NCBI GenBank assembly: GCA_017480035.1
Contig: JAFVBJ010000003.1
Coordinates: 1-64,000 of the forward strand
Origin: Candidatus Saccharimonadota bacterium
GTDB lineage: Bacteria > Patescibacteriota > Saccharimonadia > Saccharimonadales > Saccharimonadaceae
Length of the DNA: 64,000 bases
Direction: 5' to 3'
Shown: positions 1 through 64,000 of the stretch, piece by piece
Layout of the letters: the number at the start of each line of letters is the position of its first letter
Position numbering within the stretch: position 1 is the stretch's first letter
Made by a program: the position numbers and the translations under genes
Notes under the pieces: generated by a model
The model's database searches: none
Seen by the model: only the letters and a program-made list of their open reading frames with translations
What the model was told of the DNA's origin: nothing

Positions 1-127
1 AAATCTAACCTCCCGCTACTAAGCCCGGAGTGTCAAGTACACGGTGAAACCCTGGTACCGCTCGACTTGGATGTATTCGGCACGCCGCCAGCATTCAGCC
101 TGAGCCAGGATCAAACTCTCCATTAAG
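1..127 (-). rRNA. 16S ribosomal RNA, 5' end (partial)
   Basis: Read on the minus strand, the segment contains the universal 5' motif GAGTTTGATCCTGGCTCAG followed by a recognisable GCTGGCGGCGTGCC and a CAAGTCGAGCGG stretch. This marks the start of small-subunit rRNA; the rest of the gene lies beyond the window edge. The mature 5' end is placed about eight bases upstream of GAGAGTTTGATCC by analogy with E. coli. Downstream of position ~100 of the rRNA the usually conserved GGCGGACGGGTGAGTAA is replaced by AGCGGGAGGTTAGATTT. This points to a divergent 16S or to the start of an insertion. Confidence 0.95.
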
Positions 128-179
128 AACTTCCGAAGAAGTCATAAATTCAAATTTGATTACTCAAATAAAAAACTGA

Positions 180-251
180 CGATGAAAATCGATAAGGCGA
201 AGCCTTGATTTTGCTTCGCAAAATCAGAAACGAAGTTTCCGATTTTCATCG
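180..251 (-). other. Perfect cloverleaf in the 16S rRNA leader
   Basis: A 12-bp outer stem (180-191 with 240-251, CGATGAAAATCG/CGATTTTCATCG) encloses three perfect hairpins packed almost without spacer: 194-206 (AAGGC/GCCTT), 207-225 (GATTTTGC/GCAAAATC) and 227-239 (GAAAC/GTTTC). Every loop is the triplet GAA or its complement TTC. A further CGGC-GGA-GCCG hairpin follows at about 256-266. The element lies between the rRNA promoter and the mature 16S 5' end, so it would be transcribed as leader RNA. A processing or antitermination structure, or a palindromic mobile element, are possible readings. Confidence 0.7.
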
Positions 252-357
252 AAGACGGCGGAGCCGGCTACGATGCTTTCGAAAAATTGCACAACTGAAT
301 TGTTAAAATTCTACAAACACTCGGAAATAAGACTCTCGCAGCTGTTTGATACTTCTC

Positions 358-386
358 ATCTTATAACAAACCCGAAATTAAGTCAA
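358..386 (-). promoter_or_regulatory. rRNA promoter
   Basis: On the minus strand TTGACT (386-381) and TAAGAT (363-358) are separated by 17 bases. The expected start near 351 gives a 16S leader of about 225 nt that includes the cloverleaf at 180-251. Confidence 0.65.
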
Positions 387-425
387 GACTTTTTTTCGAC
401 TTTTTTCAAAAAATCTTATTTTTCT

Positions 426-881
426 TTATAAAATGCGTCCGAATGTGATAAATTGCATCGCAAAAGCGATTAAAACCCCTACAATAAACCCGACGATCGC
501 CTGTGGAACTGTATGCCCCTCGACCAATTTCAACGGTTTCGCAGTCTGAGACTCTGACATTGAGACAATTTTATTAAGTAGTTTTCCCTGTTGCCCTACC
601 GCATATCGCACGTTCGTCGCATCATATACTATAATTACAGTCATCGCGACTGCTAACGCAAAAATTGCCGAGTCAAAACCGCACCTGAATCCAATCGTAA
701 GGGACGCGGCCGTAAAACAGGCCGTATGTGAAGATGGCATTCCGCCAGATTTCATCACGAGCTCAATTAATTCTGAAATTTTAATTTTCCCTTTTCGCAC
801 AATTAGAGCAATGATAATTTTTGTGCTCTGCGCTACAAACCACCCGAGCGTAAAAGCTAAAAGAATATAAAAGCTATCCAT
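426..881 (-). CDS. Divergent PAP2 (DUF212/YuiD-like) membrane protein
   Basis: The 151-residue product is mostly hydrophobic with four to five likely membrane segments. It carries the family hallmarks: GGMPSSHTA near residue 46 and EGHTVPQ near residue 121. DUF212 proteins are distant relatives of PAP2 phosphatases, and their activity is not well established. The length matches the family (about 150-160 residues). A TACAAT -10 box (888-893, minus strand) ends exactly six bases before the ATG, so the mRNA is probably leaderless and the start is well supported. Confidence 0.9.
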   Translation of the reverse strand: MDSFYILLAFTLGWFVAQSTKIIIALIVRKGKIKISELIELVMKSGGMPSSHTACFTAASLTIGFRCGFDSAIFALAVAMTVIIVYDATNVRYAVGQQGKLLNKIVSMSESQTAKPLKLVEGHTVPQAIVGFIVGVLIAFAMQFITFGRIL

Positions 882-910
882 AATCTTATTGTATCACATT
901 TCAAGGAGAT

Positions 911-977
911 CCCGTCTAGTATTCGAGGAAACGGTATAAAAGTATCTTTATTATACGAGAAATTATGACTAGACGGG
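911..977. repeat. 67-bp element bounded by 10-bp inverted repeats
   Basis: CCCGTCTAGT (911-920) and ACTAGACGGG (968-977) are perfect inverted repeats. The interior holds a second inverted pair, GTATAA/TTATAC, and a TATAAT-like box on the minus strand. It sits between the starts and ends of unrelated genes. It may be a folded RNA, an operator, or a small palindromic element; nothing decides between these. Confidence 0.45.
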
Positions 978-1033
978 AGAACGAAAAGGTATTGATGTTT
1001 TGAATATACATCCAATCTTCTCAGATTAGATGA

Positions 1034-2086
1034 CTATATAATGTGCGTCCTACTTTCCTTTCGTTTTTTCAAAATTGAAAATAGGAACCAGGTTGAAATT
1101 GCGCCGAGCGCAGCGCCTCCGAGAAAGAATGGCAGCCACCAGAGGTAGTTAATCTCCTTCTCACTCTTACCAAGCAACGGGACGTCAAGTGTAGTATCAC
1201 CACTCCCCTCATATACATCTTCATCGTCTTCATCTTCATCGAAATCTTCGCTATCCGTTTCTTCAACGGTACTTTTCACAAAACTTGCGACAGTCACAGC
1301 TTTTTCAATCGTTTCTGGCATTTCAGATGACACCATTTCGACTTTTTCATTATTTTCGAGTGTGGTCGGCTCTCTATCTATAGAATTATCACTTACCACA
1401 TCAGTATTCGGTTGTGTTTCCGGCTCATCTATCGAGTTATTCGTCGGTTCGCTCTCGGTCGTCGAACTCCCCGTATTTTTAATCTCAACATCTTTCAAAG
1501 TATATAAAATATTGTTATATTCCATTCCCGGCATAAAACTCAGAACATTACAGCTCTTCCCGTAGCTCCAAAAATATCCACAATCACCGTATTCAACCGA
1601 ATTAATCCATTTCGAGCCATCCGCCAGATTTACGATATAAAACAAATCCTTAAAAACATTATTTGTAAGACTTACTTCCGCATCCACTGTATAGTATTTC
1701 ACTCCCCCATCTTCCCTGTCCAAATACTCTGAAAATTGTTTTGTCCCATTCGAAAAAACTCTCTGAGACCAAGCATTCGTCGCACTTTCATACGAAAGAA
1801 TGTCCATACCCAAAATGTTCGTCGATCTATCTGCAATCCATCCCACTTCCACCCCTGAAATTTCCGCATTATTCGCGTCTGTGTTATAGAAAAATTCCAG
1901 CTGATTATTCGTCGGATCAATTTTTGATATATAAAACACCGGCGAACCACTATTATCAAGCGGCACATAATCATGCCCCGGATAAAGCTCACTCGCAAAC
2001 GCCGTATTCGGCACCAAATTCGATACCACCATCGCCGTCGCTACGGCTCCAACTTTTAATTTTTGCTTAATTTTTTGATAATGCAT
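1034..2086 (-). CDS. Secreted, C-terminally membrane-anchored surface protein of unknown function
   Basis: The 350-residue product starts with a signal peptide (basic MHYQKIKQKLK, hydrophobic stretch, AFA cleavage-like site near residue 31). An ectodomain of about 170 residues follows. Next comes a Thr/Ser/Glu/Asn-rich linker with a strongly acidic run (residues ~280-295), then one hydrophobic anchor (~315-338) and a basic KKRKESR tail. This is the architecture of a wall-spanning surface protein held by a C-terminal helix. I do not recognise the ectodomain. Upstream is a 43-bp promoter block identical to that of comM, plus shared 12-bp boxes. A GGAG Shine-Dalgarno precedes ATG at good spacing. 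A hairpin lies just past the stop (1010-1031). Confidence 0.8.
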   Translation of the reverse strand: MHYQKIKQKLKVGAVATAMVVSNLVPNTAFASELYPGHDYVPLDNSGSPVFYISKIDPTNNQLEFFYNTDANNAEISGVEVGWIADRSTNILGMDILSYESATNAWSQRVFSNGTKQFSEYLDREDGGVKYYTVDAEVSLTNNVFKDLFYIVNLADGSKWINSVEYGDCGYFWSYGKSCNVLSFMPGMEYNNILYTLKDVEIKNTGSSTTESEPTNNSIDEPETQPNTDVVSDNSIDREPTTLENNEKVEMVSSEMPETIEKAVTVASFVKSTVEETDSEDFDEDEDDEDVYEGSGDTTLDVPLLGKSEKEINYLWWLPFFLGGAALGAISTWFLFSILKKRKESRTHII

Positions 2087-2107
2087 TTAACTCCTTTTTT
2101 AAGTTAA

Positions 2108-2150
2108 CGCCGCATATTATCAAAAAAGTTTTATTTTGCAAGCATAAGCA
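2108..2150 (-). promoter_or_regulatory. 43-bp promoter block shared with comM
   Basis: The minus-strand sequence is identical over 43 bases to 12778-12820 in front of comM. It contains TGCTTATGC, a TTGCAA -35 box, a 16-base spacer and a TAATAT -10 box. It directs transcription into the surface-protein gene that begins at 2086. Confidence 0.75.
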
Positions 2151-2178
2151 CGAACTTTTTTCAGAAAATCTCAAAATA

Positions 2179-2338
2179 ACAGGGGTAGAAAAATCAAAAA
2201 ATCTTATAAAAATTCTTTCCCGCTTCCGCTTAAACAACAAAAATTTTTCAAAAAATGTCGAAATGTACACTTCTACCCCTGTAAAAAGTGTACACTCCTA
2301 GAGGTAGAACAAAAATGGACCCCTGCTAGAAGTGTACA
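2179..2338. promoter_or_regulatory. Operator-like cluster of repeated boxes
   Basis: ACAGGGGTAGAA (2179-2190) is the perfect inverse of TTCTACCCCTGT (2271-2282). TGTACACTT (2264-2272) is inverted at 2286-2294, and a third GTGTACA lies at 2332-2338. GGTAGAA (2303-2309) inverts TTCTACC (2271-2277). AAATGTACACTT and TTCTACCCCTGT recur exactly upstream of comM. The cluster lies between the 3' end of gyrA and the promoter of the surface-protein gene, and probably binds a regulator. Confidence 0.55.
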
Positions 2339-2366
2339 GAAGTCCATCTTTTTTCGCTAAAATTCG

Positions 2367-5054
2367 CTATTTTTCGGTTTTAGCGGAAGCTTTTTCTCCC
2401 TGTTCGGTCGATTCTTCTTCTTTTTCTTCCGGAAGCACAATTCCAAGCGATGCTACCGTATCACCATCCGCCATTTTCATAATGCGGACACCTTGCGTTG
2501 CACGTCCAAGTGTTGGAATTTCTTTCACAGCCACACGAATTGCTTGCCCCTTCGTTGACATCATAATTACCTCTGATGCCTCTGGGTCGAGCGTATGAAC
2601 AGCGACGATTGTACCAGTTTTCGCCGTGACTGCTGCAACTTTAATTCCAACTCCACCTCTCTTATGTGTCGGGAAGTTCGAAACTAACGTCGCTTTTCCG
2701 TATCCGTTCGCCGAAACTGCAATTAATTTCTGCTTCGGGTCGGTCACGATATCCATTCCAACCACTTCGTCTTTCGGTCGGAGTCTGATACCTCTGACGC
2801 CCATCGCTGAGCGGCCCATCGCTCTCACATCTGCCTCATTAAAGCGAATTGCTTGTCCAGCCGAAGTCGAAATAATCACGTCGTTCTTCCCTGTTGTTGC
2901 CTTCACCCATTTAAGCTCATCTCCTGGATCAAGCTTAATTGAAATCAAGCCATTCGAACGAACATTAAGATATTGCGAAATTGCAGTTTTCTTAATCGTA
3001 CCTTTCTTTGTACACATGAAAAGGAATCCTTCGTCGGTCGAAACGCCAGAATCTTCTTTAATCACCTCTGTCACTCTCTCATCCGGGTGCATATTGAGCA
3101 AGTTTACTGCTGCCGTTCCTTTTGCTTGAAGCGAAGCTTGCGGGATTTCATAAGCTTTCATCCTAAACATTCGCCCTTGGGAAGTAAAGAATAAGAGGAA
3201 ATCGTGGCTCGAAGCTGTAATAATCTGCGAAATCACATCCTCTTCTTTCGTCGTAATTCCTTTCTTGCCTTTTCCACCTCTGTTTTGACGGCGAAAATCG
3301 TTTTGTGAAACACGTTTGACATAGTTCTCTGCTGTCAGCAAAATCACTGACTCTTCCTCTGGGATAAGCTCTTCTTCCGAGAATTTTCCAAGTTCGTGAT
3401 TGAAAATCTTTGACTTTCTCTCGTCGCCATATTTTTCTTTCATCGCAAGAAGTTCTTCTTTAACTACGGCAAGAATCTTCATCTCATCAGCGAGAATTTC
3501 TTCATATTTTGCAATCAAAGCGTGGAGTTCTTTGAGTTCTTCCTCAATCTTATCACGTTCAAGACCTTGGAGACGGCGTAGTTGCATCGCGAGAATCGCG
3601 GCAGCTTGAATTTCTGAAAGACCAAATTTCTTCATGAGTTGCTTATCAGCATCATCATAAGATTCGCGAATCGTCTTAATTACCTCATCAATATTGTCAA
3701 GCGCAATCTTCAAACCTTCGAGGATATGAGCGCGTTCCTTCGCTTTCTTGAGGTCGTACTCTGTTCTTCTACGAATCACTTTCTGACGGTGCTTGATAAA
3801 TTCCGCGAGAATCTCTTTGAGACCCATCACACGAGGTTGAATTCCGTCAACGAGCGCCAAAACATTGTAATGGAACGTCGTCTGAAGGTCAGTCAGCTTA
3901 TAGAGTTGATTCAAAATCTTCTTTGGGAAGGCATCTTTCTTTAGTTCGACTACAACACGAACTTTACCGCGCGCCGATTCATCTCTTGCGTCTGCGATGT
4001 GAGTAATTTTCTTATCTATCACAAGTTGGCGCACCTTTTCAATAAACGCTTCCTTGCTCATACCGTAAGGCACTTCAGAAATCACAATGTTATAGCGACC
4101 ACCTTTTCTTTCTTCGATATTTGCTACTGCACGAATCGTCACCGAACCTTTACCTGTTGCGTAAGCCTGTTTCATCGGTTCACCACCGTAAACTTCCGCA
4201 CCAGTTGGGAAATCTGGGCCTTTAACATGCTTCATCAATTCTTCAAGGGTGATATCTGGATTATCAATCTGAGCTACGGTCGCATCAACCACTTCCGAAA
4301 GATTGTGTGGCGGAATATTTGTCGCCATACCGACCGCAATACCCATCTGACCGTTAAGAAGAATGTTAGGGAGTGCAGCTGGAAGAACTACTGGCTCCTT
4401 CTCTGTACCGTCGAAGTTATCACGAAAATCAACTGTTTCCTTCTCAATATCAGCGAGCAGTTCCGCTCCGACCTTATCCATACGAGCCTCAGTGTAACGT
4501 GAAGCAGCTGGCTCATCACCATCCATCGAACCGAAGTTACCTTGACCTTCGACGAGAGTATATCTCATCTTCCAAGGTTGTGCGAGGTTCACCATCGCAT
4601 CATAAATCGACGAATCACCGTGCGGGTGGTATTTACCCATCACTTCACCGACGATACGTGCCGATTTTACTGTTGCGTGTGGAGCTTTCCAGCCATTCTT
4701 CTGCATCGCATAAAGAATGCGGCGGTTAACAGGCTTAAGGCCATCACGCACATCTGGGAGTGCACGATCGATAATCACCGACATTGAGTAACGGATGAAC
4801 GAATCTTCCATCACGTTCTCAACTGTGAGCTCTTCTACGCCATCTGCCCCCTCAGTTGCGGTCAAACCGCCTACTTTTACGATTTCACCCTCATTAGCGT
4901 CAGAATCGCTCTCTGTGGCTTCATGGGTGTTTTCTTCACGGGTTCCACCTTTAGTAAACGTCTCATCTACCCCTTTATCGTCCGCGCTATCTGGAACTCC
5001 GGTGTTCTTCGAAACGTTTTTCTCATCTTCTGGGTTTTCTGATTTTTTCACCAT
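2367..5054 (-). CDS. gyrA: DNA gyrase subunit A
   Basis: GyrA cuts and rejoins DNA in the A2B2 gyrase that introduces negative supercoils. The 895-residue product carries the winged-helix breakage region ([18 protein letters not shown]) and the [10 protein letters not shown] segment with the catalytic tyrosine. The long coiled-coil region and the C-terminal beta-pinwheel follow. A GyrA-box-like QNRGGKG is present, which favours gyrase over topoisomerase IV. An acidic N-terminal extension of about 78 residues precedes the conserved core and is unusual. The gene follows gyrB after 13 bases and is surely co-transcribed. Confidence 0.97.
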
Positions 5055-5067
5055 AGTCTATCCTTTC

Positions 5068-7047
5068 CTAGAAGTCCAAATCATCAAGGTCAACACTTGC
5101 TGCTCTTGATTGAATGAAGTTTTTACGCATTTCGACCTCTTGACCCATCAATTTGGTAAAGATTGCGTCTGCTTTTTCAGCATCTTCAATATTAACTCTA
5201 ATAATCGTTCTATTCTCTGGATTCATCGTTGTTTCCCAGAGTTGCGCCGCATCCATCTCGCCAAGACCTTTGAAGCGCTGTTGTGCAGTATATCCAGCCT
5301 GTTTGAAGCGTTCGTCTTCCTCATTTACTTTAGTCCCAGCCGCTTTTTTCTCATTTATTCGCTTCGTCAGCGTCGCCTCAAGCGCATCTTCATTATAGAT
5401 ATATTCAATCTTGCGCCCATTTCCAGTTCCCTTAATTAACCCGAAAAGTGGCGGTTTTGCAAGATAAACGTGGCCTTCTTTGATCAGTTCTGGCATATAT
5501 CTAAAGAAGAATGTCAAAAGAAGTGTCGAAATGTGTGCACCATCGACATCGGCATCTGTCATAAACACGATTTTATCGTACCTAAGCCCATTAATATCAA
5601 ATTGGTCGCCAATCCCTGTTCCAAGCGCCTTAATAAGAGAGACAATCTCGGCATTTGCATACATCTTATCAAGCCTTGCTCTCTCCGTATTAAGCACTTT
5701 ACCGCGAAGTGGCAAAATTGCTTGAATTGACGAATCGCGCCCCTCTTTTGCAGAACCTGCAGCGGAGTTACCCTCTACAATAAAGAGTTCACAGTTATCA
5801 CGAGATTTAGAACTACAATCAGCGAGCTTCGACGGCAAATTCAACCCATCAAACGCACCCTTGCGGATAACATTATCACGCGCCGCACGTGCCGCTTTGC
5901 GAGCACGAGCCGCAAGCGTTGCTTTTTGAACAATTTTCTTCGCAATTGCCGGATTTTCCTCAAGGTAGTAGCCAAAATATTCGCTCATTACCTTGTCGAC
6001 ATAGCCACGCACCTCTGGATTTCCGAGTTTATTCTTCGTTTGTCCTTCAAATTCCGGATTTGGCAACTTAACAGAGATAACTGCAACGAGACCCTCCTTT
6101 ATATCGTCCCCAGTCAGATTATCTTCTTTCTCTTTCAAGAGATTATTTTTACGAGCATAATCATTAATCACGCGGTTAAGGGCCGTTCTGAAACCAACTA
6201 CGTGCGTGCCACCATCAGGAGTCAACACGTTGTTTGCAAATGGTTTCATCGTCTCTGCGAAAGTATCATTATATTGTACTGCGATTTCAACTTCAGAATC
6301 TTCAATCTGTTTATCAACATAGAAAATACTGTCCGCGAGCACCTCTTTACCGTTATTAAGACGTTTCACATAGCTCGAGATACCACCTTCGAAATAAAAG
6401 CTCTCTCTCGCCCCTGTTCTTTCGTCTGAAACTTCAATCAAAATTCCTTTCGTCAGATATGCTTGGTGTCTTGCATAGTGCGAAACCCAATCATAATCAA
6501 AGGTCGTCGTCTCTTTAAAGATTGTCGGATCTGGATAGAATGTAATGCTTGTTCCCTGTTTTTGTGTTTTTCCTTGTATTTGCAAGTCTGAGGTCGGCTT
6601 ACCAGTATCAAATTCAATATGATGAATTTTTCCATCCCTATAAACTTCTGCCACCATGTGCGTCGAAAGTGCGTTCACCACCGACGAACCCACGCCGTGA
6701 AGACCAGATGAGACTTTATATCCGCCTCCACCGAACTTACCTCCAGCGTGCAACACCGTGAGTACCGTCTCAAGCGTCGACTTATGAGTTTTCGGGTGTA
6801 AATCTACCGGAATACCACGTCCGTTATCATCTACTCTCACACCCCCATCACTCAGCAGTGTGATTGATACTTTACTCGCATAACCCGCAATCGCTTCATC
6901 GATGGAGTTATCCGCAATCTCTTTAATCAAGTGATGGAGACCGTCATAACCTGTTGATCCGATGTACATACCAGGACGGACACGAACCGGCTCAAGACCT
7001 TCAAGCACCTGAATCTCAGAGCTGTCATACTCTTCTTTCTTTGCCAT
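5068..7047 (-). CDS. gyrB: DNA gyrase subunit B
   Basis: GyrB is the ATPase and TOPRIM half of gyrase. The 659-residue product has the GHKL ATP-binding motifs (EIADNSIDEA, DNGRGIPV, GLHGVGSSVVNALS). It also has the TOPRIM/Mg-binding motifs (EGNSAAGSAKEGRD, DADVDGAHI) and the closing GEMDAAQLWETTMNPENR segment. The length is typical of the short GyrB class without the E. coli insertion. The start ATG has an AAGG Shine-Dalgarno. A strong promoter lies at 7123-7151. Confidence 0.97.
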   Translation of the reverse strand: MAKKEEYDSSEIQVLEGLEPVRVRPGMYIGSTGYDGLHHLIKEIADNSIDEAIAGYASKVSITLLSDGGVRVDDNGRGIPVDLHPKTHKSTLETVLTVLHAGGKFGGGGYKVSSGLHGVGSSVVNALSTHMVAEVYRDGKIHHIEFDTGKPTSDLQIQGKTQKQGTSITFYPDPTIFKETTTFDYDWVSHYARHQAYLTKGILIEVSDERTGARESFYFEGGISSYVKRLNNGKEVLADSIFYVDKQIEDSEVEIAVQYNDTFAETMKPFANNVLTPDGGTHVVGFRTALNRVINDYARKNNLLKEKEDNLTGDDIKEGLVAVISVKLPNPEFEGQTKNKLGNPEVRGYVDKVMSEYFGYYLEENPAIAKKIVQKATLAARARKAARAARDNVIRKGAFDGLNLPSKLADCSSKSRDNCELFIVEGNSAAGSAKEGRDSSIQAILPLRGKVLNTERARLDKMYANAEIVSLIKALGTGIGDQFDINGLRYDKIVFMTDADVDGAHISTLLLTFFFRYMPELIKEGHVYLAKPPLFGLIKGTGNGRKIEYIYNEDALEATLTKRINEKKAAGTKVNEEDERFKQAGYTAQQRFKGLGEMDAAQLWETTMNPENRTIIRVNIEDAEKADAIFTKLMGQEVEMRKNFIQSRAASVDLDDLDF

Positions 7048-7122
7048 CTCTTTTCCTTTTATTATTTTCTATCCCAGATACCGTGGGTTATCCCACCGAT
7101 TACCTCTCTTGTATCTTTATTA

Positions 7123-7151
7123 AGTATAGCCCTTGTGGTATTAAAAGTCAA
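7123..7151 (-). promoter_or_regulatory. gyrB-gyrA promoter
   Basis: On the minus strand TTGACT (7151-7146) and TATACT (7128-7123) are 17 bases apart. The leader of about 70 nt contains a GTGGG-ATAA-CCCAC hairpin before the gyrB start. Confidence 0.75.
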
Positions 7152-7170
7152 GCAAAAATCCCCTTTTGAC

Positions 7171-7202
7171 GCGTTGAGAGGCGTTCTAAGGCCCCTCAAC
7201 GC
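7171..7202 (-). terminator. Hairpin between the ATPase gene and gyrB promoter
   Basis: GCGTTGAG (7171-7178) pairs with CTCAACGC (7195-7202), with further GC pairs inside. It lies just beyond the 3' end of the gene ending at 7243, but the T-tract is weak. Termination is inferred from position. Confidence 0.4.
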
Positions 7203-7242
7203 CCAAAGTGCTATAATTTTACGTTTTTATTTCAAAATCGCT

Positions 7243-9999
7243 TTAGTGCAATTTTATGACGTCCCCGTCGTGCATCTTATCTTTTTCGCGCTTATCCTTG
7301 CGCTCTAGTGCCGCTAACTGTTCTTCCGCTTGTTCTACGGCCTCTTTCGACGGCTGAACCTTAAATTTATCAAGATAATTTGGGCGTTTTGGCACCTGCA
7401 CCGATGCCCCAGCCTGTTTCGGCGTTAGTAATTGCTCTTCTTCATCTGTCGCTTCTCTTAACATCGACTTTCTTTCCGCCCCCGAACCCCCTGGCAGTGC
7501 GTTCACCAACTCTTCCGCTTTCTCTGTCGCCATCTTCGGCTCAGGCTTCTTCACGGTCATTCTCTCATTAATCTCCCGCTCCACCTCTGCAATCGGACGA
7601 CCATATTTTGTCGCTGAATAATTCTTCAAACTTGCAAACACATCAGGATTCTCCTCCCCAATCGGCGGCAGAAGATTCATCGTGAACGGGTCGGTTTGCA
7701 TGTCATACATCATCACTCTTGCAATTGCGTGATAGTTCGGCTGTTTACTGAGATCTTCCGCCTTAAATGTCGGCGCAAATACCTTCTCCATAATCTCCGC
7801 ATCCGTCACACCGATACGCCCCACGATATAAGTTCCAACGTTTCCTAGCACTGCCTCTCTAATCTTATCTGTTAGCTGTGTCATAAACTGGTTCGCAATA
7901 AAGAGATTCAAACGGAACTTCCTCGCCTCTGATAAAATCGACTCAAAACTCTCTGTTGAGAAGTTCTGGAACTCATCCACAAACAAACAGAAATCCTTAC
8001 GCTCATTCTCTGGTGTATCAACCCTGCTCATCGCTGCTGCTTGGAATTTCATTACAAAAATCATACCGAGTAGCTTCGAATTCATTTCCCCGAGCTTACC
8101 CTTAGAGAGATTCACGAGCAAAATCTTCTGTCCGTCCATCACTTCTCTAATATTAAACCCAGATTTAATCTGTCCAAGCACACATTTCATCATTCTGTTC
8201 GAGATGAACGGAGACCATTTCGAGTTAAACCAGGTCACAACTTCGCCCGCGTCATTTGATTTTTGACTTGCCGGGAACTCTTTTGTCCAATAATCATAGA
8301 CATTCTTATCTGTCACATATTTCAATTTTGATTTCACAAACTCCGGGTCAATAAAACATTTCGGAATATCAATAAACGTTGCACCTTTCGGGTCCGACAT
8401 CAAAAGAATCGCCGCATTCCTAAACATCTGCTCACCTCTCGGGCCAAAAATACCAGTATGCCCCGGATCATAAAGTGAATAAAGCATATTAATCCCCTCT
8501 TGAACGATGAAATCCTTCTGGTCTTCAGTTTGCCATTCAAACATATTCATCCCAATCGGATTCTCGAGATCGCTCGGGTCAAAATAAATCACATCATCAA
8601 TCCTATCTGGTGGCACCATCGACAAAAGCTCCTCTGTCACGTCCCCATGCGGATCAATAAACGCGAATCCTCGTCCATCCATCATATCTTGATAGGCGAT
8701 ATTCTTAAGAAATACCGATTTACCCATACCAGTAGCACCAATCACGTAAGTATGGCGACGACGGTCTTTCTGACCAAGACGGATTTCTTTTTTCTCCCCC
8801 CTATATTCGTTCACCCCCAGTATCACTCCATCATCCATCAATTTCGCTGGTCCATCAACCTGCTTCGTCTGTTGTCTTTCGACCCCAGATGACGGAATCG
8901 AATTTTGGCTCGGCAAATGAAAAATCGAAGCTAGCTCAACCGAATTTAGTATACAATTTTTGTTCGAACGCGGAAAATTATGGAAGATATAATCTGATGC
9001 GAGTTGTTCACTTTTCTTATTCAGATTATATTTAAAACCATTAAAAGTCTGTGAATCAAACTGCGAAAACGACGCTACGATTCCTCCGACAAGCGCTTCT
9101 GACCTCTGTTTTGAGCTTGTCGCCGCGATCACACGAATCAGCACTTCAAATCCCGGATATTTCGCCTTATTTTCAATCGCCTGAATTTCTTCTTGTTTTG
9201 GCTGCGAAAGCGGTTTGTTTTCGCCATCATCATATTTGTGTTCATCCGGAACTTCAAATGGAGCTTTTATCACATCCAAGAATAAATGTAGTATTCGCGT
9301 CGGTAAATTACTGCCATTCCAAGATTTTTTATTATCTTTAATATCCGAAACTTTTTGCTCGGCAATTTTTACCCATCCAGGTTGCGCCGGACGAAATAGT
9401 ACTTGCACTGCCATGCCTTCCCCGTCCTTCACCTTCGTCATCGCGTTTAAAATCGCTGTCTGGGCATCCCATTTTGAGTCCTCGTAGGTTGTAATCGGAT
9501 AGACATACTCTTTTTTCAGCTCAAATTCTCCCCCAGCAATCACCTCTGCTGTCATTCCGTCTTGGAAAATCACCTCTTGATCCCCCTCCTCAAGCCTCGC
9601 TGTCGGATAGGACGACACAATCGCCTGTTTTACTGTCTCCTCAAGTACTGCTGGTACCACCGCATAATATTTTACAAATTTCCCAACCGTAATAATATCA
9701 AATGAAAAATATCTCTGTCCGTAGAGTTTTGTGTCAAAACCCTTTTTCTTCAAAGTCGACGCAATAATTGAATACATCACCGTTGCCGCCGAAATTGCCT
9801 CCTCATTCACATCGCGCTCATCTCTGCCCCCAACCTCGATGTCATCTGTTGATGGTGGCAAATGAATCAAAAGTGGCACGAGTTTCAACTGTCTCTCATA
9901 ATCCTTCAGTTTTCGCTTATGGTTAAGATTTTTAACCACATACATAATCACCCCTGCGATTATCGCGAGCAATAAAATTAACGCCACCCAGAACGACAT
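7243..9999 (-). CDS. Membrane-anchored HerA/TraM-type DNA-pumping ATPase (type IV secretion-like)
   Basis: The 918-residue product has one N-terminal membrane helix (residues ~3-24) and a large N-terminal domain. A P-loop ATPase core follows, with Walker A GATGMGKS at ~421-428, a FIDPHGD segment, and a Walker B CLFVDE near ~690 followed by EARKFRLNLFIANQ. This pattern is typical of VirB4/TraG/HerA-like proteins annotated in CPR genomes as type IV secretion DNA-binding ATPases. A role in DNA or protein translocation is inferred. The start overlaps the stop of the upstream gene by one base (TAATG), so the two are translationally coupled. The C-terminal 100 residues are charged and probably disordered. 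Confidence 0.8.
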   Translation of the reverse strand: MSFWVALILLLAIIAGVIMYVVKNLNHKRKLKDYERQLKLVPLLIHLPPSTDDIEVGGRDERDVNEEAISAATVMYSIIASTLKKKGFDTKLYGQRYFSFDIITVGKFVKYYAVVPAVLEETVKQAIVSSYPTARLEEGDQEVIFQDGMTAEVIAGGEFELKKEYVYPITTYEDSKWDAQTAILNAMTKVKDGEGMAVQVLFRPAQPGWVKIAEQKVSDIKDNKKSWNGSNLPTRILHLFLDVIKAPFEVPDEHKYDDGENKPLSQPKQEEIQAIENKAKYPGFEVLIRVIAATSSKQRSEALVGGIVASFSQFDSQTFNGFKYNLNKKSEQLASDYIFHNFPRSNKNCILNSVELASIFHLPSQNSIPSSGVERQQTKQVDGPAKLMDDGVILGVNEYRGEKKEIRLGQKDRRRHTYVIGATGMGKSVFLKNIAYQDMMDGRGFAFIDPHGDVTEELLSMVPPDRIDDVIYFDPSDLENPIGMNMFEWQTEDQKDFIVQEGINMLYSLYDPGHTGIFGPRGEQMFRNAAILLMSDPKGATFIDIPKCFIDPEFVKSKLKYVTDKNVYDYWTKEFPASQKSNDAGEVVTWFNSKWSPFISNRMMKCVLGQIKSGFNIREVMDGQKILLVNLSKGKLGEMNSKLLGMIFVMKFQAAAMSRVDTPENERKDFCLFVDEFQNFSTESFESILSEARKFRLNLFIANQFMTQLTDKIREAVLGNVGTYIVGRIGVTDAEIMEKVFAPTFKAEDLSKQPNYHAIARVMMYDMQTDPFTMNLLPPIGEENPDVFASLKNYSATKYGRPIAEVEREINERMTVKKPEPKMATEKAEELVNALPGGSGAERKSMLREATDEEEQLLTPKQAGASVQVPKRPNYLDKFKVQPSKEAVEQAEEQLAALERKDKREKDKMHDGDVIKLH

Positions 10000-10487
10000 T
10001 ATTTATCTCCTCCGGTAAGGTAGTTTCTATCTGAGAAGCTCGCTGCAAGCGATTTTTTCGACTCGGTCATAAAATCGACACTCTGACGATAGAGATTTTT
10101 CTCTTTTTTTATCTCGTCAAGTCTCTGTTCCATCTCTTTTGATACTCCGTTTTTCTCAAATTTTGAGACGTCAATATCTGTACCTATTACTTCATCAGAT
10201 GACAACGTTTTTACCCCAGTCACATCTTCCGAAACCACTTCTCCAAGTCCAGAATTCGCCTGTTCGCCAAACTGCGCTGCATTCATTGTCGAAGCACCCA
10301 ACATCGACGGATCAAGATATATTCCGCCATTCATATTGTCGCCAACTGCTTCTGCGCCACCTCCAGAATCCTTCTCCTTGTCATCTGGCGTCGGCAAGAC
10401 TTCAGGGTTAAACTGTGGAGCCTCCGACATTGAACGCTCAAAATTCTGTGCGTTCATGTTTCCTGGTCCCACATTCCCATTATCCAT
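9999..10487 (-). CDS. Hypothetical soluble protein upstream of the secretion-like ATPase
   Basis: The 162-residue product has an Asn/Gly/Met-rich low-complexity N-terminal half and a helical, charged C-terminal half (residues ~105-150). No membrane segment or known motif is visible. It overlaps the ATPase gene by one base, which suggests that it works with it. A TAAAAT -10 box (10494-10499, minus) lies six bases before ATG, so this is the likely first gene of a leaderless transcript. Confidence 0.65.
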   Translation of the reverse strand: MDNGNVGPGNMNAQNFERSMSEAPQFNPEVLPTPDDKEKDSGGGAEAVGDNMNGGIYLDPSMLGASTMNAAQFGEQANSGLGEVVSEDVTGVKTLSSDEVIGTDIDVSKFEKNGVSKEMEQRLDEIKKEKNLYRQSVDFMTESKKSLAASFSDRNYLTGGDK

Positions 10488-10499
10488 ATGCTTATTTTA

Positions 10500-10847
10500 T
10501 CACACTTTCCTTATTAGAAAAAGAATCAAAGCTACCGAAATTGTCGCACCAATCAGAGAAAAAACCAAATTCGAAGCTCCAAGCGAAATGAAAACCAGCA
10601 CCATCACCGGCCAAAACGCCAAAATCGCCGCATCAGCATAATCCTTCCATCCCATTTTCTTCCTCTTATAGACAAATCGTACGAAAATCTGAATCAAAAT
10701 CGTCATGATTCCAAGCATCACCAGATAAGTCATCATAAAGAAAACAAAAATTCCCAGTGGTCCAATATCCGCCGGAGTAGTAAAAAACAACATCGCTGAG
10801 AGAATCACCGCCGAAATTATCGACATAAATAGAAAAACACGGCTCAT
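10500..10847 (-). CDS. Small four-helix membrane protein
   Basis: The 115-residue product is hydrophobic with four predicted membrane segments and one basic loop (YKRKKMGWKDY, residues ~59-70). No family is recognised. It lies 12 bases upstream of the two-gene ATPase group and may belong to it, although the next gene has its own -10 box. A TATAAT box lies eight bases before its ATG. Confidence 0.65.
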   Translation of the reverse strand: MSRVFLFMSIISAVILSAMLFFTTPADIGPLGIFVFFMMTYLVMLGIMTILIQIFVRFVYKRKKMGWKDYADAAILAFWPVMVLVFISLGASNLVFSLIGATISVALILFLIRKV

Positions 10848-11711
10848 ATGCTTCTATTATACCATAAGCATCATGAAAATCCGTGTAAAGAAGAGCTACG
10901 AAAACTGCGAGAAAATCGCGCTCTTTATTTTTTGTGTTACTCCCATAAGTTTTAAGAGATATCCCAGCAATATTGCAGGATATTAGGTCATTATTTTTGG
11001 CCACGACCTTAATCGTGATGTGCTTCCCTAGAGTTCAATCTCTAGGGCTGAAGACGGGGGGTTATCCGGCGTAAAATAACATTACTATAAGCCGCAACCC
11101 TCACCGTCTAGAGCTTTTTGACCGCTCCTCGTATAGAGGGGCATCTGTCCTTGTTTTTCCCTTCTTCATTCTGATTATTTTTGATGTGCTAATAAAGAGG
11201 GTCTAAACGCGCTCTACGCTTTCAGTTTGATATTCCTCTCTCTTTTCAAACAACTTCTAACTTTTTTATTCTTTTCTTCAGGTTAGTCACCTAAGCTGAT
11301 TAAAGATTATTTCCGGTTAGTATTATTTGATCTTCGTTTGGACTATCAAACGCTTTAGCGGAGCTTTAGGTAATTTCTAATTGTAATTTATGGCTAGAAA
11401 CTACCTTTTAGCTCGCCAAATTCCACACTTTCCTGCCGAAGCAGTTGATTGTGCCCTAATTGTTAATGTTTGCGTTTTTATTTTTGTCTTTCGACTAATT
11501 TCATACTACCATAAACGTTTTAAAAATGCAAGACTTTTGAGCACAAATTTTATTGTATTTTTTACAACACTCGCCATTTCTCCCCTGTTAAGTCACTTGA
11601 ACACATATGTTGTATTTTATACAACATATTTATACAAAAGACCAATCAACTTTCCTCCAAAATTCTGCCATAAATATCCCGTAATAACTAAAGGTCATTT
11701 TAATTTCCTAT
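10848..11711. other. Gene-poor region of about 0.86 kb
   Basis: No convincing protein-coding frame is present. A 37-codon frame (10873-10986, plus) and a 132-codon frame starting at 11390 lack family features and ribosome binding sites. The second runs through a terminator hairpin at 11720-11735. The segment 11026-11108 is strongly structured (separate entry). The remainder is pyrimidine-rich on the plus strand with no further signal I can support. Confidence 0.5.
11026..11108. other. Structured RNA or element end of unknown identity
   Basis: CCCTAGAG (11026-11033) pairs perfectly with CTCTAGGG (11040-11047) around TTCAAT. Immediately after, GACGG (11053-11057), GGGTT and CGGC pair in order with GCCG, AACCC and CCGTC (ending at 11108), forming a long interrupted stem. 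The layout loosely recalls IS200/IS605-type ends, but no transposase or TnpB remnant is visible nearby. Confidence 0.35.
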
Positions 11712-11912
11712 TAAAAAATGCGGCCTTTCGGCCGCTTTATAATTTCATGTGTTTGTTGTTCTTTTTATTCGAACTTTTTGTTTTATAATTCTTTGTCTTA
11801 GTTGGATTAAGTCAGCTAAACTGCGAGGAAAACTGACTTAATCCGTAGAGTGTGGAGTTATTTTGGCTATTTTTGTTTTTAGGCTTCTGAATAATATTTT
11901 TATTCAAAAGCT
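11712..11912 (-). ncRNA. Candidate small RNA of about 200 nt
   Basis: A consensus promoter (11919-11947) and an intrinsic terminator (11714-11735) bracket about 200 bases with no open frame or ribosome binding site. The RNA would fold into a 5' hairpin GCTT..GAATAA/TTATTC..AAGC. A strong 12-bp hairpin follows (GGATTAAGTCAG 11804-11815 with CTGACTTAATCC 11833-11844, 17-nt loop), and then the terminator stem. It is encoded just downstream of the tmRNA terminator. It does not resemble 6S or SRP RNA. Confidence 0.6.
11714..11735 (-). terminator. Intrinsic terminator of the candidate small RNA
   Basis: On the minus strand GCGGCC-GAAA-GGCCGC is followed directly by ATTTTTT. Confidence 0.8.
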
Positions 11913-11918
11913 ACCTCT

Positions 11919-11947
11919 ATAATATCGCAGAAAAACGCTTATGTCAA
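11919..11947 (-). promoter_or_regulatory. Promoter of the candidate small RNA
   Basis: On the minus strand a consensus TTGACA (11947-11942), a 17-base spacer and TATTAT (11924-11919). It is the best -35 match in this region. Confidence 0.75.
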
Positions 11948-12103
11948 TAGATTTTTCAAAGTTTTTTGAACAATTTTTGTATAATTTTTTAGACACTTTT
12001 CCACAGGATTTTCTGCACACTTTATTTAAGATCTGAACACTTTTCTTCCGTCTCGACGAGTGTTTTTCATTACGGCAATATTAATATGATCAAATAGACA
12101 AAA

Positions 12104-12123
12104 AATCGCCTAAGTAGGCGATT
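12104..12123 (-). terminator. tmRNA terminator
   Basis: On the minus strand AATCGCC and GGCGATT pair around a six-base loop and are followed by TTTT, 14 bases beyond the encoded CCA of tmRNA. Confidence 0.75.
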
Positions 12124-12137
12124 ATGGTTCGAAATAA

Positions 12138-12505
12138 AGATGGTGGAGCTGCGGGATACTGCCTCCCGGTCCGATAAATCTTCAGGATATCCTTCTACAC
12201 TCATAGTCCCCTGTTTTTATTCTCGGCTTATCAGATAGGCTGCAAGAGACAAAACCTAAAAGACGCCATGACAAAAATCTTCAAATCCACCCCAGTCAAG
12301 AGGTAAATTCTATCCCCATAAAGTATGATAGCTCAAGAATCTATGGAAACTCGACTCTAGAACCAGCCTATTACAATAGTTAATTAGGCATAAACAGGTG
12401 CATAAAGCACATGTTTTGAAGTTTTTTCTTCATTTATTCAATACTTACGGTATCAATCGTAGTGCTAGATATCTGTTAATAAACCGTCTAAGCTTTGTCA
12501 GCCCC
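12138..12505 (-). ncRNA. ssrA: Transfer-messenger RNA (tmRNA)
   Basis: tmRNA rescues stalled ribosomes and tags the incomplete protein. The 368-nt minus-strand RNA begins GGGGCTGACAAAGC and ends CAGCTCCACCA, which form the seven-base acceptor stem, with CCA encoded. The 3' part ATTTATCGGACCGGGAG matches tmRNA helices. A tag frame (12434-12384) reads NEEKTSKHVLYAPVYA and then TAA, right after an in-frame TGA; the resume codon may be ATA or AAT. The ending PVYA differs from the usual ALAA. The T-arm (CGGGA/TCCCG) has loop GGCAGTA instead of a TTCRANY-type loop. Promoter and terminator are both clear. Confidence 0.85.
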
Positions 12506-12517
12506 AACTTACCATCC

Positions 12518-12546
12518 ATTATATCACACTCATTCCCTATTTTCAA
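12518..12546 (-). promoter_or_regulatory. tmRNA promoter
   Basis: On the minus strand TTGAAA (12546-12541), 17 bases, TATAAT (12523-12518). It lies 12 bases before the mature tmRNA 5' end. Confidence 0.8.
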
Positions 12547-12563
12547 GAGTAAACATAACCAAA

Positions 12564-12772
12564 TTCTACCCCTGTTTTTGTATTTTTCACAACAGGCTCC
12601 AGCAGAGCTTGCTGAACGGTAAACTTGCGAGCCAGCGAGCAAGAAAGACATACAACAGGCTAATCATAAGCACAAATGTACACTTACAACAGAGGTAAAT
12701 TGCCCAAAATCGACATTTTACTTCACAAAAACCCGTTTTTACAAGCATAAGCAAAAACCACCCACCCCTGTT
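12564..12772. promoter_or_regulatory. comM upstream boxes shared with the surface-protein gene
   Basis: TTCTACCCCTGT (12564-12575) and AAATGTACACTT (12674-12685) are exact copies of boxes at 2271-2282 and 2261-2272. A partial box ACCCCTGTT precedes the promoter (12764-12772). A minus-strand copy of TGCTTATGCTTG followed by TAA lies at 12731-12745. A 10-bp direct repeat ACAACAGGCT (12589-12598, 12652-12661) flanks a small hairpin-rich stretch. The region is best read as a regulatory hub between tmRNA and comM. Confidence 0.5.
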
Positions 12773-12777
12773 GAATC

Positions 12778-12820
12778 TGCTTATGCTTGCAAAATAAAAC
12801 TTTTTTGATAATATGCGGCG
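12778..12820 (+). promoter_or_regulatory. comM promoter, 43-bp shared block
   Basis: Identical over 43 bases to the complement of 2108-2150. It contains TTGCAA as -35 and TAATAT as -10. The comM ATG follows six bases after the block, so the transcript has a very short leader or none. Confidence 0.75.
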
Positions 12821-12825
12821 CTATC

Positions 12826-14370
12826 ATGATAGCAAAAGTTTACACATCAATCCCCTACGGCTACGATGGATACATTATTGAGGTCGAATGTGCCATCACC
12901 AAAGGACTACCCCAATTCGACATTGTCGGCATGGCAAACAAAACCGTCTCAGAGGCCAGACATCGCGTCAGAAACGCGATTAAAAACTCTAGACTAAAAT
13001 GGCCTGATTCCCATATTACAATCAATCTAGCCCCCGCAGAACTCGCCAAAGACGGCATTTTCTTTGATATTCCAATCGCCATTGCCATTCTGATTGCTTC
13101 CGGACAACTACTTGAATCTGACGCTAAAAACCGTATCTTTACCGGCGAACTTTCTCTGGACGGAGAGATTCGCCCAGTTCGTGGTATCATCAACATTCTC
13201 GAAACCGGGAAATCCGCTAACTATCCCGAATTTTTCATCCCAAAAGACAATCTTTCTCAAGCTTCACTCATACCCGGTCCTCGAATCATCGGCGTCAATT
13301 CCCTTACCGAACTCATATTAGTCCTAAAAAATCAAATTACACCCGCTGACACTTCGACATTCTCATCTGTTGTAAAAAATACCAAAACAGATGAAAATGC
13401 AGTATTGTTAGCTAATATTCGCGGTCAGGAACTCGCTAAAAAGGCTCTCGTCACGGCCATCGCCGGACATCACAATCTTATCTTTTCTGGTCCTCCCGGC
13501 GCCGGAAAGACCATGTTAGCTCACGCCGCTCTCGATCTCATACCAGAACTAACCTCCGATGAAATGCTTGAAATCACAAAAATCCATAGCCTCTCTGGTC
13601 TCACTAGCGAAATCGTCACTTCAAGGCCTTTCCGCGCCCCTCACCACACTTCAACCCTTTTGTCCCTCATCGGCGGTGGTCAGAAACTCACACCTGGCGA
13701 AATCTCACTCGCTCATCTCGGCATCCTCTATCTTGATGAGCTTCCAGAATACCCCAGAATCACACTTGAATCACTTCGCCAACCCCTCGAGGACCGCAAA
13801 ATCTCCCTCGCACGCGCCAATGACCGTTGCACTTACCCTGCAAATTTCATGCTTCTCGCCACTATGAACCCCTGTCCGTGTGGTTATCTCGGAGACAAAG
13901 ATCATGAATGTAAGTGTAAAAATTTTGAAATACAGAGGTATAAAAATAAGTTGTCTGGGCCACTTCTTGACCGCATTGATATTCGAATTAATCTTCCCCG
14001 AACAAAAACTTCTGAGCTCTGCAAACAAATTTTTCCTAGCCAAAAATCTCATAGTAACGCCATAACTCCTCTCGAATATCAAAATGTTGTAAAAAATAAT
14101 ATAACAGAGGCAATAGAACGCCAACATGCCAGGTATAAGGATAATTCGACTTATAACGCGACTCTCACTTCCACTCAAGTTGTCAAATACATCAATCTAG
14201 AAAAATCCGCAAAAAATCTGCTCAACAAAGCCTCCGAGACACTAAAACTCTCTGCGCGTTCCTATTTTAAGGTTATCAAAGTTGCCCAAACTATCGCAGA
14301 TCTACAAGCTTCCGATACCGTAAAAGAAACCCATATCATCGAAGCATTATCATATCGAAACAATTTATAA
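12826..14370 (+). CDS. comM: ComM/YifB family Mg-chelatase-like AAA+ ATPase
   Basis: ComM is a hexameric AAA+ helicase that promotes branch migration during natural transformation in bacteria where it has been studied. The product (514 residues from this start) has the N-terminal ComM domain (GLPQFDIVGM, INLAPAELAKDG). It also has Walker A GPPGAGKTM near residue 218, Walker B ILYLDELPE, an MNPCPCG motif, and a C-terminal helicase-like domain with SARSYFKVIKVAQTIADL. An upstream ATG at 12787 lies inside the promoter block, so 12826 is preferred; it also matches the family N-terminus. No Shine-Dalgarno is present, consistent with a near-leaderless mRNA. Confidence 0.93.
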   Translation: MIAKVYTSIPYGYDGYIIEVECAITKGLPQFDIVGMANKTVSEARHRVRNAIKNSRLKWPDSHITINLAPAELAKDGIFFDIPIAIAILIASGQLLESDAKNRIFTGELSLDGEIRPVRGIINILETGKSANYPEFFIPKDNLSQASLIPGPRIIGVNSLTELILVLKNQITPADTSTFSSVVKNTKTDENAVLLANIRGQELAKKALVTAIAGHHNLIFSGPPGAGKTMLAHAALDLIPELTSDEMLEITKIHSLSGLTSEIVTSRPFRAPHHTSTLLSLIGGGQKLTPGEISLAHLGILYLDELPEYPRITLESLRQPLEDRKISLARANDRCTYPANFMLLATMNPCPCGYLGDKDHECKCKNFEIQRYKNKLSGPLLDRIDIRINLPRTKTSELCKQIFPSQKSHSNAITPLEYQNVVKNNITEAIERQHARYKDNSTYNATLTSTQVVKYINLEKSAKNLLNKASETLKLSARSYFKVIKVAQTIADLQASDTVKETHIIEALSYRNNL

Positions 14371-14388
14371 TTTACCCCTATTTCCCTC

Positions 14389-14417
14389 TTGAAAAATCCA
14401 ACCAATTTTGCTATAAT
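14389..14417 (+). promoter_or_regulatory. infC operon promoter
   Basis: TTGAAA (14389-14394), 17-base spacer, consensus TATAAT (14412-14417). Confidence 0.8.
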
Positions 14418-14452
14418 GTAATAGTTAAGGTTATAAGAGAAAGGACTACACC

Positions 14453-14974
14453 ATTAGTAACAGAAATTCGCATACCCGCATTAACGGAGAAATTCGCTAT
14501 CCTGAGGTTCGTGTAATTGGTTCTAGTGGTGAACAGCTCGGCATCATGTCGAGCAAAGAGGCTCAGTCCCTCGCTCGCGAGCAAGGTGTTGATCTCGTCG
14601 AGATTGCCGCCAGCGCAAATCCTCCTGTCGTAAAAATCATCGATTGGGGTAAATACCAATACCAAAAGATGAAAGAGGAAGCAAAAAATCGCAAAAAAGC
14701 TCGCGAAAAACAGTCTGAATTAAAACAGATGAAGGTTGGTCTAAAAATCTCTGATAACGACCTGAACATTAAGCTCCGTAAAATCAAGGGCTTCATCGAA
14801 GATGGCGACCGCGTAAAAATCATGGTCGTCCTGAAAGGTCGTGAGATGGCGCACAAAGAACTCGCAAACGAGCTTCTTGATCGTATCATCAAAGACCTCG
14901 AAGAAATCGCTGTCGTCGAAGGAAAACCTCAATTTAGCGGACGTAATCTAGCAATCGGAATTCGGAAGAAGTAA
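14453..14974 (+). CDS. infC: Translation initiation factor IF-3 with an ATT start codon
   Basis: IF-3 binds the 30S subunit and checks the start codon. The C-terminal domain (LKQMKVGLKISDNDLNIKL, FSGRNLAIGIRKK) and the N-terminal domain (RINGEIRYPEVRVIG, LVEIAASANPPVVKIIDWG) are both present. The N-terminal domain extends upstream of the first ATG (14546). The frame is open back to ATT at 14453, seven bases after an AAAGGA Shine-Dalgarno, which gives 173 residues, the usual IF-3 length. An AUU start is known for E. coli infC, where IF-3 represses its own translation. It is followed by rpmI and rplT in the standard order. Confidence 0.95.
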   Translation: MSNRNSHTRINGEIRYPEVRVIGSSGEQLGIMSSKEAQSLAREQGVDLVEIAASANPPVVKIIDWGKYQYQKMKEEAKNRKKAREKQSELKQMKVGLKISDNDLNIKLRKIKGFIEDGDRVKIMVVLKGREMAHKELANELLDRIIKDLEEIAVVEGKPQFSGRNLAIGIRKK

Positions 14975-15047
14975 TTTCCTACTTCCACGGTTCCCTGCTC
15001 GCACCTCGAGCAAAAGCTCAAAATAATAAACTAACGAAAGGAAATAT

Positions 15048-15242
15048 ATGCCAAAGCTCAAAACGCACAAAGGCACCGCAAAGCGCATCAAGATTTCCGG
15101 CACCGGAAAACTTATCCGCGAACGCGCATATGGCAACCACATTCTTGCCAAAAAATCAAAAGCTAGGAAACGCAACATGAATACTGCTGCTTCGATTAGC
15201 GGAAAAATTGCAAAAAACGTTAAAACAAGCTTAGGAGTTTAA
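15048..15242 (+). CDS. rpmI: 50S ribosomal protein L35
   Basis: The 64-residue basic protein [20 protein letters not shown] has the standard L35 start and length. It lies 73 bases after infC; the gap includes a small GCTCG/CGAGC hairpin. An AAGGAAAT Shine-Dalgarno precedes the ATG. Order infC-rpmI-rplT is the widely conserved operon. Confidence 0.97.
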
Positions 15243-15244
15243 TC

Positions 15245-15598
15245 ATGAGAGTTAAAAGAGGCGTTCCTGCACGCGCAAAGCACAAAAAGATTTTAAATGC
15301 CGCAAAAGGCATGCAACATTACCGCACTCGTAGCTATCGTTTAGCAAAACAAGGTGTCATCAAGGCCCTTCGCTACGCTTATCGTGATCGTAGAAACAAG
15401 AAACGCGACCTTCGCGCTCTCTGGATCACCCGCATCAACAACGCAGCTCGCGAATACGGTATGAGTTATTCGAAATTAATCAATGGCATGAAGAAACAAG
15501 GTATCGTTCTCGACCGCAAAGTCCTCTCGGACCTCGCAGTGAACGAACCAGCCGCCTTCAAAGCTATCGTTGAAACAGTTAAGAAAGGAGATAAGTAA
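15245..15598 (+). CDS. rplT: 50S ribosomal protein L20
   Basis: The 117-residue product contains the L20 hallmarks [33 protein letters not shown] and [14 protein letters not shown]. It starts two bases after rpmI and overlaps rpmB by one base (TAATG). L20 assembles early into 23S rRNA. In other bacteria L20 represses this operon, but I see no proven operator here. Confidence 0.97.
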
Positions 15599-15789
15599 TG
15601 GCTATCTGTGAACTTACCGGAAAAGGCAAAATGTACGGCCACAACGTTTCCTTCTCCCAACACAAAACCCGCAAGGTCTTTAAGCCAAACATCCAAAAGC
15701 GCACGCTTGAGGTAAACGGCAAGAAAGTTAAGGTTAACATCAGTGCTTCCGCACTCCGCACCCTTAAGAAAAAAGGCCTCATTAAATAA
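15598..15789 (+). CDS. rpmB: 50S ribosomal protein L28
   Basis: The 63-residue product starts [18 protein letters not shown] and contains TRKVFKPNIQKRTLEVNGK, typical of L28. Its ATG overlaps the rplT stop, so translation is coupled. Its place directly behind rplT is not the order in E. coli (rpmBG). Confidence 0.94.
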   Translation: MAICELTGKGKMYGHNVSFSQHKTRKVFKPNIQKRTLEVNGKKVKVNISASALRTLKKKGLIK

Positions 15790-15810
15790 TACTTTAACAA
15801 TTCAAAAAGA

Positions 15811-15896
15811 AAAAACCGCAGATTAGTGTTTTCTCGTTTCGAAGCGCGTCTTTATCGACGAGCGAGAAACGAAAAACGCTAAGATGCGGTTTTTTG
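15811..15896. terminator. Bidirectional terminator between rpmB and rnpB
   Basis: A long imperfect inverted repeat: AAAAAACCGCA and TTAG..GTTTT..CGTTTC on one arm pair with GAAACGAAAAACGCTAAG and TGCGGTTTTTT on the other. A-tract and T-tract flank it, so it can end both the ribosomal operon (plus) and rnpB (minus). Confidence 0.8.
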
Positions 15897-15905
15897 GTTT
15901 GAATT

Positions 15906-16239
15906 GTAGCTCTCAATAAGCCGGGTTCTGTAATCCGTGCGGGAACACGAACCGACAATCATCTATCTAGTCCAATCGTTACCGATTGGTTCTAGCGGTG
16001 AGCGTGCGTCTTCGGATCGAAGCTGATAGCACTCCTTGCAACAGGTAGGGTTTGCCTCCGCCATATGTCACCATACAACGCTGTGAGCTCTTACCTCACT
16101 CTTTTCACCTTTAACCCGAAGGTTGTATTGTCTCTGTGGTACTTTCCCTATTCTTTCGAACGGTCGCCGTTAGCGACTACCTTATCCTATGTTGCCCGGA
16201 CTTTCCTCTTGAAATCAAGCGATTGTCTTTCGAGCTATC
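15906..16239 (-). ncRNA. rnpB: RNase P RNA
   Basis: RNase P RNA is the catalytic part of the enzyme that trims tRNA 5' ends. On the minus strand the RNA begins GATAGCTCGAAAGAC, contains the diagnostic GAGGAAAGTCCGGGC, and ends ACAGAACCCGGCTTATTGAG. TAGCTC near the 5' end pairs with GAGCTA at the 3' end (helix P1). The length of about 334 nt is normal for type A. It has its own promoter. Confidence 0.95.
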
Positions 16240-16243
16240 TGTT

Positions 16244-16272
16244 ATTATATCACGTTAACGCTAATTTGTGAA
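16244..16272 (-). promoter_or_regulatory. rnpB promoter
   Basis: On the minus strand TTCACA (16272-16267), 17 bases, TATAAT (16249-16244). It overlaps the 3' end of the upstream Nudix-RNase H gene. tRNA-Lys uses the same TTCACA/TATAAT pair. Confidence 0.75.
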
Positions 16273-17190
16273 CTCTTCCCCTGATGTTCGAGTCTCATTT
16301 TCGTCGAAATGTCTATCAATCGCAAGATTCGCCTGTTCATCCGCCTCTTTGTTATATTCCCGCCTCACATGCACAAATGCCACCGCCTCAAATTGTTTTA
16401 AAAGTTCCTGAATGTCGTTATAAATCGGCATCAAATCTCTATTTTTCACCACATAAATCCCATTCATCTGGTTAATCATCATCAAATTATCCGACACGAA
16501 TCGCACCGATTTATACCCCAGTTCAATTGCCTGTTCACACCCCTCTTTCAGAGCATAATATTCCGCCACCCTCGATGTCGCAAAACCAATAAACTCCCCA
16601 CCCCTCTTAATTTCATGTCCATTTTCATCAATTACATAATATCCCAATCCTGCTGGCCCTGGATTTCCTCTCGATGCCCCATCCGTATAAATCGTCACCC
16701 CGTTCGCCACATTTCGATAAACATTCTCTGTTTGACCCGTCGTAATCGGCCTATCAAACGCCTCAGAACGATTATTCCCCATTCCAAGTTCAACCGAAAG
16801 TACCGAAAGCGTCGCATCATCAATTTTTAACTTCGAGATGCTATCTGCCCCATATCTTAGAAACTTATACTGAGTATATCTATCAGACAGCGTAATCTTC
16901 GCATCGCTAGACAGTGTAATTTCATAGATAATATAGAGATTATAAAGCCGACTCGAAGCCGAAAGCGCCACAAACGTAATCACATCTTTTAGCACCAGAG
17001 ATTCAACATTTACCCCTAATTCTTCATCAATCGCACGCGCCATCGCCTCTTCTGGCTGCTCCCCAAACGAAATCTTCGCCGTAGGAAGCTCCCAAATCAT
17101 CTCGGCCTCTACGCGCCCCCTAGGACGTTTTAAGAGCAAAATATCGTCCCCTTTATGAACGATTCCAACTACTCTTATTCTCTGTTTCAT
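16261..17190 (-). CDS. Nudix hydrolase-RNase HI fusion protein
   Basis: The N-terminal ~150 residues form a Nudix domain whose box reads GEQPEEAMARAIDEELGV. The second Glu pair and conserved R and G are kept, but the Glu of RE is Ala and the first Gly of the box is lost. The C-terminal half (~165-300) is RNase HI: YTDGASRGNPGPAGLGYYV (first Asp), a Glu in AEYYALKEG, SDN, and the final NKEADEQAN Asp. RNase HI cuts RNA in RNA-DNA hybrids; Nudix enzymes cleave nucleoside diphosphate derivatives. The 309-residue fusion suggests a nucleic-acid housekeeping role. It is preceded by a folded leader at 17220-17344. Confidence 0.85.
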   Translation of the reverse strand: MKQRIRVVGIVHKGDDILLLKRPRGRVEAEMIWELPTAKISFGEQPEEAMARAIDEELGVNVESLVLKDVITFVALSASSRLYNLYIIYEITLSSDAKITLSDRYTQYKFLRYGADSISKLKIDDATLSVLSVELGMGNNRSEAFDRPITTGQTENVYRNVANGVTIYTDGASRGNPGPAGLGYYVIDENGHEIKRGGEFIGFATSRVAEYYALKEGCEQAIELGYKSVRFVSDNLMMINQMNGIYVVKNRDLMPIYNDIQELLKQFEAVAFVHVRREYNKEADEQANLAIDRHFDENETRTSGEEFTN

Positions 17191-17219
17191 TTGCCCACTC
17201 TATTAAAAACTTATCAAGG

Positions 17220-17344
17220 CCCGATAGCTCATTTTCCCCTGTAGTATGTACAAGGTGGGTAAAATCTTATACGCGCTCCCACGGGAGTAGCGTCACGAAA
17301 TCCCTATATATGATTATTCAGGAAAATCATATCGCTACCGGGTT
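17220..17344 (-). ncRNA. Folded leader or small RNA upstream of the Nudix-RNase H gene
   Basis: Read on the minus strand, CCCGGTAGC (17342-17334) pairs with GCTATCGGG (17228-17220) and closes a junction. Inside are an ATATGATT/AATCATAT hairpin, a CTCC/GGAG hairpin and a TTTTaCCC/GGGGAAAA arm. An extended -10 box (TGTTATAAT, TATAAT at 17356-17351) starts the RNA. This could be a cis-regulatory leader of the 17190 gene or an independent RNA. It does not match 5S or SRP RNA. Confidence 0.45.
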
Positions 17345-17359
17345 ATCTCTATTATAACA

Positions 17360-18001
17360 CTACATCCCGACCAAAAAGAAGAAAAAGTTCAAAATTGCTT
17401 GTTCCGCCTGCATCAAAAACGCCGAAAGATAAGATGAAAAGAAATAGACCACCACAATCACTATCAAAAGTCCCGTCGTATATTCCATTCTTTCCATAAA
17501 ATCCCTGATAAAATCCGGGGCGATCGCATAAAGCACACGCGAACCATCAAGCGGAGGAATCGGAATCAAATTAAAGAGACAAAACCCGAGATTCGTCACA
17601 ACAATCTGTACAAATACGTCCGAAGCGAAGCCACCTTGCACATCCACCCCTGTAAAATGCCACAATAAGAATGCCACGAGCGCCAATAAAAAGTTCATCG
17701 CCGGCCCAGCTATTGCTACTAGTGCCATCCCCCATGCCCCACCTTTCAAGTTTCTCCTATCAATCGGCACCGGTTTTGCGCCACCAAACACCGGACCACC
17801 AGAGATAAACAATAAAAGCGGCACCACAATCGACATCCAAGGGTCGATATGCACTAATGGATTTGGCGACAACCTTCCCTCATCTTTCGCCGTAGAATCT
17901 CCCAGCCAATATGCCACATACGCGTGTGCCATCTCATGAAGAATCATCGAAACCAAGATAATCACAAATACAACAAATATGTTCAGAATATCAACTTGCA
18001 T
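17360..18001 (-). CDS. Site-2 protease family (M50) membrane metalloprotease
   Basis: The 213-residue product has the zinc motif HEMAH (in LVSMILHEMAHAYVAYWLG) and the C-terminal NLIPIPPLDGSRV motif of the M50 family, with four to five membrane segments. It lacks a PDZ domain and matches the compact SpoIVFB/Rip-like class. Substrates are unknown. An upstream ATG at 18058 would add 19 residues. However, a TATAAT box (18008-18013, minus) ends six bases before the ATG at 18001, so that start is preferred and the mRNA should be leaderless. Confidence 0.9.
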   Translation of the reverse strand: MQVDILNIFVVFVIILVSMILHEMAHAYVAYWLGDSTAKDEGRLSPNPLVHIDPWMSIVVPLLLFISGGPVFGGAKPVPIDRRNLKGGAWGMALVAIAGPAMNFLLALVAFLLWHFTGVDVQGGFASDVFVQIVVTNLGFCLFNLIPIPPLDGSRVLYAIAPDFIRDFMERMEYTTGLLIVIVVVYFFSSYLSAFLMQAEQAILNFFFFLVGM

Positions 18002-18236
18002 ACGTCTATTATATACGAAATACGTCAAAAAAACGAAAAACTCCAAAAAATTATACACTTTTACCGCTTATGTTTATTTTTAAACACTTGTTTAGCTTTT
18101 TCGCTGTTTTGTATAATTTTTGTGTTCAAACTTTTCCCCTGTTATTTTTTGTATCATTTTTCCATTATTTTTCACAACATTTTTTGTTTTCTCGTACACA
18201 TATTCCAAAAACTCCGAACACTTATTTTATCGCTCA

Positions 18237-18266
18237 AAAAATCCCGTACACATATCCGGGATTTTT
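18237..18266 (-). terminator. Intrinsic terminator downstream of the MBL-like gene
   Basis: AAAAATCCCG (18237-18246) and CGGGATTTTT (18257-18266) form a 10-bp stem. On the minus strand the run of T lies directly after the stem. The remaining gap 18059-18236 is AT-rich with no gene. Confidence 0.8.
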
Positions 18267-18277
18267 CTGAATACTTT

Positions 18278-18736
18278 TTAGTTCAAGACTACAACTTCCA
18301 TTGCAGCCGGAAGGTCATCAATCTTCTTAACTTTCAACTTCTTCTCTGTTTTGGCCGTTAGTTTCAGCTCCGTCACCATACCATCAACATTCCCCATCGC
18401 AATAACTAGCTTTGGTGAAATTTCTCTCACTGCACGTACAGAAGTTGTACAAAGGACATCGGAAATACCGAGGTCATCGAGTCCATCTTCAATTCCACCC
18501 GTAATTCCAACGTGCACCCCAGATACCTCAACGTCGTAAATTGTCGAACTTTTATCCTCTCCGACGCCAATTCCACGAATCGTTGCCTCGCCAATCTCAA
18601 ATTCACCTGGTCCAGAGATGACTCCAACCGGCAAATCCGCCGAAATTGTCGATTCTGCGACATTGATTACAATTGTTTTTGACGCGGTTTTAATCGCGAT
18701 TTCATCTGGGTTTTTTGTTCCTTCGATTTCAAACAT
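18278..18736 (-). CDS. Degenerate metallo-beta-lactamase-fold protein
   Basis: The 152-residue product aligns by eye with CPR UlaG-like MBL-fold hydrolases over VISGPGEFEIGEATIRGIG and a following strand-rich part. It lacks the HxHxDH zinc motif and is shorter than usual (about 200 or more). It may be a non-catalytic binding or structural protein. It lies nine bases downstream of the HTH regulator gene and is likely co-transcribed. Confidence 0.6.
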   Translation of the reverse strand: MFEIEGTKNPDEIAIKTASKTIVINVAESTISADLPVGVISGPGEFEIGEATIRGIGVGEDKSSTIYDVEVSGVHVGITGGIEDGLDDLGISDVLCTTSVRAVREISPKLVIAMGNVDGMVTELKLTAKTEKKLKVKKIDDLPAAMEVVVLN

Positions 18737-18744
18737 AATACCTC

Positions 18745-19365
18745 CTATTTATTCTTTATAAAATCTTTTAACATTCCATCCGGATCATACGTATCCGAAA
18801 TTTCCATCATCATTACCTCTGAAATAAATCTGTCTTTCACCGACAAACGATAAGAAAAATCATCGGCCGAAAGAATCACATAATTCAGCGGCTTTCCCTG
18901 TTTCTTCTCGACTACTTCCGCCCAATGTGTCAATTTCTTCGTCTTGTCATCCCCCACAATCAAAAGGTCAATTCCCTCTTGCCCTGGTAAACGATTTGTT
19001 ACAATCAAGCATTTCAAGAATGCCTTGACCGGACGGACATATTCTTCCCATCCGCTCGGGCGCACTTCTGCATCTTCAACTGTCACACTCTTCATCGAGA
19101 ACAACTCAGATAACGCATATGCATACGGATGCTTCATATTCGCCGAATAATACACTTTATTATCATAAGTTTCATTCTTAATAATCCCTATCCCCTCAAG
19201 ATTCAAAAGTTCCCGACGAACCGAATGAATCTGCTCCTCAATCACACGCGTCATCTCGCGCACATAATAAGATTTTTCCGGCATCCCAAAAAGTAACGCG
19301 AGCAATTTCGTTCTCGTTCTTGAGCCGAAAAGTTTTTCAAGTGGTGTACTATTTTCTTTTGCCAT
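18745..19365 (-). CDS. Winged-helix transcriptional regulator
   Basis: The first ~85 residues (LFGSRTRTKLLALLFGMP, YYVREMTRVIEEQIHSVRREL) form an ArsR-like winged helix. The C-terminal part (residues ~105-200) with IDLLIVGDD recalls a nucleotidyltransferase-like fold seen in similar CPR regulators. DNA targets are unknown. It precedes the MBL-like gene in a probable two-gene operon. A GAGAG Shine-Dalgarno precedes the ATG. Confidence 0.75.
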   Translation of the reverse strand: MAKENSTPLEKLFGSRTRTKLLALLFGMPEKSYYVREMTRVIEEQIHSVRRELLNLEGIGIIKNETYDNKVYYSANMKHPYAYALSELFSMKSVTVEDAEVRPSGWEEYVRPVKAFLKCLIVTNRLPGQEGIDLLIVGDDKTKKLTHWAEVVEKKQGKPLNYVILSADDFSYRLSVKDRFISEVMMMEISDTYDPDGMLKDFIKNK

Positions 19366-19416
19366 ATATTTTACTCTCTTTGTATAACTTTATTGTATCA
19401 CAAAAGAATAAAATTT

Positions 19417-20190
19417 TTAAGCAAGTTTTGATAAAATTTCTTGTTCAATTTCCGAGAGGCGACACCATTTTATCTCTTTATTTCTCTTAAACCATGTCAT
19501 CTGTCGCTTCGCCAAATGCCAATCGTCATATATATTTTGTTCAATCGCTTCATCCAAACTTATTTCCCCGTTCAAATATTTCCACGCAAATTGATAAATA
19601 TTGCTTTTCATCGCCTGCAAGTCCCATCCATATTTCGACACTAAAAATTTCGTCTCCTCAAATAGCTCCAAACAATACATCTTCTTCTCTCGAAGCGCAA
19701 TTCTCTCTCTAAGCTCATCCGGCTCCCAAGAAATCCCAAAAACCAAATAATCTTTACTCATCCGCAAACGATCTTTATACTCGCCCGCATTTTCCTTCCC
19801 CTCCGGAGTACCATGTTTATCATCTTTATTCGAACCGTCAAATTGATAGTCAAAAACTAACGCATCGACATACAAACCTGTTCCGCCCGCAATAATCGGC
19901 ACATGTCCTCGCGCTCGAATTTCAGAAATTTTAGAAGTAGCATATTCTTTAAAATCCACCACCGTAAATCTCTCGCCCGGCTCCACCAAATCAATCCCAA
20001 AATGCGGCACAAAGTCCATCTCAGAAATCGAAGGCTTCGCCGTCCCAATATCCATATATTTATATATTGCCCGCGAATCTGCCGAAATCACCTCTCCACC
20101 GATTTTTTTCGCCAGCGAAATGGCGGCGCCAGTTTTTCCTGACGCCGTCGGACCTACAATGACAATAACCGGGCCTTTATAGGTTTGCAA
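19417..20190 (-). CDS. miaA: tRNA dimethylallyltransferase
   Basis: MiaA adds a dimethylallyl group to A37 of tRNAs that read U-starting codons. The P-loop GPTASGKTGAAISLAK, the ISADSRAIYKYMDIGTAKP motif and AGGTGLYVDAL are present, as is the C-terminal AKRQMTWFKRN. At 257 residues it is shorter than the E. coli enzyme (316), mostly in the helical insert. It overlaps the 3' end of thrS by 14 bases. Confidence 0.93.
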   Translation of the reverse strand: MQTYKGPVIVIVGPTASGKTGAAISLAKKIGGEVISADSRAIYKYMDIGTAKPSISEMDFVPHFGIDLVEPGERFTVVDFKEYATSKISEIRARGHVPIIAGGTGLYVDALVFDYQFDGSNKDDKHGTPEGKENAGEYKDRLRMSKDYLVFGISWEPDELRERIALREKKMYCLELFEETKFLVSKYGWDLQAMKSNIYQFAWKYLNGEISLDEAIEQNIYDDWHLAKRQMTWFKRNKEIKWCRLSEIEQEILSKLA

Positions 20191-21940
20191 GATATTCTCC
20201 GAGCTTAGACAGCTTCACTTTTTCTTCTTTGTCACGAAGACGCACCGAGACTTCCTTTGCCTCAATATCTTTCGGACCAACGATTAAGACGCAAGGAATT
20301 TTCATCTCAGTTGCGCGACGAATTTTCTTTCCCAGCGAATCATCCGAATCATCAACCGTATAACGAATTTCATTGTGTTTCAAAGGTTTTTCAAGCACGA
20401 CCGAATCAAGAATCTCACGAATTTCCGAAACATAGTCGGAAACTTGGTCATTCACAGTCAAAACTCGCACCATCTCCGGCGCTGCCCAGAATGGGAACCA
20501 GCCACCAGTGTGTTCGATAAAGACCGACATAAATCGCTCAATTGAACCAAGTGTTGCATGATGAATCATCACTGGACGCTCTTTTTCGCCCTTTTCATTC
20601 GTAAATTCAAGTTCAAATCTCTCTGGTTGGACAAAGTCGAGCTGGACCGTTGCAACTTGATGTTCGCGTCCAATTGCATCCTCGGCCATAAAATCAATTT
20701 TCGGACCATAGAATGCAGCCTCACCTTCCATTTCAAAATATTCGAGTTTATTGTCGATAGCGGCTTGCTTAATCTGTTTCTGCGCCATCTCCCAGAGTTT
20801 TTTGTCCCCGAGGTATTTATCCTCATCGCTTCGATAAGAAAGACGCGCGCGAAGCTTATTCATCCCCACCGTCGAATAAAGCTCTCGCACAATCGCAACG
20901 AGCCTCTGAATCTCATCTTTAATTTGAGTTGTACGACAGAAAACGTGTGAATCGTCTTGCGTCAAAGAACGAACCCTCGAAAGACCGCCAAGCTCACCGG
21001 TTTTCTCGTCGCGATAATCTGTTGTCGGCTCCATATAGCGCACCGGCATCTCACGATAAGTGCGAGGACGCGACGCAAAAATCTGTGCGTGATGCGGGCA
21101 GTTCATCGGCTTCAAAGCGAATTCATCACCATTAACCTGCGACTTCACCATGAAAAGTTCGTCACCAAACTTTGCGAAGTGTCCAGAAGTTTTATAAAGG
21201 TCAGTTTTCGTAATATGTGGCGTCCAAACGCGCTCAAATCCAGCTTCTTTACGAAGCGAAAGTGAGTAATTTGCGAGAACGTCACGAAGTACGGTACCTC
21301 TAGGGCTGAAAAGCGGGAGACCAGCACCAACGAGATCCGAGAAGCAGAAAAGGTCGAGCTCTTTGCCAAGTTTTCTATGGTCGCGAGCTTTTGCTTCCTC
21401 TTGGCGCTTCAAATATTCATCAAGTTCTTCCTGAGTTTCAAAAGCGACGCCATAGATTCTCGTAAGCATCTGACGCTTCTCGTCACCGCGCCAATAAGCT
21501 CCAGCAACTTTATTAAGCTTAAACGGGCCACATTCCGACGTATTTTCGACGTGCGGACCTTTACACAAATCTGAGAAAATCTCTCCGAGGTCATAGAAAG
21601 AGATTTTCTCTCCTTCTGGAAGCTCCTCGATTAATTCTTTCTTTAAATCTTGTTTTTGTTCAATTGCCCAGTTCATCGCCTCTTCACGACTCACTTCGCG
21701 ATAAGTCATCGGAAGTTTGCGAGCGACAATTCCGCGCATTTTCTTTTCAATACGAGCGAGGTCAGTCTCTGTCACCTTTGTTGTACCGAAGTCGATATCG
21801 TAGTAAAATCCTGTGTCGATTGCAGGACCGATACCAAATTTAGCTTCTGGATACATCTCACGCACGGCTGCCGCCAAGACATGAGAAAGGGTGTGACGCA
21901 TTTTCATCACGATACTTTGTTCGTTTTCCTCTTTACTCAT
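20177..21940 (-). CDS. thrS: Threonyl-tRNA synthetase lacking the TGS domain
   Basis: The enzyme charges tRNA-Thr. The 587-residue product begins directly with the editing (second additional) domain (MRHTLSHVLAAAVREMYP) and lacks the ~60-residue N-terminal TGS domain of E. coli ThrRS (642). The class II core has the zinc ligand Cys in MNCPHH, motif 2 in the MRYMEPTTDYRDEKTGELG region, and motif 3 HATLGSIERFMSVFIE. The anticodon-binding domain follows. An AAAGG Shine-Dalgarno precedes ATG, and a TATAAT box lies further upstream. Confidence 0.96.
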   Translation of the reverse strand: MSKEENEQSIVMKMRHTLSHVLAAAVREMYPEAKFGIGPAIDTGFYYDIDFGTTKVTETDLARIEKKMRGIVARKLPMTYREVSREEAMNWAIEQKQDLKKELIEELPEGEKISFYDLGEIFSDLCKGPHVENTSECGPFKLNKVAGAYWRGDEKRQMLTRIYGVAFETQEELDEYLKRQEEAKARDHRKLGKELDLFCFSDLVGAGLPLFSPRGTVLRDVLANYSLSLRKEAGFERVWTPHITKTDLYKTSGHFAKFGDELFMVKSQVNGDEFALKPMNCPHHAQIFASRPRTYREMPVRYMEPTTDYRDEKTGELGGLSRVRSLTQDDSHVFCRTTQIKDEIQRLVAIVRELYSTVGMNKLRARLSYRSDEDKYLGDKKLWEMAQKQIKQAAIDNKLEYFEMEGEAAFYGPKIDFMAEDAIGREHQVATVQLDFVQPERFELEFTNEKGEKERPVMIHHATLGSIERFMSVFIEHTGGWFPFWAAPEMVRVLTVNDQVSDYVSEIREILDSVVLEKPLKHNEIRYTVDDSDDSLGKKIRRATEMKIPCVLIVGPKDIEAKEVSVRLRDKEEKVKLSKLGEYLANL

Positions 21941-21996
21941 ATAAAACCTTTTTATTAACTCTTTTATTATACCACAAAAAACGGGCTTTGACCCGA

Positions 21997-22073
21997 TGGT
22001 GGGTGATGAGGGGCTCGAACCCCCGACCTTCTCGGTGTAAACGAGACGCTCTAGCCAACTGAGCTAATCACCC
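21997..22073 (-). tRNA. tRNA-Val (TAC)
   Basis: The cloverleaf has acceptor GGGTGAT/ATCACCC, D-arm GCTC/GAGC and anticodon stem TCTCG/CGAGA with loop TTTACAC (anticodon TAC). The T-arm is GGGGG/CCCCT-like with TTCGAG. Discriminator A and CCA are encoded. It reads GTA and, by wobble, other Val codons. Confidence 0.96.
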
Positions 22074-22085
22074 ACAACTTAAAAA

Positions 22086-22114
22086 ATTATATCACACTAT
22101 TCATCATCTTGCAA
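22086..22114 (-). promoter_or_regulatory. tRNA-Val promoter
   Basis: On the minus strand TTGCAA (22114-22109), 17 bases, TATAAT (22091-22086), just upstream of the tRNA. Confidence 0.7.
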
Positions 22115-22169
22115 AATGACAGTATGCTGATAATTCCTGTGACAATCCGTTTATGATAAAATATACTTA

Positions 22170-23459
22170 ATGAAGACATTTATTATTCTCACATCCCTAG
22201 TTATTTCAATTTTCGGCTTTGCCGGTGGTGGCGGTTCAAGCAGTAGCGGTGGCGGTGGCGGTAGCCACTCATCAAGCAGTCATTCGAGCAGTAGTTCTAG
22301 CAGCAGCCGTTCAAGCAGTAGCGGCAAATCTTCCCCTGTCGCATTAATTATTGCTATTGCCGTCTACGGCGGGTTCTTCGTCTTCATTTATATATTATTA
22401 AAAAATGCAAGAAAGAAACAAATCGCAAATAGACTCGCCGAAGAAAAACAACTCAAATCCCTCGACCGCAACACGTCTGAAAAAGAAAAATGGATTCATG
22501 AAGAAGCTAAACGAATTTTCATAGCCTATCAAAAAGATTGGTCTGACTATAACCTTGAAAACATCAAATTATACACCACCGAACGGTATTTTGAACATGC
22601 AGCCTTAATGCTCGACGCTATCGATCGCACCGGTCGCCGAAACGTCGTCAAAAAACTTACTGTTTCCCGTGTCATCCTCTACGATGCGGTTAATGATGAT
22701 GAAATAAAAAATCCAGTAAAACTCAAAGTCATGTTTAAATTTAATGGCACCGACACTATTGAAGACGTCAAAACTAAACAACTCATAAGCAGCGATGACG
22801 CCGTTGATGTTATCGAATATTGGAATTTCATTTACGACGGCAAGACATTAAAGCTCGATGGCATTACCCAGTCCACCGAATCCACTCCGCACCTCCTCGA
22901 AAGTATTGCGAACTTCGCAAAAGAAAACCATTTATTCTACAGCCCAGATTGGGGTCGTCTCGCCCTTCCGGCAAAAGGCATAATTTTCCGCGGACCAACC
23001 CCGTATCTTCTTACGACTGCGGACGTCAACAACCATGTCGTCGGCAAATGGAATGACTGTCTTGTCCAAATGTATACTTATTCCATGGTCCCAGGTCCAT
23101 TTAGCTCATATTACATCGTCGGGCAAATCAACGTCAAAAAATCTTATCAAGGGGTTATTGTCCAATCTGAAAAAGCCAAAAAGATTAAAAAACCAAAGGA
23201 TTATAAAAAGTTCAATCTTGAGTGGGACGATTTTAACAGACGCTATACCGTCTACGCATCCAGCCAAGATGCAATTCCGGCTCTTGAGCTCTTAAATCCT
23301 GGTTTTATGGCTAAACTATACGACAAAAACTTGCCATATAATCTTGAAGTTAAAGACAATGTCATCTATATCTTTGCAAAAGTTGAGTCCGCTAAAGAAG
23401 AAGATTACAAAGAACTCTTCGACATCCTCACCGAAGCCTATAAAGAACTCAAAATTTAA
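22170..23459 (+). CDS. Tim44-like domain membrane protein with Ser/Gly-rich N-terminus
   Basis: The 429-residue product has an N-terminal hydrophobic segment and a low-complexity Gly/Ser stretch (residues ~19-52), then a membrane helix (~56-78). A Tim44-like domain follows (IHEEAKRIFIAYQKDWSDYNLENIKLY region, ~107-230), then a C-terminal DUF3137-like part (~330-429, RRYTVYASSQDAIPALELL). Tim44-like domains are found in many bacterial membrane proteins of unknown role; lipid or protein binding is suspected. Surface placement is inferred. It stands alone between tRNA-Val and convergent genes. Confidence 0.7.
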   Translation: MKTFIILTSLVISIFGFAGGGGSSSSGGGGGSHSSSSHSSSSSSSSRSSSSGKSSPVALIIAIAVYGGFFVFIYILLKNARKKQIANRLAEEKQLKSLDRNTSEKEKWIHEEAKRIFIAYQKDWSDYNLENIKLYTTERYFEHAALMLDAIDRTGRRNVVKKLTVSRVILYDAVNDDEIKNPVKLKVMFKFNGTDTIEDVKTKQLISSDDAVDVIEYWNFIYDGKTLKLDGITQSTESTPHLLESIANFAKENHLFYSPDWGRLALPAKGIIFRGPTPYLLTTADVNNHVVGKWNDCLVQMYTYSMVPGPFSSYYIVGQINVKKSYQGVIVQSEKAKKIKKPKDYKKFNLEWDDFNRRYTVYASSQDAIPALELLNPGFMAKLYDKNLPYNLEVKDNVIYIFAKVESAKEEDYKELFDILTEAYKELKI

Positions 23460-23884
23460 TCAGTCATATCTTTCGGCACCATAATCATCGTCCCAATAAT
23501 CGAGAACGAAAGTCCTAATCCAACGAAAATATACGGAAACGCCGAAATATTCATCGTCAGATATATCGCCACAAATCCCAAAAACAGAAAATTCACGACC
23601 ACTGAGAAAATCTCCGCCGCATTCTTCTCTTTAATTTGCAACATCATAATCTCAATCGCCAACAAAAACGCGAAAATCACACCGTACAAAATCCCAATTC
23701 CAGAAATTTTATATGGTTCCGTCACAGCCGGTTTCAAAAGCATCCCTTCGATTCCCGTCATCCAAGCTCCCATCGTCACAATAAGAAGTGAAAAATTCAC
23801 GAGCGAAAAAATCGTGAACAAAATATTTATCACCTTAACAACAACATTTCTAACCGGAATTTTATCTGTCGACCTCTTTTTCAT
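23456..23884 (-). CDS. Four-helix membrane protein of unknown function
   Basis: The product (142 residues from this start) begins with a basic segment (MKKRSTDKIPVRN) and has four membrane segments. No family is recognised. A longer frame starts at 23908, but a TATAAT box (23891-23896, minus) overlaps that extension and ends six bases before the ATG at 23884, so the shorter start is preferred. It converges with the Tim44-like gene, overlapping it by four bases, and diverges from ndk. Confidence 0.65.
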   Translation of the reverse strand: MKKRSTDKIPVRNVVVKVINILFTIFSLVNFSLLIVTMGAWMTGIEGMLLKPAVTEPYKISGIGILYGVIFAFLLAIEIMMLQIKEKNAAEIFSVVVNFLFLGFVAIYLTMNISAFPYIFVGLGLSFSIIGTMIMVPKDMTD

Positions 23885-23948
23885 ATTTTCATTATACCAC
23901 CATTTCAAAATCTTATGCTATAATATCCCTAATAATTAAGGAGTAAAA

Positions 23949-24482
23949 ATGGCACAAAAAATTAACTCAAAAGATTTAGTCCAAAGAACTCTCGTTCTCT
24001 GCAAACCTGACGCCGTCCAACGTGGCATCGTCGGCGAAATCATCCAACGCTTCGAACGCGTCGGTCTTAAAATCGTCGGTATTAAAATGGTCGCCCCAGA
24101 CGCCGAACTCTATGAAAAACACTACGAAGAAATCGGCAAACTCATCACTCGTCGTGGCGAACAAACTTTCCGTTACAACTTGAACTACATGCTTACAGGT
24201 CCAGTCATCGCTATCTGTCTTGAAGGTATCGAAGCTGTCGAACTCGTCCGCAAAATCGTCGGCCCAACCGAACCAAAATCCGCTCCAATGGGCACCATCC
24301 GCGGCGATTATTCCCACATGAGCTTCGGCTACTCTGATGCAAAGGGTATCGGCGTTCCTAACCTCGTCCACGCTTCTGGCTCCGTCGAAGAAGCTAAAGA
24401 AGAAGTAAAACTCTGGTTCACCGAAGCAGAAACCTACGATTACGAAGATCTTTCCGAAAAATACACTCGCGGTAATTTTTAA
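23949..24482 (+). CDS. ndk: Nucleoside diphosphate kinase
   Basis: Ndk transfers phosphate from NTPs to NDPs through a phosphohistidine. The core RTLVLCKPDAVQRGIVGEII, GTIRGDY, and the active-site NLVHASGS with its His are present. At 177 residues it is longer than usual (about 140-150), with an N-terminal lead, a 15-20-residue insert (SHMSFGYSDAKGIGVP) before the active-site His, and a C-terminal tail. A TATAAT box and an AAGGAG Shine-Dalgarno precede the ATG. Confidence 0.95.
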   Translation: MAQKINSKDLVQRTLVLCKPDAVQRGIVGEIIQRFERVGLKIVGIKMVAPDAELYEKHYEEIGKLITRRGEQTFRYNLNYMLTGPVIAICLEGIEAVELVRKIVGPTEPKSAPMGTIRGDYSHMSFGYSDAKGIGVPNLVHASGSVEEAKEEVKLWFTEAETYDYEDLSEKYTRGNF

Positions 24483-24494
24483 ATAATAAAAGAC

Positions 24495-24599
24495 AAAAAC
24501 AGTAGTTCTACGACCTTTAGCGACAACGGGAGCGTTTTTAGCGAGCCCGTCCCGTAACGACGGGGTCGGGCGAAGCGGGGAGTAGAATTACTGTTTTTT
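24495..24599. terminator. Bidirectional multi-hairpin terminator after ndk
   Basis: AAAAACAGTAGTTCTAC and GTAGAATTACTGTTTTTT pair as the outer stem. A GC-rich interior hairpin (GCCCG..CCCGT with ACGGG..CGGGC) sits inside. Runs of A and T on the two sides allow termination of ndk (plus) and of the gene ending at 24606 (minus). Confidence 0.7.
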
Positions 24600-24605
24600 A
24601 TTTCA

Positions 24606-25808
24606 TTATTCACAAACTACCGACGTGAGCATCTCTTTGCATCCCCCAACCGTCGTATTGTAATTGTTTTGATATGTCTCGCGCACATAATTATAAAATT
24701 CTTCGAATTTCGCATAAAGTTTTGCCGTATCAACCAACTCTAAAGGATAAAGCTCCGAAATATCCGGCTCATTTTCCTTTTTCCAAGTATTAAATTCCTG
24801 CTGTTTTTTCTTCATTTCCTCGTTCAACGCATTCAAATCTTCCCCAGTATTATTTCCGTGATGAAAATATGCATTTGCCGCATCAGCTGCCGCTTTTTTA
24901 AGCTCATACCACTTTTCTGCATACTCCTTAAATTCTTTCACGTCCGAACTCGTCAAAATTTCCACTGCTTTTTTCAAATCACTATCCGGCCAGCTTTCTG
25001 AATACGTCGTATCTCCCGAAGCCTCCGCCTTAATCCATTCGTGCCAAGTCGAATATTTATCAAGCGTTTCATTGACATCTTTATTCCCCTCTTTTGCCGC
25101 CGCAATCGCTGTTTTAAGCGTTTCATATCGCCTACGGATTTCCTCATCACGCAGCACTCCAGCCGTATCGCCAACTTTCGTCACCACTGAATCCGAAATT
25201 CCCTCGGCAATCACTTTACAAGCCTCAACATAACCGTTAAACGTGTCATTCGCCGTATATTCATTATTCACATATTCCGCAACTTTATCGCAGTTCGCAT
25301 CCGAACGCAATTTTTGCATCTCATTTCGAAGTTCTTTCGCTGCAAGATATGTTCCCGAATAATCCGTCTTAAACGCTCCCGTGAGAACCCCAAAAACAAT
25401 AATTCCTCCGATAATTAGAACTATCGCGCTCGGAATCGAAATCAAAAGAATTTTCTTCTTCGTCGACATTTTCGTCCTAGCATGTTTCCACCTCTCACGC
25501 ATCGACGGCGTTTTCGGTTTCTCGATTTTTTTCATATGCTCATTTGGACCATATCCAACCGGAAAACCATTGTCCGGCGTCTCTAGCTTCTTCTCAACCA
25601 CCACCGAACTTCCCGTCAAAGGTTCAACAACTTGCACAACTTCCGATTCGGCTATCACCGAATTACCGAATTGCGCTTTCGCTGCCGCCTCTGCTTCAGC
25701 TCCATGTAACGGATTCATATCAATATGTGAATCCTTCACTTCCGGATCATACGAGACATTCTCAGCTTGCTGAACTTCAGGAGCGATGCCCTGCTCTTTG
25801 TTTTCCAT
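24606..25808 (-). CDS. Single-pass membrane protein with helical extracellular domain
   Basis: The 400-residue product has an acidic, disordered cytoplasmic N-terminus (~1-90), a basic patch (RERWKHARTKMSTKKK) and one membrane helix (~120-142). A helix-rich outer domain of about 255 residues contains four Cys that may form disulfides (DANCDKV, VEACKV, GGCKEM, VVCE). No family is recognised. A TATAAT box (25815-25820, minus) lies six bases before ATG, so it is leaderless. Its promoter is back to back with that of the recombinase gene. Confidence 0.7.
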   Translation of the reverse strand: MENKEQGIAPEVQQAENVSYDPEVKDSHIDMNPLHGAEAEAAAKAQFGNSVIAESEVVQVVEPLTGSSVVVEKKLETPDNGFPVGYGPNEHMKKIEKPKTPSMRERWKHARTKMSTKKKILLISIPSAIVLIIGGIIVFGVLTGAFKTDYSGTYLAAKELRNEMQKLRSDANCDKVAEYVNNEYTANDTFNGYVEACKVIAEGISDSVVTKVGDTAGVLRDEEIRRRYETLKTAIAAAKEGNKDVNETLDKYSTWHEWIKAEASGDTTYSESWPDSDLKKAVEILTSSDVKEFKEYAEKWYELKKAAADAANAYFHHGNNTGEDLNALNEEMKKKQQEFNTWKKENEPDISELYPLELVDTAKLYAKFEEFYNYVRETYQNNYNTTVGGCKEMLTSVVCE

Positions 25809-25849
25809 ATCTTGATTATATCATATCTTGCTTATGGTATAATAAAAAT

Positions 25850-26788
25850 ATGTATGTTTCTGATTTAATTCCCGAATTTCTCCAGAGCCTCGAAGTTGAA
25901 AAAGGCCGCTCTCTCTACACTACTCGAAACTACGAGTTATATCTGAACCGTTTTTATGAACTCTGCTCCGAAGACATGACACGCGAACTCGAACCAAAAG
26001 ACATCACTCCCGAAATGCTCCGAAAATATCGCCTGAAGCTCAACCGTTTTGAAGACAACCAAAACCACGAACGCCTCTCGACTTTGACTCAAAGCTATCA
26101 CCTCATCGCTCTCCGCGGTTTTCTGAAATATTTGTCCAAACGTGGCATCAAATCTCTCGATCCGACCCTCGTCGACCTTCCCCACGCCGTAAAAAAACAA
26201 GTCACATTTCTCCATTACGACGAAATTGAACGCTTACTCGCTGAAATCCCTATCGACACCGAAACTGGGCTCAGAGATCGCGCCATCATCGAGCTGCTTT
26301 TCTCCGGTGGACTTCGTGTTTCTGAACTTTGCAACTTAAATCGCGATTCAATTAATCTCGAGCGTCGCGAATTCGTTGTTCGCGGTAAAGGTCGAAAAGA
26401 CCGTCCAATCTTCATCGACCAATCGACCGCCGACTGCATAAAAGATTATCTCGACTACCGCACCGATTCCCTCCCGGCTCTCTTTCTTAACAACTCCAAA
26501 AATCTCCAAACTCCCTCGACCTCTGGTGACTATCGCCGCTTAACTCCGCGCAGTATCGAGCGCATCGTCCAAAATTACGCCAGAAAAGCCGGTATCACAA
26601 AGCACGTCACGCCTCACACTCTTCGCCATTCTTTCGCGACCGACCTCTTAATGAACGGCGCCGACATCCGCTCCGTCCAATCTCTCCTCGGCCATGCCAA
26701 CATCAGCACCACCCAAATCTACACTCACGTCACCGACCCGCACCTTCGCGAAGTACACGAACGTTTTCACACCGAAACAAAGGAGTAG
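25850..26788 (+). CDS. Xer-type tyrosine recombinase
   Basis: Tyrosine recombinases of this class resolve chromosome dimers at dif sites. The 312-residue product has the SAM-like N-terminal domain (residues ~1-100). The catalytic R-K-H-R-H-Y set is visible: SGGLRVSEL, VRGKGRKDRP, HTLRHSFAT, LGHANISTTQIYTHV. Size and layout fit XerC/XerD/XerA rather than phage integrase. A longer upstream frame exists, but the TATAAT box at 25838-25843 lies six bases before this ATG, so this start is preferred and the mRNA is leaderless. Confidence 0.9.
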   Translation: MYVSDLIPEFLQSLEVEKGRSLYTTRNYELYLNRFYELCSEDMTRELEPKDITPEMLRKYRLKLNRFEDNQNHERLSTLTQSYHLIALRGFLKYLSKRGIKSLDPTLVDLPHAVKKQVTFLHYDEIERLLAEIPIDTETGLRDRAIIELLFSGGLRVSELCNLNRDSINLERREFVVRGKGRKDRPIFIDQSTADCIKDYLDYRTDSLPALFLNNSKNLQTPSTSGDYRRLTPRSIERIVQNYARKAGITKHVTPHTLRHSFATDLLMNGADIRSVQSLLGHANISTTQIYTHVTDPHLREVHERFHTETKE

Positions 26789-26800
26789 TATAATAAACTT

Positions 26801-27604
26801 ATGAATATCGATTTTATCGTCCTCTATCTCGCAGCCTTCATCTTTGGCTCAATTTTTGGCTCATTCGCCTGTTGCCAAGCTTGGCGCATTCGTGAAAAAT
26901 CCGAAGGTCGAAATCTCGGAAAACACTCCGTCTGCCTGCACTGCGGCGCAAAATTAAAATGGTATGACAATCTCCCTATCATCAGCTGGCTCGCTCTGAA
27001 AGGAAGGTGCCGAAATTGCCACGAAAAAATCGGCAAAGCCGAAATCCTCTCCGAAATCGGCCTCGGACTCGTCTTTTTCGCTATCGCCTATAAATATTTC
27101 TCGGGTTTCGAAACTGTCGCGAATTTCTTCTCCTCCCCTGTCGAACTTCTCGTCCAGCCCCTCATCCTCCTCGTCGCATTTATTATTTACTGGATTATCC
27201 TCATCTACGACGCAAAATGGGGCGAGCTCCCAATGCTCTTAATGCTCCTCGAAATTCCTTTCGCCATCATTTTCCATATCGCAAGAGGTGGCAACTGGCT
27301 CTACGCCGGCATCGGCACCGGACTTCTCTCCGGACTTTATTACCTACTTTATTTCTTCAGCAAAGAAAAACTCGTTGGCGGCGGTGATTGGTTGCTCTGC
27401 ATCTCAATTGGCCTTTTTCTCGGTCGTTGGGAATTCGCCATCATCGAACTTTTCTTAAGCAACCTCACTGCAACCATCTTCTCCGCCCCACAGGCGCTGA
27501 AAAAAGAGAAAAAACAAATTCCCTTCGGCCCGTTCCTCATTCTCAGCCTCCTCGCTATTCTTCTCGCTTCCGACTACATCCTAAAATTCTTCATCATTTA
27601 TTAG
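26801..27604 (+). CDS. Type IV prepilin peptidase (A24 family)
   Basis: The enzyme removes the leader of type IV pilins and may methylate them. The 267-residue product has the N-terminal cytoplasmic zinc-type CLHC and CRNC pairs (PilD class) and seven to eight membrane segments. The catalytic aspartates sit in IYDAKWGELP and GGGDWLL. Type IV pili serve host attachment and DNA uptake in Saccharibacteria. A TATAAT box (26789-26794) directly behind the recombinase stop lies six bases before ATG. Confidence 0.92.
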   Translation: MNIDFIVLYLAAFIFGSIFGSFACCQAWRIREKSEGRNLGKHSVCLHCGAKLKWYDNLPIISWLALKGRCRNCHEKIGKAEILSEIGLGLVFFAIAYKYFSGFETVANFFSSPVELLVQPLILLVAFIIYWIILIYDAKWGELPMLLMLLEIPFAIIFHIARGGNWLYAGIGTGLLSGLYYLLYFFSKEKLVGGGDWLLCISIGLFLGRWEFAIIELFLSNLTATIFSAPQALKKEKKQIPFGPFLILSLLAILLASDYILKFFIIY

Positions 27605-27785
27605 CTTTTCCACTGAAAAAAAGGGGGGTTCTAGCCGAGGAAAATGTTGCCTAATACTCCCCCGTTAGAAATTTTGAGGTTCAAAAGCGCCCTGCCTGAA
27701 AATCGGTAGGATAATACTATATATATTATGTCCATGGACATTTTATGATAATAAGCCGCTTTTGCGAAAAGTTGTATTTTTGGGT
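27605..27785. other. Leader region upstream of the DGR template
   Basis: No coding frame is present. A perfect 12-bp palindrome TGTCCATGGACA (27729-27740) is flanked by AT-rich inverted stretches. A GGGGG/CCCCC pair lies at the start of the gap. Several TATAAT-like boxes occur (GATAAT 27710-27715, TATATT 27722-27727, GATAAT 27747-27752), but none has a clear -35 box. A promoter for the template RNA is expected here and not proven. Confidence 0.4.
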
Positions 27786-27990
27786 TTATCTCTCTCCGGC
27801 AACGTGAACAATGGCTCCGTCAACAATCAGGGCAGCAACGGCAACTACTGGTCCTCTACGGTCAACAATGCTAACAACGCGTACAACCTGAACCTAAATA
27901 GCTCAAATGTCAACCCAGCAAACAACAACAATAAGAACAACGGGAACTCTGTGCGTTGTGTCGCGCAGTAGTCTCCGGCTCCCCTCCCAG
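27786..27990 (+). repeat. DGR template repeat (TR)
   Basis: This 205-bp stretch aligns without gaps to the variable repeat in the target gene (complement of 29976-30180). They differ at 29 positions, all A in this copy (16 A to T, 10 A to G, 3 A to C), out of 58 A between 27796 and 27955. The last 35 bases, covering the target stop codon and a GC-rich tail, are identical. Read in the target frame it has 23 Asn (AAY) codons, the code that reaches most amino acids and never a stop. It lies 33 bases beyond the end of the RT gene and opposite in orientation to RT and target. Confidence 0.96.
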
Positions 27991-28023
27991 CACCTCAATC
28001 CCCCCAAAAAAATCCACTAAAAC

Positions 28024-29130
28024 CTAAAATCTATACTCAAACCCCGCTAAATCAAACATTTTCTTGCAAATTTTCTTTCCATTCACATTTTTCATATATC
28101 CAAGATACGAAATCATCGAATCATCATCAAGAAATCCCATCGTATATTCCATCGCCGCGTGATGAAAATTATTTTTAAACCTTCTTCCCGGCACAATCAT
28201 ATACGGATAAACCACCATCCCGAGAAACGGCGTCCCGTGCGACACTTCTTGAATATACCGCTTCCTCGGATGCAGCGTCAGCCCAATCGAAATCAAAAAT
28301 TCCGAAATCTTCGGCACATCCGAAAGCGCCCTCTTAAATTCTTCCTCCGTCACCACAAGATAAAAATCATCCACATATCTCCCATAATGCTTCCACCCGA
28401 GCTCAAACGTCACAAATCTATCAAGTTGGTCGAGATAAATATTCGAAACCAGCTGCGACGACAAATTCCCAATCACAATTCCCTGCCCCGGTGGCTGGCA
28501 AAACAAACTCTTGTTGTCCGGCAGCCCATCCCACTCTTTCATCGACCCCCGAATCCTCACTCCTTTCGTCGGGTCATCAAAAATCACTTCCGCCCAAAGT
28601 CCTCGCACCAAATTTTTCAGCCATTCGTGCTTCGCGTCGTATTGCCGCTCAAGCCCCCAACACACCCGTTCAAAAATCCGCTTTCTCGAAAGACTCATGA
28701 AATACCCCTGAATATCAAATTTCAGAACATACGCTTTTCTCGTCCCGTTTCTCGAAACCTGTCGGACATGTTTTTGCATCCGCTTCACTCCGAACAATGT
28801 GCCCTTCCCCACTCTACACGAATACGAATCGTAAATAAATCTCTCGTCCCACCACTTCGCATTTTGATTATAGAGAAAATGGTGCACCACCCTGTCCCGA
28901 AACGGTGCCGCAAAAATCTCCCGCATCACCGGGTCATAGATAATAAACGCGATTCCCCGCCCCGGTTTATATCTGTGATTAATAATATCATCTCTAAGCA
29001 TCACGAGATTTTGCATCGCGTTTAGTTCAAAAGTATGCTCGTCACTCGTCCCGCGCTTATTTTTCCGCGCCTCGAGATACGCTATATATAGTTCGTGCAG
29101 CAGCCACTCGCCTAAATCTTTGCCTTGCAC
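28024..29130 (-). CDS. DGR reverse transcriptase
   Basis: The enzyme copies template RNA with errors at adenines and so rewrites the variable repeat. The 368-residue product has catalytic motif KFDIQGYF (Asp139), the DGR-type motif QGIVIGNLSSQ (~216-226, SQ where retroviral-type RTs differ) and YVDDFYLVV (~252-260), then a short thumb. There is no maturase or RNase H domain, as usual for this class. It overlaps the accessory gene by 19 bases. The RT gene runs toward the template repeat. Confidence 0.95.
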   Translation of the reverse strand: MQGKDLGEWLLHELYIAYLEARKNKRGTSDEHTFELNAMQNLVMLRDDIINHRYKPGRGIAFIIYDPVMREIFAAPFRDRVVHHFLYNQNAKWWDERFIYDSYSCRVGKGTLFGVKRMQKHVRQVSRNGTRKAYVLKFDIQGYFMSLSRKRIFERVCWGLERQYDAKHEWLKNLVRGLWAEVIFDDPTKGVRIRGSMKEWDGLPDNKSLFCQPPGQGIVIGNLSSQLVSNIYLDQLDRFVTFELGWKHYGRYVDDFYLVVTEEEFKRALSDVPKISEFLISIGLTLHPRKRYIQEVSHGTPFLGMVVYPYMIVPGRRFKNNFHHAAMEYTMGFLDDDSMISYLGYMKNVNGKKICKKMFDLAGFEYRF

Positions 29131-29936
29131 GCTGAAAGTTCTTTCCTGACTTTTTCAATCGCTCGAAGTATCGAATACGTCCTCTCCAGCGGCATCAGCC
29201 TCAGTTCCGACACGTTTATCATCTGCGCCGTCATATAGTCGAGCTCCGTTTCCATACTCTCCAGATATTTCTTCATCGCCTCTTTCGACTTACTCGCGAG
29301 ACTATATTCACGCACCAATTTCACCGCTCTTATCGTAATCTCATCCGTAACGGTTCTCCTTCCGACCGGCTCAACTATCCGTATCGCAAAATACGTTTTC
29401 TTTAAAAGCTCCCTGAGCATCATAAAAAGCACCGGATGAATTTCCTCCGGCATCATAATTTTATTTACTTTCGCATACTCGAGCGCCTTCGCCTTCTTCA
29501 TATTCTCAATTTCCGAAGGCAAATACTTTTTCCCGAGGTTATAGATTCGATATTCCGGCTTTATCTCGAGTGGATTGATACTGTTGGCTTCGAGTCTTGT
29601 CTCAAGCATGTCAATGTTTCGGATATTCACCACCCCATCCTCAGATTTGAAATCAAAATCCGAATCTTGGACGAGCTTCGAACCCATTCCAATTCTTTTC
29701 GCAATTTCACAGTGGAAAATGATTGCCGAATTGCCAATCATTTTCCACCAATCCCCATTGTTGTGAATGACAAACAGTTTCGAATAGTTTTTCTTCTCTT
29801 TCTCGAGCGCAAACATCTTCAATTTGAGATACACCGCTTTCTGTTGGTCGCCAATCTTAGCGGCTTTCGTGCGAGCAACTCTGGTCGACTTTTTCGCCAT
29901 TTCATTTGCTGTCATTTTCAGTTCACTTTCTTTCAT
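29112..29936 (-). CDS. DGR accessory protein: MutS-I-like N-terminus plus Avd-like helical bundle
   Basis: DGR reverse transcriptases need an accessory protein (Avd in phage BPP-1, about 125 residues, a four-helix bundle). This product has 274 residues. The C-terminal ~120 residues (LRELLKKTYFAIRIVEPVG to the end) look like an all-helical bundle of Avd size. Residues ~36-90 (YSKLFVIHNNGDWWKMIGNSA, then an Ala-rich helix) resemble the MutS mismatch-recognition domain I pattern GDFYE..G.DA..A. MutS-like accessory proteins have been reported for some DGRs; a fusion of both parts is inferred. It lies between target and RT on the same strand. Confidence 0.7.
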   Translation of the reverse strand: MKESELKMTANEMAKKSTRVARTKAAKIGDQQKAVYLKLKMFALEKEKKNYSKLFVIHNNGDWWKMIGNSAIIFHCEIAKRIGMGSKLVQDSDFDFKSEDGVVNIRNIDMLETRLEANSINPLEIKPEYRIYNLGKKYLPSEIENMKKAKALEYAKVNKIMMPEEIHPVLFMMLRELLKKTYFAIRIVEPVGRRTVTDEITIRAVKLVREYSLASKSKEAMKKYLESMETELDYMTAQMINVSELRLMPLERTYSILRAIEKVRKELSACKAKI

Positions 29937-29975
29937 TCAACTTTATTTCGCCCACACGTTTTGAGCTCAGAGGTT

Positions 29976-30180
29976 CTGGGAGGGGAGCCGGAGACTACTG
30001 CGCGACACAACGCACAGAGAACCCGTGGAACTTATCGTTGAGGTTCGCTGGGTAGACATTCGAGCTAAGTAGGTACAGGTAGTACGCGACGCTAGCACTG
30101 CTGACCGTAGAGGACCAGTAGAAGCCGTAGCCGCCCTGATTGCCGACGGAGCCATAGTACACGTAGCCGGAGAGAGATAA
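29976..30180 (-). repeat. DGR variable repeat (VR)
   Basis: This is the diversified copy of the template, covering the last 61 codons, the stop and 19 bases of 3' flank of the target gene. Relative to the template 19 of 23 Asn codons have changed (to Tyr, Phe, Ser, Leu, Gly, Val, Asp, His), one AGC became GGC and two changes are silent. The invariant end GTCTCCGGCTCCCCTCCCAG is the probable initiation-of-homing (IMH) region. Confidence 0.96.
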
Positions 30181-31227
30181 GTTTGGAATACCTTGCATTA
30201 ATGCAGACGAGTTGTAGTTATTGTAAAGGGTCTGGAACTCGCCGGAAGAACCGCCAGTTGGAAGCCTCCAACCTTTCGGGCAGATATCACTTGAAGCGTT
30301 GCCAGAAGTCAAGCTACTTCCGCCGGTTCCAGCTGTTGCAGTATAGAATGTATAGTAACCGCCATATGTAGAGTCCACATATGCGTTATTGGTATCATAA
30401 GCGTTGAATCCAGAAACTGATGATGCTGGAATCGTGAAGTCTGAAGAAACGTTAGAATCGGAGCTGGTGATGGTCTTATTCGCGATTCTGAGATTCTCTG
30501 TCATCCAAACATTTCCGTCTGCAAGCTTCTTAACGGTATAAGTGTTCCCGTCACGTTCATCTTCAAGCTCGATTGAATCGCCAACGTTCGTAAGCGTAGA
30601 TTTATCGAAGGTTTGCATCGTCAAAGTAACTGGCGGCTCATGCGCAATCACCGAGAAAATCACGCTTTTCGCATAAGTTCCGGCCTTGAGTGTAGAATTA
30701 ACTTTTGCGCCGATATGAACAACATTAGTTTTCTCTGCCGTAGATGGAAAATGATCAAGATTCCTAAGTGTCACTTGATTGCTAAGTGCTGGGATTTTGA
30801 GATAATCCGTCCCGTCGGTCGAATATCCCCATTTATTCGCACCCATCGTCGAACTCGTCACGCTTCCCGAAAAATCTGATGCGATGACATCCGTAATCGA
30901 AGAATCTGTGTTCTCCATATCCGTATCATTGTCGATAGACGAGAAATAGAGTTCGTATCCGCCGGTGCTGTTCGTGCTAACAGTCGCAGTCACCGTCCCA
31001 GAATCAAAAACACCTTCTGGCGTTGGAATGTCATATGTCAGCGCAAGGTTCTCCGTATCAAGCGTCACCGATGCCACCGGATTCACCACCGCCGAAACTT
31101 TTGTTTCCGCTGAATCCGCCGCGTTGCTTTTTACTATCGGTGAGAAAAACGAGAACGTTATCGCCCCAAGCATTGTGAACGCCAAAAAGACGCCCGCCGC
31201 TTTCATTTTTTCCGCATTTTTTGCCAT
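29995..31227 (-). CDS. DGR target: secreted protein with Fib_succ_major (lectin-like) C-terminal domain
   Basis: The product (410 residues from this start) has a signal peptide (hydrophobic VFLAFTMLGAITFSFFSP, then SNAA). A beta-rich domain of about 180 residues follows. The C-terminal domain has the FISUMP signature: VWMTENL, CPKGWRLPTGGSSGEF, YWSSTV and GFSVRCV. The variable residues lie between GYVY and GFSV and would form the ligand-binding face. An earlier ATG at 31257 gives ten more residues. The ATG at 31227 has a GGAGG Shine-Dalgarno and is preferred. Display on the surface and binding of variable ligands (host cell, phage or mucin) are inferred. Confidence 0.93.
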   Translation of the reverse strand: MAKNAEKMKAAGVFLAFTMLGAITFSFFSPIVKSNAADSAETKVSAVVNPVASVTLDTENLALTYDIPTPEGVFDSGTVTATVSTNSTGGYELYFSSIDNDTDMENTDSSITDVIASDFSGSVTSSTMGANKWGYSTDGTDYLKIPALSNQVTLRNLDHFPSTAEKTNVVHIGAKVNSTLKAGTYAKSVIFSVIAHEPPVTLTMQTFDKSTLTNVGDSIELEDERDGNTYTVKKLADGNVWMTENLRIANKTITSSDSNVSSDFTIPASSVSGFNAYDTNNAYVDSTYGGYYTFYTATAGTGGSSLTSGNASSDICPKGWRLPTGGSSGEFQTLYNNYNSSALMQGIPNLSLSGYVYYGSVGNQGGYGFYWSSTVSSASVAYYLYLLSSNVYPANLNDKFHGFSVRCVAQ

Positions 31228-31404
31228 CACTCCTCCATCAACCATAACCTTTTTCATTGTTTTAATGTTTTCCTTTTATTTATCGTTCCTTAACGGTCAG
31301 TTTGTAGGGGCCTTTAAACCAACTAATTTTCAAGAGAGATGAAAATTTTTTTGTTTTTAGGATAAAAGTATACGCAAACGCAATCAAACTCCTTATAAAA
31401 ACGC

Positions 31405-31433
31405 TTGCGTTTTTATTTCGCTTTTTGTATAAT
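31405..31433 (+). promoter_or_regulatory. Promoter of a candidate RNA
   Basis: TTGCGT (31405-31410), exactly 17 bases, consensus TATAAT (31428-31433). TTGCGT is part of an AAAAACGC/GCGTTTTT hairpin. Confidence 0.7.
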
Positions 31434-31439
31434 TTAAGC

Positions 31440-31719
31440 AGAGACGGTCATTTTCGGGCGTATTTTAATAAAAAATCGGCTTTTATCCAGTAAGTTTTTC
31501 TAGCATTTCTTATCTGTAAATACTAGAAAAAAGACGGATAGTACCGACGAAATAAAAGGCCCATATAAATTGACTGGTCGAAAGCGAAAAAACAAAAAAC
31601 TGCTCATCGCAGTCGAAAACGTTTAAGCTTAACCTGTTCTGGAGAATTCCACAAAGGTATATTAAAAAATGAAATTCTCCAGCTGTCCTAATAGTCGCTT
31701 TTTTGCGACTATTCTTTTT
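31440..31719 (+). ncRNA. Candidate structured RNA of about 280 nt next to the DGR
   Basis: A good promoter and a clear terminator bracket a region without a convincing reading frame. Pairings seen: TTTTTCTAG with CTAGAAAAA; TTGACTG with CAGTC; CTGGAGAATT with AATTCTCCAG over a 22-nt loop; then the terminator. It is divergent from the DGR target gene. It could be a regulatory RNA or an unrelated housekeeping RNA that I cannot name. Confidence 0.5.
31691..31719 (+). terminator. Intrinsic terminator of the candidate RNA
   Basis: ATAGTCGC-TTTTTT-GCGACTAT followed by TCTTTTT. Confidence 0.8.
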
Positions 31720-31791
31720 CATTATAGCACATCAAAGTTTTTTCTTACGGCGAATCACAATTCTCAAGAGATTACTTTCGGACAAAAAACT

Positions 31792-31870
31792 CGCTAGCAT
31801 AAGCTAGCGAAGTTCTTCCCGTAGTGGAGATGGTCGATACTAGATAGATCATCTCTGCTACTTTTATTAT
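31792..31870 (+). terminator. Hairpin pair before mscL, second one terminator-like
   Basis: CGCTAGC-ATAA-GCTAGCG (31792-31809) is followed by a 12-bp stem GTAGTGGAGATG/CATCTCTGCTAC (31821-31832 with 31850-31861) and then CTTTTATTAT. No gene ends nearby on the plus strand, so this may end read-through of the candidate RNA. Confidence 0.5.
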
Positions 31871-31946
31871 ATAAAAACATAAATGGAAATGTAAAGTTAT
31901 ATCATAATTATAAGTATCATGCTAGATATGCTATAATAAAAGTATT

Positions 31947-32444
31947 ATGGGAAACAAAGTTACAGAAGCTGCCAAGGCAGCTAAAGAGCGTGCAAACGAA
32001 CACGCCGCAAAGATTCATAGCAAACAACCTAAAGTCGTGAAAGAATTTGCCGAATTCATCAACCAAGGCAACGTCATCGACCTCGCCGTCGGTGTCGTCA
32101 TCGGTTCCGCATTCGGAAAAATCATCACCGCTCTCGTCGACTACATCATCATGCCAATCGTCGGGATGATTATCGGTGGTGTCGATTTCTCCGACCTCTA
32201 CATCACGATTCCAAACTGGCTCGGTGATGGTGTCGGCGTCCGCATCCAATACGGTAATTTCCTCCAGGCCGTCGTCGATTTCCTTATCGTCGCGTTCTGT
32301 ATCTTCGTCTTCGTCAAGTTCATCAAACAATTTAAGCTTGACTTCAAAAAAGAAATGGAAGACGCTGCCGAAGCCGAACCATCAAAAGACGACAAAATTA
32401 TCGCTCTTCTTGAAGATATTAAAAAGAATACCTCTAAGAAATAG
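31947..32444 (+). CDS. mscL: Large-conductance mechanosensitive channel
   Basis: MscL opens under membrane tension to release solutes. The product (165 residues) has a longer N-terminus than E. coli MscL (136). The conserved first helix follows (EFINQGNVIDLAVGVVIGSAFGKII), then the periplasmic loop, the second helix, and a charged C-terminal bundle. A TATAAT box lies nine bases before ATG. Confidence 0.95.
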   Translation: MGNKVTEAAKAAKERANEHAAKIHSKQPKVVKEFAEFINQGNVIDLAVGVVIGSAFGKIITALVDYIIMPIVGMIIGGVDFSDLYITIPNWLGDGVGVRIQYGNFLQAVVDFLIVAFCIFVFVKFIKQFKLDFKKEMEDAAEAEPSKDDKIIALLEDIKKNTSKK

Positions 32445-32745
32445 TCATATTATAAGATAGTCTAACTAAATCATAAACTTGGTCCTGTTCGATTTGTCCG
32501 GACAGGACTATTTCTATTCCCCCTCGCCCAAAATACCTCGATTGCATCACGCTCTCATATTTCTCGCGCAAAACTTTTGCTAAATTCAAATCCGTGCGGA
32601 CTTCAACCGTTTTCCCCTCATGAAGCACGCAAAACGCCTTCCCATTCGGCGCCAAAAAAATCTTTCCCTCTTTTTTCTCTTTCACCATCAAATCTTCGAA
32701 CGTATATTCCCCGATTCCTGAAACTTTCGTAATCTCAAATTTCAT
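32434..32745 (-). CDS. MmcQ/YjbR family protein
   Basis: The 103-residue product follows the YjbR pattern: a FEDLMV start, GKAFCVLHEGKTVEVRTD, LREKYESVMQSRYFG, and the closing VYDLVRLSYNMTI. The family has a CyaY-like fold and is often annotated as DNA-binding; the true role is not settled. It overlaps the mscL 3' end by 11 bases on the other strand and follows orn after two bases. Confidence 0.7.
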   Translation of the reverse strand: MKFEITKVSGIGEYTFEDLMVKEKKEGKIFLAPNGKAFCVLHEGKTVEVRTDLNLAKVLREKYESVMQSRYFGRGGIEIVLSGQIEQDQVYDLVRLSYNMTIS

Positions 32746-32747
32746 TT

Positions 32748-33299
32748 CTACCTCTTTTTCTTTTCAAATTTTGAGCCTTTAACTTTTTCGAGATAGTACG
32801 AAATTTCCTCGATGCTTCCCTCGATGTCATCAAGCGCTCTGTGCGCATCACGCTTCGTGAATTTAATCTTCATCGCATTCTCGAAATAAACTTTCCAAGC
32901 CGAAACATCAAACATTCGATAATGTAGCCGCTTATCAAGGTTTTTCCATTCATTTCGAATAAATCTCCTGTCTTGATGAATCGAATTTCCGGCGAGTATG
33001 ACCTCGTCTCCAAAATATTTATCAACAAACTCCAGAACTTCTCTTTCAACTTCCGCGCTTTTCTTTCCCGTTTCATTTTGTGTCATGAGTTGCTCAAACG
33101 ACTCTTGATTCTTTTCCCAAAATTCCCCGACCATTCGTTTCTTCATTAAACTTTTTGGAACCTTACAAACTGCCGTCATTCTCGCAACTTCATTAAAATC
33201 CCAATCCGTCGCGATGCAAGCCACCTCGAGAATTTTGTCTTTTTTCGGGTCAAGCCCCGTCATCTCTAAATCAACCCAAAGAAGTTTCGCTTTTTTCAT
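32748..33299 (-). CDS. orn: Oligoribonuclease
   Basis: Orn degrades two- to five-nucleotide RNAs, a final step of mRNA decay. The 183-residue product has the DEDDh residues: WVDLEMTGL (Asp, Glu), NSIHQDRRFI (Asp), and AHRALDDI (His, Asp). Length is typical. It starts directly after the argS stop codon, so the two are co-transcribed. Confidence 0.95.
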   Translation of the reverse strand: MKKAKLLWVDLEMTGLDPKKDKILEVACIATDWDFNEVARMTAVCKVPKSLMKKRMVGEFWEKNQESFEQLMTQNETGKKSAEVEREVLEFVDKYFGDEVILAGNSIHQDRRFIRNEWKNLDKRLHYRMFDVSAWKVYFENAMKIKFTKRDAHRALDDIEGSIEEISYYLEKVKGSKFEKKKR

Positions 33300-34988
33300 C
33301 TACATCCTTTCCGGTACTTCAATTCCAAGCAAACTAAGCCCATGCGTCAAAACTTTCAAGTACGCGAGAACGATTTGTCCACGCTCAAATTCATATTCAC
33401 TTCCCGCGACTTTCGTCGTCTCATAAAATCTCGAAAATTCTTGCGCAAGTTCATAAAGATATGTGCAGAGTTTATTTGGTGCAAGCTCCGAAACCACAGC
33501 CTTAAGTTCGTCCGGATATGCAATAATTTTTTTAATCAACTCACGTTCTCTCTCAGAAAGTTCCCAATTTTCTTTCGCGCTCGAAACTCCGTCTTTAAGC
33601 AGATTTCCAATAATTTTCGACGCCCTAACCGCCGAATATTGCAGATATGGGCCCGAATTTCCGGTCATCTTCACCGATTCCTCCGGCGAGAAAATAATAT
33701 TTCCCCCAACTTTATATTTCAAAAACGCATATTTCGCTGCTCCAAGCGACACTTTTTCGTCAAACGAACCGTGTTCCTTTTCTAGTGCTTCGTTCACTGC
33801 CTCAAGCACATCAACAGCCTTCAGGAAGTTCCCTTTTCTTGAACTCATTTTTTCATTTCCGGGAAGACGCACGTTGCCGTGAGTTAGATGCAAAGTTCTC
33901 TCGACGAGTTCCGGCGCATATTTCGAAATCGATGCAAGGACGACTTTCATGTATTCGATAATATCGTTCCCTGTAATCACAATCGACTTATCAAATTCAT
34001 AATCGTCATATTTCGTAAAAATGAGCCCAACATCTTTTGCTTCATAAGTCGGCAAACCATTTTTATTGATAAATACACGTGTATGCAACCCGTCTTTTTC
34101 GCCCCTATAAACAATCGCTCCGTCACTTTCTTCATACACCGTTCCGATATGTTCTTGCACTTCGTGCAGCCCCCTCGATGCCACCGTCGACTCCGGATAA
34201 TATTTATCGAATTTCACGCCAATTCGCGCATAAAAATCTTTAAAATAATTATACGAAACTTCACGTCCGGTCCAGTAGAGTTTTGCAACTTCTGCTTTTT
34301 TGGCATCGTCATAGTTAAAATCTTCGCCATTCGCTGCAATTTCATAAATTATCTTGTTCAGCTTCGTAATTTCTTCGTGCGCCGTTTCATCTTCTTCATA
34401 ATCACGCGTCCCCTCAACGTAGCATTTCGCAATCATCTCGATATTCGATATATCGACATTATTCTTTCGAACAGCGTAAATCGTCTTTGCGACATGAAGC
34501 CCAACATCCCCCCCAAAATTTGCACGAACAACTTTTCCTCCCGCAAATTCAACAATTCTCGAAATCGAATCTCCCACCATCGATGTATAAAGATGTCCGA
34601 CGTGAAGAACTTTAAACGGGTTCGGATCCGAAAATTCACAAATCACCGTTTTCCCAGAATATTCATCACATGATATATTTTCAGTAAATTTAGACCCAAA
34701 ATCCGCAATTTTCTGCTTAAAATATTCGTCAGAAGATTTAAAATTCAAAAACCCCGGCCCCGCAATCTCAATGTCATAACCAGAATCAGCGAGCGATTTA
34801 GCAATCTCCTCTGCCACTTGACGCGGGTTCTTTCCAACCTGTTTACAGATTTGCATCGCCACATTTGTCGAATAATCCGCCCCGAAATCACCGTCGAGAT
34901 TCTTCGGCGCTTCAGTCACATTCGGCTCGACAGAAATTCCGAAAATTTCGGAAATCGCCACCTTTAGTTTTTCTTTAATATCTTCCAT
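33300..34988 (-). CDS. argS: Arginyl-tRNA synthetase
   Basis: A class I enzyme that charges tRNA-Arg. The 562-residue product has the N-terminal additional domain, the HIGH-type motif HVGHLYTSMVGDSISRI, a KMSKS-type KMSSRKGN, and the DALR anticodon-binding domain ending GLSLLGIEVPERM. The length is normal. A TATAAT box lies eleven bases before the ATG. Confidence 0.96.
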   Translation of the reverse strand: MEDIKEKLKVAISEIFGISVEPNVTEAPKNLDGDFGADYSTNVAMQICKQVGKNPRQVAEEIAKSLADSGYDIEIAGPGFLNFKSSDEYFKQKIADFGSKFTENISCDEYSGKTVICEFSDPNPFKVLHVGHLYTSMVGDSISRIVEFAGGKVVRANFGGDVGLHVAKTIYAVRKNNVDISNIEMIAKCYVEGTRDYEEDETAHEEITKLNKIIYEIAANGEDFNYDDAKKAEVAKLYWTGREVSYNYFKDFYARIGVKFDKYYPESTVASRGLHEVQEHIGTVYEESDGAIVYRGEKDGLHTRVFINKNGLPTYEAKDVGLIFTKYDDYEFDKSIVITGNDIIEYMKVVLASISKYAPELVERTLHLTHGNVRLPGNEKMSSRKGNFLKAVDVLEAVNEALEKEHGSFDEKVSLGAAKYAFLKYKVGGNIIFSPEESVKMTGNSGPYLQYSAVRASKIIGNLLKDGVSSAKENWELSERERELIKKIIAYPDELKAVVSELAPNKLCTYLYELAQEFSRFYETTKVAGSEYEFERGQIVLAYLKVLTHGLSLLGIEVPERM

Positions 34989-35009
34989 AGCTACTCTTTA
35001 TTATACAAC

Positions 35010-35043
35010 AAAAATCGCCTCCGACAAAGCAGAAGCGATTTAT
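35010..35043 (-). terminator. Terminator of the ABC transporter gene
   Basis: On the minus strand AAATCGC pairs with GCGATTT and is followed by TTG. It lies six bases past the ABC stop codon. Confidence 0.6.
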
Positions 35044-35048
35044 GTGTC

Positions 35049-37289
35049 TTATTCGCTACGTAATGATTCTACTGGGTCTTTCTTGCTTGCACGCGCCGCT
35101 GGCACTGCACCGGCAATCACAGTTAGTCCAATTGAAATCAGAATCAAGATTATAGATTGCATTATATCGAACGACAACAAATTATCAATGTGCGCCGTAA
35201 TCGAGATAATTTTGTTTGCAGCCGTACCAATCAAAATCGCAAACACCACGCCAATCACACCCGCAATCGCACCTTCGATAATCGTCTCCGCCCTAAATAC
35301 TCGCACCACGTCGCGTTTGCTTGCACCAATCGCACGCAAAATTCCAATCTCTTTTGTTCTCTCGAGCACCGAAATATAAGTAATAATCGCAATCATGATA
35401 CTTGAAACAATCAACGAAATCGCCACGAACGCCACCAACACGAACGATAACATCGTCACAACCGTCGTAATCGTCTTAATTAACTCTTGTGTTTGGTCTT
35501 TATAGACAATTTTTTCTGTCGCACCTTCATTATATTTGTCGATAAACGCATTAACTTTTTTCTTATCGTCTTCCGTTTTCGCGTAAAAACTAATCACTTT
35601 CGGAGTATCGATATCGTATTTATCAGATTTCGCCACTGCTTCCTCGACTAATCCATGCGTATATCCGAGAAAACCGCTCGCGTCATCCGACTTTTTCGCC
35701 ATCACAACGCCAACAATTTTCACTTCTTTCGCATCGTCATATCCTTCCCCGCCTAAGCTCACGCGATAAGTTTTTCCGATTACTTCGCTGTATTTAAATC
35801 CAACATCCCCAGACACCAACTGCCCGCCATTATTAATATTCGAAACAAATTCATTCAACGTTTGACGGCTCGCCAAATTCAAAGTGTATGCTTGGCTCAA
35901 TGCGAATTTCTTGTCAGGATTCACCACCAAAACCAACTCGCTTGAATTTTCTGGAAATCTCCCACTTAAGACTTCGTATGGCGTTTCCGAAATCAGTTCC
36001 TTGACCGACGAAGCGAAGAAATCATCTTCCGTCACTGAATTTTCATTATCACTGCTCGAACTAGAAAACAACGCTGCAAGCGAATTATTATCTTTAACCG
36101 GGTTAATCGTAATCGTTTTGCCATTTTCGTCTTTGTCGACAAAATTCAACGTAATTCCGTATTCATAATGCACTGTATCAGTAAACGCGTCGACTTCTTT
36201 TTGGTTTTCTTCGACGTATTTTTTCAAACCTTTTGTGTCATTATAGCGAATTTTTCCCTGTTTCGAGACATTCAAATTCATTTTAATATCGTCTTCTGCG
36301 ACAATATCACCATCTGCTTTTGAATTATCTTCTTTCACAACCGTTTCACTTGAATCGCTTTCGAGATAACTCCTATCAATCGTAATTGCCGATGGCAACG
36401 AACCGAGTTGCGCGATGTTCTGGACGTAGTTATTCACTCCGTTCGCGAGTGACAAAATCAGCGCAATTCCGATAATTCCAATCGAACCTGCAATCGCCGT
36501 GAGCAATGTTCTCCCGCGTTTCGTCATCAAATTATTTTTCGAAAGCGAAAGCGCAGTCAAAAGACTCATCGAAGTATATTTCGAATTATCTTCCGCTTCT
36601 TCCACTTTCCCATCAAACGGTTTTGTATCTCCGATAATTTTACCATCTTTCACATTGATAATGCGCGTCGAATATTGTTTTGCAAGTTCCGGGTTGTGCG
36701 TCACCATCACAACTAGTTTGTCTTTCGCAATTTCTTTAAGCAAATCCATAATCTGAACACTTGTCTTCGAATCAAGCGCACCGGTCGGCTCATCCGCAAG
36801 AATAATACTCGGATTATTCACGAGCGCTCTCGCAATCGCAACGCGCTGCATTTGTCCGCCCGAAAGTTGACGTGGCAATTTATTCATCTGGTCGCCAAGC
36901 CCAACTTTTTTGAGAGCTTCCTGTGCACGTTTTTTCCTCTCGCTCATCGAAACACCCGAAAGCGTCAAAGCGAGTTCGACGTTCGAAAGCACTGATTGAT
37001 GTGAAATCAAATTGTATGACTGAAAAACAAATCCAACTCGGTGATTACGATAAGTATCCCAATCTTTATCGACATAATCTTTCGTCGAAACACCTTCGAT
37101 TACCAAATCGCCGCTCGTGTAATGATCTAGTCCACCGATAATATTAAGCAGTGTCGTTTTACCAGAACCCGAAGGTCCTAAAATTGATACAAATTCGTTT
37201 CGACGCAAATTAATCGAAACGCCATCTAGCGCCCGCAGCTCAACATCCGCCGTGCGATAGATTTTCGTGACATTTTTTACCTCTAACAT
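35049..37289 (-). CDS. ABC exporter, fused ATPase-FtsX permease (MacB-like)
   Basis: The 746-residue protein joins an ATPase with an FtsX/MacB permease. In the ATPase, Walker A is GPSGSGKTT at ~38-46, the signature is [15 protein letters not shown] and Walker B is [12 protein letters not shown]. In the permease, the first membrane helix is at ~270-290, a periplasmic domain of ~300 residues follows, and three helices lie after ~610. MacB-type proteins drive export of peptides or lipoproteins by mechanotransmission. No partner adaptor gene is adjacent. A TAAAAT box (37296-37301, minus) lies six bases before ATG (leaderless). Confidence 0.93.
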
Positions 37290-37314
37290 ACACTCATTTT
37301 AGCACAAAAATTCG

Positions 37315-38085
37315 CTAAAAACATTCTGAAATATCAGCTAATCCATATTCGTCAATCGAAATCTTACAGGTATGCTCTTTTTTCTCTAAATCAACCAAAT
37401 GAACTTCCCCGTTATAAGTTCCTTTCGTTTTTGCACTCCATTTCACTTCTAAATCATACCTCTTTTCGCCCGTCTCGTTATTATTTTCATCAAACAAATT
37501 GAGCTCATAGATTTCATATTTTATTCTTTCGTCCTCGCTCTCTTTTACCTCCCAACCATTACTCACGTTAATTCCGTATTCACCTAGCGAGATATAGCTC
37601 GTCGCATTCACTTCCGCTTCATTTTTATGTCCAAAAAATCCAATCGAAAACACCATGATTGACACTAAGACTCCAACGATTCTCATTTTTCCCTTAAGAA
37701 CTCCAAAAATCAAAGCCAGCGAAATCAAAATCGTCATAAAAAGTCTAAACAAAAGGTCTGGTTTCTCCGAAACTAGCGGAAAATTAATCGCCCCCTCAAA
37801 TCCGACTAAAACTAGCGCCGGCGCGAGAATCACTGCCGCGGCAATCTCATTTTTCTTCATAAAATATCCGATATACCCCATCGGAATCGTCAAAATTGTC
37901 CAGATAAACCAATATTTATAATATCCGAAAAGTCCCCACCCCATATAACTAAACGGCACTTGCACGAGATAAATCAGCGGTTGCGAAATCAGGAAAAACA
38001 CAAAACACTTCAATGCAGAATCGAGATTACTTTTCGAATTCATGATAATAATCACGCCAAACAGCACCCACCAATAGAAAATCAC
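37315..38085 (-). CDS. Membrane protein, main part of a probably split gene
   Basis: The frame starts with GTG at 38085 and encodes 256 residues with about seven membrane segments (FFLISQPLIYLVQVPFSYMG and others) and a C-terminal soluble domain (~160-256). Its GTG overlaps the TGA stop of the short upstream frame (38082-38228) as GTGA. Together the two frames read as one continuous membrane protein with a -1 step between them. Function unknown. Confidence 0.6.
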   Translation of the reverse strand: MIFYWWVLFGVIIIMNSKSNLDSALKCFVFFLISQPLIYLVQVPFSYMGWGLFGYYKYWFIWTILTIPMGYIGYFMKKNEIAAAVILAPALVLVGFEGAINFPLVSEKPDLLFRLFMTILISLALIFGVLKGKMRIVGVLVSIMVFSIGFFGHKNEAEVNATSYISLGEYGINVSNGWEVKESEDERIKYEIYELNLFDENNNETGEKRYDLEVKWSAKTKGTYNGEVHLVDLEKKEHTCKISIDEYGLADISECF

Positions 38086-38228
38086 GCCAAATCTTGAAAA
38101 GCAGTATCTTTAAGTCCCGAAACTGCCATCAAAAACCCAACCAGAACCCCGATAACAACCGCCGAAATCACTACTTTCGGCCAACTTAAATCAATCCCCC
38201 CAAAAATCTTCTCAAAAAACTTTTTCAT
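38082..38228 (-). CDS. Short N-terminal frame of the split membrane protein
   Basis: The 48-codon frame begins MKKFFEKIFGGIDLSWPKVV with one membrane helix (~18-37) and ends FQDLA. The next frame continues IFYWWVLFGV at the same place, one base back. Either a frameshift has split the gene, a sequencing error exists, or translation is coupled by the GTGA overlap. Confidence 0.5.
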   Translation of the reverse strand: MKKFFEKIFGGIDLSWPKVVISAVVIGVLVGFLMAVSGLKDTAFQDLA

Positions 38229-38245
38229 AAGTCGATTATATCACT

Positions 38246-40006
38246 TTAAAGCGATTTAATGAATTCTGCAAAAAGCGGATGCACTGTCAACGGTCGCGAC
38301 TTAAATTCCGGATGCGCTTGTGTTGCACAGAAGAATTTGCATTTCGGTGCCTCAATAAATTCCACCAACTTTCCGTCCGGCGATGTTCCCGAAACGACCA
38401 CGCCGCCTTTTTCGATTTCTTTCAAAAACTTTTGATTCACCTCATAGCGATGACGATGGCGTTCAATCGTCTTAACTGAGCCGTCTTTCTCAATCGTTCC
38501 CCACCAATCTTTCGTTCCCGAAATCTTTCCGCTCTTCATTTTTTCAATTACGTCAGCATAAATTTTTGCGGTCTTCGTCCCAGCTTTAAGTACTGCCGGA
38601 TAATCACCAAGACGCATCGTTCCGCCAGTTGATTCCTTCCCCTTTTGACCTTCCATGATATAGACGACATTATAAGGAGTCTTGTCATCAAATTCTTCCG
38701 AATTCGCATCTTTAAGGCCAGCACGACGAGCTGCTGCTACACATGCCATTTGAAGACCCAAACAAAGTCCGAGATATGGCTTATCATTTTCGAGTGCATA
38801 CGTCGCCGCCGCAATCTTCCCTTCGGTTCCACGTACACCAAATCCGCCCGGAACAACAATCCCATCAACAGATTCCAAGAGCTCGTACGCAGATTTGCTA
38901 TTCGAGGAAGCAGGAGTAGCGGAGCGAGCCGTACTTTTCGTACGGTGAGTGAGCAACGCATCTGCTGACGAAGAAGAGCATTCTGCACCGAGCTCTTCCG
39001 CATTGATCCATTCAATTTCGACGTTCACTTCATTCCACGCGCCAGCAGCCTTAAGAGCCTCCGTCACACAGATATAAGTGTCGTCGTTCCCAACATATTT
39101 CGCAACCAACCCGACCTTCACGGTCTTCGCATATTTCTTCGCGCGACGCTTCGAGAAATCTTCCCAACGCGACATATCCGGTTCAGAATCATCATTCACA
39201 AAATCATTCAAAATCGAAAGCACGCCCGATTTAAGAACGTTAAACGGCACGTCATAAACGCTCGCAATATCCGGAAGATTCACCACTGCATCATCTGCAA
39301 TTCCCGCAAATCTCGCGATTTTCTCGCAAATCTCGCGACTTGCCGGCTTCTCGGTACGTACACAAACAATATCAGGAATAATTCCGAACCCACGCAGATC
39401 TTTCAATGCGTTTTGTGCCGGTTTTGTCTTAAGTTCCTTCGAAGTATTAATCCAAGGCACGTAAACTACATCAATATAGAGGCAATTCCTACGTCCGACT
39501 CGGTTTGCAAAAAGCCTAATCGCCTCGAGAAACGCCAAACCTTCATAGTCGCCAACCGTTCCACCAATTTCGACGATATGAATATCCGAATCTTTCGATG
39601 CCATCTCGATTTTCTCTTGCACGAGATTCGTAAAATGCGGAACGAGCTGAACAGTTTTTCCATGAAATCCGCCCGCGCGCTCCTTTTCAATCAACTCTTT
39701 GTTAATCGAACCGGAGAGAGTAATCGAATATTTTGAGGTTTCAAAATCAAGAAATCTTTCGTAGTGTCCGAGATCAAGGTCCGTTTCAACTCCATCATGC
39801 GTCACATAACATTCCCCGTGTTCAACCGGATTAAGAAGACCAGCGTCAACATTGAGGTACGGGTCGCATTTCTGCATCGTGACCTTATATCCCTTCGCTT
39901 TCAAAATCGCACCCATCGAAGCCGCCGTAATTCCCTTACCGACTCCAGAAAGCACGCCTCCCGTCACAAAAATATATTTACATTTTTTATTTTTCTCATT
40001 AACCAT
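38246..40006 (-). CDS. pyrG: CTP synthase with an in-frame Ser/Ala-rich insert
   Basis: PyrG makes CTP from UTP and glutamine. The synthetase domain (FVTGGVLSGVGKGITAASMG, CDPYLNVDAG) and the glutaminase domain (VPGGFGVRG, nucleophile in LGLCLGLQMA, RHRHRYEVN, and the HPE triad end) are complete. Between WINAEEL and SAYELLESVDG lies an extra ~30-residue Ser/Ala/Thr-rich stretch not in E. coli PyrG. Its DNA holds a CCGTAC/GTACGG palindrome. The total of 586 residues fits such an insert (E. coli 545). An AGGAGAGAGG Shine-Dalgarno precedes ATG. Confidence 0.95.
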   Translation of the reverse strand: MVNEKNKKCKYIFVTGGVLSGVGKGITAASMGAILKAKGYKVTMQKCDPYLNVDAGLLNPVEHGECYVTHDGVETDLDLGHYERFLDFETSKYSITLSGSINKELIEKERAGGFHGKTVQLVPHFTNLVQEKIEMASKDSDIHIVEIGGTVGDYEGLAFLEAIRLFANRVGRRNCLYIDVVYVPWINTSKELKTKPAQNALKDLRGFGIIPDIVCVRTEKPASREICEKIARFAGIADDAVVNLPDIASVYDVPFNVLKSGVLSILNDFVNDDSEPDMSRWEDFSKRRAKKYAKTVKVGLVAKYVGNDDTYICVTEALKAAGAWNEVNVEIEWINAEELGAECSSSSADALLTHRTKSTARSATPASSNSKSAYELLESVDGIVVPGGFGVRGTEGKIAAATYALENDKPYLGLCLGLQMACVAAARRAGLKDANSEEFDDKTPYNVVYIMEGQKGKESTGGTMRLGDYPAVLKAGTKTAKIYADVIEKMKSGKISGTKDWWGTIEKDGSVKTIERHRHRYEVNQKFLKEIEKGGVVVSGTSPDGKLVEFIEAPKCKFFCATQAHPEFKSRPLTVHPLFAEFIKSL

Positions 40007-40090
40007 TTAGGGCTACCTCTCTCCTTTCGCCCACACTCTAAAATTAAATGATATTAAAACCTCTAGTTAACCCTATTTTACCACAACCAT

Positions 40091-41326
40091 TTATTTTTTC
40101 CACCCAAAAACGTGCAAAAATCTTTGCAAAATTGATGGATTTCTCGAAAATTCCGGCACATCAAGCGAAATTTCATATTTATTTTCATCAATCGAAACAT
40201 TCAACTTTTCTTCAGAAACCTCCGCCTTCGTTTCCGCCCCCTGATAATTCACTTCTGAAAAATCCTCGGCGCTCGAAACCGGCACTTTCCCTGTCCACCA
40301 ACTCTCATAATATCCAACTTCCGCCTCTTTCTCGACAATCTGGCTCTTAACCAGCTTCTCTTGCAGTTCCTCCACAATCACCAAATTCTCATTAAACGAC
40401 CGATTTCGCGTATCTGCTCCAAGCAGCGCCACTGTATAAATATGCTCATCCGAAACGTATCCCGAAATAATACAATATCCCGAAACATCCCCGATATACC
40501 CCGTCTTAATTCCCGCAATTCCAGACTTCCCGAGCAAAAGGTTCGTATTCGAAATCTCTCCCGCGACCGGCACTTCCGCTTTTTTAAGCGCCACAATCTC
40601 GGCCAGCACCGGCTCTTTCATCACTAAATACCCAATTCGCGCAAGGTCGCTCGCCGTCGAGACTGTCGATTCATCATACCCGCTCGCATCCTTCGTCCCA
40701 AGTGTTGTATTTTTTACAGCATTCCTCTCTAGCATCTCCGTCGCATACTTCTGATATTCCTCGATCGACCCAAACGCCCAAATCGCCAACGAATCCGCCA
40801 TATTATTCGACGATACCAAAAGCGTCGAAACTAGCGCATCATATTCCGAAATTTCCTCGCCGACTTCAACTTTCGTATTCGACCCGTTATTCCTCAGATA
40901 CCATCCCCAAATATCATACATTTCTTGCGTAATCGTAATCGTTTCGCCTTTTTCACCTTTCGAAAACGGTTTTTTCTCCATCACTGCGAGCGCCAAAATC
41001 ATCTTCGTCGTCGAAGCTGTCGCTTGCCTCTTTTCCTCCTTGTCGAAAAGCACTACTTTCCCGTCAATCACCGCCGCCCATTTATCCGAAATCCCCTCGC
41101 CGATTCCCTCAAGCGAAACTCCTTCCGGCACCGAAAAAGTCGTGAAAAGTTCCAAATTCGCTTCCATCGTAGCCATCCTAAAACCAATCAGCACTGCTAC
41201 TACGATAAAACCCACCAAAAAAATTTTTCTTCGCGAAATCTTAAACCTCGGGGCTTTTTCTCGTCGGTGGTCGACTCTCCTCACTCCGTCGAACTTCTCA
41301 TAATTCACTCTTTTAGCATTTTCCAT
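40091..41326 (-). CDS. D-alanyl-D-alanine carboxypeptidase (S11, PBP5-like)
   Basis: The enzyme trims the terminal D-Ala of peptidoglycan stems. The 411-residue product has an N-terminal membrane anchor (~33-50) and the serine motifs STTK (ATASTTKMI), SNN (VSSNNMADS) and KTG (GIKTGYIGD). Its start overlaps the stop of the VanY-like gene by 14 bases. Together with the neighbouring carboxypeptidase and the FKBP it forms an envelope-related operon. Confidence 0.92.
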   Translation of the reverse strand: MENAKRVNYEKFDGVRRVDHRREKAPRFKISRRKIFLVGFIVVAVLIGFRMATMEANLELFTTFSVPEGVSLEGIGEGISDKWAAVIDGKVVLFDKEEKRQATASTTKMILALAVMEKKPFSKGEKGETITITQEMYDIWGWYLRNNGSNTKVEVGEEISEYDALVSTLLVSSNNMADSLAIWAFGSIEEYQKYATEMLERNAVKNTTLGTKDASGYDESTVSTASDLARIGYLVMKEPVLAEIVALKKAEVPVAGEISNTNLLLGKSGIAGIKTGYIGDVSGYCIISGYVSDEHIYTVALLGADTRNRSFNENLVIVEELQEKLVKSQIVEKEAEVGYYESWWTGKVPVSSAEDFSEVNYQGAETKAEVSEEKLNVSIDENKYEISLDVPEFSRNPSILQRFLHVFGWKK

Positions 41327-42236
41327 TTTTAAGATCGCTCACTTTCCCAATTTGTTTCAAATAATGCTCCAAGCTATCATATTTTCCGTTATTATATTTC
41401 CCCGTCGCAATTTCCGTCGCCGCAGTAATCCCCACATATCGAAAATGCCATGTCTCGAAAAGCCCCGTCGAGCCATTCGCATCCACATTCAAAGGCTCCG
41501 ACATCGAACCTCCCGCCCAAGCTTCCGGAAACCTATCAATAAACCCATATTTATATGAATTCGCTCGAAGCCACTGCCACTCTTTATGATTTTTATATTC
41601 CGACGTGTCGAGATTCGTTCCATATTCCGGGTCGACCAAATCACAAGTCAACCCTGTGTGATGGTCACTCGTCCCCGTTTTCGCACAAAGTCTTCCGCAA
41701 CTCGTCCCCACTTGCCTAAAACAACTTCTCGTCACCATCGTATGTCCCGCATATTCTTTCGAATAGTCCGAGAGCATCTCGTTCAGATGTTTCGCCGCTT
41801 CCGCATCCATCAAATTATCCCCGTTGCTCGATTTCCCCTCTTTAATTCCATATTTTTTCGACACCGAAATCAGCTGCGTTTTTCTGTTTGCAATCCAATT
41901 CGTCGTCACCGTAAAATTCGGATTAATCAGCATCAGATTCCCAAAACTTCCCGTCGTACAATTCCCGCCATTGTCCGAAACTTTCCCCGAACTCTTTTTT
42001 GAAGATTCCTCCGACGTCTCCTCTTTTTCTTCGGTTTTTTCTTCCACCTCTTTCACCGCCACATTTTCTTCGTCCAATTTCGTAAGCGCCGTCTCGTCTG
42101 CAGCTTTCTCATTTTTCCCTATCTGCTTCGTCGAAGTCACCACCGCAACCACCAAAACTGCAATTATCACCACAAAAACCCCACCGAAAATCATAAGTTT
42201 CCGCTTATTTATTCCGGTGAGTTTTTTCGTTTTCAT
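41313..42236 (-). CDS. VanY-family D-Ala-D-Ala carboxypeptidase (M15)
   Basis: A zinc peptidase acting on peptidoglycan stem peptides. The 307-residue product has an N-terminal membrane anchor (~12-31), an acidic linker, and the M15 motifs SDHHTGLTCD (HxxxxxxD zinc site) and the final WHFRYVG. Two Cys pairs (SCFRQVGTSCGRLCAK) could form disulfides. A second, mechanistically unrelated carboxypeptidase follows directly, so this operon acts twice on the same bond. Confidence 0.9.
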   Translation of the reverse strand: MKTKKLTGINKRKLMIFGGVFVVIIAVLVVAVVTSTKQIGKNEKAADETALTKLDEENVAVKEVEEKTEEKEETSEESSKKSSGKVSDNGGNCTTGSFGNLMLINPNFTVTTNWIANRKTQLISVSKKYGIKEGKSSNGDNLMDAEAAKHLNEMLSDYSKEYAGHTMVTRSCFRQVGTSCGRLCAKTGTSDHHTGLTCDLVDPEYGTNLDTSEYKNHKEWQWLRANSYKYGFIDRFPEAWAGGSMSEPLNVDANGSTGLFETWHFRYVGITAATEIATGKYNNGKYDSLEHYLKQIGKVSDLKNGKC

Positions 42237-42251
42237 GCCACCCCCAGTCGA

Positions 42252-42989
42252 TTATTCTTCGCTTGTCGTCAGTAAATCTTGATTTTGTGAATAATAAAGC
42301 ACCAAATATTGTTGATAAATCGTATTATATTCTTCGAGCAACTTCTTATAAGTTTCTCCCGGGTCAATCACTTTCAACACAAATTTTAGCGGAGAATTCG
42401 TGCCGCCACAAATTTCACGTTCGCTACCATAAGCTAATTCGCCAGGAATGTCGATTTCGCGTACACCGCCAACTTTCATGCCAATCACACCTTCTTCCCA
42501 ACCCGCGACAAAGCTCGTTTCGCCGCTCGTATAGGCGATTGGATCAACCAACGTCGTCGCGCTCGCATAATCATCAAACGAAGAATCAAACACCGATTCA
42601 TCTGCACACCAACCGATGTAATAGCTATAATATGAGCTATCCTCTTTAATTTCCTCGCCATCACCTTCTTTAATATCAGTCGTTTTCAACCCAGCATTAT
42701 TCACCGTTTGGCTGTTGTATGACTTAACATAAGAGCGATACGATTTCATCTCGTCGTAATATTTCTCCGAGAGCTTCGATACTTCCGCTGTCAATTCGTT
42801 TCGTTTCTCCGAAAGCTCTTTCTCAACTTTCGTCAATTCTTCCGAAACGTTCGTATTTCCTTTTTTCTCTTTTTCACCCGAAAGCACAATCAAAGCATAA
42901 ACTGCCACTGTCGAAAAAAGCATCAAAAACGCGATAATTCCGATAACCAGTCTTGTCTGCCATGAAGTTTTTAACTGTTTTGAATCCAT
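42252..42989 (-). CDS. Membrane-anchored FKBP-type peptidyl-prolyl isomerase
   Basis: The 245-residue product has an N-terminal membrane helix (~14-33), a coiled-coil-like segment (~45-85) and a C-terminal FKBP domain (GVREIDIPGELAYGS, GTNSPLKFVLKVIDP). It probably assists folding of exported proteins outside the membrane. A GGAGG Shine-Dalgarno precedes ATG. It ends 16 bases before the VanY-like gene. Confidence 0.85.
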   Translation of the reverse strand: MDSKQLKTSWQTRLVIGIIAFLMLFSTVAVYALIVLSGEKEKKGNTNVSEELTKVEKELSEKRNELTAEVSKLSEKYYDEMKSYRSYVKSYNSQTVNNAGLKTTDIKEGDGEEIKEDSSYYSYYIGWCADESVFDSSFDDYASATTLVDPIAYTSGETSFVAGWEEGVIGMKVGGVREIDIPGELAYGSEREICGGTNSPLKFVLKVIDPGETYKKLLEEYNTIYQQYLVLYYSQNQDLLTTSEE

Positions 42990-43009
42990 TTTTACCTCCT
43001 TGAATCCTT

Positions 43010-45475
43010 TTAAACTGTTTCTGCACCAATCTCAGTCGTAGACTTTTCTATCTCTTTCATTATACCAGAGATTTCGCCTGCTTCGAGCGTTTTTTCTGTA
43101 CTTGAGAACGAAATGTGGAATGAAATATTCTTTGTTCCATTATCTTCACCTTGATAAATCGAAACTGGCGTAACTTTATAAACAAAATTCTCAGTTTCGT
43201 TTAAGTTTCGAATAATCGCTTCCTCAAGTTTCGCATATTCCATCTCGCTCGAAACTTTCAGTGTCAAATCACGTTCAACAAACGGGAATTTCGAAAGTTT
43301 CAAATCCGCTGTGATATTTCGTGGCGCTTTGACAATCTCATCAAGATTCAGCTCAAATCCAGCCGCCTTCTTCACTTTGAAATTGCGAAGAACTCTGCCT
43401 TTAATCTCTCCAACCACGCCAATCGTCTCGCCACCTAGCGTCACTTTCGCCGAGCGCACTTTCTCGAAATACGGGAATTCCGCGACGTTATTTTCTTCGA
43501 GCTTAAACTCAACGTGCAGTCTCTTCCCCATCTGCATTAACATCGCTTTCGCGAAATAGAAATCTTCCGTCGAAATCATCGCGAGGTGGTTCTCAATTTC
43601 CGGCACCTTCTCATCAGTCAAGCCAAGTTTCTTGTTCGTCACTTGATTAAACTCAAACAACGCAAAATCTTTATGCCCTGCTCTGATATTCTCATACATT
43701 TTATCAATCAAACTCGGCGTAATCGACTGACGGAAAACTTGTAGCTCCGGCGAAATCGAGTTTACAATCTCATAGCTCTCCGCAACATCTTCCCCGACCT
43801 TTTCTTGTAAATCTTTCGACACAAACGAATACGTCAAAACTTCATTCGCATTCAATCTATCCGCAAGAATCGAACGCAACTCACGTTTAAGTTCAAACAT
43901 CGGATTTTTATCCGCTCCGATAAACGGACGAAGTGGCAAATTCAAAGGAATATTATCATACCCACGAAGACGCCCCACTTCCTCAATCACATCTTCTTTA
44001 ATATGAATATCAGTTCTCCAAGCCGGAGCCGTGACTTCAAGCTTCTCGCCGTCCGCTTTTACAACAAATCCAACATTTTCTAGCGTTTCCGTAATCTCCG
44101 GAACAGTATATTCCGTCCCAAGTAACTCATTAATTTCAACTGTTGTCAAAATTACAACATTCTCTCTGTTAGAAAGGCTATTTTTATCCTCGAAATCCGC
44201 AATATCTTCCGGTTTTTCGAGCAACATCGCAGCACATCTTGCAAGCGCCGGAATCGTTCCAGCAACCGGCTGCCCCTTCGTAAATCTTGTGATTGCCTCC
44301 GAGAAAATCCCGTGCGCCATCTGCATTTTACGCTCATTATAAAGACTAAATGTTGCCGATTCTAAAATCACTTTCTTTGTATTTTCGTCAATTTCGGTCG
44401 ATTCCCCACCCATCGCTCCTGCGAGTGCCACCGGTGTCTCATTCGAGCAAATCACAATGTCCGATTCGGTGAGCTCAATCTCTTTCCCGTCGAGCAGTTT
44501 CAATTTTTCACCTTTTTTCGCCGCTCGTACGACAATTTTCGGCTCTTTAACTCCGCCAACTTTCACGAATTTATCATAATCAAACGCGTGTAATGGCTGT
44601 CCGGTCAAAAGCATTGTAATGTTTGTTGCATCAACAATCTTTGAAATCTTCTTCATCCCAGCTTTCGCGAGGAAGACGTCTCCGAGAGTCAAATAATCAT
44701 TCCCTTCGAGCGCCGAGCCGAGCTTTGCCGAAGAAACTTCAAAAACTCCCGCCGAGTAGCGCGGACAAAGTTCAGAATCAGAAACTTCAATCGCCACTTT
44801 CTCAACATCGCTCGTCGAACCGCCAAGCTGGTCTGCCGAAAGTGTCGTCGTCACATCAAGATTTCCAAATTTTACGACCGGCTCCTCAAACTTCACTCCA
44901 AGAATCCCTGCCACCTCGCGTGCAAACCCAATCAAACCGAACGTATCAGGGCGGTGAGTAAGAGATTTATTCTCAATGTCGAGAATAATATCGTTAAGTT
45001 CGAATTTCTCTGCAAAATCGTCGCCCGCCTTAGCAAATTTCGGGTCAATTTCAACGATTCCCGAGTGGTCGTCGCCGAGGTCAATCTCATCAAGTCCGGC
45101 AAGCATACCATTCGATTCAAAGCCACGCATTTTTCGAACACCGAGCTCAAAATTTTCACCGCCGTAAGTTTGCGGAACAATACAACCCGGTTGCAGCCAA
45201 ACGGCGAGCATTCCCTCGCGGACATTCGGTGCACCACAAACAACCTGAACATTCGAACCCGTTCCGGCGTCAATCTGACAAAGATGAAGATGCGTTTCCG
45301 GAATCGCTTCGCACGACACGACCGAAACAATCTTAATTCCCTTGTACTTTTTCGATAAATCAATCGTCCCTTCAACTTCAACCAGTCTCGAACCAATTAA
45401 TTTTACTAGCTCATCCGTCGATACCCCTGAAGGAATCTGAACAAGTTTTTTAATCTCATTTAAACTTACTAACAT
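43010..45475 (-). CDS. pheT: Phenylalanyl-tRNA synthetase beta subunit
   Basis: PheT forms the alpha2-beta2 enzyme with PheS and carries editing and tRNA contacts. The 821-residue product has the EMAP-like tRNA-binding domain (VVCGAPNVREGMLAVW), B3/B4 editing part, B5 domain, the catalytic-like core and the C-terminal FDX-ACB domain. Its ATG overlaps the pheS stop by one base (TAATG). Length is normal. Confidence 0.96.
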   Translation of the reverse strand: MLVSLNEIKKLVQIPSGVSTDELVKLIGSRLVEVEGTIDLSKKYKGIKIVSVVSCEAIPETHLHLCQIDAGTGSNVQVVCGAPNVREGMLAVWLQPGCIVPQTYGGENFELGVRKMRGFESNGMLAGLDEIDLGDDHSGIVEIDPKFAKAGDDFAEKFELNDIILDIENKSLTHRPDTFGLIGFAREVAGILGVKFEEPVVKFGNLDVTTTLSADQLGGSTSDVEKVAIEVSDSELCPRYSAGVFEVSSAKLGSALEGNDYLTLGDVFLAKAGMKKISKIVDATNITMLLTGQPLHAFDYDKFVKVGGVKEPKIVVRAAKKGEKLKLLDGKEIELTESDIVICSNETPVALAGAMGGESTEIDENTKKVILESATFSLYNERKMQMAHGIFSEAITRFTKGQPVAGTIPALARCAAMLLEKPEDIADFEDKNSLSNRENVVILTTVEINELLGTEYTVPEITETLENVGFVVKADGEKLEVTAPAWRTDIHIKEDVIEEVGRLRGYDNIPLNLPLRPFIGADKNPMFELKRELRSILADRLNANEVLTYSFVSKDLQEKVGEDVAESYEIVNSISPELQVFRQSITPSLIDKMYENIRAGHKDFALFEFNQVTNKKLGLTDEKVPEIENHLAMISTEDFYFAKAMLMQMGKRLHVEFKLEENNVAEFPYFEKVRSAKVTLGGETIGVVGEIKGRVLRNFKVKKAAGFELNLDEIVKAPRNITADLKLSKFPFVERDLTLKVSSEMEYAKLEEAIIRNLNETENFVYKVTPVSIYQGEDNGTKNISFHISFSSTEKTLEAGEISGIMKEIEKSTTEIGAETV

Positions 45476-46419
45476 TAAAACTCCTCCAAGAAATCTAACT
45501 TACCACTTTCAAAATATCTAACATCATTAAGCATATATTTCATCATCACAAGCCTGTCGATTCCGCCGCCCCAAGCAAAGCCTTTATATTTCTCCGGGTC
45601 AATCCCGGCCGCCTTTAAGACATTCGGATGAATCATTCCACAACCAAGCAGCTCAAGCCAACCGTCGCCCTTCCCACCAAGGCTCTTTGGCTTCTCCACC
45701 AGAAGTTCAAACGAAGGTTCGGTAAATGGAAAATATCCCGGCTGTGTCTTAATTTTAAGACTCTGTCCATAATAAGTTTCAAAGAAATTCTTAAAGATTC
45801 CGAGCAGTTCGCCCATATTTGCCTTTTCCGCCACATAAACACCTTCACATTGATAAAATGTGTGTTCGTGCGTCGGATCGACGTCTTCGTTTCTAAAGAC
45901 GCGTCCAGGAATCACGATCGCAATTTGCCCGCCCTTTTCGAGACGGTCTTTATAAGTCGTCAGTGCGCGATTTTGCATCGCCGAAGTATGTGCGATTGGA
46001 ATAAATCCTTCGCTTGTTCTAAAAGTATCATAGCCATCGCGAGCTGGATGACCTTTCGAGAAGTTTAAAGAGTCAAACATATGGAATTCATCGTCAAGCT
46101 GGCGCGGTTCCATCACGTTAAAGCCCATCGCTTGATAGATGTCGACAACGTGGTCAAGTTCAGTCATCAAAGGGTGTTTTGAACCTTGCTTAAACTCCGG
46201 AATTGGAGCGTTAAATCCAGCCGGCGCAGTAATGTCGAGCGGTTCAACATTTGCGTCTTCCGCCGCTTCTTCCGCCGCCTTGATTTTATCCAAGATAGCT
46301 TGTTTCTTTTTATTCATTTCGACACCAAAAGCTTTTCTCTCCTCGACCGGGATAGTTTTAATTTTGGCATACTCCTTATTAAGAGCCTTCAGCTCCTCTT
46401 TTAACTTCTCAATTTCCAT
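45475..46419 (-). CDS. pheS: Phenylalanyl-tRNA synthetase alpha subunit
   Basis: The catalytic subunit of 314 residues has an N-terminal coiled coil (~1-55), class II motif 2 (GRVFRNEDVDPTHEHTFYQCEG) and motif 3 (FAWGGGIDRLVMMKY). FTEPSFE is present. A TATAAT box (46427-46432, minus) lies seven bases before ATG, so it is probably leaderless. It heads the pheST unit. Confidence 0.96.
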   Translation of the reverse strand: MEIEKLKEELKALNKEYAKIKTIPVEERKAFGVEMNKKKQAILDKIKAAEEAAEDANVEPLDITAPAGFNAPIPEFKQGSKHPLMTELDHVVDIYQAMGFNVMEPRQLDDEFHMFDSLNFSKGHPARDGYDTFRTSEGFIPIAHTSAMQNRALTTYKDRLEKGGQIAIVIPGRVFRNEDVDPTHEHTFYQCEGVYVAEKANMGELLGIFKNFFETYYGQSLKIKTQPGYFPFTEPSFELLVEKPKSLGGKGDGWLELLGCGMIHPNVLKAAGIDPEKYKGFAWGGGIDRLVMMKYMLNDVRYFESGKLDFLEEF

Positions 46420-46479
46420 TGCTTATATTATATCATATGTTATACTTAAAATAAGATTAAAATATGGAGGTAATCTCAA

Positions 46480-46905
46480 ATGGCAGACGAAACTGCACCA
46501 AAAAAACTAAATAAAGGCCTCATCGGTGGGATTATTGCAGCTATTGTTGCAATCATCGTAATTATCGTTGTGATTCTTTTAAACGCAACCCCAAAGGTCG
46601 TCGGAAAATACAAACTCGCCGCTTTCATCGATTCGGACGGCAAAGAACAGACCGAAATGGTCGGTCTTCTCACTGCCTTCGGCGGCAGCTACAACATCGA
46701 ATTCAAGAAAGATAAAACCGGTGTCCTAGAATTAAAAGGTGGCGACAATACCCAGACCATCAACTTCACTTGGACCGATAAGAAAGTCAAATTCGAAAAA
46801 ACTGCCGATGAAGAAGCTCACGAAACTGACTATACATACAAAGATGACACCGTCACTATCACTTATGATGGCAGTGGCATGAAATTCGAACGCGAAAAAC
46901 AATAA
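46480..46905 (+). CDS. Small membrane-anchored beta-rich protein
   Basis: The 141-residue product has a basic N-terminus, one membrane helix (~13-35) and an outer beta-rich domain (~40-141) that resembles lipocalin-like or DUF4923-type stress proteins in pattern only. A GGAGG Shine-Dalgarno lies before ATG. Function unknown. Confidence 0.7.
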   Translation: MADETAPKKLNKGLIGGIIAAIVAIIVIIVVILLNATPKVVGKYKLAAFIDSDGKEQTEMVGLLTAFGGSYNIEFKKDKTGVLELKGGDNTQTINFTWTDKKVKFEKTADEEAHETDYTYKDDTVTITYDGSGMKFEREKQ

Positions 46906-46913
46906 ATTTCTCT

Positions 46914-46941
46914 AAAAAGTACCGGGTAAACCGGTACTTTT
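46914..46941. terminator. Bidirectional terminator
   Basis: AAAAAGTACCGG-GTAAA-CCGGTACTTTTTT between convergent genes ending at 46905 and 46942. Confidence 0.85.
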
Positions 46942-47295
46942 TTATTCTCGCAACTTTTTTGTGTATTCATAAAGCGCTTGGATGTGATTTTCGAGAAAAT
47001 AATAGTGCTTAACATAAAACGCTGAAAGAATCGTCACAATCGCCGTCAAAATGTAAAATGGCAACATTTCTAGCATCCAACCGTACGATGCGAGGTCATA
47101 TCCAAAAATCGCTAATAGAATCATCGCCACCGCGACAAAGAAAAGCATGATAATAAGATGAATGAACCGTTCATGCTGAAAATTCGCGACCATTTCTTTG
47201 TGATATTCCGCGACCTTCACACGCTCAATCGGCCCGAGCTTCCCACTCGTTTTTTCTTTGATATATTTTTCGTACTCTCGGATTTTATCTTCCAT
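46942..47295 (-). CDS. Two-helix membrane protein of unknown function
   Basis: The product (117 residues from this start, MEDKIREYEKYIKEK) has an amphipathic N-terminal region and two membrane helices (~50-70 and ~78-100). A frame from 47334 is longer, but TATAAT (47302-47307, minus) lies in it, six bases before the ATG at 47295, so the shorter start is preferred. Confidence 0.65.
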   Translation of the reverse strand: MEDKIREYEKYIKEKTSGKLGPIERVKVAEYHKEMVANFQHERFIHLIIMLFFVAVAMILLAIFGYDLASYGWMLEMLPFYILTAIVTILSAFYVKHYYFLENHIQALYEYTKKLRE

Positions 47296-47375
47296 GTTTT
47301 TATTATAGCATAGCCTCGAAATGGTAAGTTGCATCTAGTGATATAATATAAATAGTGAACAAAGGAGCGAACAAT

Positions 47376-47906
47376 ATGAATACAAACGACAAAAAATTAG
47401 TAATTTATTTCTCACGCGCAGATGAAAACTATAGTGTTGGCAACGTCGAGGTCGGCAATACCGAGTTACTCGCAAAGGAAATAATCGCAAAGACTGGCGC
47501 TGATGAATTTAAGATTATACCAGAAGTAGCTTACCCAGCTAATTATCAAGAGACTGTTGACCAAGCCACTAAAGAACGAAATGAGCAAGCTCGCCCAGAA
47601 TATAAAAGCGACGTAGATATTTCCAACTACGATACGATTTTCTTCGGTTATCCAATTTGGTGGGGAGATATGCCAATGATCGTCTATAATTTTATTGAGA
47701 AGCACGACTGGAACGGTAAAACCGTAATTCCGTTCAATACACATGAGGGCTCTGGCAATTCTGGTACGTATAATATCCTTAAAAGCAAAATGTCTAGTGC
47801 AACACTCAAAGGCGACGGCTTTAATATGTCTGGCTCGACTGCTCGCACTGAGGATGGCATTAAAGAATTAGATAACTGGCTAGAGGGTCTAGGATACATC
47901 AACTGA
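47376..47906 (+). CDS. Flavodoxin family protein
   Basis: The 176-residue product has the FMN phosphate-binding loop region (LVIYFSRADENY), DTIFFGYPIWWGDMPMIVYNF and PFNTHEGSGNSGT, typical of the flavodoxin_4 family. It is likely an electron carrier or a quinone-reductase-type enzyme. The frame is open to GTG at 47355, but ATG at 47376 has an AAAGGAG Shine-Dalgarno at good distance and is preferred. Confidence 0.9.
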   Translation: MNTNDKKLVIYFSRADENYSVGNVEVGNTELLAKEIIAKTGADEFKIIPEVAYPANYQETVDQATKERNEQARPEYKSDVDISNYDTIFFGYPIWWGDMPMIVYNFIEKHDWNGKTVIPFNTHEGSGNSGTYNILKSKMSSATLKGDGFNMSGSTARTEDGIKELDNWLEGLGYIN

Positions 47907-47941
47907 ATGGCTAGAACCGTCTGAGGATCCAGAGGTATAGC

Positions 47942-48061
47942 ATGGAACAAGAAATAGTCGAGCGTTTCGAAGAATTTGAGCAGGCTATGATTATTCTGGA
48001 ACTTGGACGCTCGACACTCATGCAACATTTAAGCGCGAAAATGGCAAATGATATTACGTAG
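47942..48061 (+). CDS. Small protein, 39 residues, unknown
   Basis: A short frame MEQEIVERFEEFEQAMIILE follows the flavodoxin gene, with an AGAGG Shine-Dalgarno. It is predicted helical and acidic. Only spacing, strand and ribosome binding site support it. Confidence 0.35.
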   Translation: MEQEIVERFEEFEQAMIILELGRSTLMQHLSAKMANDIT

Positions 48062-48123
48062 ATAGTACTAATTAGGAATATACCGCTCGCATGAGGGGCG
48101 ACCTCAAAGAAACGAGGTAAACT

Positions 48124-48330
48124 ATGGCAAAACGCCACACATTCAAGAAAACAAAACCTGGCGAGCCGATACCGGTTACCGCTCGGCAGCTAGAAAGCTT
48201 TCTGCTCGAACATAATGGCAAGTTCAATTCGCGCGATTATGGCAAGCTCGAGCGCATGGAGCTTACCTATCCCCCTGTCCGCGACGCAATCCACGAGTTA
48301 AAGACTTATCCCCTAGAGACTCCAACTTAA
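48124..48330 (+). CDS. Small basic protein, 68 residues, unknown
   Basis: MAKRHTFKKTKPGEPIPVTA begins a basic protein with a helical middle. A GAGG Shine-Dalgarno precedes ATG, and it lies on the strand of the flavodoxin gene. A weak hairpin (GAATAC/GTATTC) follows before tRNA-Lys. No family recognised. Confidence 0.4.
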   Translation: MAKRHTFKKTKPGEPIPVTARQLESFLLEHNGKFNSRDYGKLERMELTYPPVRDAIHELKTYPLETPT

Positions 48331-48387
48331 CGTTTTGACGCAAACAAAAAAGAATACCTTTTCAGATATCCTTAGTATTCGTCATCG

Positions 48388-48464
48388 TGGTGATCCGGGT
48401 GGGACTTGAACCCACGACACCAAGCTTAAGAGGCTCGTGCTCTAACCAGCTGAGCTACCGGACC
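48388..48464 (-). tRNA. tRNA-Lys (CTT)
   Basis: Acceptor GGTCCGG/CCGGATC, D-arm GCTC/GAGC, anticodon stem CGAGC/GCTTG with loop CTCTTAA (anticodon CTT), T-arm GTGGG/CCCAC with TTCAAGT. Discriminator A and CCA are encoded. It stands at one edge of the AT-rich defence island. Confidence 0.96.
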
Positions 48465-48498
48465 ATAAACACATGCTTACCGGACGAACACTTCCTGT

Positions 48499-48527
48499 AT
48501 TATATCACAATTCCCTGTTTTTGTGAA
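48499..48527 (-). promoter_or_regulatory. tRNA-Lys promoter
   Basis: On the minus strand TTCACA (48527-48522), 17 bases, TATAAT (48504-48499). Confidence 0.75.
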
Positions 48528-48538
48528 GACCTACGTAG

Positions 48539-50026
48539 TTACTCAACACGCTTATTTTCTAAAAAGTTCTTTAATCCTAAAAAGTCACTTTCAAGTTTCA
48601 GCAATCTATAATTCTTTATTTTCTCGTCTTCATCATCTTTCCAAATTTTCTCCTTCTTAATTTTCTTAATTTCATTTAGCACCTCATTTATAAAATCTAA
48701 ATTATTTACAAAATCAAATATTTTCGTCAACATTATAAATGTTGCTCTCCTTTCATCATCATATTGTTTCCTAAATTCTTTCTCAATAAATCTGGTCTTT
48801 TCTTCCTCGCTATCAAAATCATTTAGGTCCAATGCAAGTACCGACGAATCCATTCGCCCAATTAACCCAAAATTTCTCTGCAAACCACACCAATTTACAA
48901 TACGTGAATAAGTTTCGCTTTTTCCATCAATTAAGCCAAAACTATATTCCCTAAAGGTATAAAAGTCAAACCACATTATAGGATCAATTTTTTCAAATAT
49001 TGCCTCGGTCAAATTATCAATAAATGCCGCGATTTTTACATCAATATCATTGCCCCTAATATCTCTGGATAATTCATTAAAATATGCATTAGTAATAGAG
49101 CTGTCGTTCGTATCATTCTTATCTATCTTAATTTGCAAATTCTTCAGAAAATCATTTTCCCAAACTCCATACAAATGGTCATCAGACTTACCATATGCAT
49201 CTTTTATTGCAGAAAAAATATTATATAAGAAAAATCTAACATCCAAACGTTCCAAGTCCAAGTTTTCTAACTCTTTAAAAATTATACGTTCATAAAAATG
49301 GTAATTATTACTACGACTAACCACAGCATTTGTTACTAATAAATTCAATAATTTTCTTTTTGCTTCCGCAGGATGTCTATTTTCGTTTCTTTTCATCACA
49401 TATTCATCATAATAATAACTCGCTAGAAAGACTATCAATTTTTCATACTCAACAGGATCACTAAAAGACATTTTACCAATGTTTGACATTAAAAGATTAA
49501 TCATTCTGTCCTGTTCAGTTTCATACATTTTTTCGTTTAAATCCAAATTTTGTGTAACTTCTATAAAAGCATCTACAATATGCGATTGGTTTATAACATC
49601 AATATTTTCAAAAATCATCTTCCATGTATGATATATTTCATCCACATTCTTCTGAGACGTATAGTATTGATATCTTAATTGTTGTTTGTAATTATAATCA
49701 TTTTCCCCAGATACTTCGCTTACACTTAGCCACTTTCGCGTATTATTCAAAATGTACAAAGTAAATATCGCCAAAGATATATCATAAACAACTGCTGGCC
49801 ATTTAATGATATCTACACACGAGAGCGTAATCAATCCAATAAAGAAGAAAAGCAAAAATTTTTTCGCGACTAACACCTTGTCAATAATGATATTTAAATC
49901 AATTTCATTTTTATTTTTCCCGTTAGAATTTTCAACCAAAAACACGGCTATTGGCAATAATAGCGCTGCAATGATCGCGGGAACCTCCAATAAAAATTCT
50001 TTCGAAACCCACGAATCAACCCACAA
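48539..50026 (-). CDS. Multi-pass membrane protein of the defence island, unknown family
   Basis: The 495-residue product has about three N-terminal membrane helices (~12-30, ~56-72, ~78-95). A long cytoplasmic helical, charged region of ~390 residues follows. No enzymatic motif is visible. The gene is markedly richer in A and T than its chromosomal neighbours and lies 89 bases downstream of the type IIG restriction-modification gene on the same strand. By position a defence effector, a sensor, or an accessory gene are all possible. I do not recognise it. Confidence 0.6.
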   Translation of the reverse strand: MWVDSWVSKEFLLEVPAIIAALLLPIAVFLVENSNGKNKNEIDLNIIIDKVLVAKKFLLFFFIGLITLSCVDIIKWPAVVYDISLAIFTLYILNNTRKWLSVSEVSGENDYNYKQQLRYQYYTSQKNVDEIYHTWKMIFENIDVINQSHIVDAFIEVTQNLDLNEKMYETEQDRMINLLMSNIGKMSFSDPVEYEKLIVFLASYYYDEYVMKRNENRHPAEAKRKLLNLLVTNAVVSRSNNYHFYERIIFKELENLDLERLDVRFFLYNIFSAIKDAYGKSDDHLYGVWENDFLKNLQIKIDKNDTNDSSITNAYFNELSRDIRGNDIDVKIAAFIDNLTEAIFEKIDPIMWFDFYTFREYSFGLIDGKSETYSRIVNWCGLQRNFGLIGRMDSSVLALDLNDFDSEEEKTRFIEKEFRKQYDDERRATFIMLTKIFDFVNNLDFINEVLNEIKKIKKEKIWKDDEDEKIKNYRLLKLESDFLGLKNFLENKRVE

Positions 50027-50115
50027 TGAAAAATTACAAATAGATGCCTCAAGGGAACTTATTTATTATGGAAATCGCGTACATAAATCCATTCTTTTTA
50101 GTATAAATTCGTCTT

Positions 50116-52959
50116 CTATATATTTATATCATTATACAAACGTCCAGATATAGACCTAGAATCTGACGAATTTTTAACATAAAGTTTTACTCCGGGTCTA
50201 ACAAAAGATTTAAACATCTTTTCTACCTCATCTTTTTTTAACGGATTACCATTTAAATCCCTAGAATAGTAATTAATATGGCCATCAAATAAAGGCATTT
50301 TCTTTCCTCCCCAAGGCACACTTAATTTGCCGCAAATTGAGAATACCGATTTTGTATTATCTCTTGTAGCTAAAAACCATTCAGAATAAGTATACTCGCC
50401 AACTCTGAAAATACCAATATCAAATTTATTTTTTTGTATTCTAGAATTAAATTTAGACGCAGACTTTATAGCTTTTTGAATCTCCGGACGCATAAAATAT
50501 TTATAAAATTTAGGATATTTTTTCCTAAGTTCATTCAAGCCATAAGGCACCTTTTGTCCATATTTATATGGGAAAACACAATATGTATCAACTGATTTTA
50601 GAATATTATCTTTTATATCGTCAGATTTGACATATGGATACACTATCTCATTTTCCAACTTCACAATCTCACCTGACAATACTATCCTTTTGTCTTTATT
50701 CATATAATGTTCAAACTTTGAAGTTTTTTCATCCACTTTACCAATGAATTTTAACAGATAATACCCTCCTTTACATAAAGATATCCCACTTCTAATTTTA
50801 TAATCATTATGACCCAGCACATCTTTTATTTCCTTATATTCATCCGCATCTACCACCATATAATGGTTATTAAAACTATCCTCTTTAGCAATTGCGACTT
50901 TTTCTTTATTTCCTTTTTTCTCTTCAACTACTATTTTTTCTACATTTTTAAATGAGAAATAATATTCAGCAAAATCCAATGTCACTGGGTCGAATGGTTT
51001 CATAGTTTTGTCATTCCACCTTATAACTTTATTTAGATAATATTTTCTGCCATCGGATAAAGTCGTTCTGCGAAAACCCTCAAATGATTTATTAAACAAT
51101 ATCGAATCTGGCATAATAAAGCCTAATGCGCCATCATTATTTAAACGCTCTCTCACCGATACATAAGCAATAAGCGCAGCAATGTTTAAATCCACACCAC
51201 CGCTATTCGTATCATCAGAGAAAATTCCGTCGATTCTACAATACTTAGATATTAAACCCTTATATGCATCTGGCAAATTAGACCACCTCACCCAAGGCGG
51301 ATTGCCAACGATACAATCCATGTTTCTTAAGGAGCCACATTTAAGATAATTACCAATAATTTTAAGCCATATTGAATTTAGATTTCGTTCTTCTAAATTA
51401 ATTAAAATTTTCAATAACTCATCATATTGTTCTTGCAAAACATCATAATGAGTAAAATCATAGCTTTGTATTATATTTTTTGCACCATCAAAATTTTTAT
51501 TTTTAACTTGAATTTCAATTTCATCTAAAATTTCAAAGAATTTAGGGGCATCAACAAAATCTTTCGCAAATGTAAACTCTATTGTATCCACATCATATAT
51601 TGATGTCGTAAGTTCATATTCATAGCATTCGATACCACTCAAATTGACAAGACGCGGAAAATAAGTAGAATCACCAAGATATACAGGAATCTCCAGTTCA
51701 GAAGAAATATCAAAATTATTAATTAAATAGTTAATCTTTGCAGTTAAAACTGCTAATGGATTGATATCAATACCGTAAACATTTTTTATTCCCCGTTCTA
51801 AAGCGTACAATAAGAAAATGCCACTGCCACACGTAGGGTCTAAAATACTTATTTCATTTTCTTTTTTATTTGTTATTTTTACAGTATTATCCACTACACT
51901 CCTAGCAAGATAATATGGTGTGTAATACTCCCCCATATCATGTCTTACCCAAAATGGAAAGATATTCTCATAAAATTTTATAAACAACAAATTAATCTTC
52001 TCAGTTTCAATTGTCGTTACATCCGTAATCTTTTCATAAAAATATTCATATAAATAATCATTAAATTCGCCGAGATACCAAGAGAAAAAATCACCATCAA
52101 TTAAATTTACAATATTGTATTTACGATATAACTCATTGCTTTCAATATCTCTATAAAAGTCTTCAAAGAAATCTGGTTTAGATATCTTTTCTCCAGTTCT
52201 ATCTATAATTATTTTATATAAAACAAGTTTAAGAGATATGGCATAATAAGTCTGTATGGCAAAAAGAGCTTTATATTCTTTTTCAATACTATCTATTTTT
52301 TTATTCAATAACTGCTCATAGAATTTTACGGCATTACCTCTTTTTTCAAGATCTAATGTATCATGCTCCTCAGACAAATTAAATAATTTTTGCCACTCAT
52401 TATATAGCAATTCCGTTCTTTGGCTCTTGGATTCACATAAAACCTGATATATTTCGCGAATTATCAATCTATTATTTTCAATTCCAAGATGTTCATTTAT
52501 AGTGTTCTCGTCTAAAACCAGTTCATCTTTATTTGCAAGAACTGCACAAATATATTTAAACTGGTATTCATTAATTTCGCCCGAAAGCTGCTCATTTTTT
52601 TCAAAATCTTTCTTTTCTGGAGAATATGTATATATGTCCAATTGCTTTCCATTTGTAAGAATACCCCATGAATAAGGGCCGTTATCTTCAAGGTAAGAAA
52701 TTAGTTGTTCTTTCTGTGAATCACCAAGAGAAACCGTCGGTTTTTTGTATTCAATAATAAAATTTTCGTATTTCGAATCAATAAAAGTATTAAGAGATGT
52801 CTTTTTTTCATTTCTGAAGGAAATTGTTTTATTATATTTTTCCTTCAAAAAAGTTTTTATATCTTCATTTATTGCCTGACGAACATCTTCTTCGGTGACC
52901 TCATCATTCCTAGCAATACGTAGTTTTAACTCTCTTAGGTTTTCCAATATCTCAGTCAT
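50116..52959 (-). CDS. Type IIG (Eco57I-like) restriction-modification enzyme
   Basis: A single protein that both cuts and N6-adenine-methylates DNA. The N-terminal nuclease domain shows a PD-(D/E)xK-like FIDSKYENFIIEYKK (~58-72). The central methylase has motif I DPTCGSGIFLL and motif IV NPPWVRW, preceded by MGEYYTPYYLA. The C-terminal part is a target-recognition-like region. 947 residues is usual for the class. A GGAG Shine-Dalgarno precedes the ATG. Strong AT-richness suggests acquisition by transfer. Confidence 0.9.
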   Translation of the reverse strand: MTEILENLRELKLRIARNDEVTEEDVRQAINEDIKTFLKEKYNKTISFRNEKKTSLNTFIDSKYENFIIEYKKPTVSLGDSQKEQLISYLEDNGPYSWGILTNGKQLDIYTYSPEKKDFEKNEQLSGEINEYQFKYICAVLANKDELVLDENTINEHLGIENNRLIIREIYQVLCESKSQRTELLYNEWQKLFNLSEEHDTLDLEKRGNAVKFYEQLLNKKIDSIEKEYKALFAIQTYYAISLKLVLYKIIIDRTGEKISKPDFFEDFYRDIESNELYRKYNIVNLIDGDFFSWYLGEFNDYLYEYFYEKITDVTTIETEKINLLFIKFYENIFPFWVRHDMGEYYTPYYLARSVVDNTVKITNKKENEISILDPTCGSGIFLLYALERGIKNVYGIDINPLAVLTAKINYLINNFDISSELEIPVYLGDSTYFPRLVNLSGIECYEYELTTSIYDVDTIEFTFAKDFVDAPKFFEILDEIEIQVKNKNFDGAKNIIQSYDFTHYDVLQEQYDELLKILINLEERNLNSIWLKIIGNYLKCGSLRNMDCIVGNPPWVRWSNLPDAYKGLISKYCRIDGIFSDDTNSGGVDLNIAALIAYVSVRERLNNDGALGFIMPDSILFNKSFEGFRRTTLSDGRKYYLNKVIRWNDKTMKPFDPVTLDFAEYYFSFKNVEKIVVEEKKGNKEKVAIAKEDSFNNHYMVVDADEYKEIKDVLGHNDYKIRSGISLCKGGYYLLKFIGKVDEKTSKFEHYMNKDKRIVLSGEIVKLENEIVYPYVKSDDIKDNILKSVDTYCVFPYKYGQKVPYGLNELRKKYPKFYKYFMRPEIQKAIKSASKFNSRIQKNKFDIGIFRVGEYTYSEWFLATRDNTKSVFSICGKLSVPWGGKKMPLFDGHINYYSRDLNGNPLKKDEVEKMFKSFVRPGVKLYVKNSSDSRSISGRLYNDINI

Positions 52960-53126
52960 TAAGCCATCTCCGATCCTTTTATTTTGCCTTTATTATATTA
53001 TATCAAATACAAAAAATGTTCATAGCCCTAAAATTATTCTTTTTAAAACACACATCTAGTCGCACAAAATATCCCATTGGAACAATTTTACTCAAGAACA
53101 AACACACTATATAATACTTACTATTC

Positions 53127-53915
53127 TTATTTATGCCCAAACAGTGAAGATATAGACACAACTTTTCTTTCGTCATCAATCTTATAATAGATTCTATCTG
53201 TCTGAGTAAGTCGAATTGAACAGGTTCCTCTCAAATCACCACTTAAAAGCTCCGGCTTTCCCATGCCGATATGACGTGGATCAAACGACATTTGCTCAAA
53301 AACTCTTTGTGCTTTTTTCTGCACACTCATAGGCATACTATGTAGCTTCTCGTCATCTCTCTTTGCAATTTTACCATCTAATCTAACTTCATATTTATCC
53401 TTTGAGACAACAGTACAAAAGTTTAAAAACGAAAAGTCGCTCAAAAATTCATCTATCGTCACACCAAGGCTCTGAAGAAGTTCTACAGTATTTTCAATTG
53501 ATTTCCATTCCTTTTCACTATAAAGGACAAAATCAGTATTATCATTATGGTATCCCATTGAAGCATTATACGCTCCACTACGAACACTATTGCGAACACC
53601 ATTCAATGCATGAACTATGTTTAATAACCTCTCAAATTCTGGATTATCTTCATCTACCGGAAACTCAAATTCATTAGCGTCAGCACATCCTCTACTGCTA
53701 CAACTACCACTGTTTCTATTATAGTGAATCATTCTTTCATAATATTCTGCAAGGGTTGGCTCTAAAAGTATTGCTTTATTTTCTTTTTTACAGTTTTTCT
53801 CGCCACCTTCAAAGAGTTTAATTTTAACTGGAGCACACTCGTTTTCAGAAATATAAATAGCTTCCGTAAGCTTCATACACACATTATCAATTCTTCGAAT
53901 TTTTATTGTTTTCAT
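53127..53915 (-). CDS. Protein with C-terminal RelE/YoeB-like toxin domain
   Basis: The product (262 residues from this start) ends with a domain of about 75 residues that follows the Txe/YoeB pattern: GKPELLSGDLRGTCSIRLTQ, then TDRIYYKI and a final GHK. The Arg and His used by YoeB are kept. The Tyr after His is Lys and the Glu equivalent is not evident. The first ~185 residues have four Cys near CSSRGCAD and no known fold. RelE/YoeB toxins cut mRNA on ribosomes; here the N-terminal part may act as a built-in control. A frame from 53945 exists, but ATG 53915 has an AAAGGAGAT Shine-Dalgarno. Confidence 0.65.
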   Translation of the reverse strand: MKTIKIRRIDNVCMKLTEAIYISENECAPVKIKLFEGGEKNCKKENKAILLEPTLAEYYERMIHYNRNSGSCSSRGCADANEFEFPVDEDNPEFERLLNIVHALNGVRNSVRSGAYNASMGYHNDNTDFVLYSEKEWKSIENTVELLQSLGVTIDEFLSDFSFLNFCTVVSKDKYEVRLDGKIAKRDDEKLHSMPMSVQKKAQRVFEQMSFDPRHIGMGKPELLSGDLRGTCSIRLTQTDRIYYKIDDERKVVSISSLFGHK

Positions 53916-53962
53916 ATTTTTATCTCCTTTCTTTTTACCCGCCAATTTCTTATTTTAAAGAG

Positions 53963-54000
53963 ATAATACAACACTTACCTATCCTTTGCAAGCATAAGCA
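53963..54000 (-). promoter_or_regulatory. Promoter at the island boundary
   Basis: On the minus strand TGCTTATGC-TTGCAA (54000-53986) is followed after 17 bases by TATTAT (53968-53963). The first 15 bases equal those of the comM and surface-protein promoters. The -35 half overlaps the last codons of the methylase gene. Confidence 0.6.
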
Positions 54001-55673
54001 TATACCACCAACTCCAGCCTTAAAAACTCTTCCTTTGAGACTTCCCCCCTCGCGCTCTTATCCGCTGTAAACGCCAGCCTCTCCGCCACCTCCGGCCGCG
54101 ACAACAAAAGCAAAAGATACTCCGCCGGCATCTTCGACGCCCAAGTCTCCCGAATCTTAAACCTAAAATAGTTTTTCGGCACGCTCATCGCCCCATCGCC
54201 CGAATTCAAAACCACTGGCAACTTCAAATCCCGCCCAACATGCAGAAGACTCACCCCAAATTCCCCCGGCAAAATCTCCGAATCCGCCCGCGAGACTTCA
54301 GAAACAATCTCCGAAAGCGAAACCCCCGCGAGCTCAGACCAGTCAATCGAAAAATCGAGCATTCCCCGAAGCTTTCGAATTTCCATCTCCTTCTCCGCAA
54401 TCCGCCGCGAAATCTCGTCCGAAAAATCCAGTTCCTTCGGCCGAAGCCCTCCATTAAAACTCAAATAGTCGCTCGGCGCCAAACTCACATCCTCCCGCGA
54501 AAGCACATCTTGATAAGGCACGCTCGCCGGCCCAACCCCCTTAAATACCTCTCGCTCATCCAAAAAAGTAATAAACTCCCCAGCCGAATCCTTCAAAACC
54601 CACGCCGAAACAAACGTCTCCGTCCCCGGAAAACTATTTTTAAGATTAATAATTTCCGAAACCGCACGCTCCGAAACCAGCTTCCTTCTCTCCTCGCCAA
54701 ACTTCGAGTCCGAAAGCACCGTCCCCGGAAGAAGAACGACCGCCGTCCCGTTCTTTTTGAGCTTCGAAAGACAAACCTTCACCCACTCAAAATTCGCATT
54801 TTTAAACTTCCCCGTCCTCTGATTAAACGGCGGGTTACAAAACACAAAATCCGCCTTTAAATTCTTAAACTTATCGTCAAAAAGTGTATCCCCGACCTGA
54901 AAATCCGTCTTATATCCCCGCATCATCGCGTAAAGTTTCGCAAACTTCAAAGTATCCGGATTTATCTCCTGCCCGAAAATCTCCACCTTCCCGAGCTTTC
55001 CGGAATTCTTTTTTCGCTCCAAAAGCGGCATAAACATTCCACCCATCCCGACACACGGATCATAAATCTTCCCCGAAAAATTATCCGGCAGCTCAATAAT
55101 CGACTGAATCGACTCAACCGGCGTATAAAACTCGCCCCGGTTTTTCCCGCGCGACTCCTTCGCCGAAAATCTCTGAAGCAGCCCCATATAAACTAGCCCG
55201 AGCGTGTCCCTCGTCAAATCAATTTCAGAAACTTTTTCCTCGCCCGCCGAAAGGATCACTTTCTCAATTCCCTTGTCAATCTCGAGAATAATTTTCGCAA
55301 GATTCTCCGCGCTAACTCCAACGTTCGCAAAAAAATCATCCTTAAAAAACCCGACCAAATCCGGATTTTCTTCCATAATCACCCGAAACGCCCGGTCGAT
55401 TCGCGCCGGAAGGTTCTTAACTTCTTTCTTTGCGCACTCGACAAGATATCCCCATCTCGCATCCTCCGGAAGATAAATTTCCCCATTCACATTAAAGAAA
55501 ATTGGCAGAACTTCATCTTTATAATGTTTCATCTTCTCGATTTCCGCAACTCGCTCCGAAAAATACATGTCCGCCGAGCGCAAAAACACGAGCGGCAAAA
55601 TCACATGCTTATAATCCCGAACATCGACCGCACCTCGAAGCTTCTCAATAATCCTCCAAAGCCTCTGTTCCAT
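53979..55673 (-). CDS. Type I restriction-modification methylase-like protein (HsdM) with an HsdS-like tail
   Basis: The 564-residue product has the HsdM N-terminal helical domain (ILPLVFLRSADMYF), motif I (DPCVGMGGMF), motif IV NPPF (FVFCNPPFNQRTG) and GEFYTP. After ~440 the sequence changes to a short part (EMEIRKLRG; YLLLLLSRPEVAERL; VSKEEFLRLEL) like the end of an HsdS specificity subunit. No hsdR or full hsdS is adjacent, so an orphan methylase or truncated system is likely. Base composition matches the chromosome, unlike the AT-rich genes downstream. A TATAAT box lies six bases before ATG. Confidence 0.85.
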   Translation of the reverse strand: MEQRLWRIIEKLRGAVDVRDYKHVILPLVFLRSADMYFSERVAEIEKMKHYKDEVLPIFFNVNGEIYLPEDARWGYLVECAKKEVKNLPARIDRAFRVIMEENPDLVGFFKDDFFANVGVSAENLAKIILEIDKGIEKVILSAGEEKVSEIDLTRDTLGLVYMGLLQRFSAKESRGKNRGEFYTPVESIQSIIELPDNFSGKIYDPCVGMGGMFMPLLERKKNSGKLGKVEIFGQEINPDTLKFAKLYAMMRGYKTDFQVGDTLFDDKFKNLKADFVFCNPPFNQRTGKFKNANFEWVKVCLSKLKKNGTAVVLLPGTVLSDSKFGEERRKLVSERAVSEIINLKNSFPGTETFVSAWVLKDSAGEFITFLDEREVFKGVGPASVPYQDVLSREDVSLAPSDYLSFNGGLRPKELDFSDEISRRIAEKEMEIRKLRGMLDFSIDWSELAGVSLSEIVSEVSRADSEILPGEFGVSLLHVGRDLKLPVVLNSGDGAMSVPKNYFRFKIRETWASKMPAEYLLLLLSRPEVAERLAFTADKSARGEVSKEEFLRLELVVYAYACKG

Positions 55674-55687
55674 GATACAATTATATC
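55674..55687. promoter_or_regulatory. 14-bp divergent promoter serving hsdM-like and queH
   Basis: The whole intergenic sequence is GATACAATTATATC, nearly its own reverse complement. TACAAT on the plus strand lies six bases before the queH ATG. TATAAT on the minus strand lies six bases before the hsdM-like ATG. The -35 regions must lie inside the opposite genes. Confidence 0.7.
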
Positions 55688-56308
55688 ATGAAACTTCTTC
55701 TTCACACCTGTTGCGCCCCGTGTAGCGTCTACTGTATAAAAACTCTCCGCGCCGAAGGAATCGAACCGACGCTCTACTTTTATAACCCCAATATCCACCC
55801 TTACTCCGAATACATTCTCCGCCGCGACTGCCTAAAATCCTACGCCGAAAAAATAAACGCAAAACTCATCATCGAAGACGAATACGGCCTCGACAAATTC
55901 GTCTGTAACGTCAACGACGAAACTCTCCCAGACCTCACGAAACGTTGCGAAACCTATTGCTACCCTCTCCGTTTCCGAAAACTTTGCGAGTTTGCGAAAC
56001 AAAACGGCTACGATTCTGTTAGTACCACTCTTCTCTACTCCATCTACCAAAAACACGATTTTATCGCCAAAATTCTCGAAGAACTTGCAAAGGAATACGG
56101 TCTAACTTTCCTCTATCGCGACTTCCACGCAGGTTGGCGCGAAGGCCAAGACGAAGCTCGCGCCGCCGGCCTCTACATGCAAAAATATTGCGGTTGCGTC
56201 TATTCCGAAGAGGAATCAACTTTCGCCCGCCAAAACAAAAAGTTATTCAAAGAAAAAGGCCTAAAACCAACGAACGAAAACGCCCGCCGACTTCTCGAAA
56301 AAAGTTAA
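55688..56308 (+). CDS. queH: Epoxyqueuosine reductase QueH
   Basis: QueH makes queuosine in tRNA by reducing epoxyqueuosine. The 206-residue product has the DUF208 cysteine motifs HTCCAPCSVYC at the start, ETYCYPLR in the middle and YCGCVYSEEES near the C-terminus, which bind iron. Length is normal. No other queuosine gene is visible in the window, so salvage of a precursor is possible. Confidence 0.93.
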   Translation: MKLLLHTCCAPCSVYCIKTLRAEGIEPTLYFYNPNIHPYSEYILRRDCLKSYAEKINAKLIIEDEYGLDKFVCNVNDETLPDLTKRCETYCYPLRFRKLCEFAKQNGYDSVSTTLLYSIYQKHDFIAKILEELAKEYGLTFLYRDFHAGWREGQDEARAAGLYMQKYCGCVYSEEESTFARQNKKLFKEKGLKPTNENARRLLEKS

Positions 56309-58099
56309 TTATTTTTTCACCACTTTTCTTGTCACGTCGAACTTTTCCATATAAAGTCCGAGCATTAATCTCGTTTGCGAATAGAACGCCGCAAAACTCT
56401 GGTACACAATCGCCACAATCGGCATCAAAACCCATTGAATAACCATCACAATTTTCGGAATACGATGATATTTTTTCGGCTTCGGTGGAATCATCCGAAG
56501 CGAAACCACAATCGTCGCAAGAAGCCCCACCGCCGCGAACATCTGCACAATCGACACTGTATCCGGCAAATTATATGTCAAAAGGTCCCTCGAATCATAA
56601 TTCACCAGCCTCGGCACCCAACCACCAAACGCCACAATCGGGCTCATCGCCGCAAGCATCACATGCCCATCGAGCAGTCGCCAGAACTTCGCAAAAAGCC
56701 CAAAGAATCCCATCTTCCCCACTCGTTTTCTATCCCGCGAAAAAAGTCTTACGCCAACAAATGCCACATCACTCGCGCCATAGTCCCAACGTCGAAGCTG
56801 AATAAATTGCGCTTTCAAAGTCTTCCAGAAAGTCTCCTCAATCACCGCGTCCTGATAAATCGGCACATGCACCGGAATCACTTCATAATCACCGTGAAAA
56901 TGAAACAGCGAACGCCAATATTGATGCCCGTCTTCCACAATCGTGCGCTTGCTCCAATAATCCATATCTTGTAGTGCCTTGAGAGGTTGCGAATGTGATG
57001 CAAAATTTTTCAAAGTATGTGGACGCATCGTCGAAATAATGTTGAAAAACGAATTTGAAATCGCAATCACACGACACGGCGCCGTCGCATCCCAAATATT
57101 ATTCATAAAAAGCGACACTGGCTGATATGAAAGTTTTTGTCGATTCGGTCGCGTCACAAATTCATACGCCGTATAATCAAGATATTTCTCACTCATTCTA
57201 TTGTCCGCATCAAGCGAAGTTACAATCACATTTTCCGCCGGAATTTTCTTTTTCTCAACATATCTCGAAAGTTCCTCCGCCGCATAGCAAAGATTCGGCC
57301 CTTTCCCTTTTATCTCTCCCGGTATCCCGTCAGGATGTTTCACAATAATAAAATCTTTGAACACCCCCTCATATTCCTCTTTTAGTTTCTTCGCTGTCTT
57401 TTCAATCTCCGCTCCACCTCTTTCTTCATATCCGAGTACAAAAATTATTCGCTCCTTCGGAAAAGTCGAATTTTTCACCGCCTCAATCGACGGTCCAAGC
57501 GTTTCAATTCCCTCATTATACGCCACCATCACAATCGCATGATAAACTTTTTTCGGATTCAGAAACCTCGACTTCGCCGAGCCGTTATACTTCCCATCAT
57601 CAAGATAGTCATCATCCGCCGCCATCATTTTCAAATTCGCGATGTGATCTTCGATATGAAACGCATATTTCTCCAGCTCTTCCTCGTCTTTTTTATTGTG
57701 TTTCAATCTCGCCACATCGAGCAATTTCAAACGTTTTACTTCCGCTGCATAATGCCTCTCAAAACTATCGTGCGGCGTCTCAAGGTCAACCAACCTCTGC
57801 CGCCAATCGACTTTTTCTGCTCGTTTCACAATCCCATATCCTTGCACTGTGCGATACGCCACCCCGACCGCTTTTACCAATGTAATCGTAATGATGATAA
57901 GAAGATAAATTGATCCCCAAATCGGTGCCACAATCGAAAGAATAACGAGCAACGCAATCAGAAAATATGAGAAAAATCCCGGCAAAATCTCAAAAAATCG
58001 ATATTTTAGCGTACGTTTTCCCTGTGGAATCTCATTGTCCGCCCAATCACTTTTCGTGTGCGGCGCAAATCTCGGCTCTCGTTTTTTCAGTTTTCTCAT
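56309..58099 (-). CDS. Membrane glycosyltransferase family 2 protein
   Basis: The 596-residue product has two N-terminal membrane helices (~38-80) and a GT2 domain with VMVAYNEG, the DxD in TSLDADNRM, the acceptor ED in VEDGHQYWR and QLRRW. Four C-terminal helices follow. The D, DxD, ED, QxxRW set is that of processive polysaccharide synthases. The polymer is unknown; a cell-surface glycan is inferred. It is followed by no other glycan gene. Confidence 0.88.
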   Translation of the reverse strand: MRKLKKREPRFAPHTKSDWADNEIPQGKRTLKYRFFEILPGFFSYFLIALLVILSIVAPIWGSIYLLIIITITLVKAVGVAYRTVQGYGIVKRAEKVDWRQRLVDLETPHDSFERHYAAEVKRLKLLDVARLKHNKKDEEELEKYAFHIEDHIANLKMMAADDDYLDDGKYNGSAKSRFLNPKKVYHAIVMVAYNEGIETLGPSIEAVKNSTFPKERIIFVLGYEERGGAEIEKTAKKLKEEYEGVFKDFIIVKHPDGIPGEIKGKGPNLCYAAEELSRYVEKKKIPAENVIVTSLDADNRMSEKYLDYTAYEFVTRPNRQKLSYQPVSLFMNNIWDATAPCRVIAISNSFFNIISTMRPHTLKNFASHSQPLKALQDMDYWSKRTIVEDGHQYWRSLFHFHGDYEVIPVHVPIYQDAVIEETFWKTLKAQFIQLRRWDYGASDVAFVGVRLFSRDRKRVGKMGFFGLFAKFWRLLDGHVMLAAMSPIVAFGGWVPRLVNYDSRDLLTYNLPDTVSIVQMFAAVGLLATIVVSLRMIPPKPKKYHRIPKIVMVIQWVLMPIVAIVYQSFAAFYSQTRLMLGLYMEKFDVTRKVVKK

Positions 58100-58105
58100 C
58101 CGAGT

Positions 58106-58510
58106 TTAACCTTCTCCAAGCAATCTCCCCAGCACCACAAACGTCGCAAGTGTCAAAGATATCGAAAAAATAATGAAATATCCCGCCACCCCGGCGCCTT
58201 TTTTCTCAAAAATTTTAATCGCAAGTAAATTATGTAAAATCCCGAACACCACCGCAAGCAACGGAAACGCGAATCTCTCCGTCCAAACATCATCATGATA
58301 CCCTCCAGAATTCGCCATCGAAGACCAATCTCCGCCTTGATATCGTCCAATATCTCCGTACGAAGTTTTCACCACCGAAGCGCTCGACCCGATATTTACT
58401 ATCGAAAAAATAAACAGCGCAATCGAAGCGACTAAAAGCGTCGCCTGCGCAACAAGCAGCCATTTATGGCTTTCAAAAATCTTCCGAAAATTTTCAGCAA
58501 TTGCCTTCAT
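58106..58510 (-). CDS. Small membrane protein upstream of the glycosyltransferase
   Basis: The 134-residue product has three membrane helices (~20-40, ~80-97, ~105-127) and an outer loop rich in Gly/Tyr/Asp between the first two. It ends six bases before the glycosyltransferase start, so they are co-transcribed. A TATAAT box lies ten bases before ATG. No family recognised. Confidence 0.65.
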   Translation of the reverse strand: MKAIAENFRKIFESHKWLLVAQATLLVASIALFIFSIVNIGSSASVVKTSYGDIGRYQGGDWSSMANSGGYHDDVWTERFAFPLLAVVFGILHNLLAIKIFEKKGAGVAGYFIIFSISLTLATFVVLGRLLGEG

Positions 58511-58536
58511 ATTCTATCTTATTATACCATAATCGG

Positions 58537-60987
58537 TTATAATTCGCCCCAATTCTTCCCGCGCGTCACTTCCACTGCCAATTTCACCGGAATTTCCGGC
58601 GCCACATTTTCCATCGTATTTTGCAAAATCTCCGCCACTTCATCCACTTTTTCTTCGTCACACTCCACAATAATCGAATCATGAATCTGCAAAATCATCT
58701 CCGCCCCCTCCGGCAAGAGTTCATCGACTTTTATCATCGCCTTCTTCATCAAATCCGCTTCCGTTCCCTGAATCGGCATGTTTTGCGCCGCCCGTTCCGC
58801 CGCCATTCGCACCACAAAATTCGTCGATTTCACATCCGGCGTCGGTCGTCTTCGCCCAAAATACGTCTCGACATAACCTTTCGTTTTCGCTTGTTCGAGC
58901 ACCGTATCAAGATATTTTTTAATCGGACTTCTAACTCTAAAATAATCGTCGATAAATTCTTTCGCTTCATAAAATCCCATTCCCGCCGCATCCGCTAATC
59001 CTTTCGGACTCATTCCATACATCACACCAAAATTAATTACTTTCGCCGCGCGACGTTGTTCTTTCGAAACTTCTTCCATCGGCACTCCAAACACTTCACT
59101 CGCCGTTTTCGTATGAATATCCACCCCCGAATTAAAGTTATTAATCAACTTCTCGTCATTCGCCAAAAACGCTGCCAAACGCAGCTCAAACTGTGCGTAA
59201 TCCGCAGAAACAAACATTTTCCCATCTCGCGCCACAAATCCTTTACGAATTTCTTTCCCCACTTCGCTTCGAACCGGAATATTTTGTAAATTCGGACTAA
59301 GGCTCGAGAGTCTTCCTGTCGCCGTCACATCCTGCGTAAACGTCGTGTGAATCGCATCGTCCGCATCCGCCAAACCCGGCAATGGCAAAATATACGTCGA
59401 CAAAAGTTTCGCACTTTCACGATATTCTTTTATCACCGGAATAATTTCGTGACTATCCTCAAGTTTATCCAATTCTTTCGCGCCCGTCGAATACCCGCGC
59501 GAAGTTTTTTTAATTCCCTTCGTCGGCAAGCTCAATTTATTAAACAAAACATCCGAAAGTTGAATCGGCGAATTCACATTAAATTTCGTTCCCGCAATCT
59601 CAAAAATCTTTTTCTCGATTGTCGCAACTTTTTTCTCAAATTCCGTTTTCATTTTTTCAAAATGTTTTCGGTCAATTTTCACGCCGCGCTTTTCCATTTT
59701 ATAAAGCACCGGAATCATCGGTAAATCCATCGAAAGATAAACTTCTTCGAGTTTCCCACTCTCTGAAAATTTCGCTTTTTGTTCGCAATATTCTTTCTGA
59801 AAATCCGTCTCAAACTCAAATCCGAGTTGCGTCGAATCCGTCTTTCTGCGTAGTGGGTCGAGCAAAAAATCTGCTTGATTAAGGTCCCAATATTTCCCTT
59901 TCGCTCCAAAAATCTTCTCCGCAAATTTCTCGTCCATGTGCATTTTTGTTTTAATATCTTTTTCGATTATCAAATCTTTCGGCACACTAATTTCATTCCT
60001 CTTTTTCTCGACATTTTTCTTTTTCGTCACATCATTCATCAGAGCTTTCACCCGCTCAACCACATCGTCATGTTCTTTTTCTTTCGCGTTCGGGTCAAGT
60101 TTATCAAGTTCCGCATTATATTTTCGTACCAACGAGAAAAATTCCAAATTTTTGAGCGCTTCAACAATCTTCATTTTATCAATTTTAAGCTCCGGCACAT
60201 CAGAAAGCAAAACCGGCGCATCAAACATAATCTGCGCTAATTTTTTCGACATCAACGCCGACTCTTTCCCCTCAATCAACTTCTTCTGCGTCGCACCTTT
60301 TATCTCATCGATGTGTTCATAAATTCCTTCGAGCGTACCATATTCCGCGAGCAATTTCACCGCCCCCTTTTCACCAATCCCCGGCACACCCGGGATATTA
60401 TCCGAATTATCCCCTTTTATCGCTTTCAAATCCAAGAATTGCGATTTTAAAATTCCATATTTTTCTTCCACTGCCGGCACATCAAGTTCTTCTAGCTCCG
60501 AAAAACCTTTGAGAAGTCGATACATTTTCGTATTCTCGTCTACAACTTGAAGCATATCAAGATCAGACGAAACAATATATGTTTCCCACTCGCAAACTCC
60601 ATTCTCGCCTAGCTCTTCATCCGCCTGACGCGCAAGAGTTCCGATAATGTCATCTGCTTCGTAATTATCGCATTCAAGAAATCCCCATCCTAACGCAGAA
60701 ATCAAATCTTTTAACAGCGGAATCTGCGCAAAAAAATCTTCTGGCGGTTTCACACGCCCAGCTTTATATTCCGAATAAATCGCTAGTCTTTTTGCGGTCG
60801 AAGTTCCTGCTTTATCCCAAGCCACCACCACTTTTGTCGGGTTTAATTTTCGCACAATTTCCATCGCAATTGTCGCAAACCCGTACACTCCTGAGGTTGG
60901 TGTTCCATCCGAACGGGAAAGATTTCCCATCGCGTAGTATCCGCGATAAAATACGCTTTTCCCATCGATAATCACCAACCTTTTCAT
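58537..60987 (-). CDS. polA: DNA polymerase I, apparently without proofreading exonuclease
   Basis: PolA fills gaps in repair and removes primers. The 816-residue product has the 5'-3' exonuclease domain (~1-290: IDGKSVFYRGYYAM, GDNSDNIPGVPGIGEKGA). The polymerase domain (~400-816) has motif A DYAQFELRLAA, motif B RRAAKVINFGVMYGM and motif C IHDSIIVE. The middle part is short, without the three exonuclease motifs of E. coli PolI (928), so it is Taq-like. A GGAGGTG Shine-Dalgarno precedes ATG. Confidence 0.95.
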   Translation of the reverse strand: MKRLVIIDGKSVFYRGYYAMGNLSRSDGTPTSGVYGFATIAMEIVRKLNPTKVVVAWDKAGTSTAKRLAIYSEYKAGRVKPPEDFFAQIPLLKDLISALGWGFLECDNYEADDIIGTLARQADEELGENGVCEWETYIVSSDLDMLQVVDENTKMYRLLKGFSELEELDVPAVEEKYGILKSQFLDLKAIKGDNSDNIPGVPGIGEKGAVKLLAEYGTLEGIYEHIDEIKGATQKKLIEGKESALMSKKLAQIMFDAPVLLSDVPELKIDKMKIVEALKNLEFFSLVRKYNAELDKLDPNAKEKEHDDVVERVKALMNDVTKKKNVEKKRNEISVPKDLIIEKDIKTKMHMDEKFAEKIFGAKGKYWDLNQADFLLDPLRRKTDSTQLGFEFETDFQKEYCEQKAKFSESGKLEEVYLSMDLPMIPVLYKMEKRGVKIDRKHFEKMKTEFEKKVATIEKKIFEIAGTKFNVNSPIQLSDVLFNKLSLPTKGIKKTSRGYSTGAKELDKLEDSHEIIPVIKEYRESAKLLSTYILPLPGLADADDAIHTTFTQDVTATGRLSSLSPNLQNIPVRSEVGKEIRKGFVARDGKMFVSADYAQFELRLAAFLANDEKLINNFNSGVDIHTKTASEVFGVPMEEVSKEQRRAAKVINFGVMYGMSPKGLADAAGMGFYEAKEFIDDYFRVRSPIKKYLDTVLEQAKTKGYVETYFGRRRPTPDVKSTNFVVRMAAERAAQNMPIQGTEADLMKKAMIKVDELLPEGAEMILQIHDSIIVECDEEKVDEVAEILQNTMENVAPEIPVKLAVEVTRGKNWGEL

Positions 60988-61002
60988 CGCACCTCCAAAA
61001 AA

Positions 61003-61590
61003 CTAAAAATCAATTTTCTTCAAAACTTCGTCAACTCTCGTTTCTAACTCATCGACACTCGAATTATTCAAAATATAATAATCCGCCATCGCAATCGGTC
61101 CGCCTTTTTCGAGGTTTTCAATTTCGCTTCTATCGCGTTCTTGAATTTCTTCCGTATTAAACGGTCTTTCTGGACGATTTCCGACTCTCTTGTGACGAAT
61201 CGCTTTATCCACTACAACAGCAAGCACCGACATTTGTCCCGGAAATTCTTTTTTCAAAATTTTATATTCAGTCCAAGTATAAAGTCCGTCGAGCACTACG
61301 CGTTTTTGTCCAGCTAAGATCAGTCCTTTTGCTTCTTCAATTACTTGTCGAACAACCCAGTCTTTCCCCTCTGTCTCACGAATCATCTCGCGAAAATGTT
61401 TTTCACTTTCGCCATCCGCCGTACGCTCAATTCCGCGTTTTTCCATTTCTTTGTAAATCATTCCTCCGAAATAAACTTTCGGGAAACCTAAATTTGTCAG
61501 ATGATCAACCACGACCGACTTTCCGGAACCAGACATCCCGACAATCGCCAAAATCTTCACATCTTTATCTTTAAACTCTTTTTCTTCCAT
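61003..61590 (-). CDS. P-loop kinase related to dephospho-CoA kinase
   Basis: The 195-residue product has Walker A GMSGSGKSVVV, a VLDGLYTWTEYKIL segment, an RHKRVGNRPERPFNT lid-like region and ADYYILNNSS near the end, as in CoaE and related nucleotide kinases. The true substrate cannot be set. It lies 15 bases upstream of polA. A TATAAT box (61597-61602, minus) is six bases before ATG, so it is leaderless and may drive polA too. Confidence 0.75.
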   Translation of the reverse strand: MEEKEFKDKDVKILAIVGMSGSGKSVVVDHLTNLGFPKVYFGGMIYKEMEKRGIERTADGESEKHFREMIRETEGKDWVVRQVIEEAKGLILAGQKRVVLDGLYTWTEYKILKKEFPGQMSVLAVVVDKAIRHKRVGNRPERPFNTEEIQERDRSEIENLEKGGPIAMADYYILNNSSVDELETRVDEVLKKIDF

Positions 61591-61615
61591 GTTCTTATTA
61601 TATCATGTTCGGCTC

Positions 61616-62020
61616 TCAAAAATGCCGATACTGTCGCCGGACTTTCATTCTACTCTCGCCCACCAACTTCCTCACTCTATTAATTTCCGCTATATCCATA
61701 ATTTGAATATATGAGAAGCTCCTTCTATCACTATATCTGAGTGGTCGCGACAACATATACAAAAATCTATTATCAACTAGCATATATGCATTTCGAAAAA
61801 GTTGCGTTTCGATAAAATTAAATCCCGCTTTGAAACATTTTCTCCGCCTCACATTTCGCTCTTTCACCATCAATCGATTATTCGAACAAACCAAAACCGA
61901 CACACTTTCGCCTTTCTGCTCCAAAAACGTAATTGTCGTCTCATCTACAAAAGGATCAACCAATACGATTGACTCCTTCGCTCTTTTTATTTTACTTTTG
62001 ATGTCACACATAAAGTGCAC
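61616..62020 (-). pseudogene. Remnant of a RhuM/Bro-type protein (C-terminal PLD-like part)
   Basis: The 134-codon frame starts within a domain like the C-terminal part of virulence RhuM-type or ORF6N-type proteins (IKRAKESIVLVDPFVDETTI, then AYMLVDNRFLYML). The N-terminal DNA-binding portion is missing. A terminator-like hairpin lies just upstream, and no ribosome binding site stands out. It is probably a decayed mobile gene; a shortened active gene cannot be excluded. Confidence 0.45.
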
Positions 62021-62032
62021 AAAATGATAAAA

Positions 62033-62051
62033 AGCAGAGCTCAGCCCTGCT
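62033..62051 (-). terminator. Terminator after the beta-helix surface protein
   Basis: On the minus strand AGCAGGGCT-G-AGCTCTGCT is followed by TTTTATC. Confidence 0.55.
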
Positions 62052-62103
62052 ATTCTTGTATTACTAAGGGCTATTTTATCTCGTTTTCTCTATTTTTGCA
62101 ATC

Positions 62104-63663
62104 TTAAGCTTTTTCCCAAGGTTTCTTCATATTGTTTTGGACTTTTTCCAGTGCTTTTTTCTCGATGTGTTCTTGTTTATCGTGTTTATTTTTCACGATA
62201 ATCGAAATTGTCACAATCAGCGCAACCACGAATGCAAACGAAAACGCTCCGAGAAGCAAATACAAGTTGTCTTTATTTGCCTCTTCTTCCTCCTCGACTG
62301 GCTCAGTCGATTCAGTCGCAAAATCATAATCCCATGTTTCCGGAATTTCTTGATTTATCGAAACTTCCTCGCCCGCCACATAAAGTTTATGTCCGTTCGC
62401 AAAGATATTTGAATTGTCCGCTACTTCGTTCGAAAGTTCCGAGATATAACTATCTCCAGTCAAAATTATCCTCGAGCTGCTATCAAGCGTAATTTTCACA
62501 TTTTTTGCTGTATTCTCGGCGTTTATCGCACCTTTATATGACGTACGGTTCTTAAACGACGCGTCGAGCGTTGAAATCTTATCAATCACAATATCGCCCT
62601 CAAGCGGTTCATATTCCGAAGTCAAAGTGACATCACCGCCGTTTTTGCCATCACTTCCCCATTTTCCGCTCGTCGCTTTCAGAAAAACTCCGTCCTCATC
62701 ATTATTTTTAATCTGGTTTTTCGAAAGCGAAATATTTGCCGTCGTGTTCGTGATGAAGAAAATTTCTCCATGTTCATTCGTCACTTTTGAATTTTTCATC
62801 GTGAACGTTCCAGTTCCTTCGCTCGCATCACCCGACATCGACTGATAAATAAAGAATGCTTTATAAGTTTCTGAATTACTATTCAACTTCGTATTATTCA
62901 CAACCACTTCAACATTATCAAGCGAAATTGAGTTCTTCCCCTCAATCACTGCGCCTTCCGAAACAGTCGCTTCGAGTTTCGCTCCGCCCGAAACAATCAC
63001 ATCCGCTGTCGAATAAATCACTGGCGAACCAACTCCATTTGATTTATACGAACCACCAGACACATTCATCGTTCCTCCACCTCTGTCCGAGCGAATCGGC
63101 GCCGAGGAATTTCCGTCCGTCTCGACTTCAAGATTCGTCACGTTAACTGTCCCACCGCCAGTCACCATAATACCGCCAGAATTATTCTCCGTCGTCTTAA
63201 TCGTCGAATCCGAAATGTCAATCGTCGAATCGCCATACGCAAACACTGCATTCGCATGTTTCGCTGCCGTTGTCACTTTTGAGTTAGAAATTTTTATCTT
63301 CGACGTCCCAATCGACAATACTGCCGCGTTCGTTCCGTAGAAATCCGAGCTGTCGCCATTATCTTCATCTCCGGTTTTCGAAATCGTCACATTCGAAAAA
63401 TTAATCGTTCCATCGCGCGCCAAAATCGTATTCTTCCCGCCTGCATCAGTCGTATATTCGTCCCCACTCTTTGAAACACTCTCACTAAACTCATACTGCC
63501 CAGAGTATGTGATGTCTTTCGAGCTCGTTCCGCCGCCTTGTGAACTACCAGACGGTTTTGCCGGCGGTGTTGCATAAACCAAATTTGCCGTCGTAAGTCC
63601 AGCCGTCACCGAAAATAGCAACGCACTTATAATAATCATTTTACGAACATTTCTACTTTTCAT
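62104..63663 (-). CDS. Secreted beta-helix surface protein with C-terminal membrane anchor
   Basis: The 519-residue product has a signal peptide (MIIISALLFSVTAGLTTANLV, cut near AT). A Gly/Ser linker is followed by ~380 residues of repeated short strands rich in Asn/Ser/Thr/Gly (NVTISKTGD, KIKISNSKVTT, TIDISDSTIKT), like a pectate-lyase-type beta-helix. An acidic linker, one membrane helix (~465-488) and a basic tail complete it. A role as adhesin is inferred. An AGAGAGGG Shine-Dalgarno precedes ATG. Confidence 0.8.
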   Translation of the reverse strand: MKSRNVRKMIIISALLFSVTAGLTTANLVYATPPAKPSGSSQGGGTSSKDITYSGQYEFSESVSKSGDEYTTDAGGKNTILARDGTINFSNVTISKTGDEDNGDSSDFYGTNAAVLSIGTSKIKISNSKVTTAAKHANAVFAYGDSTIDISDSTIKTTENNSGGIMVTGGGTVNVTNLEVETDGNSSAPIRSDRGGGTMNVSGGSYKSNGVGSPVIYSTADVIVSGGAKLEATVSEGAVIEGKNSISLDNVEVVVNNTKLNSNSETYKAFFIYQSMSGDASEGTGTFTMKNSKVTNEHGEIFFITNTTANISLSKNQIKNNDEDGVFLKATSGKWGSDGKNGGDVTLTSEYEPLEGDIVIDKISTLDASFKNRTSYKGAINAENTAKNVKITLDSSSRIILTGDSYISELSNEVADNSNIFANGHKLYVAGEEVSINQEIPETWDYDFATESTEPVEEEEEANKDNLYLLLGAFSFAFVVALIVTISIIVKNKHDKQEHIEKKALEKVQNNMKKPWEKA

Positions 63664-63749
63664 TTTCCCTCTCTTTTCTTATATCTATTATACCAAAAAA
63701 CATAAGAATTACCTTAAAAATCCAAGGTGTGCTATAATATTCAAAGGAT

Positions 63750-63825
63750 GCCATTGTAGCTCAGTTGGTAGAGCAGCTCATTCGTAACGAGCAGGTCACA
63801 GGTTCGATCCCTGCCAATGGCTCCA
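63750..63825 (+). tRNA. tRNA-Thr (CGT)
   Basis: Acceptor GCCATTG/CAATGGC, D-arm GCTC/GAGC, anticodon loop TTCGTAA (CGT), T-arm ACAGG/CCTGC-like with TTCGATC. Discriminator T and CCA are encoded. The last pair of the anticodon stem is an A-C mismatch (GCTCA/CGAGC). An extended -10 box (TGCTATAAT, TATAAT 63733-63738) lies upstream. Confidence 0.94.
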
Positions 63826-63872
63826 TTTTTTATTGGCAATTCGACGCCCGCCGAAAAGATTTCGCGAAAAGC

Positions 63873-64000
63873 CTACCAGCTTCCGCCGCCTCCACCACCA
63901 GAACCACCCCCAGAAAATCCTCCTCCGCCCGACGAGCTTGATGAGCTCGAACTTGACATACTAGACGTCGCCGACGCCATCGTCGAATTCATAAATGAAT
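63873..64000 (-). CDS. C-terminal end of a DUF2207-like membrane protein (partial)
   Basis: The frame enters from the right edge and ends at 63873. It reads MSSSSSSSSSGGGGFSGGGS and ends GGGGGSW. A Ser run followed by a Gly-rich tail ending SW is typical of DUF2207/YgcG-type membrane proteins common in CPR and Firmicutes. The main domain lies outside the window. Confidence 0.6.
   Translation of the reverse strand, partial: SFMNSTMASATSSMSSSSSSSSSGGGGFSGGGSGGGGGGSW

Follow-up and report, generated by a model that had tools for sequence, protein, structure and literature searches.

A probable circularly permuted template RNA, self-primed from its 5' leader, in a diversity-generating retroelement of Saccharibacteria

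Results and Discussion

The window, a 64,000 nt stretch of a Saccharibacteria genome which we read by sequence and comparative analysis only, contains a complete diversity-generating retroelement (DGR). It is quite likely that this DGR uses a circularly permuted template RNA which primes its own cDNA from the 5' leader, and that the cDNA replaces the variable repeat (VR) in a target gene with a FISUMP domain. A whole lineage of patescibacterial DGRs likely shares this anatomy, i.e. a permuted RNA, priming from the 5' leader at the foot of a three-way junction, and a retron-like helix (a1:a2) that closes the RNA.

The retroelement and its proteins

The template repeat (TR, 27786-27990, plus strand) aligns with VR (complement of 29976-30180) over 205 columns without gaps and with 29 differences, all of them at a template A (16 to T, 10 to G and 3 to C). 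These are exactly the values reported in the initial annotation, which we counted again from the sequence. With 62 A among the 205 positions of TR, the chance that 29 of 29 differences fall on A is about 9e-16. Homology extends further, to 27996 in TR and 29970 in VR, which gives repeats of 211 nt (27786-27996, plus, and 29970-30180, minus, at the 3' end of the target gene) with a single non-A mismatch at 27991. The VR of this TR is present in a single copy in the whole genome. When the TR/VR pairs of 78 related loci were pooled, as a substitute for strain variation, 1707 of 1756 mismatches (97.2%) were at A. Strong hairpins are found downstream of VR in many relatives and there is no hairpin or cruciform directly downstream of VR in the window; the mean hairpin score was higher than in shuffled sequences but equal to that of the next 60 nt, and we discounted it as evidence.

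The reverse transcriptase (RT, 28024-29130, minus; Pfam RVT_1 5e-10) has the YVDD active site in its translation, as previously noted, and the DGR motif (I/V/L)GxxxSQ in the form IGNLSSQ; the SQ motif is present in all 78 RTs of the related loci. Its best solved relative is BPP-1 bRT (8ub7, E=1.8e-22), and no close relative was found among the viral contigs searched. In the RT tree the inverted clade is split from conventional RTs with support 99, with two same-strand rows nested within it. The accessory protein (29112-29936, minus) consists of an N-terminal alpha/beta domain and a C-terminal Avd four-helix bundle. The AF2 model of its C-terminal fold matches Avd (8ubb_D/4dwl_D) with target TM 0.82-0.84; by sequence the match to Avd is weak (NF033474, E=0.007), and sequence comparison of the family with solved structures returned only helical chance matches. 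Judging by the model, the N-terminal domain may tentatively be described as MutS domain I-like (VIA Z 6.9, which is below the level that excludes chance), and Pfam gave no match in this protein to MutS_I (PF01624), the domain of the MSL accessory proteins of DGRs. The target gene (29995-31257, minus) codes for 420 aa with a hydrophobic N-terminal segment and a C-terminal FISUMP/Lcl_C domain (PF09603, 1.2e-14; PF07603, 0.0014) that carries VR. This domain is a candidate for the C-type-lectin-like kind in which DGR targets have their VR. The DGR would diversify the C-terminal part of this surface-type FISUMP protein. With RT, Avd-fold partner and target all present, the earlier description of a complete DGR with adenine-specific mutagenesis holds.

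Inverted layout in related loci

RT, accessory gene and target lie on the minus strand and TR on the plus strand just past the RT stop, as had been described. The antisense position of the template, which was presented as a feature of this locus, is real but not peculiar to it; it is the rule in the genus, where TR is antisense to RT and adjoins its 3' end in 73 of 78 related loci. In 56 of these 73 TR alone is antisense and the target is on the RT strand, while in 17 both TR and target are antisense. A one-off local inversion or assembly error, for which nothing spoke beyond the single window, was rejected as next to impossible because the layout is common to these 73 loci from many independent genomes, and the second DGR of the same genome (L036) has it as well.

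Inversion alone is not new since inverted DGRs were described in 2012 by Schillinger et al. as group 4, from Shewanella, Vibrio and Photobacterium, with RT on the strand opposite to TR (PMC3521204). The part of that paper considered here presents them as three related elements in which TR, VR and target share a strand, regards them as a rare event, and does not describe their RNA anatomy. In the window VR and target are on the RT strand, which sets it apart from group 4, while the 17 relatives mentioned above have the group 4 arrangement. Patescibacterial, cellular DGRs are also found in clade 2 of the study by Roux et al. 2021, which is restricted to CPR; the text of that study does not discuss template orientation or RNA structure (PMC8144416). 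The new aspect is the anatomy of the template RNA, not the inversion.

Structure of the template RNA

The initial annotation began the element at 27786, which is too late. The conserved template RNA unit starts about 160 nt earlier, with a1 at 27623, and the most informative part, the conserved, covarying and structured 5' leader of TR (27623-27765), was left outside. All of the following parts are on the plus strand. The 5' strand of the predicted closing helix, a1 (27623-27628), pairs with a2 (CCCCCC, 28000-28005), its 3' strand, which ends before the RT stop codon; the pairing probability in the window is at least 0.96. A hairpin between a1 and Pr, P0 (27629-27670), comes from the MFE fold of the window only. 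The predicted primer strand Pr (TTGAGGT, 27674-27680) pairs with the TR 3' end, T (ACCTCAA, 27992-27998), in the family test and in the window fold (pairing probability 0.72-0.999). The three-way junction (27681-27765), predicted from covariance models R2/R3, covariation and MFE, has a helix P1 (27682-27689/27757-27764) that encloses P2 (27691-27696/27705-27710) and P3 (27718-27732/27737-27750). An unconstrained fold of the window with the TR body excised forms a1:a2, Pr:T, P1, P2 and P3. Directly 3' of Pr there is a near-invariant A (27683), which the family model places as the first A in P1, present at the equivalent position in 17 of 19 and 13 of 15 loci; speculatively, it is a candidate for the priming nucleotide.

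These helices rest on comparative evidence. Leader helices, which a MAFFT alignment missed, were aligned with covariance models that started from two sequences and were then iterated. With a leader model built from 6 sequences, 17 more loci were detected, all 5' of TR on the TR strand. In the three-way junction all 25 pairs show double-sided compensatory changes, and 90.9% of junction cells are paired versus 58.1% in shuffled and at most 47% in slid controls, figures which lean towards the model because the structural alignments were fitted to it. Held-out matches and permutation tests are free of this bias. Among 40 held-out loci, 9 of 9 matches at E<0.1 are directly 5' of TR on the TR strand, and in a scan of 174 genomes of the genus 11 of 11 matches at E<=0.01 sit at DGR TRs; at E<0.1 roughly half of the loci escape the junction model. 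Our first, free-form descriptor of the junction was too permissive (16 of 48 loci at p<=0.05) and was dropped.

The a1:a2 pairing reached z=10.1 in the family test (controls 0.6, -0.3 and 1.4), although no more than 30 of 69 loci scored 20 or higher, and in the window it is a G6:C6 run that alone is not significant. Pairing of Pr with the TR 3' end gave z=8.7 (controls 1.2, -0.9 and 1.7), and z=7.8 in 42 other loci without a model match. RNAduplex runs on long segments gave no useful signal (residual -1.0 +/- 0.6), and the last 50 nt of the leader did not pair with the TR end.

An RNA organized as in BPP-1 would read into RT in antisense and be primed by a structured 3' spacer, with the leader serving only as a regulatory 5' UTR. 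BPP-1 does require its 3' spacer (PMC12875486), and read-through into the RT gene is possible in the 58 of 72 loci where no terminator is seen after TR. However, in the whole genus sequence complementary to the TR end is found upstream (z=8.6) but not downstream (z=-0.2), i.e. a 3' spacer with a primer strand was not found, and a1 pairs with positions +1 to +40 past TR, not with +41 to +80. Terminator-like hairpins follow TR in 14 of 72 loci, versus 3 in shuffled sequences. We consider this organization unlikely. An antisense spacer within the RT coding region was likewise rejected, as the TR end had no matched partner 21-170 nt downstream. Other Saccharibacteria genera gave z values of 3.9 upstream and -0.7 downstream, and phages 0.4 and 1.5. 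BPP-1 itself behaved as expected of a 3' spacer in the same pairing test, with TR end -11 to -5 pairing with Sp 48-54, just before A56 and downstream of TR.

The template was thought to need its own promoter. Relatives support this with -10-like hexamers 3-13 nt before a1 (12 in those 11 positions versus 8 in 41 positions further out), but at the same spacing the window has no clear -10 box. It was also proposed that the transcript runs toward the RT mRNA; it does point at RT, but there is room for all conserved parts ahead of the RT stop. In the window a2 ends at 28005 and the RT stop codon starts at 28024, and in 26 of 33 loci no part of a2 extends to the RT stop. The position of the leader between a promoter-like box and TR would also suit a separate element (an attenuator, a riboswitch-like element or one for RNA stability) that regulates TR transcription and has no part in priming, as structured 5' leaders are common regulators; an Rfam search with the window and 17 relatives matched no family to the leader. 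A regulator, though, needs no covariation of leader strands with the TR end, and here two of them covary with sequence at and just past the 3' end of TR, in fixed geometry to P1. The leader and TR unit is also whole where TR is not beside RT (L043 and L083). A purely regulatory role is therefore disfavoured, and we regard it as rather improbable.

Comparison with known systems

In retrons the msr-msd RNA has the order a1, scaffold, template, a2. The template RNA proposed here has the same order, and a1:a2 pairing likewise brings its 5' and 3' ends together, with the scaffold on the 5' side, the template on the 3' side and the candidate priming nucleotide near a1. One could ask if this is a retron-like system whose likeness to DGRs is superficial, especially as RT matches the retron_St85 model weakly (5e-10, 39 bits versus a cut-off of 235). 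This is very improbable, since the TR/VR differences are A-specific, the SQ motif is universal among the related RTs, the nearest solved RT is that of BPP-1 and the accessory protein has the Avd fold. RT falls outside the retron class, with DGR RTs as its nearest kin. Unlike in retrons, the template serves as a TR whose copy goes into VR, and RT, its partner and the function of the system are all of the DGR kind.

The RNA that flanks the BPP-1 template sets the start of the cDNA and what gets mutated. BPP-1 (mtd-avd-TR-brt) shares with the Saccharibacteria elements the A-specific transfer from TR to VR, a homologous RT with YxDD and SQ motifs, an Avd-fold partner, pairing of the TR 3' end with a short primer strand, and a helix joining the TR flanks (16 bp in BPP-1). 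The BPP-1 TR is on the same strand as RT and is followed on its 3' side by a 144-nt spacer with the primer strand at +48, whereas in Saccharibacteria TR is antisense to RT, the primer strand lies 5' of TR before the three-way junction, only the short a2 is 3' of TR, and the accessory protein has an extra N-terminal domain. The order of the RNA parts can be read as a circular permutation of that of BPP-1, the equivalence being topological: P1 would be the counterpart of the helix that Sp 65-80 forms in BPP-1 with the region upstream of TR, and a1:a2 would stand in for the covalent connection that runs there from the end of TR to the primer strand.

Proposed mechanism and significance

From these comparisons we infer where transcription starts and stops, RNP assembly, branch priming and retrohoming. 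The template RNA would be a separate transcript from the strand opposite to RT, with the 5' to 3' order a1, hairpin, Pr, three-way junction (P1 around P2 and P3), TR and a2. Pairing of a1 with a2 just past TR would join both RNA ends, and Pr would pair with the last nucleotides of TR in a polarity that fits Pr as primer and TR as template. RT and its Avd-type partner may bind the RNA scaffold, and the cDNA would start where Pr meets P1, probably from a 2'-OH, as in the BPP-1 spacer at A56; cDNA priming from an internal spacer adenine is described for BPP-1 (PMC12875486). Copying of TR would introduce errors at A, and this cDNA would then take the place of VR.

If a second, permuted layout does the same job, the RNA parts needed by any DGR can be read by comparison with BPP-1, namely a primer strand that pairs with the end of TR and a helix joining the 3' flank of the primer to the region upstream of TR. 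The template would also be freed from the RT transcript, which would explain why template units are able to flip, move and stand antisense to RT. The model gives defined base pairs to mutate and makes it possible to locate the template where the TR of a DGR does not adjoin RT, and for DGR-based protein diversification such a compact, self-contained template cassette could be placed under a promoter of its own. Saccharibacteria are obligate epibionts with genomes below 1 Mb, and even with such small genomes over half of the species in the genus (96 of 174) keep DGRs, one to four per genome.

Template, proteins and host

The initial annotation had recognized a complete diversity-generating retroelement (DGR) in the window, and this finding is real. 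Its alignment of the template repeat (TR, 27786-27990, plus strand) with the variable repeat (VR, complement of 29976-30180) was exact over 205 bp without gaps, and the adenine signature was upheld, as all 29 differences are A in the template (chance about 9e-16). The repeat runs on to 27996. A is present in 37 of the 62 template codons, mainly AAC and AAT, and just one of these codons is able to mutate to a stop; codons rich in A and nearly stop-free are the usual DGR design. The element is a DGR. No further VR for this TR was found elsewhere in the genome, a 773-kb Saccharibacteria genome whose contig 2 carries another member of this DGR family (L036, 81487-82783), with TR antisense and 3' of a reverse transcriptase (RT) that is 54% identical.

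The RT of the window (28024-29130, minus strand; YVDD, IGNLSSQ) matches RVT_1 and is 37-39% identical to phage DGR RTs, and its best solved structure is bRT of the Bordetella phage prototype BPP-1 in the DGR RNP (8ub7, E=1.8e-22). Upstream of it, on the same strand, lie the accessory and target genes. The target protein possesses FISUMP (PF09603) and weak Lcl_C domains. The sequence match of the accessory protein is weak (NF033474, E=0.007), while in its AlphaFold model a C-terminal four-helix bundle resembles Avd (8ubb_D, 4dwl_D; target TM 0.82-0.84). The top structural matches of its N-terminal alpha/beta domain (29442-29831) are to MutS domain I with Z 6.9, too weak to assert this identity; the domain agrees with the known MSL accessory proteins of DGRs (PF01624; PMC10053308), which hints at an MSL-Avd fusion.

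Layout in related loci

RTs of the window type are present in 96 of the 174 genomes of the genus, often in multiple copies. With a finder that demanded mismatches at A, TR/VR pairs were located in 78 loci, where 1707 of 1756 pooled mismatches are at template A. TR is antisense to RT and adjoins its 3' end in 73 of them, with the target on the RT strand in 56 and on the TR strand in 17; of the others, three are same-strand (two being the same record) and two have TR elsewhere. Six additional loci of the genus also have an antisense TR. In the RT tree the genus family forms one supported group, separate from conventional DGRs, with the same-strand members nested inside. In other Saccharibacteria families (L191-L195, RT about 50% identical) TR shares the RT strand and follows RT at a distance of about 250-380 nt. 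Inversion itself is already known, as inverted DGRs are described by Schillinger et al. (PMC3521204).

The same genus also harbors a second, divergent family (L090-L094, RT 26-32% identical) with a conventional same-strand TR upstream of RT. A sub-branch with intact RTs (L057, L060, L065, L085, L158, L164, L165, L174) has no TR/VR pair nearby; its template or target may be elsewhere in the genome.

Leader and long-range helices

Reading across loci revealed a recurrent three-way junction (P1 enclosing P2 and P3) in the leader, the conserved region 5' of TR. A covariance model seeded from two, then six sequences matched another 17 loci, among them the window (27681-27765), and every match lay 5' of TR on the TR strand. 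In the 21 sequences double-sided changes occur in all 25 pairs, and paired cells amount to 90.9%, compared with 58.1% in shuffles and at most 47% with partners slid, but because the alignment had been made to fit the model, the held-out tests weigh more. Among 40 loci not used in building (315 kb), all nine matches at E<0.1 were directly 5' of TR on the TR strand, and misplaced matches numbered just two, at E=0.67 and 2.6. In the 174 genomes 11 of 11 matches at E<=0.01 fell at DGR TRs, and the next set of 20 loci gave three strong, correctly placed matches. DGR loci of phages, of BPP-1 and of the conventional type in the same genus gave no model match at E<0.1, and no Rfam family matches the leader. 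A phage record (L188, 3184-3376) has Rfam RT-15 RNA annotated across avd-TR, which shows that Rfam already contains some DGR RNAs under RT-n names.

Two helices couple the leader to the TR end. The 5' strand of the leader (a1, 27623-27628) pairs with a2, within 40 nt after TR (z=10.1; matched mean 19.61 vs 16.51, sd 0.31, when leaders were combined with the ends of other loci; controls: reversed strand 0.6, +41..+80 -0.3, near-leader 1.4). The 9 nt that precede P1, which contain the predicted primer strand (Pr), pair with the last TR nucleotides (T; z=8.7, 31 loci; controls 1.2, -0.9, 1.7), also in 42 loci without a model match (z=7.8). The partner of the TR end is upstream in the whole genus (z=8.6, downstream -0.2) and in other genera (nine loci, 3.9 vs -0.7), with 0.4 upstream and 1.5 downstream in ten phage DGRs. 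Leader/TR-end interaction energy is stronger for matched than mismatched combinations (z=-9.2). In an unconstrained fold of the window leader and TR end, with the TR body removed, a1:a2 (pairing probabilities at least 0.96), Pr:T (up to 0.999), P1, P2 and P3 all form.

The leader-TR-a2 unit is whole in two loci (L043, L083) where it does not adjoin the RT 3' end, which suggests that it moves as a module.

A proposed permuted template RNA

The same search on BPP-1 (NC_005357) showed a 16-bp helix joining the stretch 71-56 nt before TR to positions 65-80 of Sp, the spacer 3' of TR. TR end positions -11..-5 pair with Sp 48-54, directly before A56, which is reported as the priming adenine in the Naorem and Handa papers. 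According to PMC12875486, the spacer is folded and recruits bRT-Avd, and an adenine inside it serves as the priming site. BPP-1 and the window family share two pairings, one between the primer strand and the TR end and one between the 3' flank of the primer strand and a region upstream of TR, whereas the strand order is U-TR-T-Pr-U' in BPP-1 and a1-Pr-P1-TR-T-a2 in the window family. Judging from the predicted pairings, the latter RNA is a circular permutation of the BPP-1 order in which a1:a2 stands for the covalent T-Pr link. In the literature searched, mainly open-access papers, no description of such a permuted template RNA with predicted 5' priming was found, and it is the novelty to that extent. 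As the nine loci of other genera have upstream partners with TR on the RT strand, the permuted RNA is probably older than the inversion, and it may have enabled it.

Loci with a clear a1 frequently have a -10-like hexamer whose last base lies 3-13 nt upstream of a1, which makes a1 the probable 5' end of the transcript. The template transcript would be self-contained and driven from its own promoter, and would assemble with RT and the Avd-type protein; cDNA would start at the Pr/P1 junction and VR would then be replaced. A near-invariant A at this junction (17/19 and 13/15 loci; 27683 in the window) is, speculatively, a candidate priming nucleotide. Because the window RNA is able to end before the RT stop codon, it need not exert antisense pressure on RT mRNA. 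In 14 of 72 relatives, compared with 3 in shuffles, the TR-RT gap holds a terminator-like hairpin, and none is present in the gap of the window.

Genes for a XerC/D-type recombinase and a prepilin peptidase (A24) occupy 25544-27604 on the TR strand and end 19 nt before a1; read-through from them could be a further source of template RNA. While no hairpin was seen directly downstream of VR in the window, perfect hairpins of 10-14 bp lie directly 3' of VR in eight loci (L151, L166, L136, L038, L034, L149, L063, L037), a likeness to BPP-1 target recognition.

Follow-up and report, generated by a model that had tools for sequence, protein, structure and literature searches.

The 64,000-nucleotide stretch of DNA that was analyzed here (the window) stems from the Saccharibacteria, tiny bacteria of the gut, and contains a DGR cassette that, judged by its sequence, is apparently active (Table 1). 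The target gene with its variable repeat (VR) is followed by an accessory gene, the reverse transcriptase (RT) gene and then, on the opposite strand, the template repeat (TR). The accessory and RT open reading frames (ORFs) share 19 bases of overlap, and the RT matches the PHROG RT family with an E-value of 4e-76. TR and VR form a 211-base repeat with 30 differences, 29 of which fall on TR adenines (binomial P about 1e-14). Between 27786 and 28024, the TR is convergent to the RT gene. In some relatives, the TR even overlaps the end of RT, so that the template RNA would be antisense to the rt mRNA. The source genome belongs to a Saccharibacterial genus, with Candidatus Nanosyncoccus alces and ruminant-gut MAGs as named relatives, and holds a further DGR of this type on another contig. 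The PADLOC defence families returned no match to the accessory protein.

Table 1. Features of the DGR cassette and of its accessory protein (window coordinates)
Feature	Position	Strand	Basis or remark
Template repeat (TR)	27786..27996	plus	strand opposite RT, 28 bases past RT stop
DGR reverse transcriptase	28024..29130	minus	YVDD and IGNLSSQ motifs
Accessory ORF (putative MutS-I-like + Avd fusion)	29112..29936	minus	274 aa
N-terminal half of long basic helix (model helix 2-47), residues 1-29	29850..29936	minus	low conservation
Predicted MutS domain I-like alpha/beta domain, residues 30-137	29526..29849	minus	AlphaFold, VIA-align, hhalign
W63-W64-K65, aligned with E. coli MutS Phe36-x-Glu38	29742..29750	minus	hhalign, homologue alignment
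D91-x-D93, near-invariant	29658..29666	minus	homologue alignment
Linker helix between domains, residues 138-163	29448..29525	minus	AlphaFold model
Avd four-helix bundle, residues 164-274	29115..29447	minus	AlphaFold and profile
Variable repeat (VR)	29970..30180	minus	3' end of target gene and IMH-like tail
Target gene	29995..31257	minus	Fib_succ_major/FISUMP-type C-terminal domain

With 274 aa, the accessory protein is about twice as long as the stand-alone Avds of 112-154 aa that lie beside related RTs, as the first-pass annotation had noted. We also confirmed its prediction that the C-terminal part is all-helical and Avd-like. In the AlphaFold model of the whole protein (pLDDT 91.7), residues 164-274 form a four-helix bundle that superimposes on 2gsc (Z 17.4, rmsd 1.6, 110 residues aligned), on 8ub7, the Avd of a DGR RNP (Z 14.5, rmsd 1.8 over 106 residues), and on 4dwl, the Avd of BPP-1 (Z 14.0, rmsd 1.7 over 104 residues). 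Folds of the bAvd/S23 type head the list of structures, and viral Avd-like models match too. Because helical bundles match easily, with a designed one scoring Z 13.4 against the same residues, the sequence evidence for Avd weighs more. The family profile matches stand-alone Avds in four other Patescibacteria (E 3e-9 to 5e-7), where an RT adjoins at three of the examined loci, as well as stand-alone Avds in 16 of 80 IMG/VR relatives. For the stand-alone Avds that adjoin RTs in other Patescibacteria and in IMG/VR contigs, E runs from 3e-9 to 3e-8. The query alone stays below the curated cut-offs of bAvd and DivGenRetAVD (12.5 of 40 bits and 16.6 of 80 bits), since it is too divergent for both models, and the whole-family profile retrieved no Avd entry from the PDB. 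Taken together, these data firmly identify residues 164-274 as an Avd four-helix bundle. Searching the PDB with the whole protein by phmmer gave chance matches only. Weak matches to Pfam DUF1132 and NCBIfam PspA were not family-wide, and we dismissed these identities.

For the N-terminal third, the first-pass annotation had inferred a MutS domain I from the pattern GDWWK..G.SA..A. Residues 61-71 do read GDWWKMIGNSA; the last alanine of the pattern is not literal, the next one being residue 79. This pattern alone would not beat chance, and the inference draws its support instead from residue conservation, profile-profile comparison and predicted fold. A fold search with the whole model was filled with helical bundles, and residues 30-137 were then predicted and searched alone. 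From 40 homologues this segment was modeled with a pLDDT of 90 and the order H-E-E-H-E-H-E-E. VIA-align matched it to more than 20 MutS/MSH chains with Z 4.6-6.4 and 80-88 aligned residues, covering residues about 8-95 of MutS/MSH; the best of these matches has a Z of 6.4 and an rmsd of 4.0 over 82 residues. The annotation had staked its reading on the fold of residues 30-100 being related to MutS domain I, and many MutS/MSH chains are indeed among the best matches. However, GFRP matches residues 30-137 with the same Z of 6.4 (rmsd 2.5 over 75 residues), so that the structural match to MutS is not decisive. Foldseek gave no significant E-value for this segment, and MutS lay outside its own top 50.

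Profile-profile comparison points in the same direction as VIA-align. Aligned by hhalign with MutS_I of Patescibacteria and phages, the domain reaches P 9e-4 (7e-5 in the reverse direction) and scores above all 100 column shuffles. The alignment is collinear over the domain and sets W63-W64-K65 on Phe36-Tyr37-Glu38 of MutS. HMM-to-sequence searches (Pfam, PDB sequences, and the MutS_I HMM against 93 homologues) found nothing significant for the N domain: Pfam MutS_I (PF01624) does not match the query even at E<1, and matches 1 of 31 homologues with E 0.041 at a permissive threshold only. Weak PF01624 matches at two loci (L032 and L035) were rejected as MSLs, as they sit in glycoside-hydrolase-like proteins. 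The N domain is basic, with a median pI of 9.3. Taken together, residues ~30-137 form a separate alpha/beta domain that probably has a MutS domain I-like fold, and common descent with MutS domain I is likely, if unproven. Of the architecture originally proposed, the Avd part is therefore solid and the MutS domain I-like fold probable, with GFRP tied on Z.

Binding by MutS requires Phe36, which stacks on the mismatched base, and a MutS with the exchange E38Q no longer tells matched from mismatched DNA (PMC3848065; also PMC12292046). Among 91 homologues of the accessory protein, the position of Phe36 is held by W in 51, F in 32, Y in 6 and M in 2 sequences, which keeps an aromatic residue in 89. 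At the position of Glu38, we found K in 66, E in 6, N in 5 and R in 4 sequences (Lys/Arg in 70 of 91). The Phe-x-Glu motif of MutS1 is thus reduced to its aromatic residue, with Glu mostly replaced by Lys. This pattern suggests that binding may persist, while the choice of mismatches probably does not. The N domain may thus bind nucleic acid via a stacking aromatic. Six polar residues (K40, E47, N50, S70, D91 and D93) are 96-100% conserved in the same 91 homologues, at a family identity of about 20-30%, and are kept more strictly than the MutS-like motif. This near-invariant set (window 29658-29819, minus strand) has no counterpart in MutS; its conservation would be compatible with an active or binding site.

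The clamp and ATPase domains (IV, V) of MutS are absent from the 274-aa protein, the remainder of which is the Avd bundle. Searches of 60 genomes from the order found neither MutS nor MutL above the cut-offs, so that a sensor would lack a canonical repair pathway to report to. Across the phylum, 60 of 286 genomes contain MutS above the cut-off.

Homologues of the accessory protein occur in at least one copy, and often in two to four, in 95 of 174 genomes of the genus, which is apparently Ca. Nanosyncoccus. Many of the sequences stem from MAGs, and two loci that bear other taxon labels (L178 and L182) are probably misbinned. An RT adjoins the homologue at all 64 tested loci. Beside 76 of the 80 RTs that are nearest in GTDB genomes, a gene matches both the N- and the C-terminal profile; of the other four, one has the gene split in two ORFs, two have a match to the N profile alone, and one, an RT at a contig start, has neither match. 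An additional ORF recognized by the Avd profile was seen at none of the 76 fused loci: in this clade, the fused gene replaces stand-alone Avd. In 62 related loci, TR adenines take 93% of 1409 TR/VR mismatches.

Several members deviate from this architecture. At two loci (L115 at ~4316, G047; L126 at ~4509, G052), the homologue is split in two ORFs at the domain border by a poly-C tract of 8 and 11 C, respectively. The split may reflect phase-variable switching of the accessory gene or, alternatively, faulty assembly. Three loci (L019, L023 and L025) code for an extra N-terminal helix-turn-helix region, as indicated by HTH_3 matches in 3 of 31 members and by the extension of the alignment. A phage origin was considered but found no support, as none of 80 IMG/VR relatives has the N domain and the single MutS_I genes of gut phages have no DGR RT in the stretches examined. 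In Bacteroides phage B124-14, MutS domain I makes up a small protein of its own, of 81 aa (L289:2543-2788), and three further gut phage loci (L291-L293) contain it alone or within other ORFs.

The fused systems cluster in a single group of the RT tree (96/82); by this measure, the fusion has one origin. Fused genes are also present in two further genera (L328 and L336). The sister of the fused group is a Saccharimonadia clade (100/100 for the union; L329, L330, L332-L335; G613, G616, G678, G518). Its DGRs contain target and RT, and the TR, where detected, on the RT strand; no recognizable Avd, N domain or accessory gene lies beside the RT. Avd-bearing relatives fall outside both groups. A TR was detected at 62 fused loci, and at 59 of these it lies downstream of RT and on the other strand. 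All 67 IMG/VR relatives carry the TR on the RT strand, and it is inverted in none of them. Exceptions are L336 (G555), where a fused gene is combined with a TR on the RT strand, and L343 and L344, two distant loci whose entire Avd cassette is on the strand opposite RT. The link between fusion and TR inversion is essentially close to one evolutionary event. At L336, TR and VR have swapped places (3859-4121 and 6439-6698), with the TR now upstream, on the strand of RT, and the target downstream, on the opposite one.

A previous study on BPP-1 has shown that a structured spacer 3' of the TR recruits RT-Avd (PMC12875486). At the fused loci, a median of about 45 bases separates the TR from the end of RT, which follows in antisense orientation. 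We looked for a conserved RNA structure 3' of the TR and found none, and the 3' flank of the TR in the window has no structure (z 0.08). An intrinsic terminator lies 6-40 nt past the TR end in 9 of 60 loci, compared with 1 expected.

How may this bipartite protein work? We surmise, with a confidence just short of an even chance, that the accessory protein of the Saccharibacterial DGR lineage consists of a MutS domain I-like module that binds nucleic acid and, following it, an Avd bundle. The C-terminal part would do the job of Avd: as an oligomeric scaffold, it would hold RT and template RNA, and cDNA synthesis would depend on it. The N domains, carried on long basic helices, would surround this scaffold and insert their conserved aromatic into distorted or flexible duplex. 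By analogy to MutS, the N domain probably grips nucleic acid for the DGR machinery rather than proof-reading it, and the Lys in place of Glu38 implies that it should bind without strict mismatch discrimination. The most likely substrate would be the template RNA or the cDNA:RNA hybrid, either during RNP assembly or during strand hand-over. Such a grip may compensate for a template RNA that in the window is transcribed convergently and without a structured 3' spacer. A farther-reaching version, which we consider rather unlikely as a whole, is that a wedge derived from MutS domain I was fused once to Avd and turned from recognizing DNA mismatches to reading template RNA or RNA:cDNA hybrid as part of the RNP, which would have let the template RNA uncouple from the RT transcript and invert. 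Against a wedge mechanism in general, the structural Z of about 6 is modest and is tied by GFRP, a protein-protein regulator; the HMM-to-sequence searches do not tie the N domain to MutS; the link of fusion with TR inversion amounts to about one event and has L336 as an outlier; and the invariant polar set has no place in such a mechanism.

The tie with GFRP can also be taken to mean that the likeness to MutS is resemblance only, and that the N domain is a small alpha/beta docking platform for proteins, which recruits a host factor or oligomerizes the RNP. The silence of the HMM-to-sequence searches and the insignificant Foldseek E-values would agree with this. In contrast, GFRP aligns over 74-76 residues without helix 1, whereas the MutS alignments include this helix; many independent MutS/MSH entries appear among the structure matches, the hhalign alignment is collinear and sets WWK on the FYE motif, and the domain is basic. 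We therefore regard a mere docking role as unlikely. A site formed by the six polar residues would make the N domain an enzyme, for example one that cleaves nucleic acid in a metal-dependent manner and thereby aids cDNA entry at the target. Their strict conservation in so divergent a family, above that of the MutS-like motif, fits this idea; yet MutS domain I has no catalytic role and no nuclease family was matched, which leaves enzymatic activity the least probable of these explanations.

The first-pass annotation had suggested a mismatch-sensing module that controls homing or heteroduplex resolution. In such a model, the N domain would detect A-to-N mismatches in the cDNA:VR heteroduplex. 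DGR homing does create a mismatched heteroduplex, and the MutS-I-like fold, the profile match and the conserved stacking aromatic speak for a sensor. However, the residue on which discrimination depends in MutS (PMC3848065) is Lys in most homologues and Glu in only 6 of 91, the protein has no clamp or ATPase domain, and MutS and MutL were not found in the 60 relatives. These observations speak against the proposed control function, and we consider mismatch sensing quite unlikely. Handling of RNA or hybrid is favored over it because of the exchange of Glu for Lys, the absence of MutS and MutL, and the altered template RNA.

The fused protein shares with Avd (bAvd, PF22296 / NF033474; PDB 4dwl, 8ub7) the four-helix bundle, the position beside a DGR RT and the role of sole Avd-like gene of the cassette. 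It differs from Avd by its length, by scores under the curated cut-offs, and by an extra N-terminal domain with a long N-terminal helix. With MutS domain I (PF01624, MutS1/MSH6), it shares the order of secondary structures and the aromatic at the Phe36 position, but has Lys for Glu38, a longer helix 1, no domains II-V and about 17% identity. MSL (MutS-like, PF01624) has been listed as a class of DGR accessory proteins, citing Wu et al. 2018 (PMC10053308). MSL and the fused protein have in common the accessory role next to a DGR RT and, probably, a MutS domain I-like part; PF01624 is not recognized in the query. A MutS-like DGR accessory is thus already known. Inverted DGRs of another type, with cassette parts on opposite strands, were described in 2012 (DiGReF, PMC3521204). 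In those systems, the inverted part is RT alone, relative to TR, VR and target; in the fused systems, it is the TR alone that runs against VR/target, accessory gene and RT, and this in a whole clade. The literature covered, to which the founding MSL account of Wu et al. 2018 does not belong, contained no description of the Avd fusion or of its link to TR inversion.

Across a whole DGR clade, Avd has given way to a fusion of Avd with a MutS-like module, and neither MutS nor MutL is detectable in the hosts. The fused clade with its template RNA on the other strand and the sister clade without recognizable Avd provide natural comparisons. These comparisons make it testable which steps of DGR cDNA (assembly, protection, insertion) are served by Avd, by the RNA scaffold and by mismatch handling, respectively. 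If true, an RNA-reading wedge derived from MutS would mean that DGR mutagenesis complexes can be built on a novel plan.

Follow-up and report, generated by a model that had tools for sequence, protein, structure and literature searches.

The stretch of DNA analysed here (the window; 64,000 nt) comes from a Candidatus Saccharibacteria-type genome of 772,806 bases, in three contigs and 97.5% complete. Inspection of the window between positions 27683 and 31257 identified three genes on the minus strand, two related repeats and a putative folded RNA element:

27683–27763, plus strand: putative folded RNA element of ∼80 nt, with an outer stem (P1) and two hairpins (P2, and P3 with a CAUG loop), 22 nt 5′ of the template repeat
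27786–27996, plus strand: template repeat (TR), on the strand opposite to the reverse transcriptase and target genes, recognized by its ungapped, A-specific match to the variable repeat
28024–29130, minus strand: DGR-type reverse transcriptase (RT), 368 aa, intact, with motifs IGNLSSQ and YVDD (PF00078, E = 5e-10)
29112–29936, minus strand: accessory protein, 274 aa, with an Avd-like C-terminal domain and a MutS-domain-I-like N-terminal region, as suggested by profile comparison
29970–30180, minus strand: variable repeat (VR), at the 3′ end of the target gene, with 29 of 63 template A changed vs 1 of 148 other bases
29976–30018, minus strand: IMH-like 3′ end of the VR, 43 bases aligning with TR positions 27948–27990
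29995–31257, minus strand: target gene, an open reading frame for a 420 aa protein predicted to be exported from the signal-peptide-like N-terminus read in its sequence
30004–30516, minus strand: Fib_succ_major (FISUMP) domain of the target (PF09603, over the cut-off), which holds variable residues 365–413

Diversity-generating retroelements (DGRs) are a known route by which bacteria and phages hypermutate chosen proteins. An RT, together with an accessory protein, misincorporates bases specifically at template A positions, and the resulting cDNA replaces the VR from its IMH end. The traits by which a DGR is recognized were found together in the window: a TR/VR pair with differences limited to A, a DGR RT, a VR at the 3′ end of a gene, an Avd-like accessory and an IMH-like end. 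Positions 27683–31257 are therefore very probably a single DGR that copies its TR into the gene of an exported binder (probability about 0.85).

The TR (27786–27996, plus strand) aligned with the VR (30180–29970, minus strand) over 211 gap-free columns with 30 mismatches. All but one of these fell at a template A (16 A>T, 10 A>G and 3 A>C); given that A accounts for 63 of the 211 TR bases, the probability of at least 29 of 30 mismatches doing so is 1.3e-14. The sole exception, a C>A change (TR 27991, VR 29975), lies next to the 43 identical bases at the 3′ end. Read in the frame of the target, the TR contains 23 Asn codons, 19 of which are changed in the VR (seven to Tyr, three to Phe, three to Ser, two to Leu, and one each to Gly, Val, Asp and His); this recount returned exactly the figure given in the preliminary description. 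Codons 399 and 404 each contain a silent A>G change, which favours a mutation process over selection, and one further change is S376G. Loop Asn codons could vary freely after an ordinary duplication, by drift or by selection on those codons and with no retrohoming. This explanation has practically no chance of being correct, however: 29 of the 30 mismatches lie at A, some A changes are silent, non-A positions inside the repeat are unchanged, and the same pattern recurs in 65 RT-bearing cassettes; it was rejected. In the first 38 related cassettes inspected, A was changed at 859 of 2124 positions and non-A bases at 27 of 5891.

The same counts bear on whether the element still works. A decayed or dormant DGR, with a target once diversified but now left inactive, would fit the fact that one A-changed VR is a snapshot; moreover, the window lacks a hairpin directly after the VR (the longest stem there is 4 bp), a common though not required DGR trait that reached at least 8 bp in 15 of 70 related loci. 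Against this, all three genes are open, the RT motifs are intact, and 147 of the 148 non-A positions are unchanged, so that the last homing event was recent relative to point mutation. Dormancy thus appears quite improbable, and we infer from the sequence that the cassette is active now.

The target reading frame, which slightly exceeds the span 29976–31227 quoted earlier, matched PF09603 with E = 1.2e-14 (55.5 bits vs a curated cut-off of 33.9) and TIGR02145 with E = 4e-18 (66.7 bits vs 41.65). Its variable half also resembled Lcl_C/DUF1566 (E = 3e-4, under the curated cut-off). The VR covers the last 62 codons of the gene. Fib_succ_major domains are reported to have a C-type-lectin-like fold and are known DGR targets (PMC4159848); in this genome, the two DGR targets were the only proteins to exceed the cut-off for the family. 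The A-specific repeats, the PF09603 match and the signal-peptide-like N-terminus together uphold the original proposal of a DGR acting on a C-terminal Fib_succ_major domain in an exported protein. DGRs of the human microbiome with Fib_succ_major or DUF1566 targets act on exported proteins with the same variable domain family, but occur in other bacteria and with other N-terminal domains (PMC4159848). Within the same phylum, the clade 2 DGRs of Patescibacteria (CPR) are also cell-encoded, and their targets are usually without a recognizable domain (Roux et al. 2021; PMC8144416).

The dominance of Tyr, Phe, Leu and Ser among the new residues had been read as typical of binding surfaces. This stands in part, but much of the spectrum may be mutational: acting alone, the RT of the Bordetella phage BPP-1 DGR converts AAC codons chiefly to Tyr, Ser and Asp (PMC12875486). 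Such a bias at AAC would by itself yield part of the Tyr, the frequency of which is thus weak evidence for the selection of binding residues. When related VRs were pooled, the order of outcomes at 960 AAY codons was Tyr, unchanged Asn, Ser, Gly and Asp. Cys appeared at one of the 960 template Asn codons vs 85 expected from base frequencies (pooled VRs of 50 loci); His and Ile were also low in this set, and Gly and Leu high. The scarcity of Cys at changed AAY codons may reflect either RT bias or selection, two causes that these data do not separate. The template Asn codons were enriched at a spacing of 2 (304 vs 230 expected), as well as at 3 and 5, and depleted at a spacing of 1, and the residue between two Asn codons at spacing 2 was hydrophobic in 62% of cases vs a background of 41%. 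This arrangement agrees with β strands presenting one variable and one core face. Sequence searches for solved structures related to the target or the accessory returned only matches that look like chance.

The N-terminal domain of the target is common to two small secreted proteins, encoded at L009:6557–7141 (minus strand) and L010:4330–5103 (plus strand). The former (contig C3:70557–71141 of the genome) is 41% identical to the target domain over 192 residues, and its gene adjoins pilC-, pilT- and pilB-like genes of a type IV pilus. Cultured Saccharibacteria bind their hosts through type IV pili (PMC12206443). A role of the target in host contact is plausible by way of this shared domain. Diversification might instead serve defence or evasion, the target being a decoy, or a receptor recognized by phages or predators, rather than a means of choosing host cells. 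This purpose was raised for cellular DGR targets by Roux et al. (2021; PMC8144416), yet the domain held in common with the pilus-neighbour protein hints at cell contact, and we regard defence or evasion as the doubtful option. The target most likely binds other cells or surfaces.

Cultured Saccharibacteria grow on other bacteria. A DGR RT was detected in 92 of 174 genomes of the genus (E ≤ 1e-60), with up to four copies per genome, and the DGR targets examined are secreted proteins with a variable domain. With an RT in over half of the sampled species of the genus, and with secreted variable targets, the question of whether hypermutation governs host choice in these epibionts becomes directly testable.

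RTs were classed as DGR-type by the presence of IGNxxSQ and YxDD motifs in an open frame, both of which the window RT contains. It matched PHROG 1423 (E = 4e-76) and aligned with other DGR RTs. Short exact patterns identified no relatives of it in IMG/VR, which is weak evidence against a phage origin. In one related locus (L113) the RT reading frame reaches 561 aa, and the matches of L113, G187 and G164 are split in two near residue 166, which suggests that these longer RTs carry an inserted stretch.

The C-terminus of the accessory protein matched an Avd alignment built from other Patescibacteria with 95% probability (E = 2.6e-8, 108 columns). Its N-terminus resembled MutS domain I in profile–profile comparison with 54% probability (E = 1.3e-4). 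Mismatched controls, in which each half was compared with the partner of the other or with the RT, gave less than 1%, and neither value was reached in 60 column shuffles. Single accessory sequences gave at best E = 0.07 against MutS domain I (PF01624), under the Pfam cut-off, and no protein of the genome exceeded that cut-off. In one related locus (L044) the two parts are separate neighbouring reading frames of 249 and 90 aa, each matching best the profile of its own half. MutS-like (MSL) and Avd proteins have both been reported as DGR accessories (PMC10053308), where they are two types of protein; since both types are known in this role, it is reasonable to view the present accessory, which would hold both in one protein, as a fusion of a weakly MutS-I-like N-terminus and an Avd-like C-terminus.

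In the BPP-1 DGR (Mtd, Avd and bRT) TR and RT are adjacent and share a strand, whereas in the window the TR is antisense to the RT; the two systems are alike in their A-specific TR/VR, DGR RT, Avd-like accessory domain, C-terminal variable domain and IMH-like 3′ match. A scan of RT-bearing loci for A-specific repeat pairs, whatever their strands, yielded a lineage set of 65 distinct cassettes with a GRYVDD-type RT. The TR was antisense to the RT in 62 of the 65, the target being on the RT strand in 51 of these and flipped as well in the other 11. For comparison, 14 DGRs from other Patescibacteria were chosen by their canonical Avd. Here TR and RT were on one strand in 12, the TR was antisense to the RT in two, and in none was the TR alone flipped; unlike the window, most of these controls combined a small Avd with a TR on the RT strand. 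Since the flipped TR is present in 62 of 65 cassettes, and the phylum controls are mostly one-strand, it is a stable trait of the lineage. DGR cassettes are known to vary in orientation (PMC6642488), and TR and VR can lie on opposite strands (PMC3521204). The inverted DGRs of Shewanella, Vibrio and Photobacterium (DiGReF group 4) also have RT and TR on different strands, and these cannot share one transcript (PMC3521204). In that group, however, TR, VR and target all oppose the RT, whereas in the lineage of the window it is mostly the TR alone that is flipped (51 of 65). Compared with L056, one locus (L057) has its accessory, RT and TR in the opposite orientation with respect to the target, as would result if the middle of the cassette had been inverted by recombination between the oppositely oriented TR and VR.

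The folding of TR flanks first showed a layout common to several of them: P1, one joining base, P2 (starting CCU or ACU), P3 and the closing strand of P1. A descriptor search for it (score ≥ 19) matched 17 of ∼64 TR flanks vs none in shuffled and one in reverse-complemented sequences. A covariance model was built from six loci, leaving the window out, and searched against both strands of 94 stretches (1.33 Mb); early MAFFT alignments with P1 or P2 out of register were left out of the models. The model matched the window at 27683–27763 (plus strand) with 38.4 bits (E = 1.4e-5). Seven other new matches lay just 5′ of a TR and on its strand (L186, L195, L095, L190, L106, L101 and L182), and two did not precede a TR, both with E ≥ 0.4 (L228 and a second one in L107). 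In a set of 24 sequences, 97.5% of the pair cells were standard and 10 of 12 pairs had changed on both sides; covariation was 0.61 vs 0.18 in shuffles (0 of 500 reached it), and slid partners paired at 36–55%, although the alignment was fitted to the structure and these pairing and covariation counts lean towards it. Covariation was similar in sets of 12 and 21 sequences. The P3 hairpin, which is outside the model, was present in most copies with a YANG-type loop (CAAG, UACG, UAAG or CAUG), and in P3 G·U exceeded A·C by 26 to 8 (both scored alike), which fits an RNA read from the TR strand.

In three exceptional loci the RNA element (hereafter the leader) goes with the TR and not with the RT. 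L240 has a TR that is sense to the RT, with the leader ∼20 nt upstream of this TR; L241 has an A-rich TR 5′ of the RT on the same strand, again with the leader 5′ of the TR; and L239 contains, at 2441–2604, a second leader copy before a TR-like 3′ end with no variable part. This remnant is apparently a second TR, internally deleted. Across 170 genomes of the genus, 18 matches to the leader were found at E ≤ 0.01, all near a DGR RT, while a phylum-wide search (239 genomes, 208 genera) matched only two genomes, both of this genus. With the final model the leader was detected in ∼25 of ∼68 TR-bearing loci at E < 0.2, always 5′ of the TR, several of these being training sequences. No Rfam family matched the leader at the gathering score or up to E = 1, and no counterpart was found in the open-access literature searched. 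The model did not detect a leader at the second DGR of the same genome, so some cassettes of this kind must do without a leader, unless they have diverged copies that the model misses. A sigma-70 promoter signal before the TR was not above shuffles. RNAalifold returned no conserved structure after the TR, nor any in a plain sequence alignment of the flanks; the 150 nt after the TR folded somewhat better than shuffles (mean z −1.3).

The ∼80 nt element is proposed to form the 5′ domain of the template RNA. Transcription of the plus strand would produce an RNA, presumably a single transcript, with the folded leader followed by the TR, and probably made apart from the RT mRNA. The DGR RT and its Avd-like/MutS-like accessory would copy the TR, misincorporating opposite A, and their complex might use the leader as a landing or stop site. 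Beginning at the 43 matched bases, the mutated cDNA would then overwrite the 3′ end of the target on the opposite strand (mutagenic retrohoming), and the cell would export changing versions of the C-type-lectin-like Fib_succ_major domain. We tentatively suggest, as a possibility short of an even chance, that the template RNA is an RNA gene of its own, antisense to the RT, the 5′ leader of which (P1-P2-P3 with its YANG-type loop) recruits or stops the RT and the fusion protein. In BPP-1 the structured RNA is a spacer 3′ of the TR that recruits bRT-Avd (PMC12875486), whereas in the lineage of the window the conserved fold is 5′ of the TR. If the suggestion is right, the leader does part of the work of the BPP-1 3′ spacer, and this would be a second way of building a DGR priming complex.

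The leader could also lie outside the template RNA, as a separate regulator, a mark of the cassette end, or a transcription stop shielding the TR or RT. Its position near the cassette edge and the detection of copies by the model at only ∼25 of ∼68 TRs would suit such roles. Nevertheless, it stays 5′ of the TR and on its strand in L240, L241 and L239, the excess of G·U over A·C in P3 is on the TR strand, and a T-run terminator pattern is not among the features reported at the leader; a place outside the template RNA is therefore unlikely, and a 5′ domain of that RNA is the reading we prefer. The covarying leader offers a handle on the RNA recognized by the DGR machinery and a search model for template RNAs. 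The kind of element and its Fib_succ_major targets were known already; what goes beyond this is the lineage-wide flipped TR, the fusion accessory and the leader RNA.

The direction of the VR was compared with that of replication, the leading strand being inferred from local GC skew outside the cassette. Of the 54 loci in which the skew was clear, 50 had a VR co-directional with the inferred fork, vs 69% of flanking genes (P = 2e-5, a value that ignores the shared ancestry of the cassettes). Where VR and RT disagreed in direction, the VR was the co-directional partner in 8 of 11 loci, a difference that was not significant. The prevailing co-directionality of the VR matches the laboratory preference of BPP-1 homing for targets co-directional with replication (PMC12875486). 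The GC skew is negative throughout the window and dnaA lies at 165 kb on the same contig, which means that the target is directed away from the likely origin.

A second DGR on another contig of the same genome has the same gene order and a convergent TR, with a target of 665 aa, an accessory of 288 aa and an RT of 372 aa; its repeats differ by 19 A changes and one other. Window positions 25544–27604 were compared with the closest relative (G175, locus L244). The relative has an XerC-like gene, pilD and mscL as neighbours, with no DGR between pilD and mscL, whereas in the window the DGR cassette separates these two; the related DGR of G175, the RT of which is 70% identical, sits elsewhere in the genome (L095). 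Since the site is empty in G175 while its DGR sits elsewhere, the segment at 27.6–31.9 kb was apparently moved, or lost, in one piece. The flanks of the window and G175 have diverged, and no exact cassette junction could be read from them. The named relatives of the RT belong to Candidatus Saccharibacteria MAGs, three of the four from ruminant jejunum.
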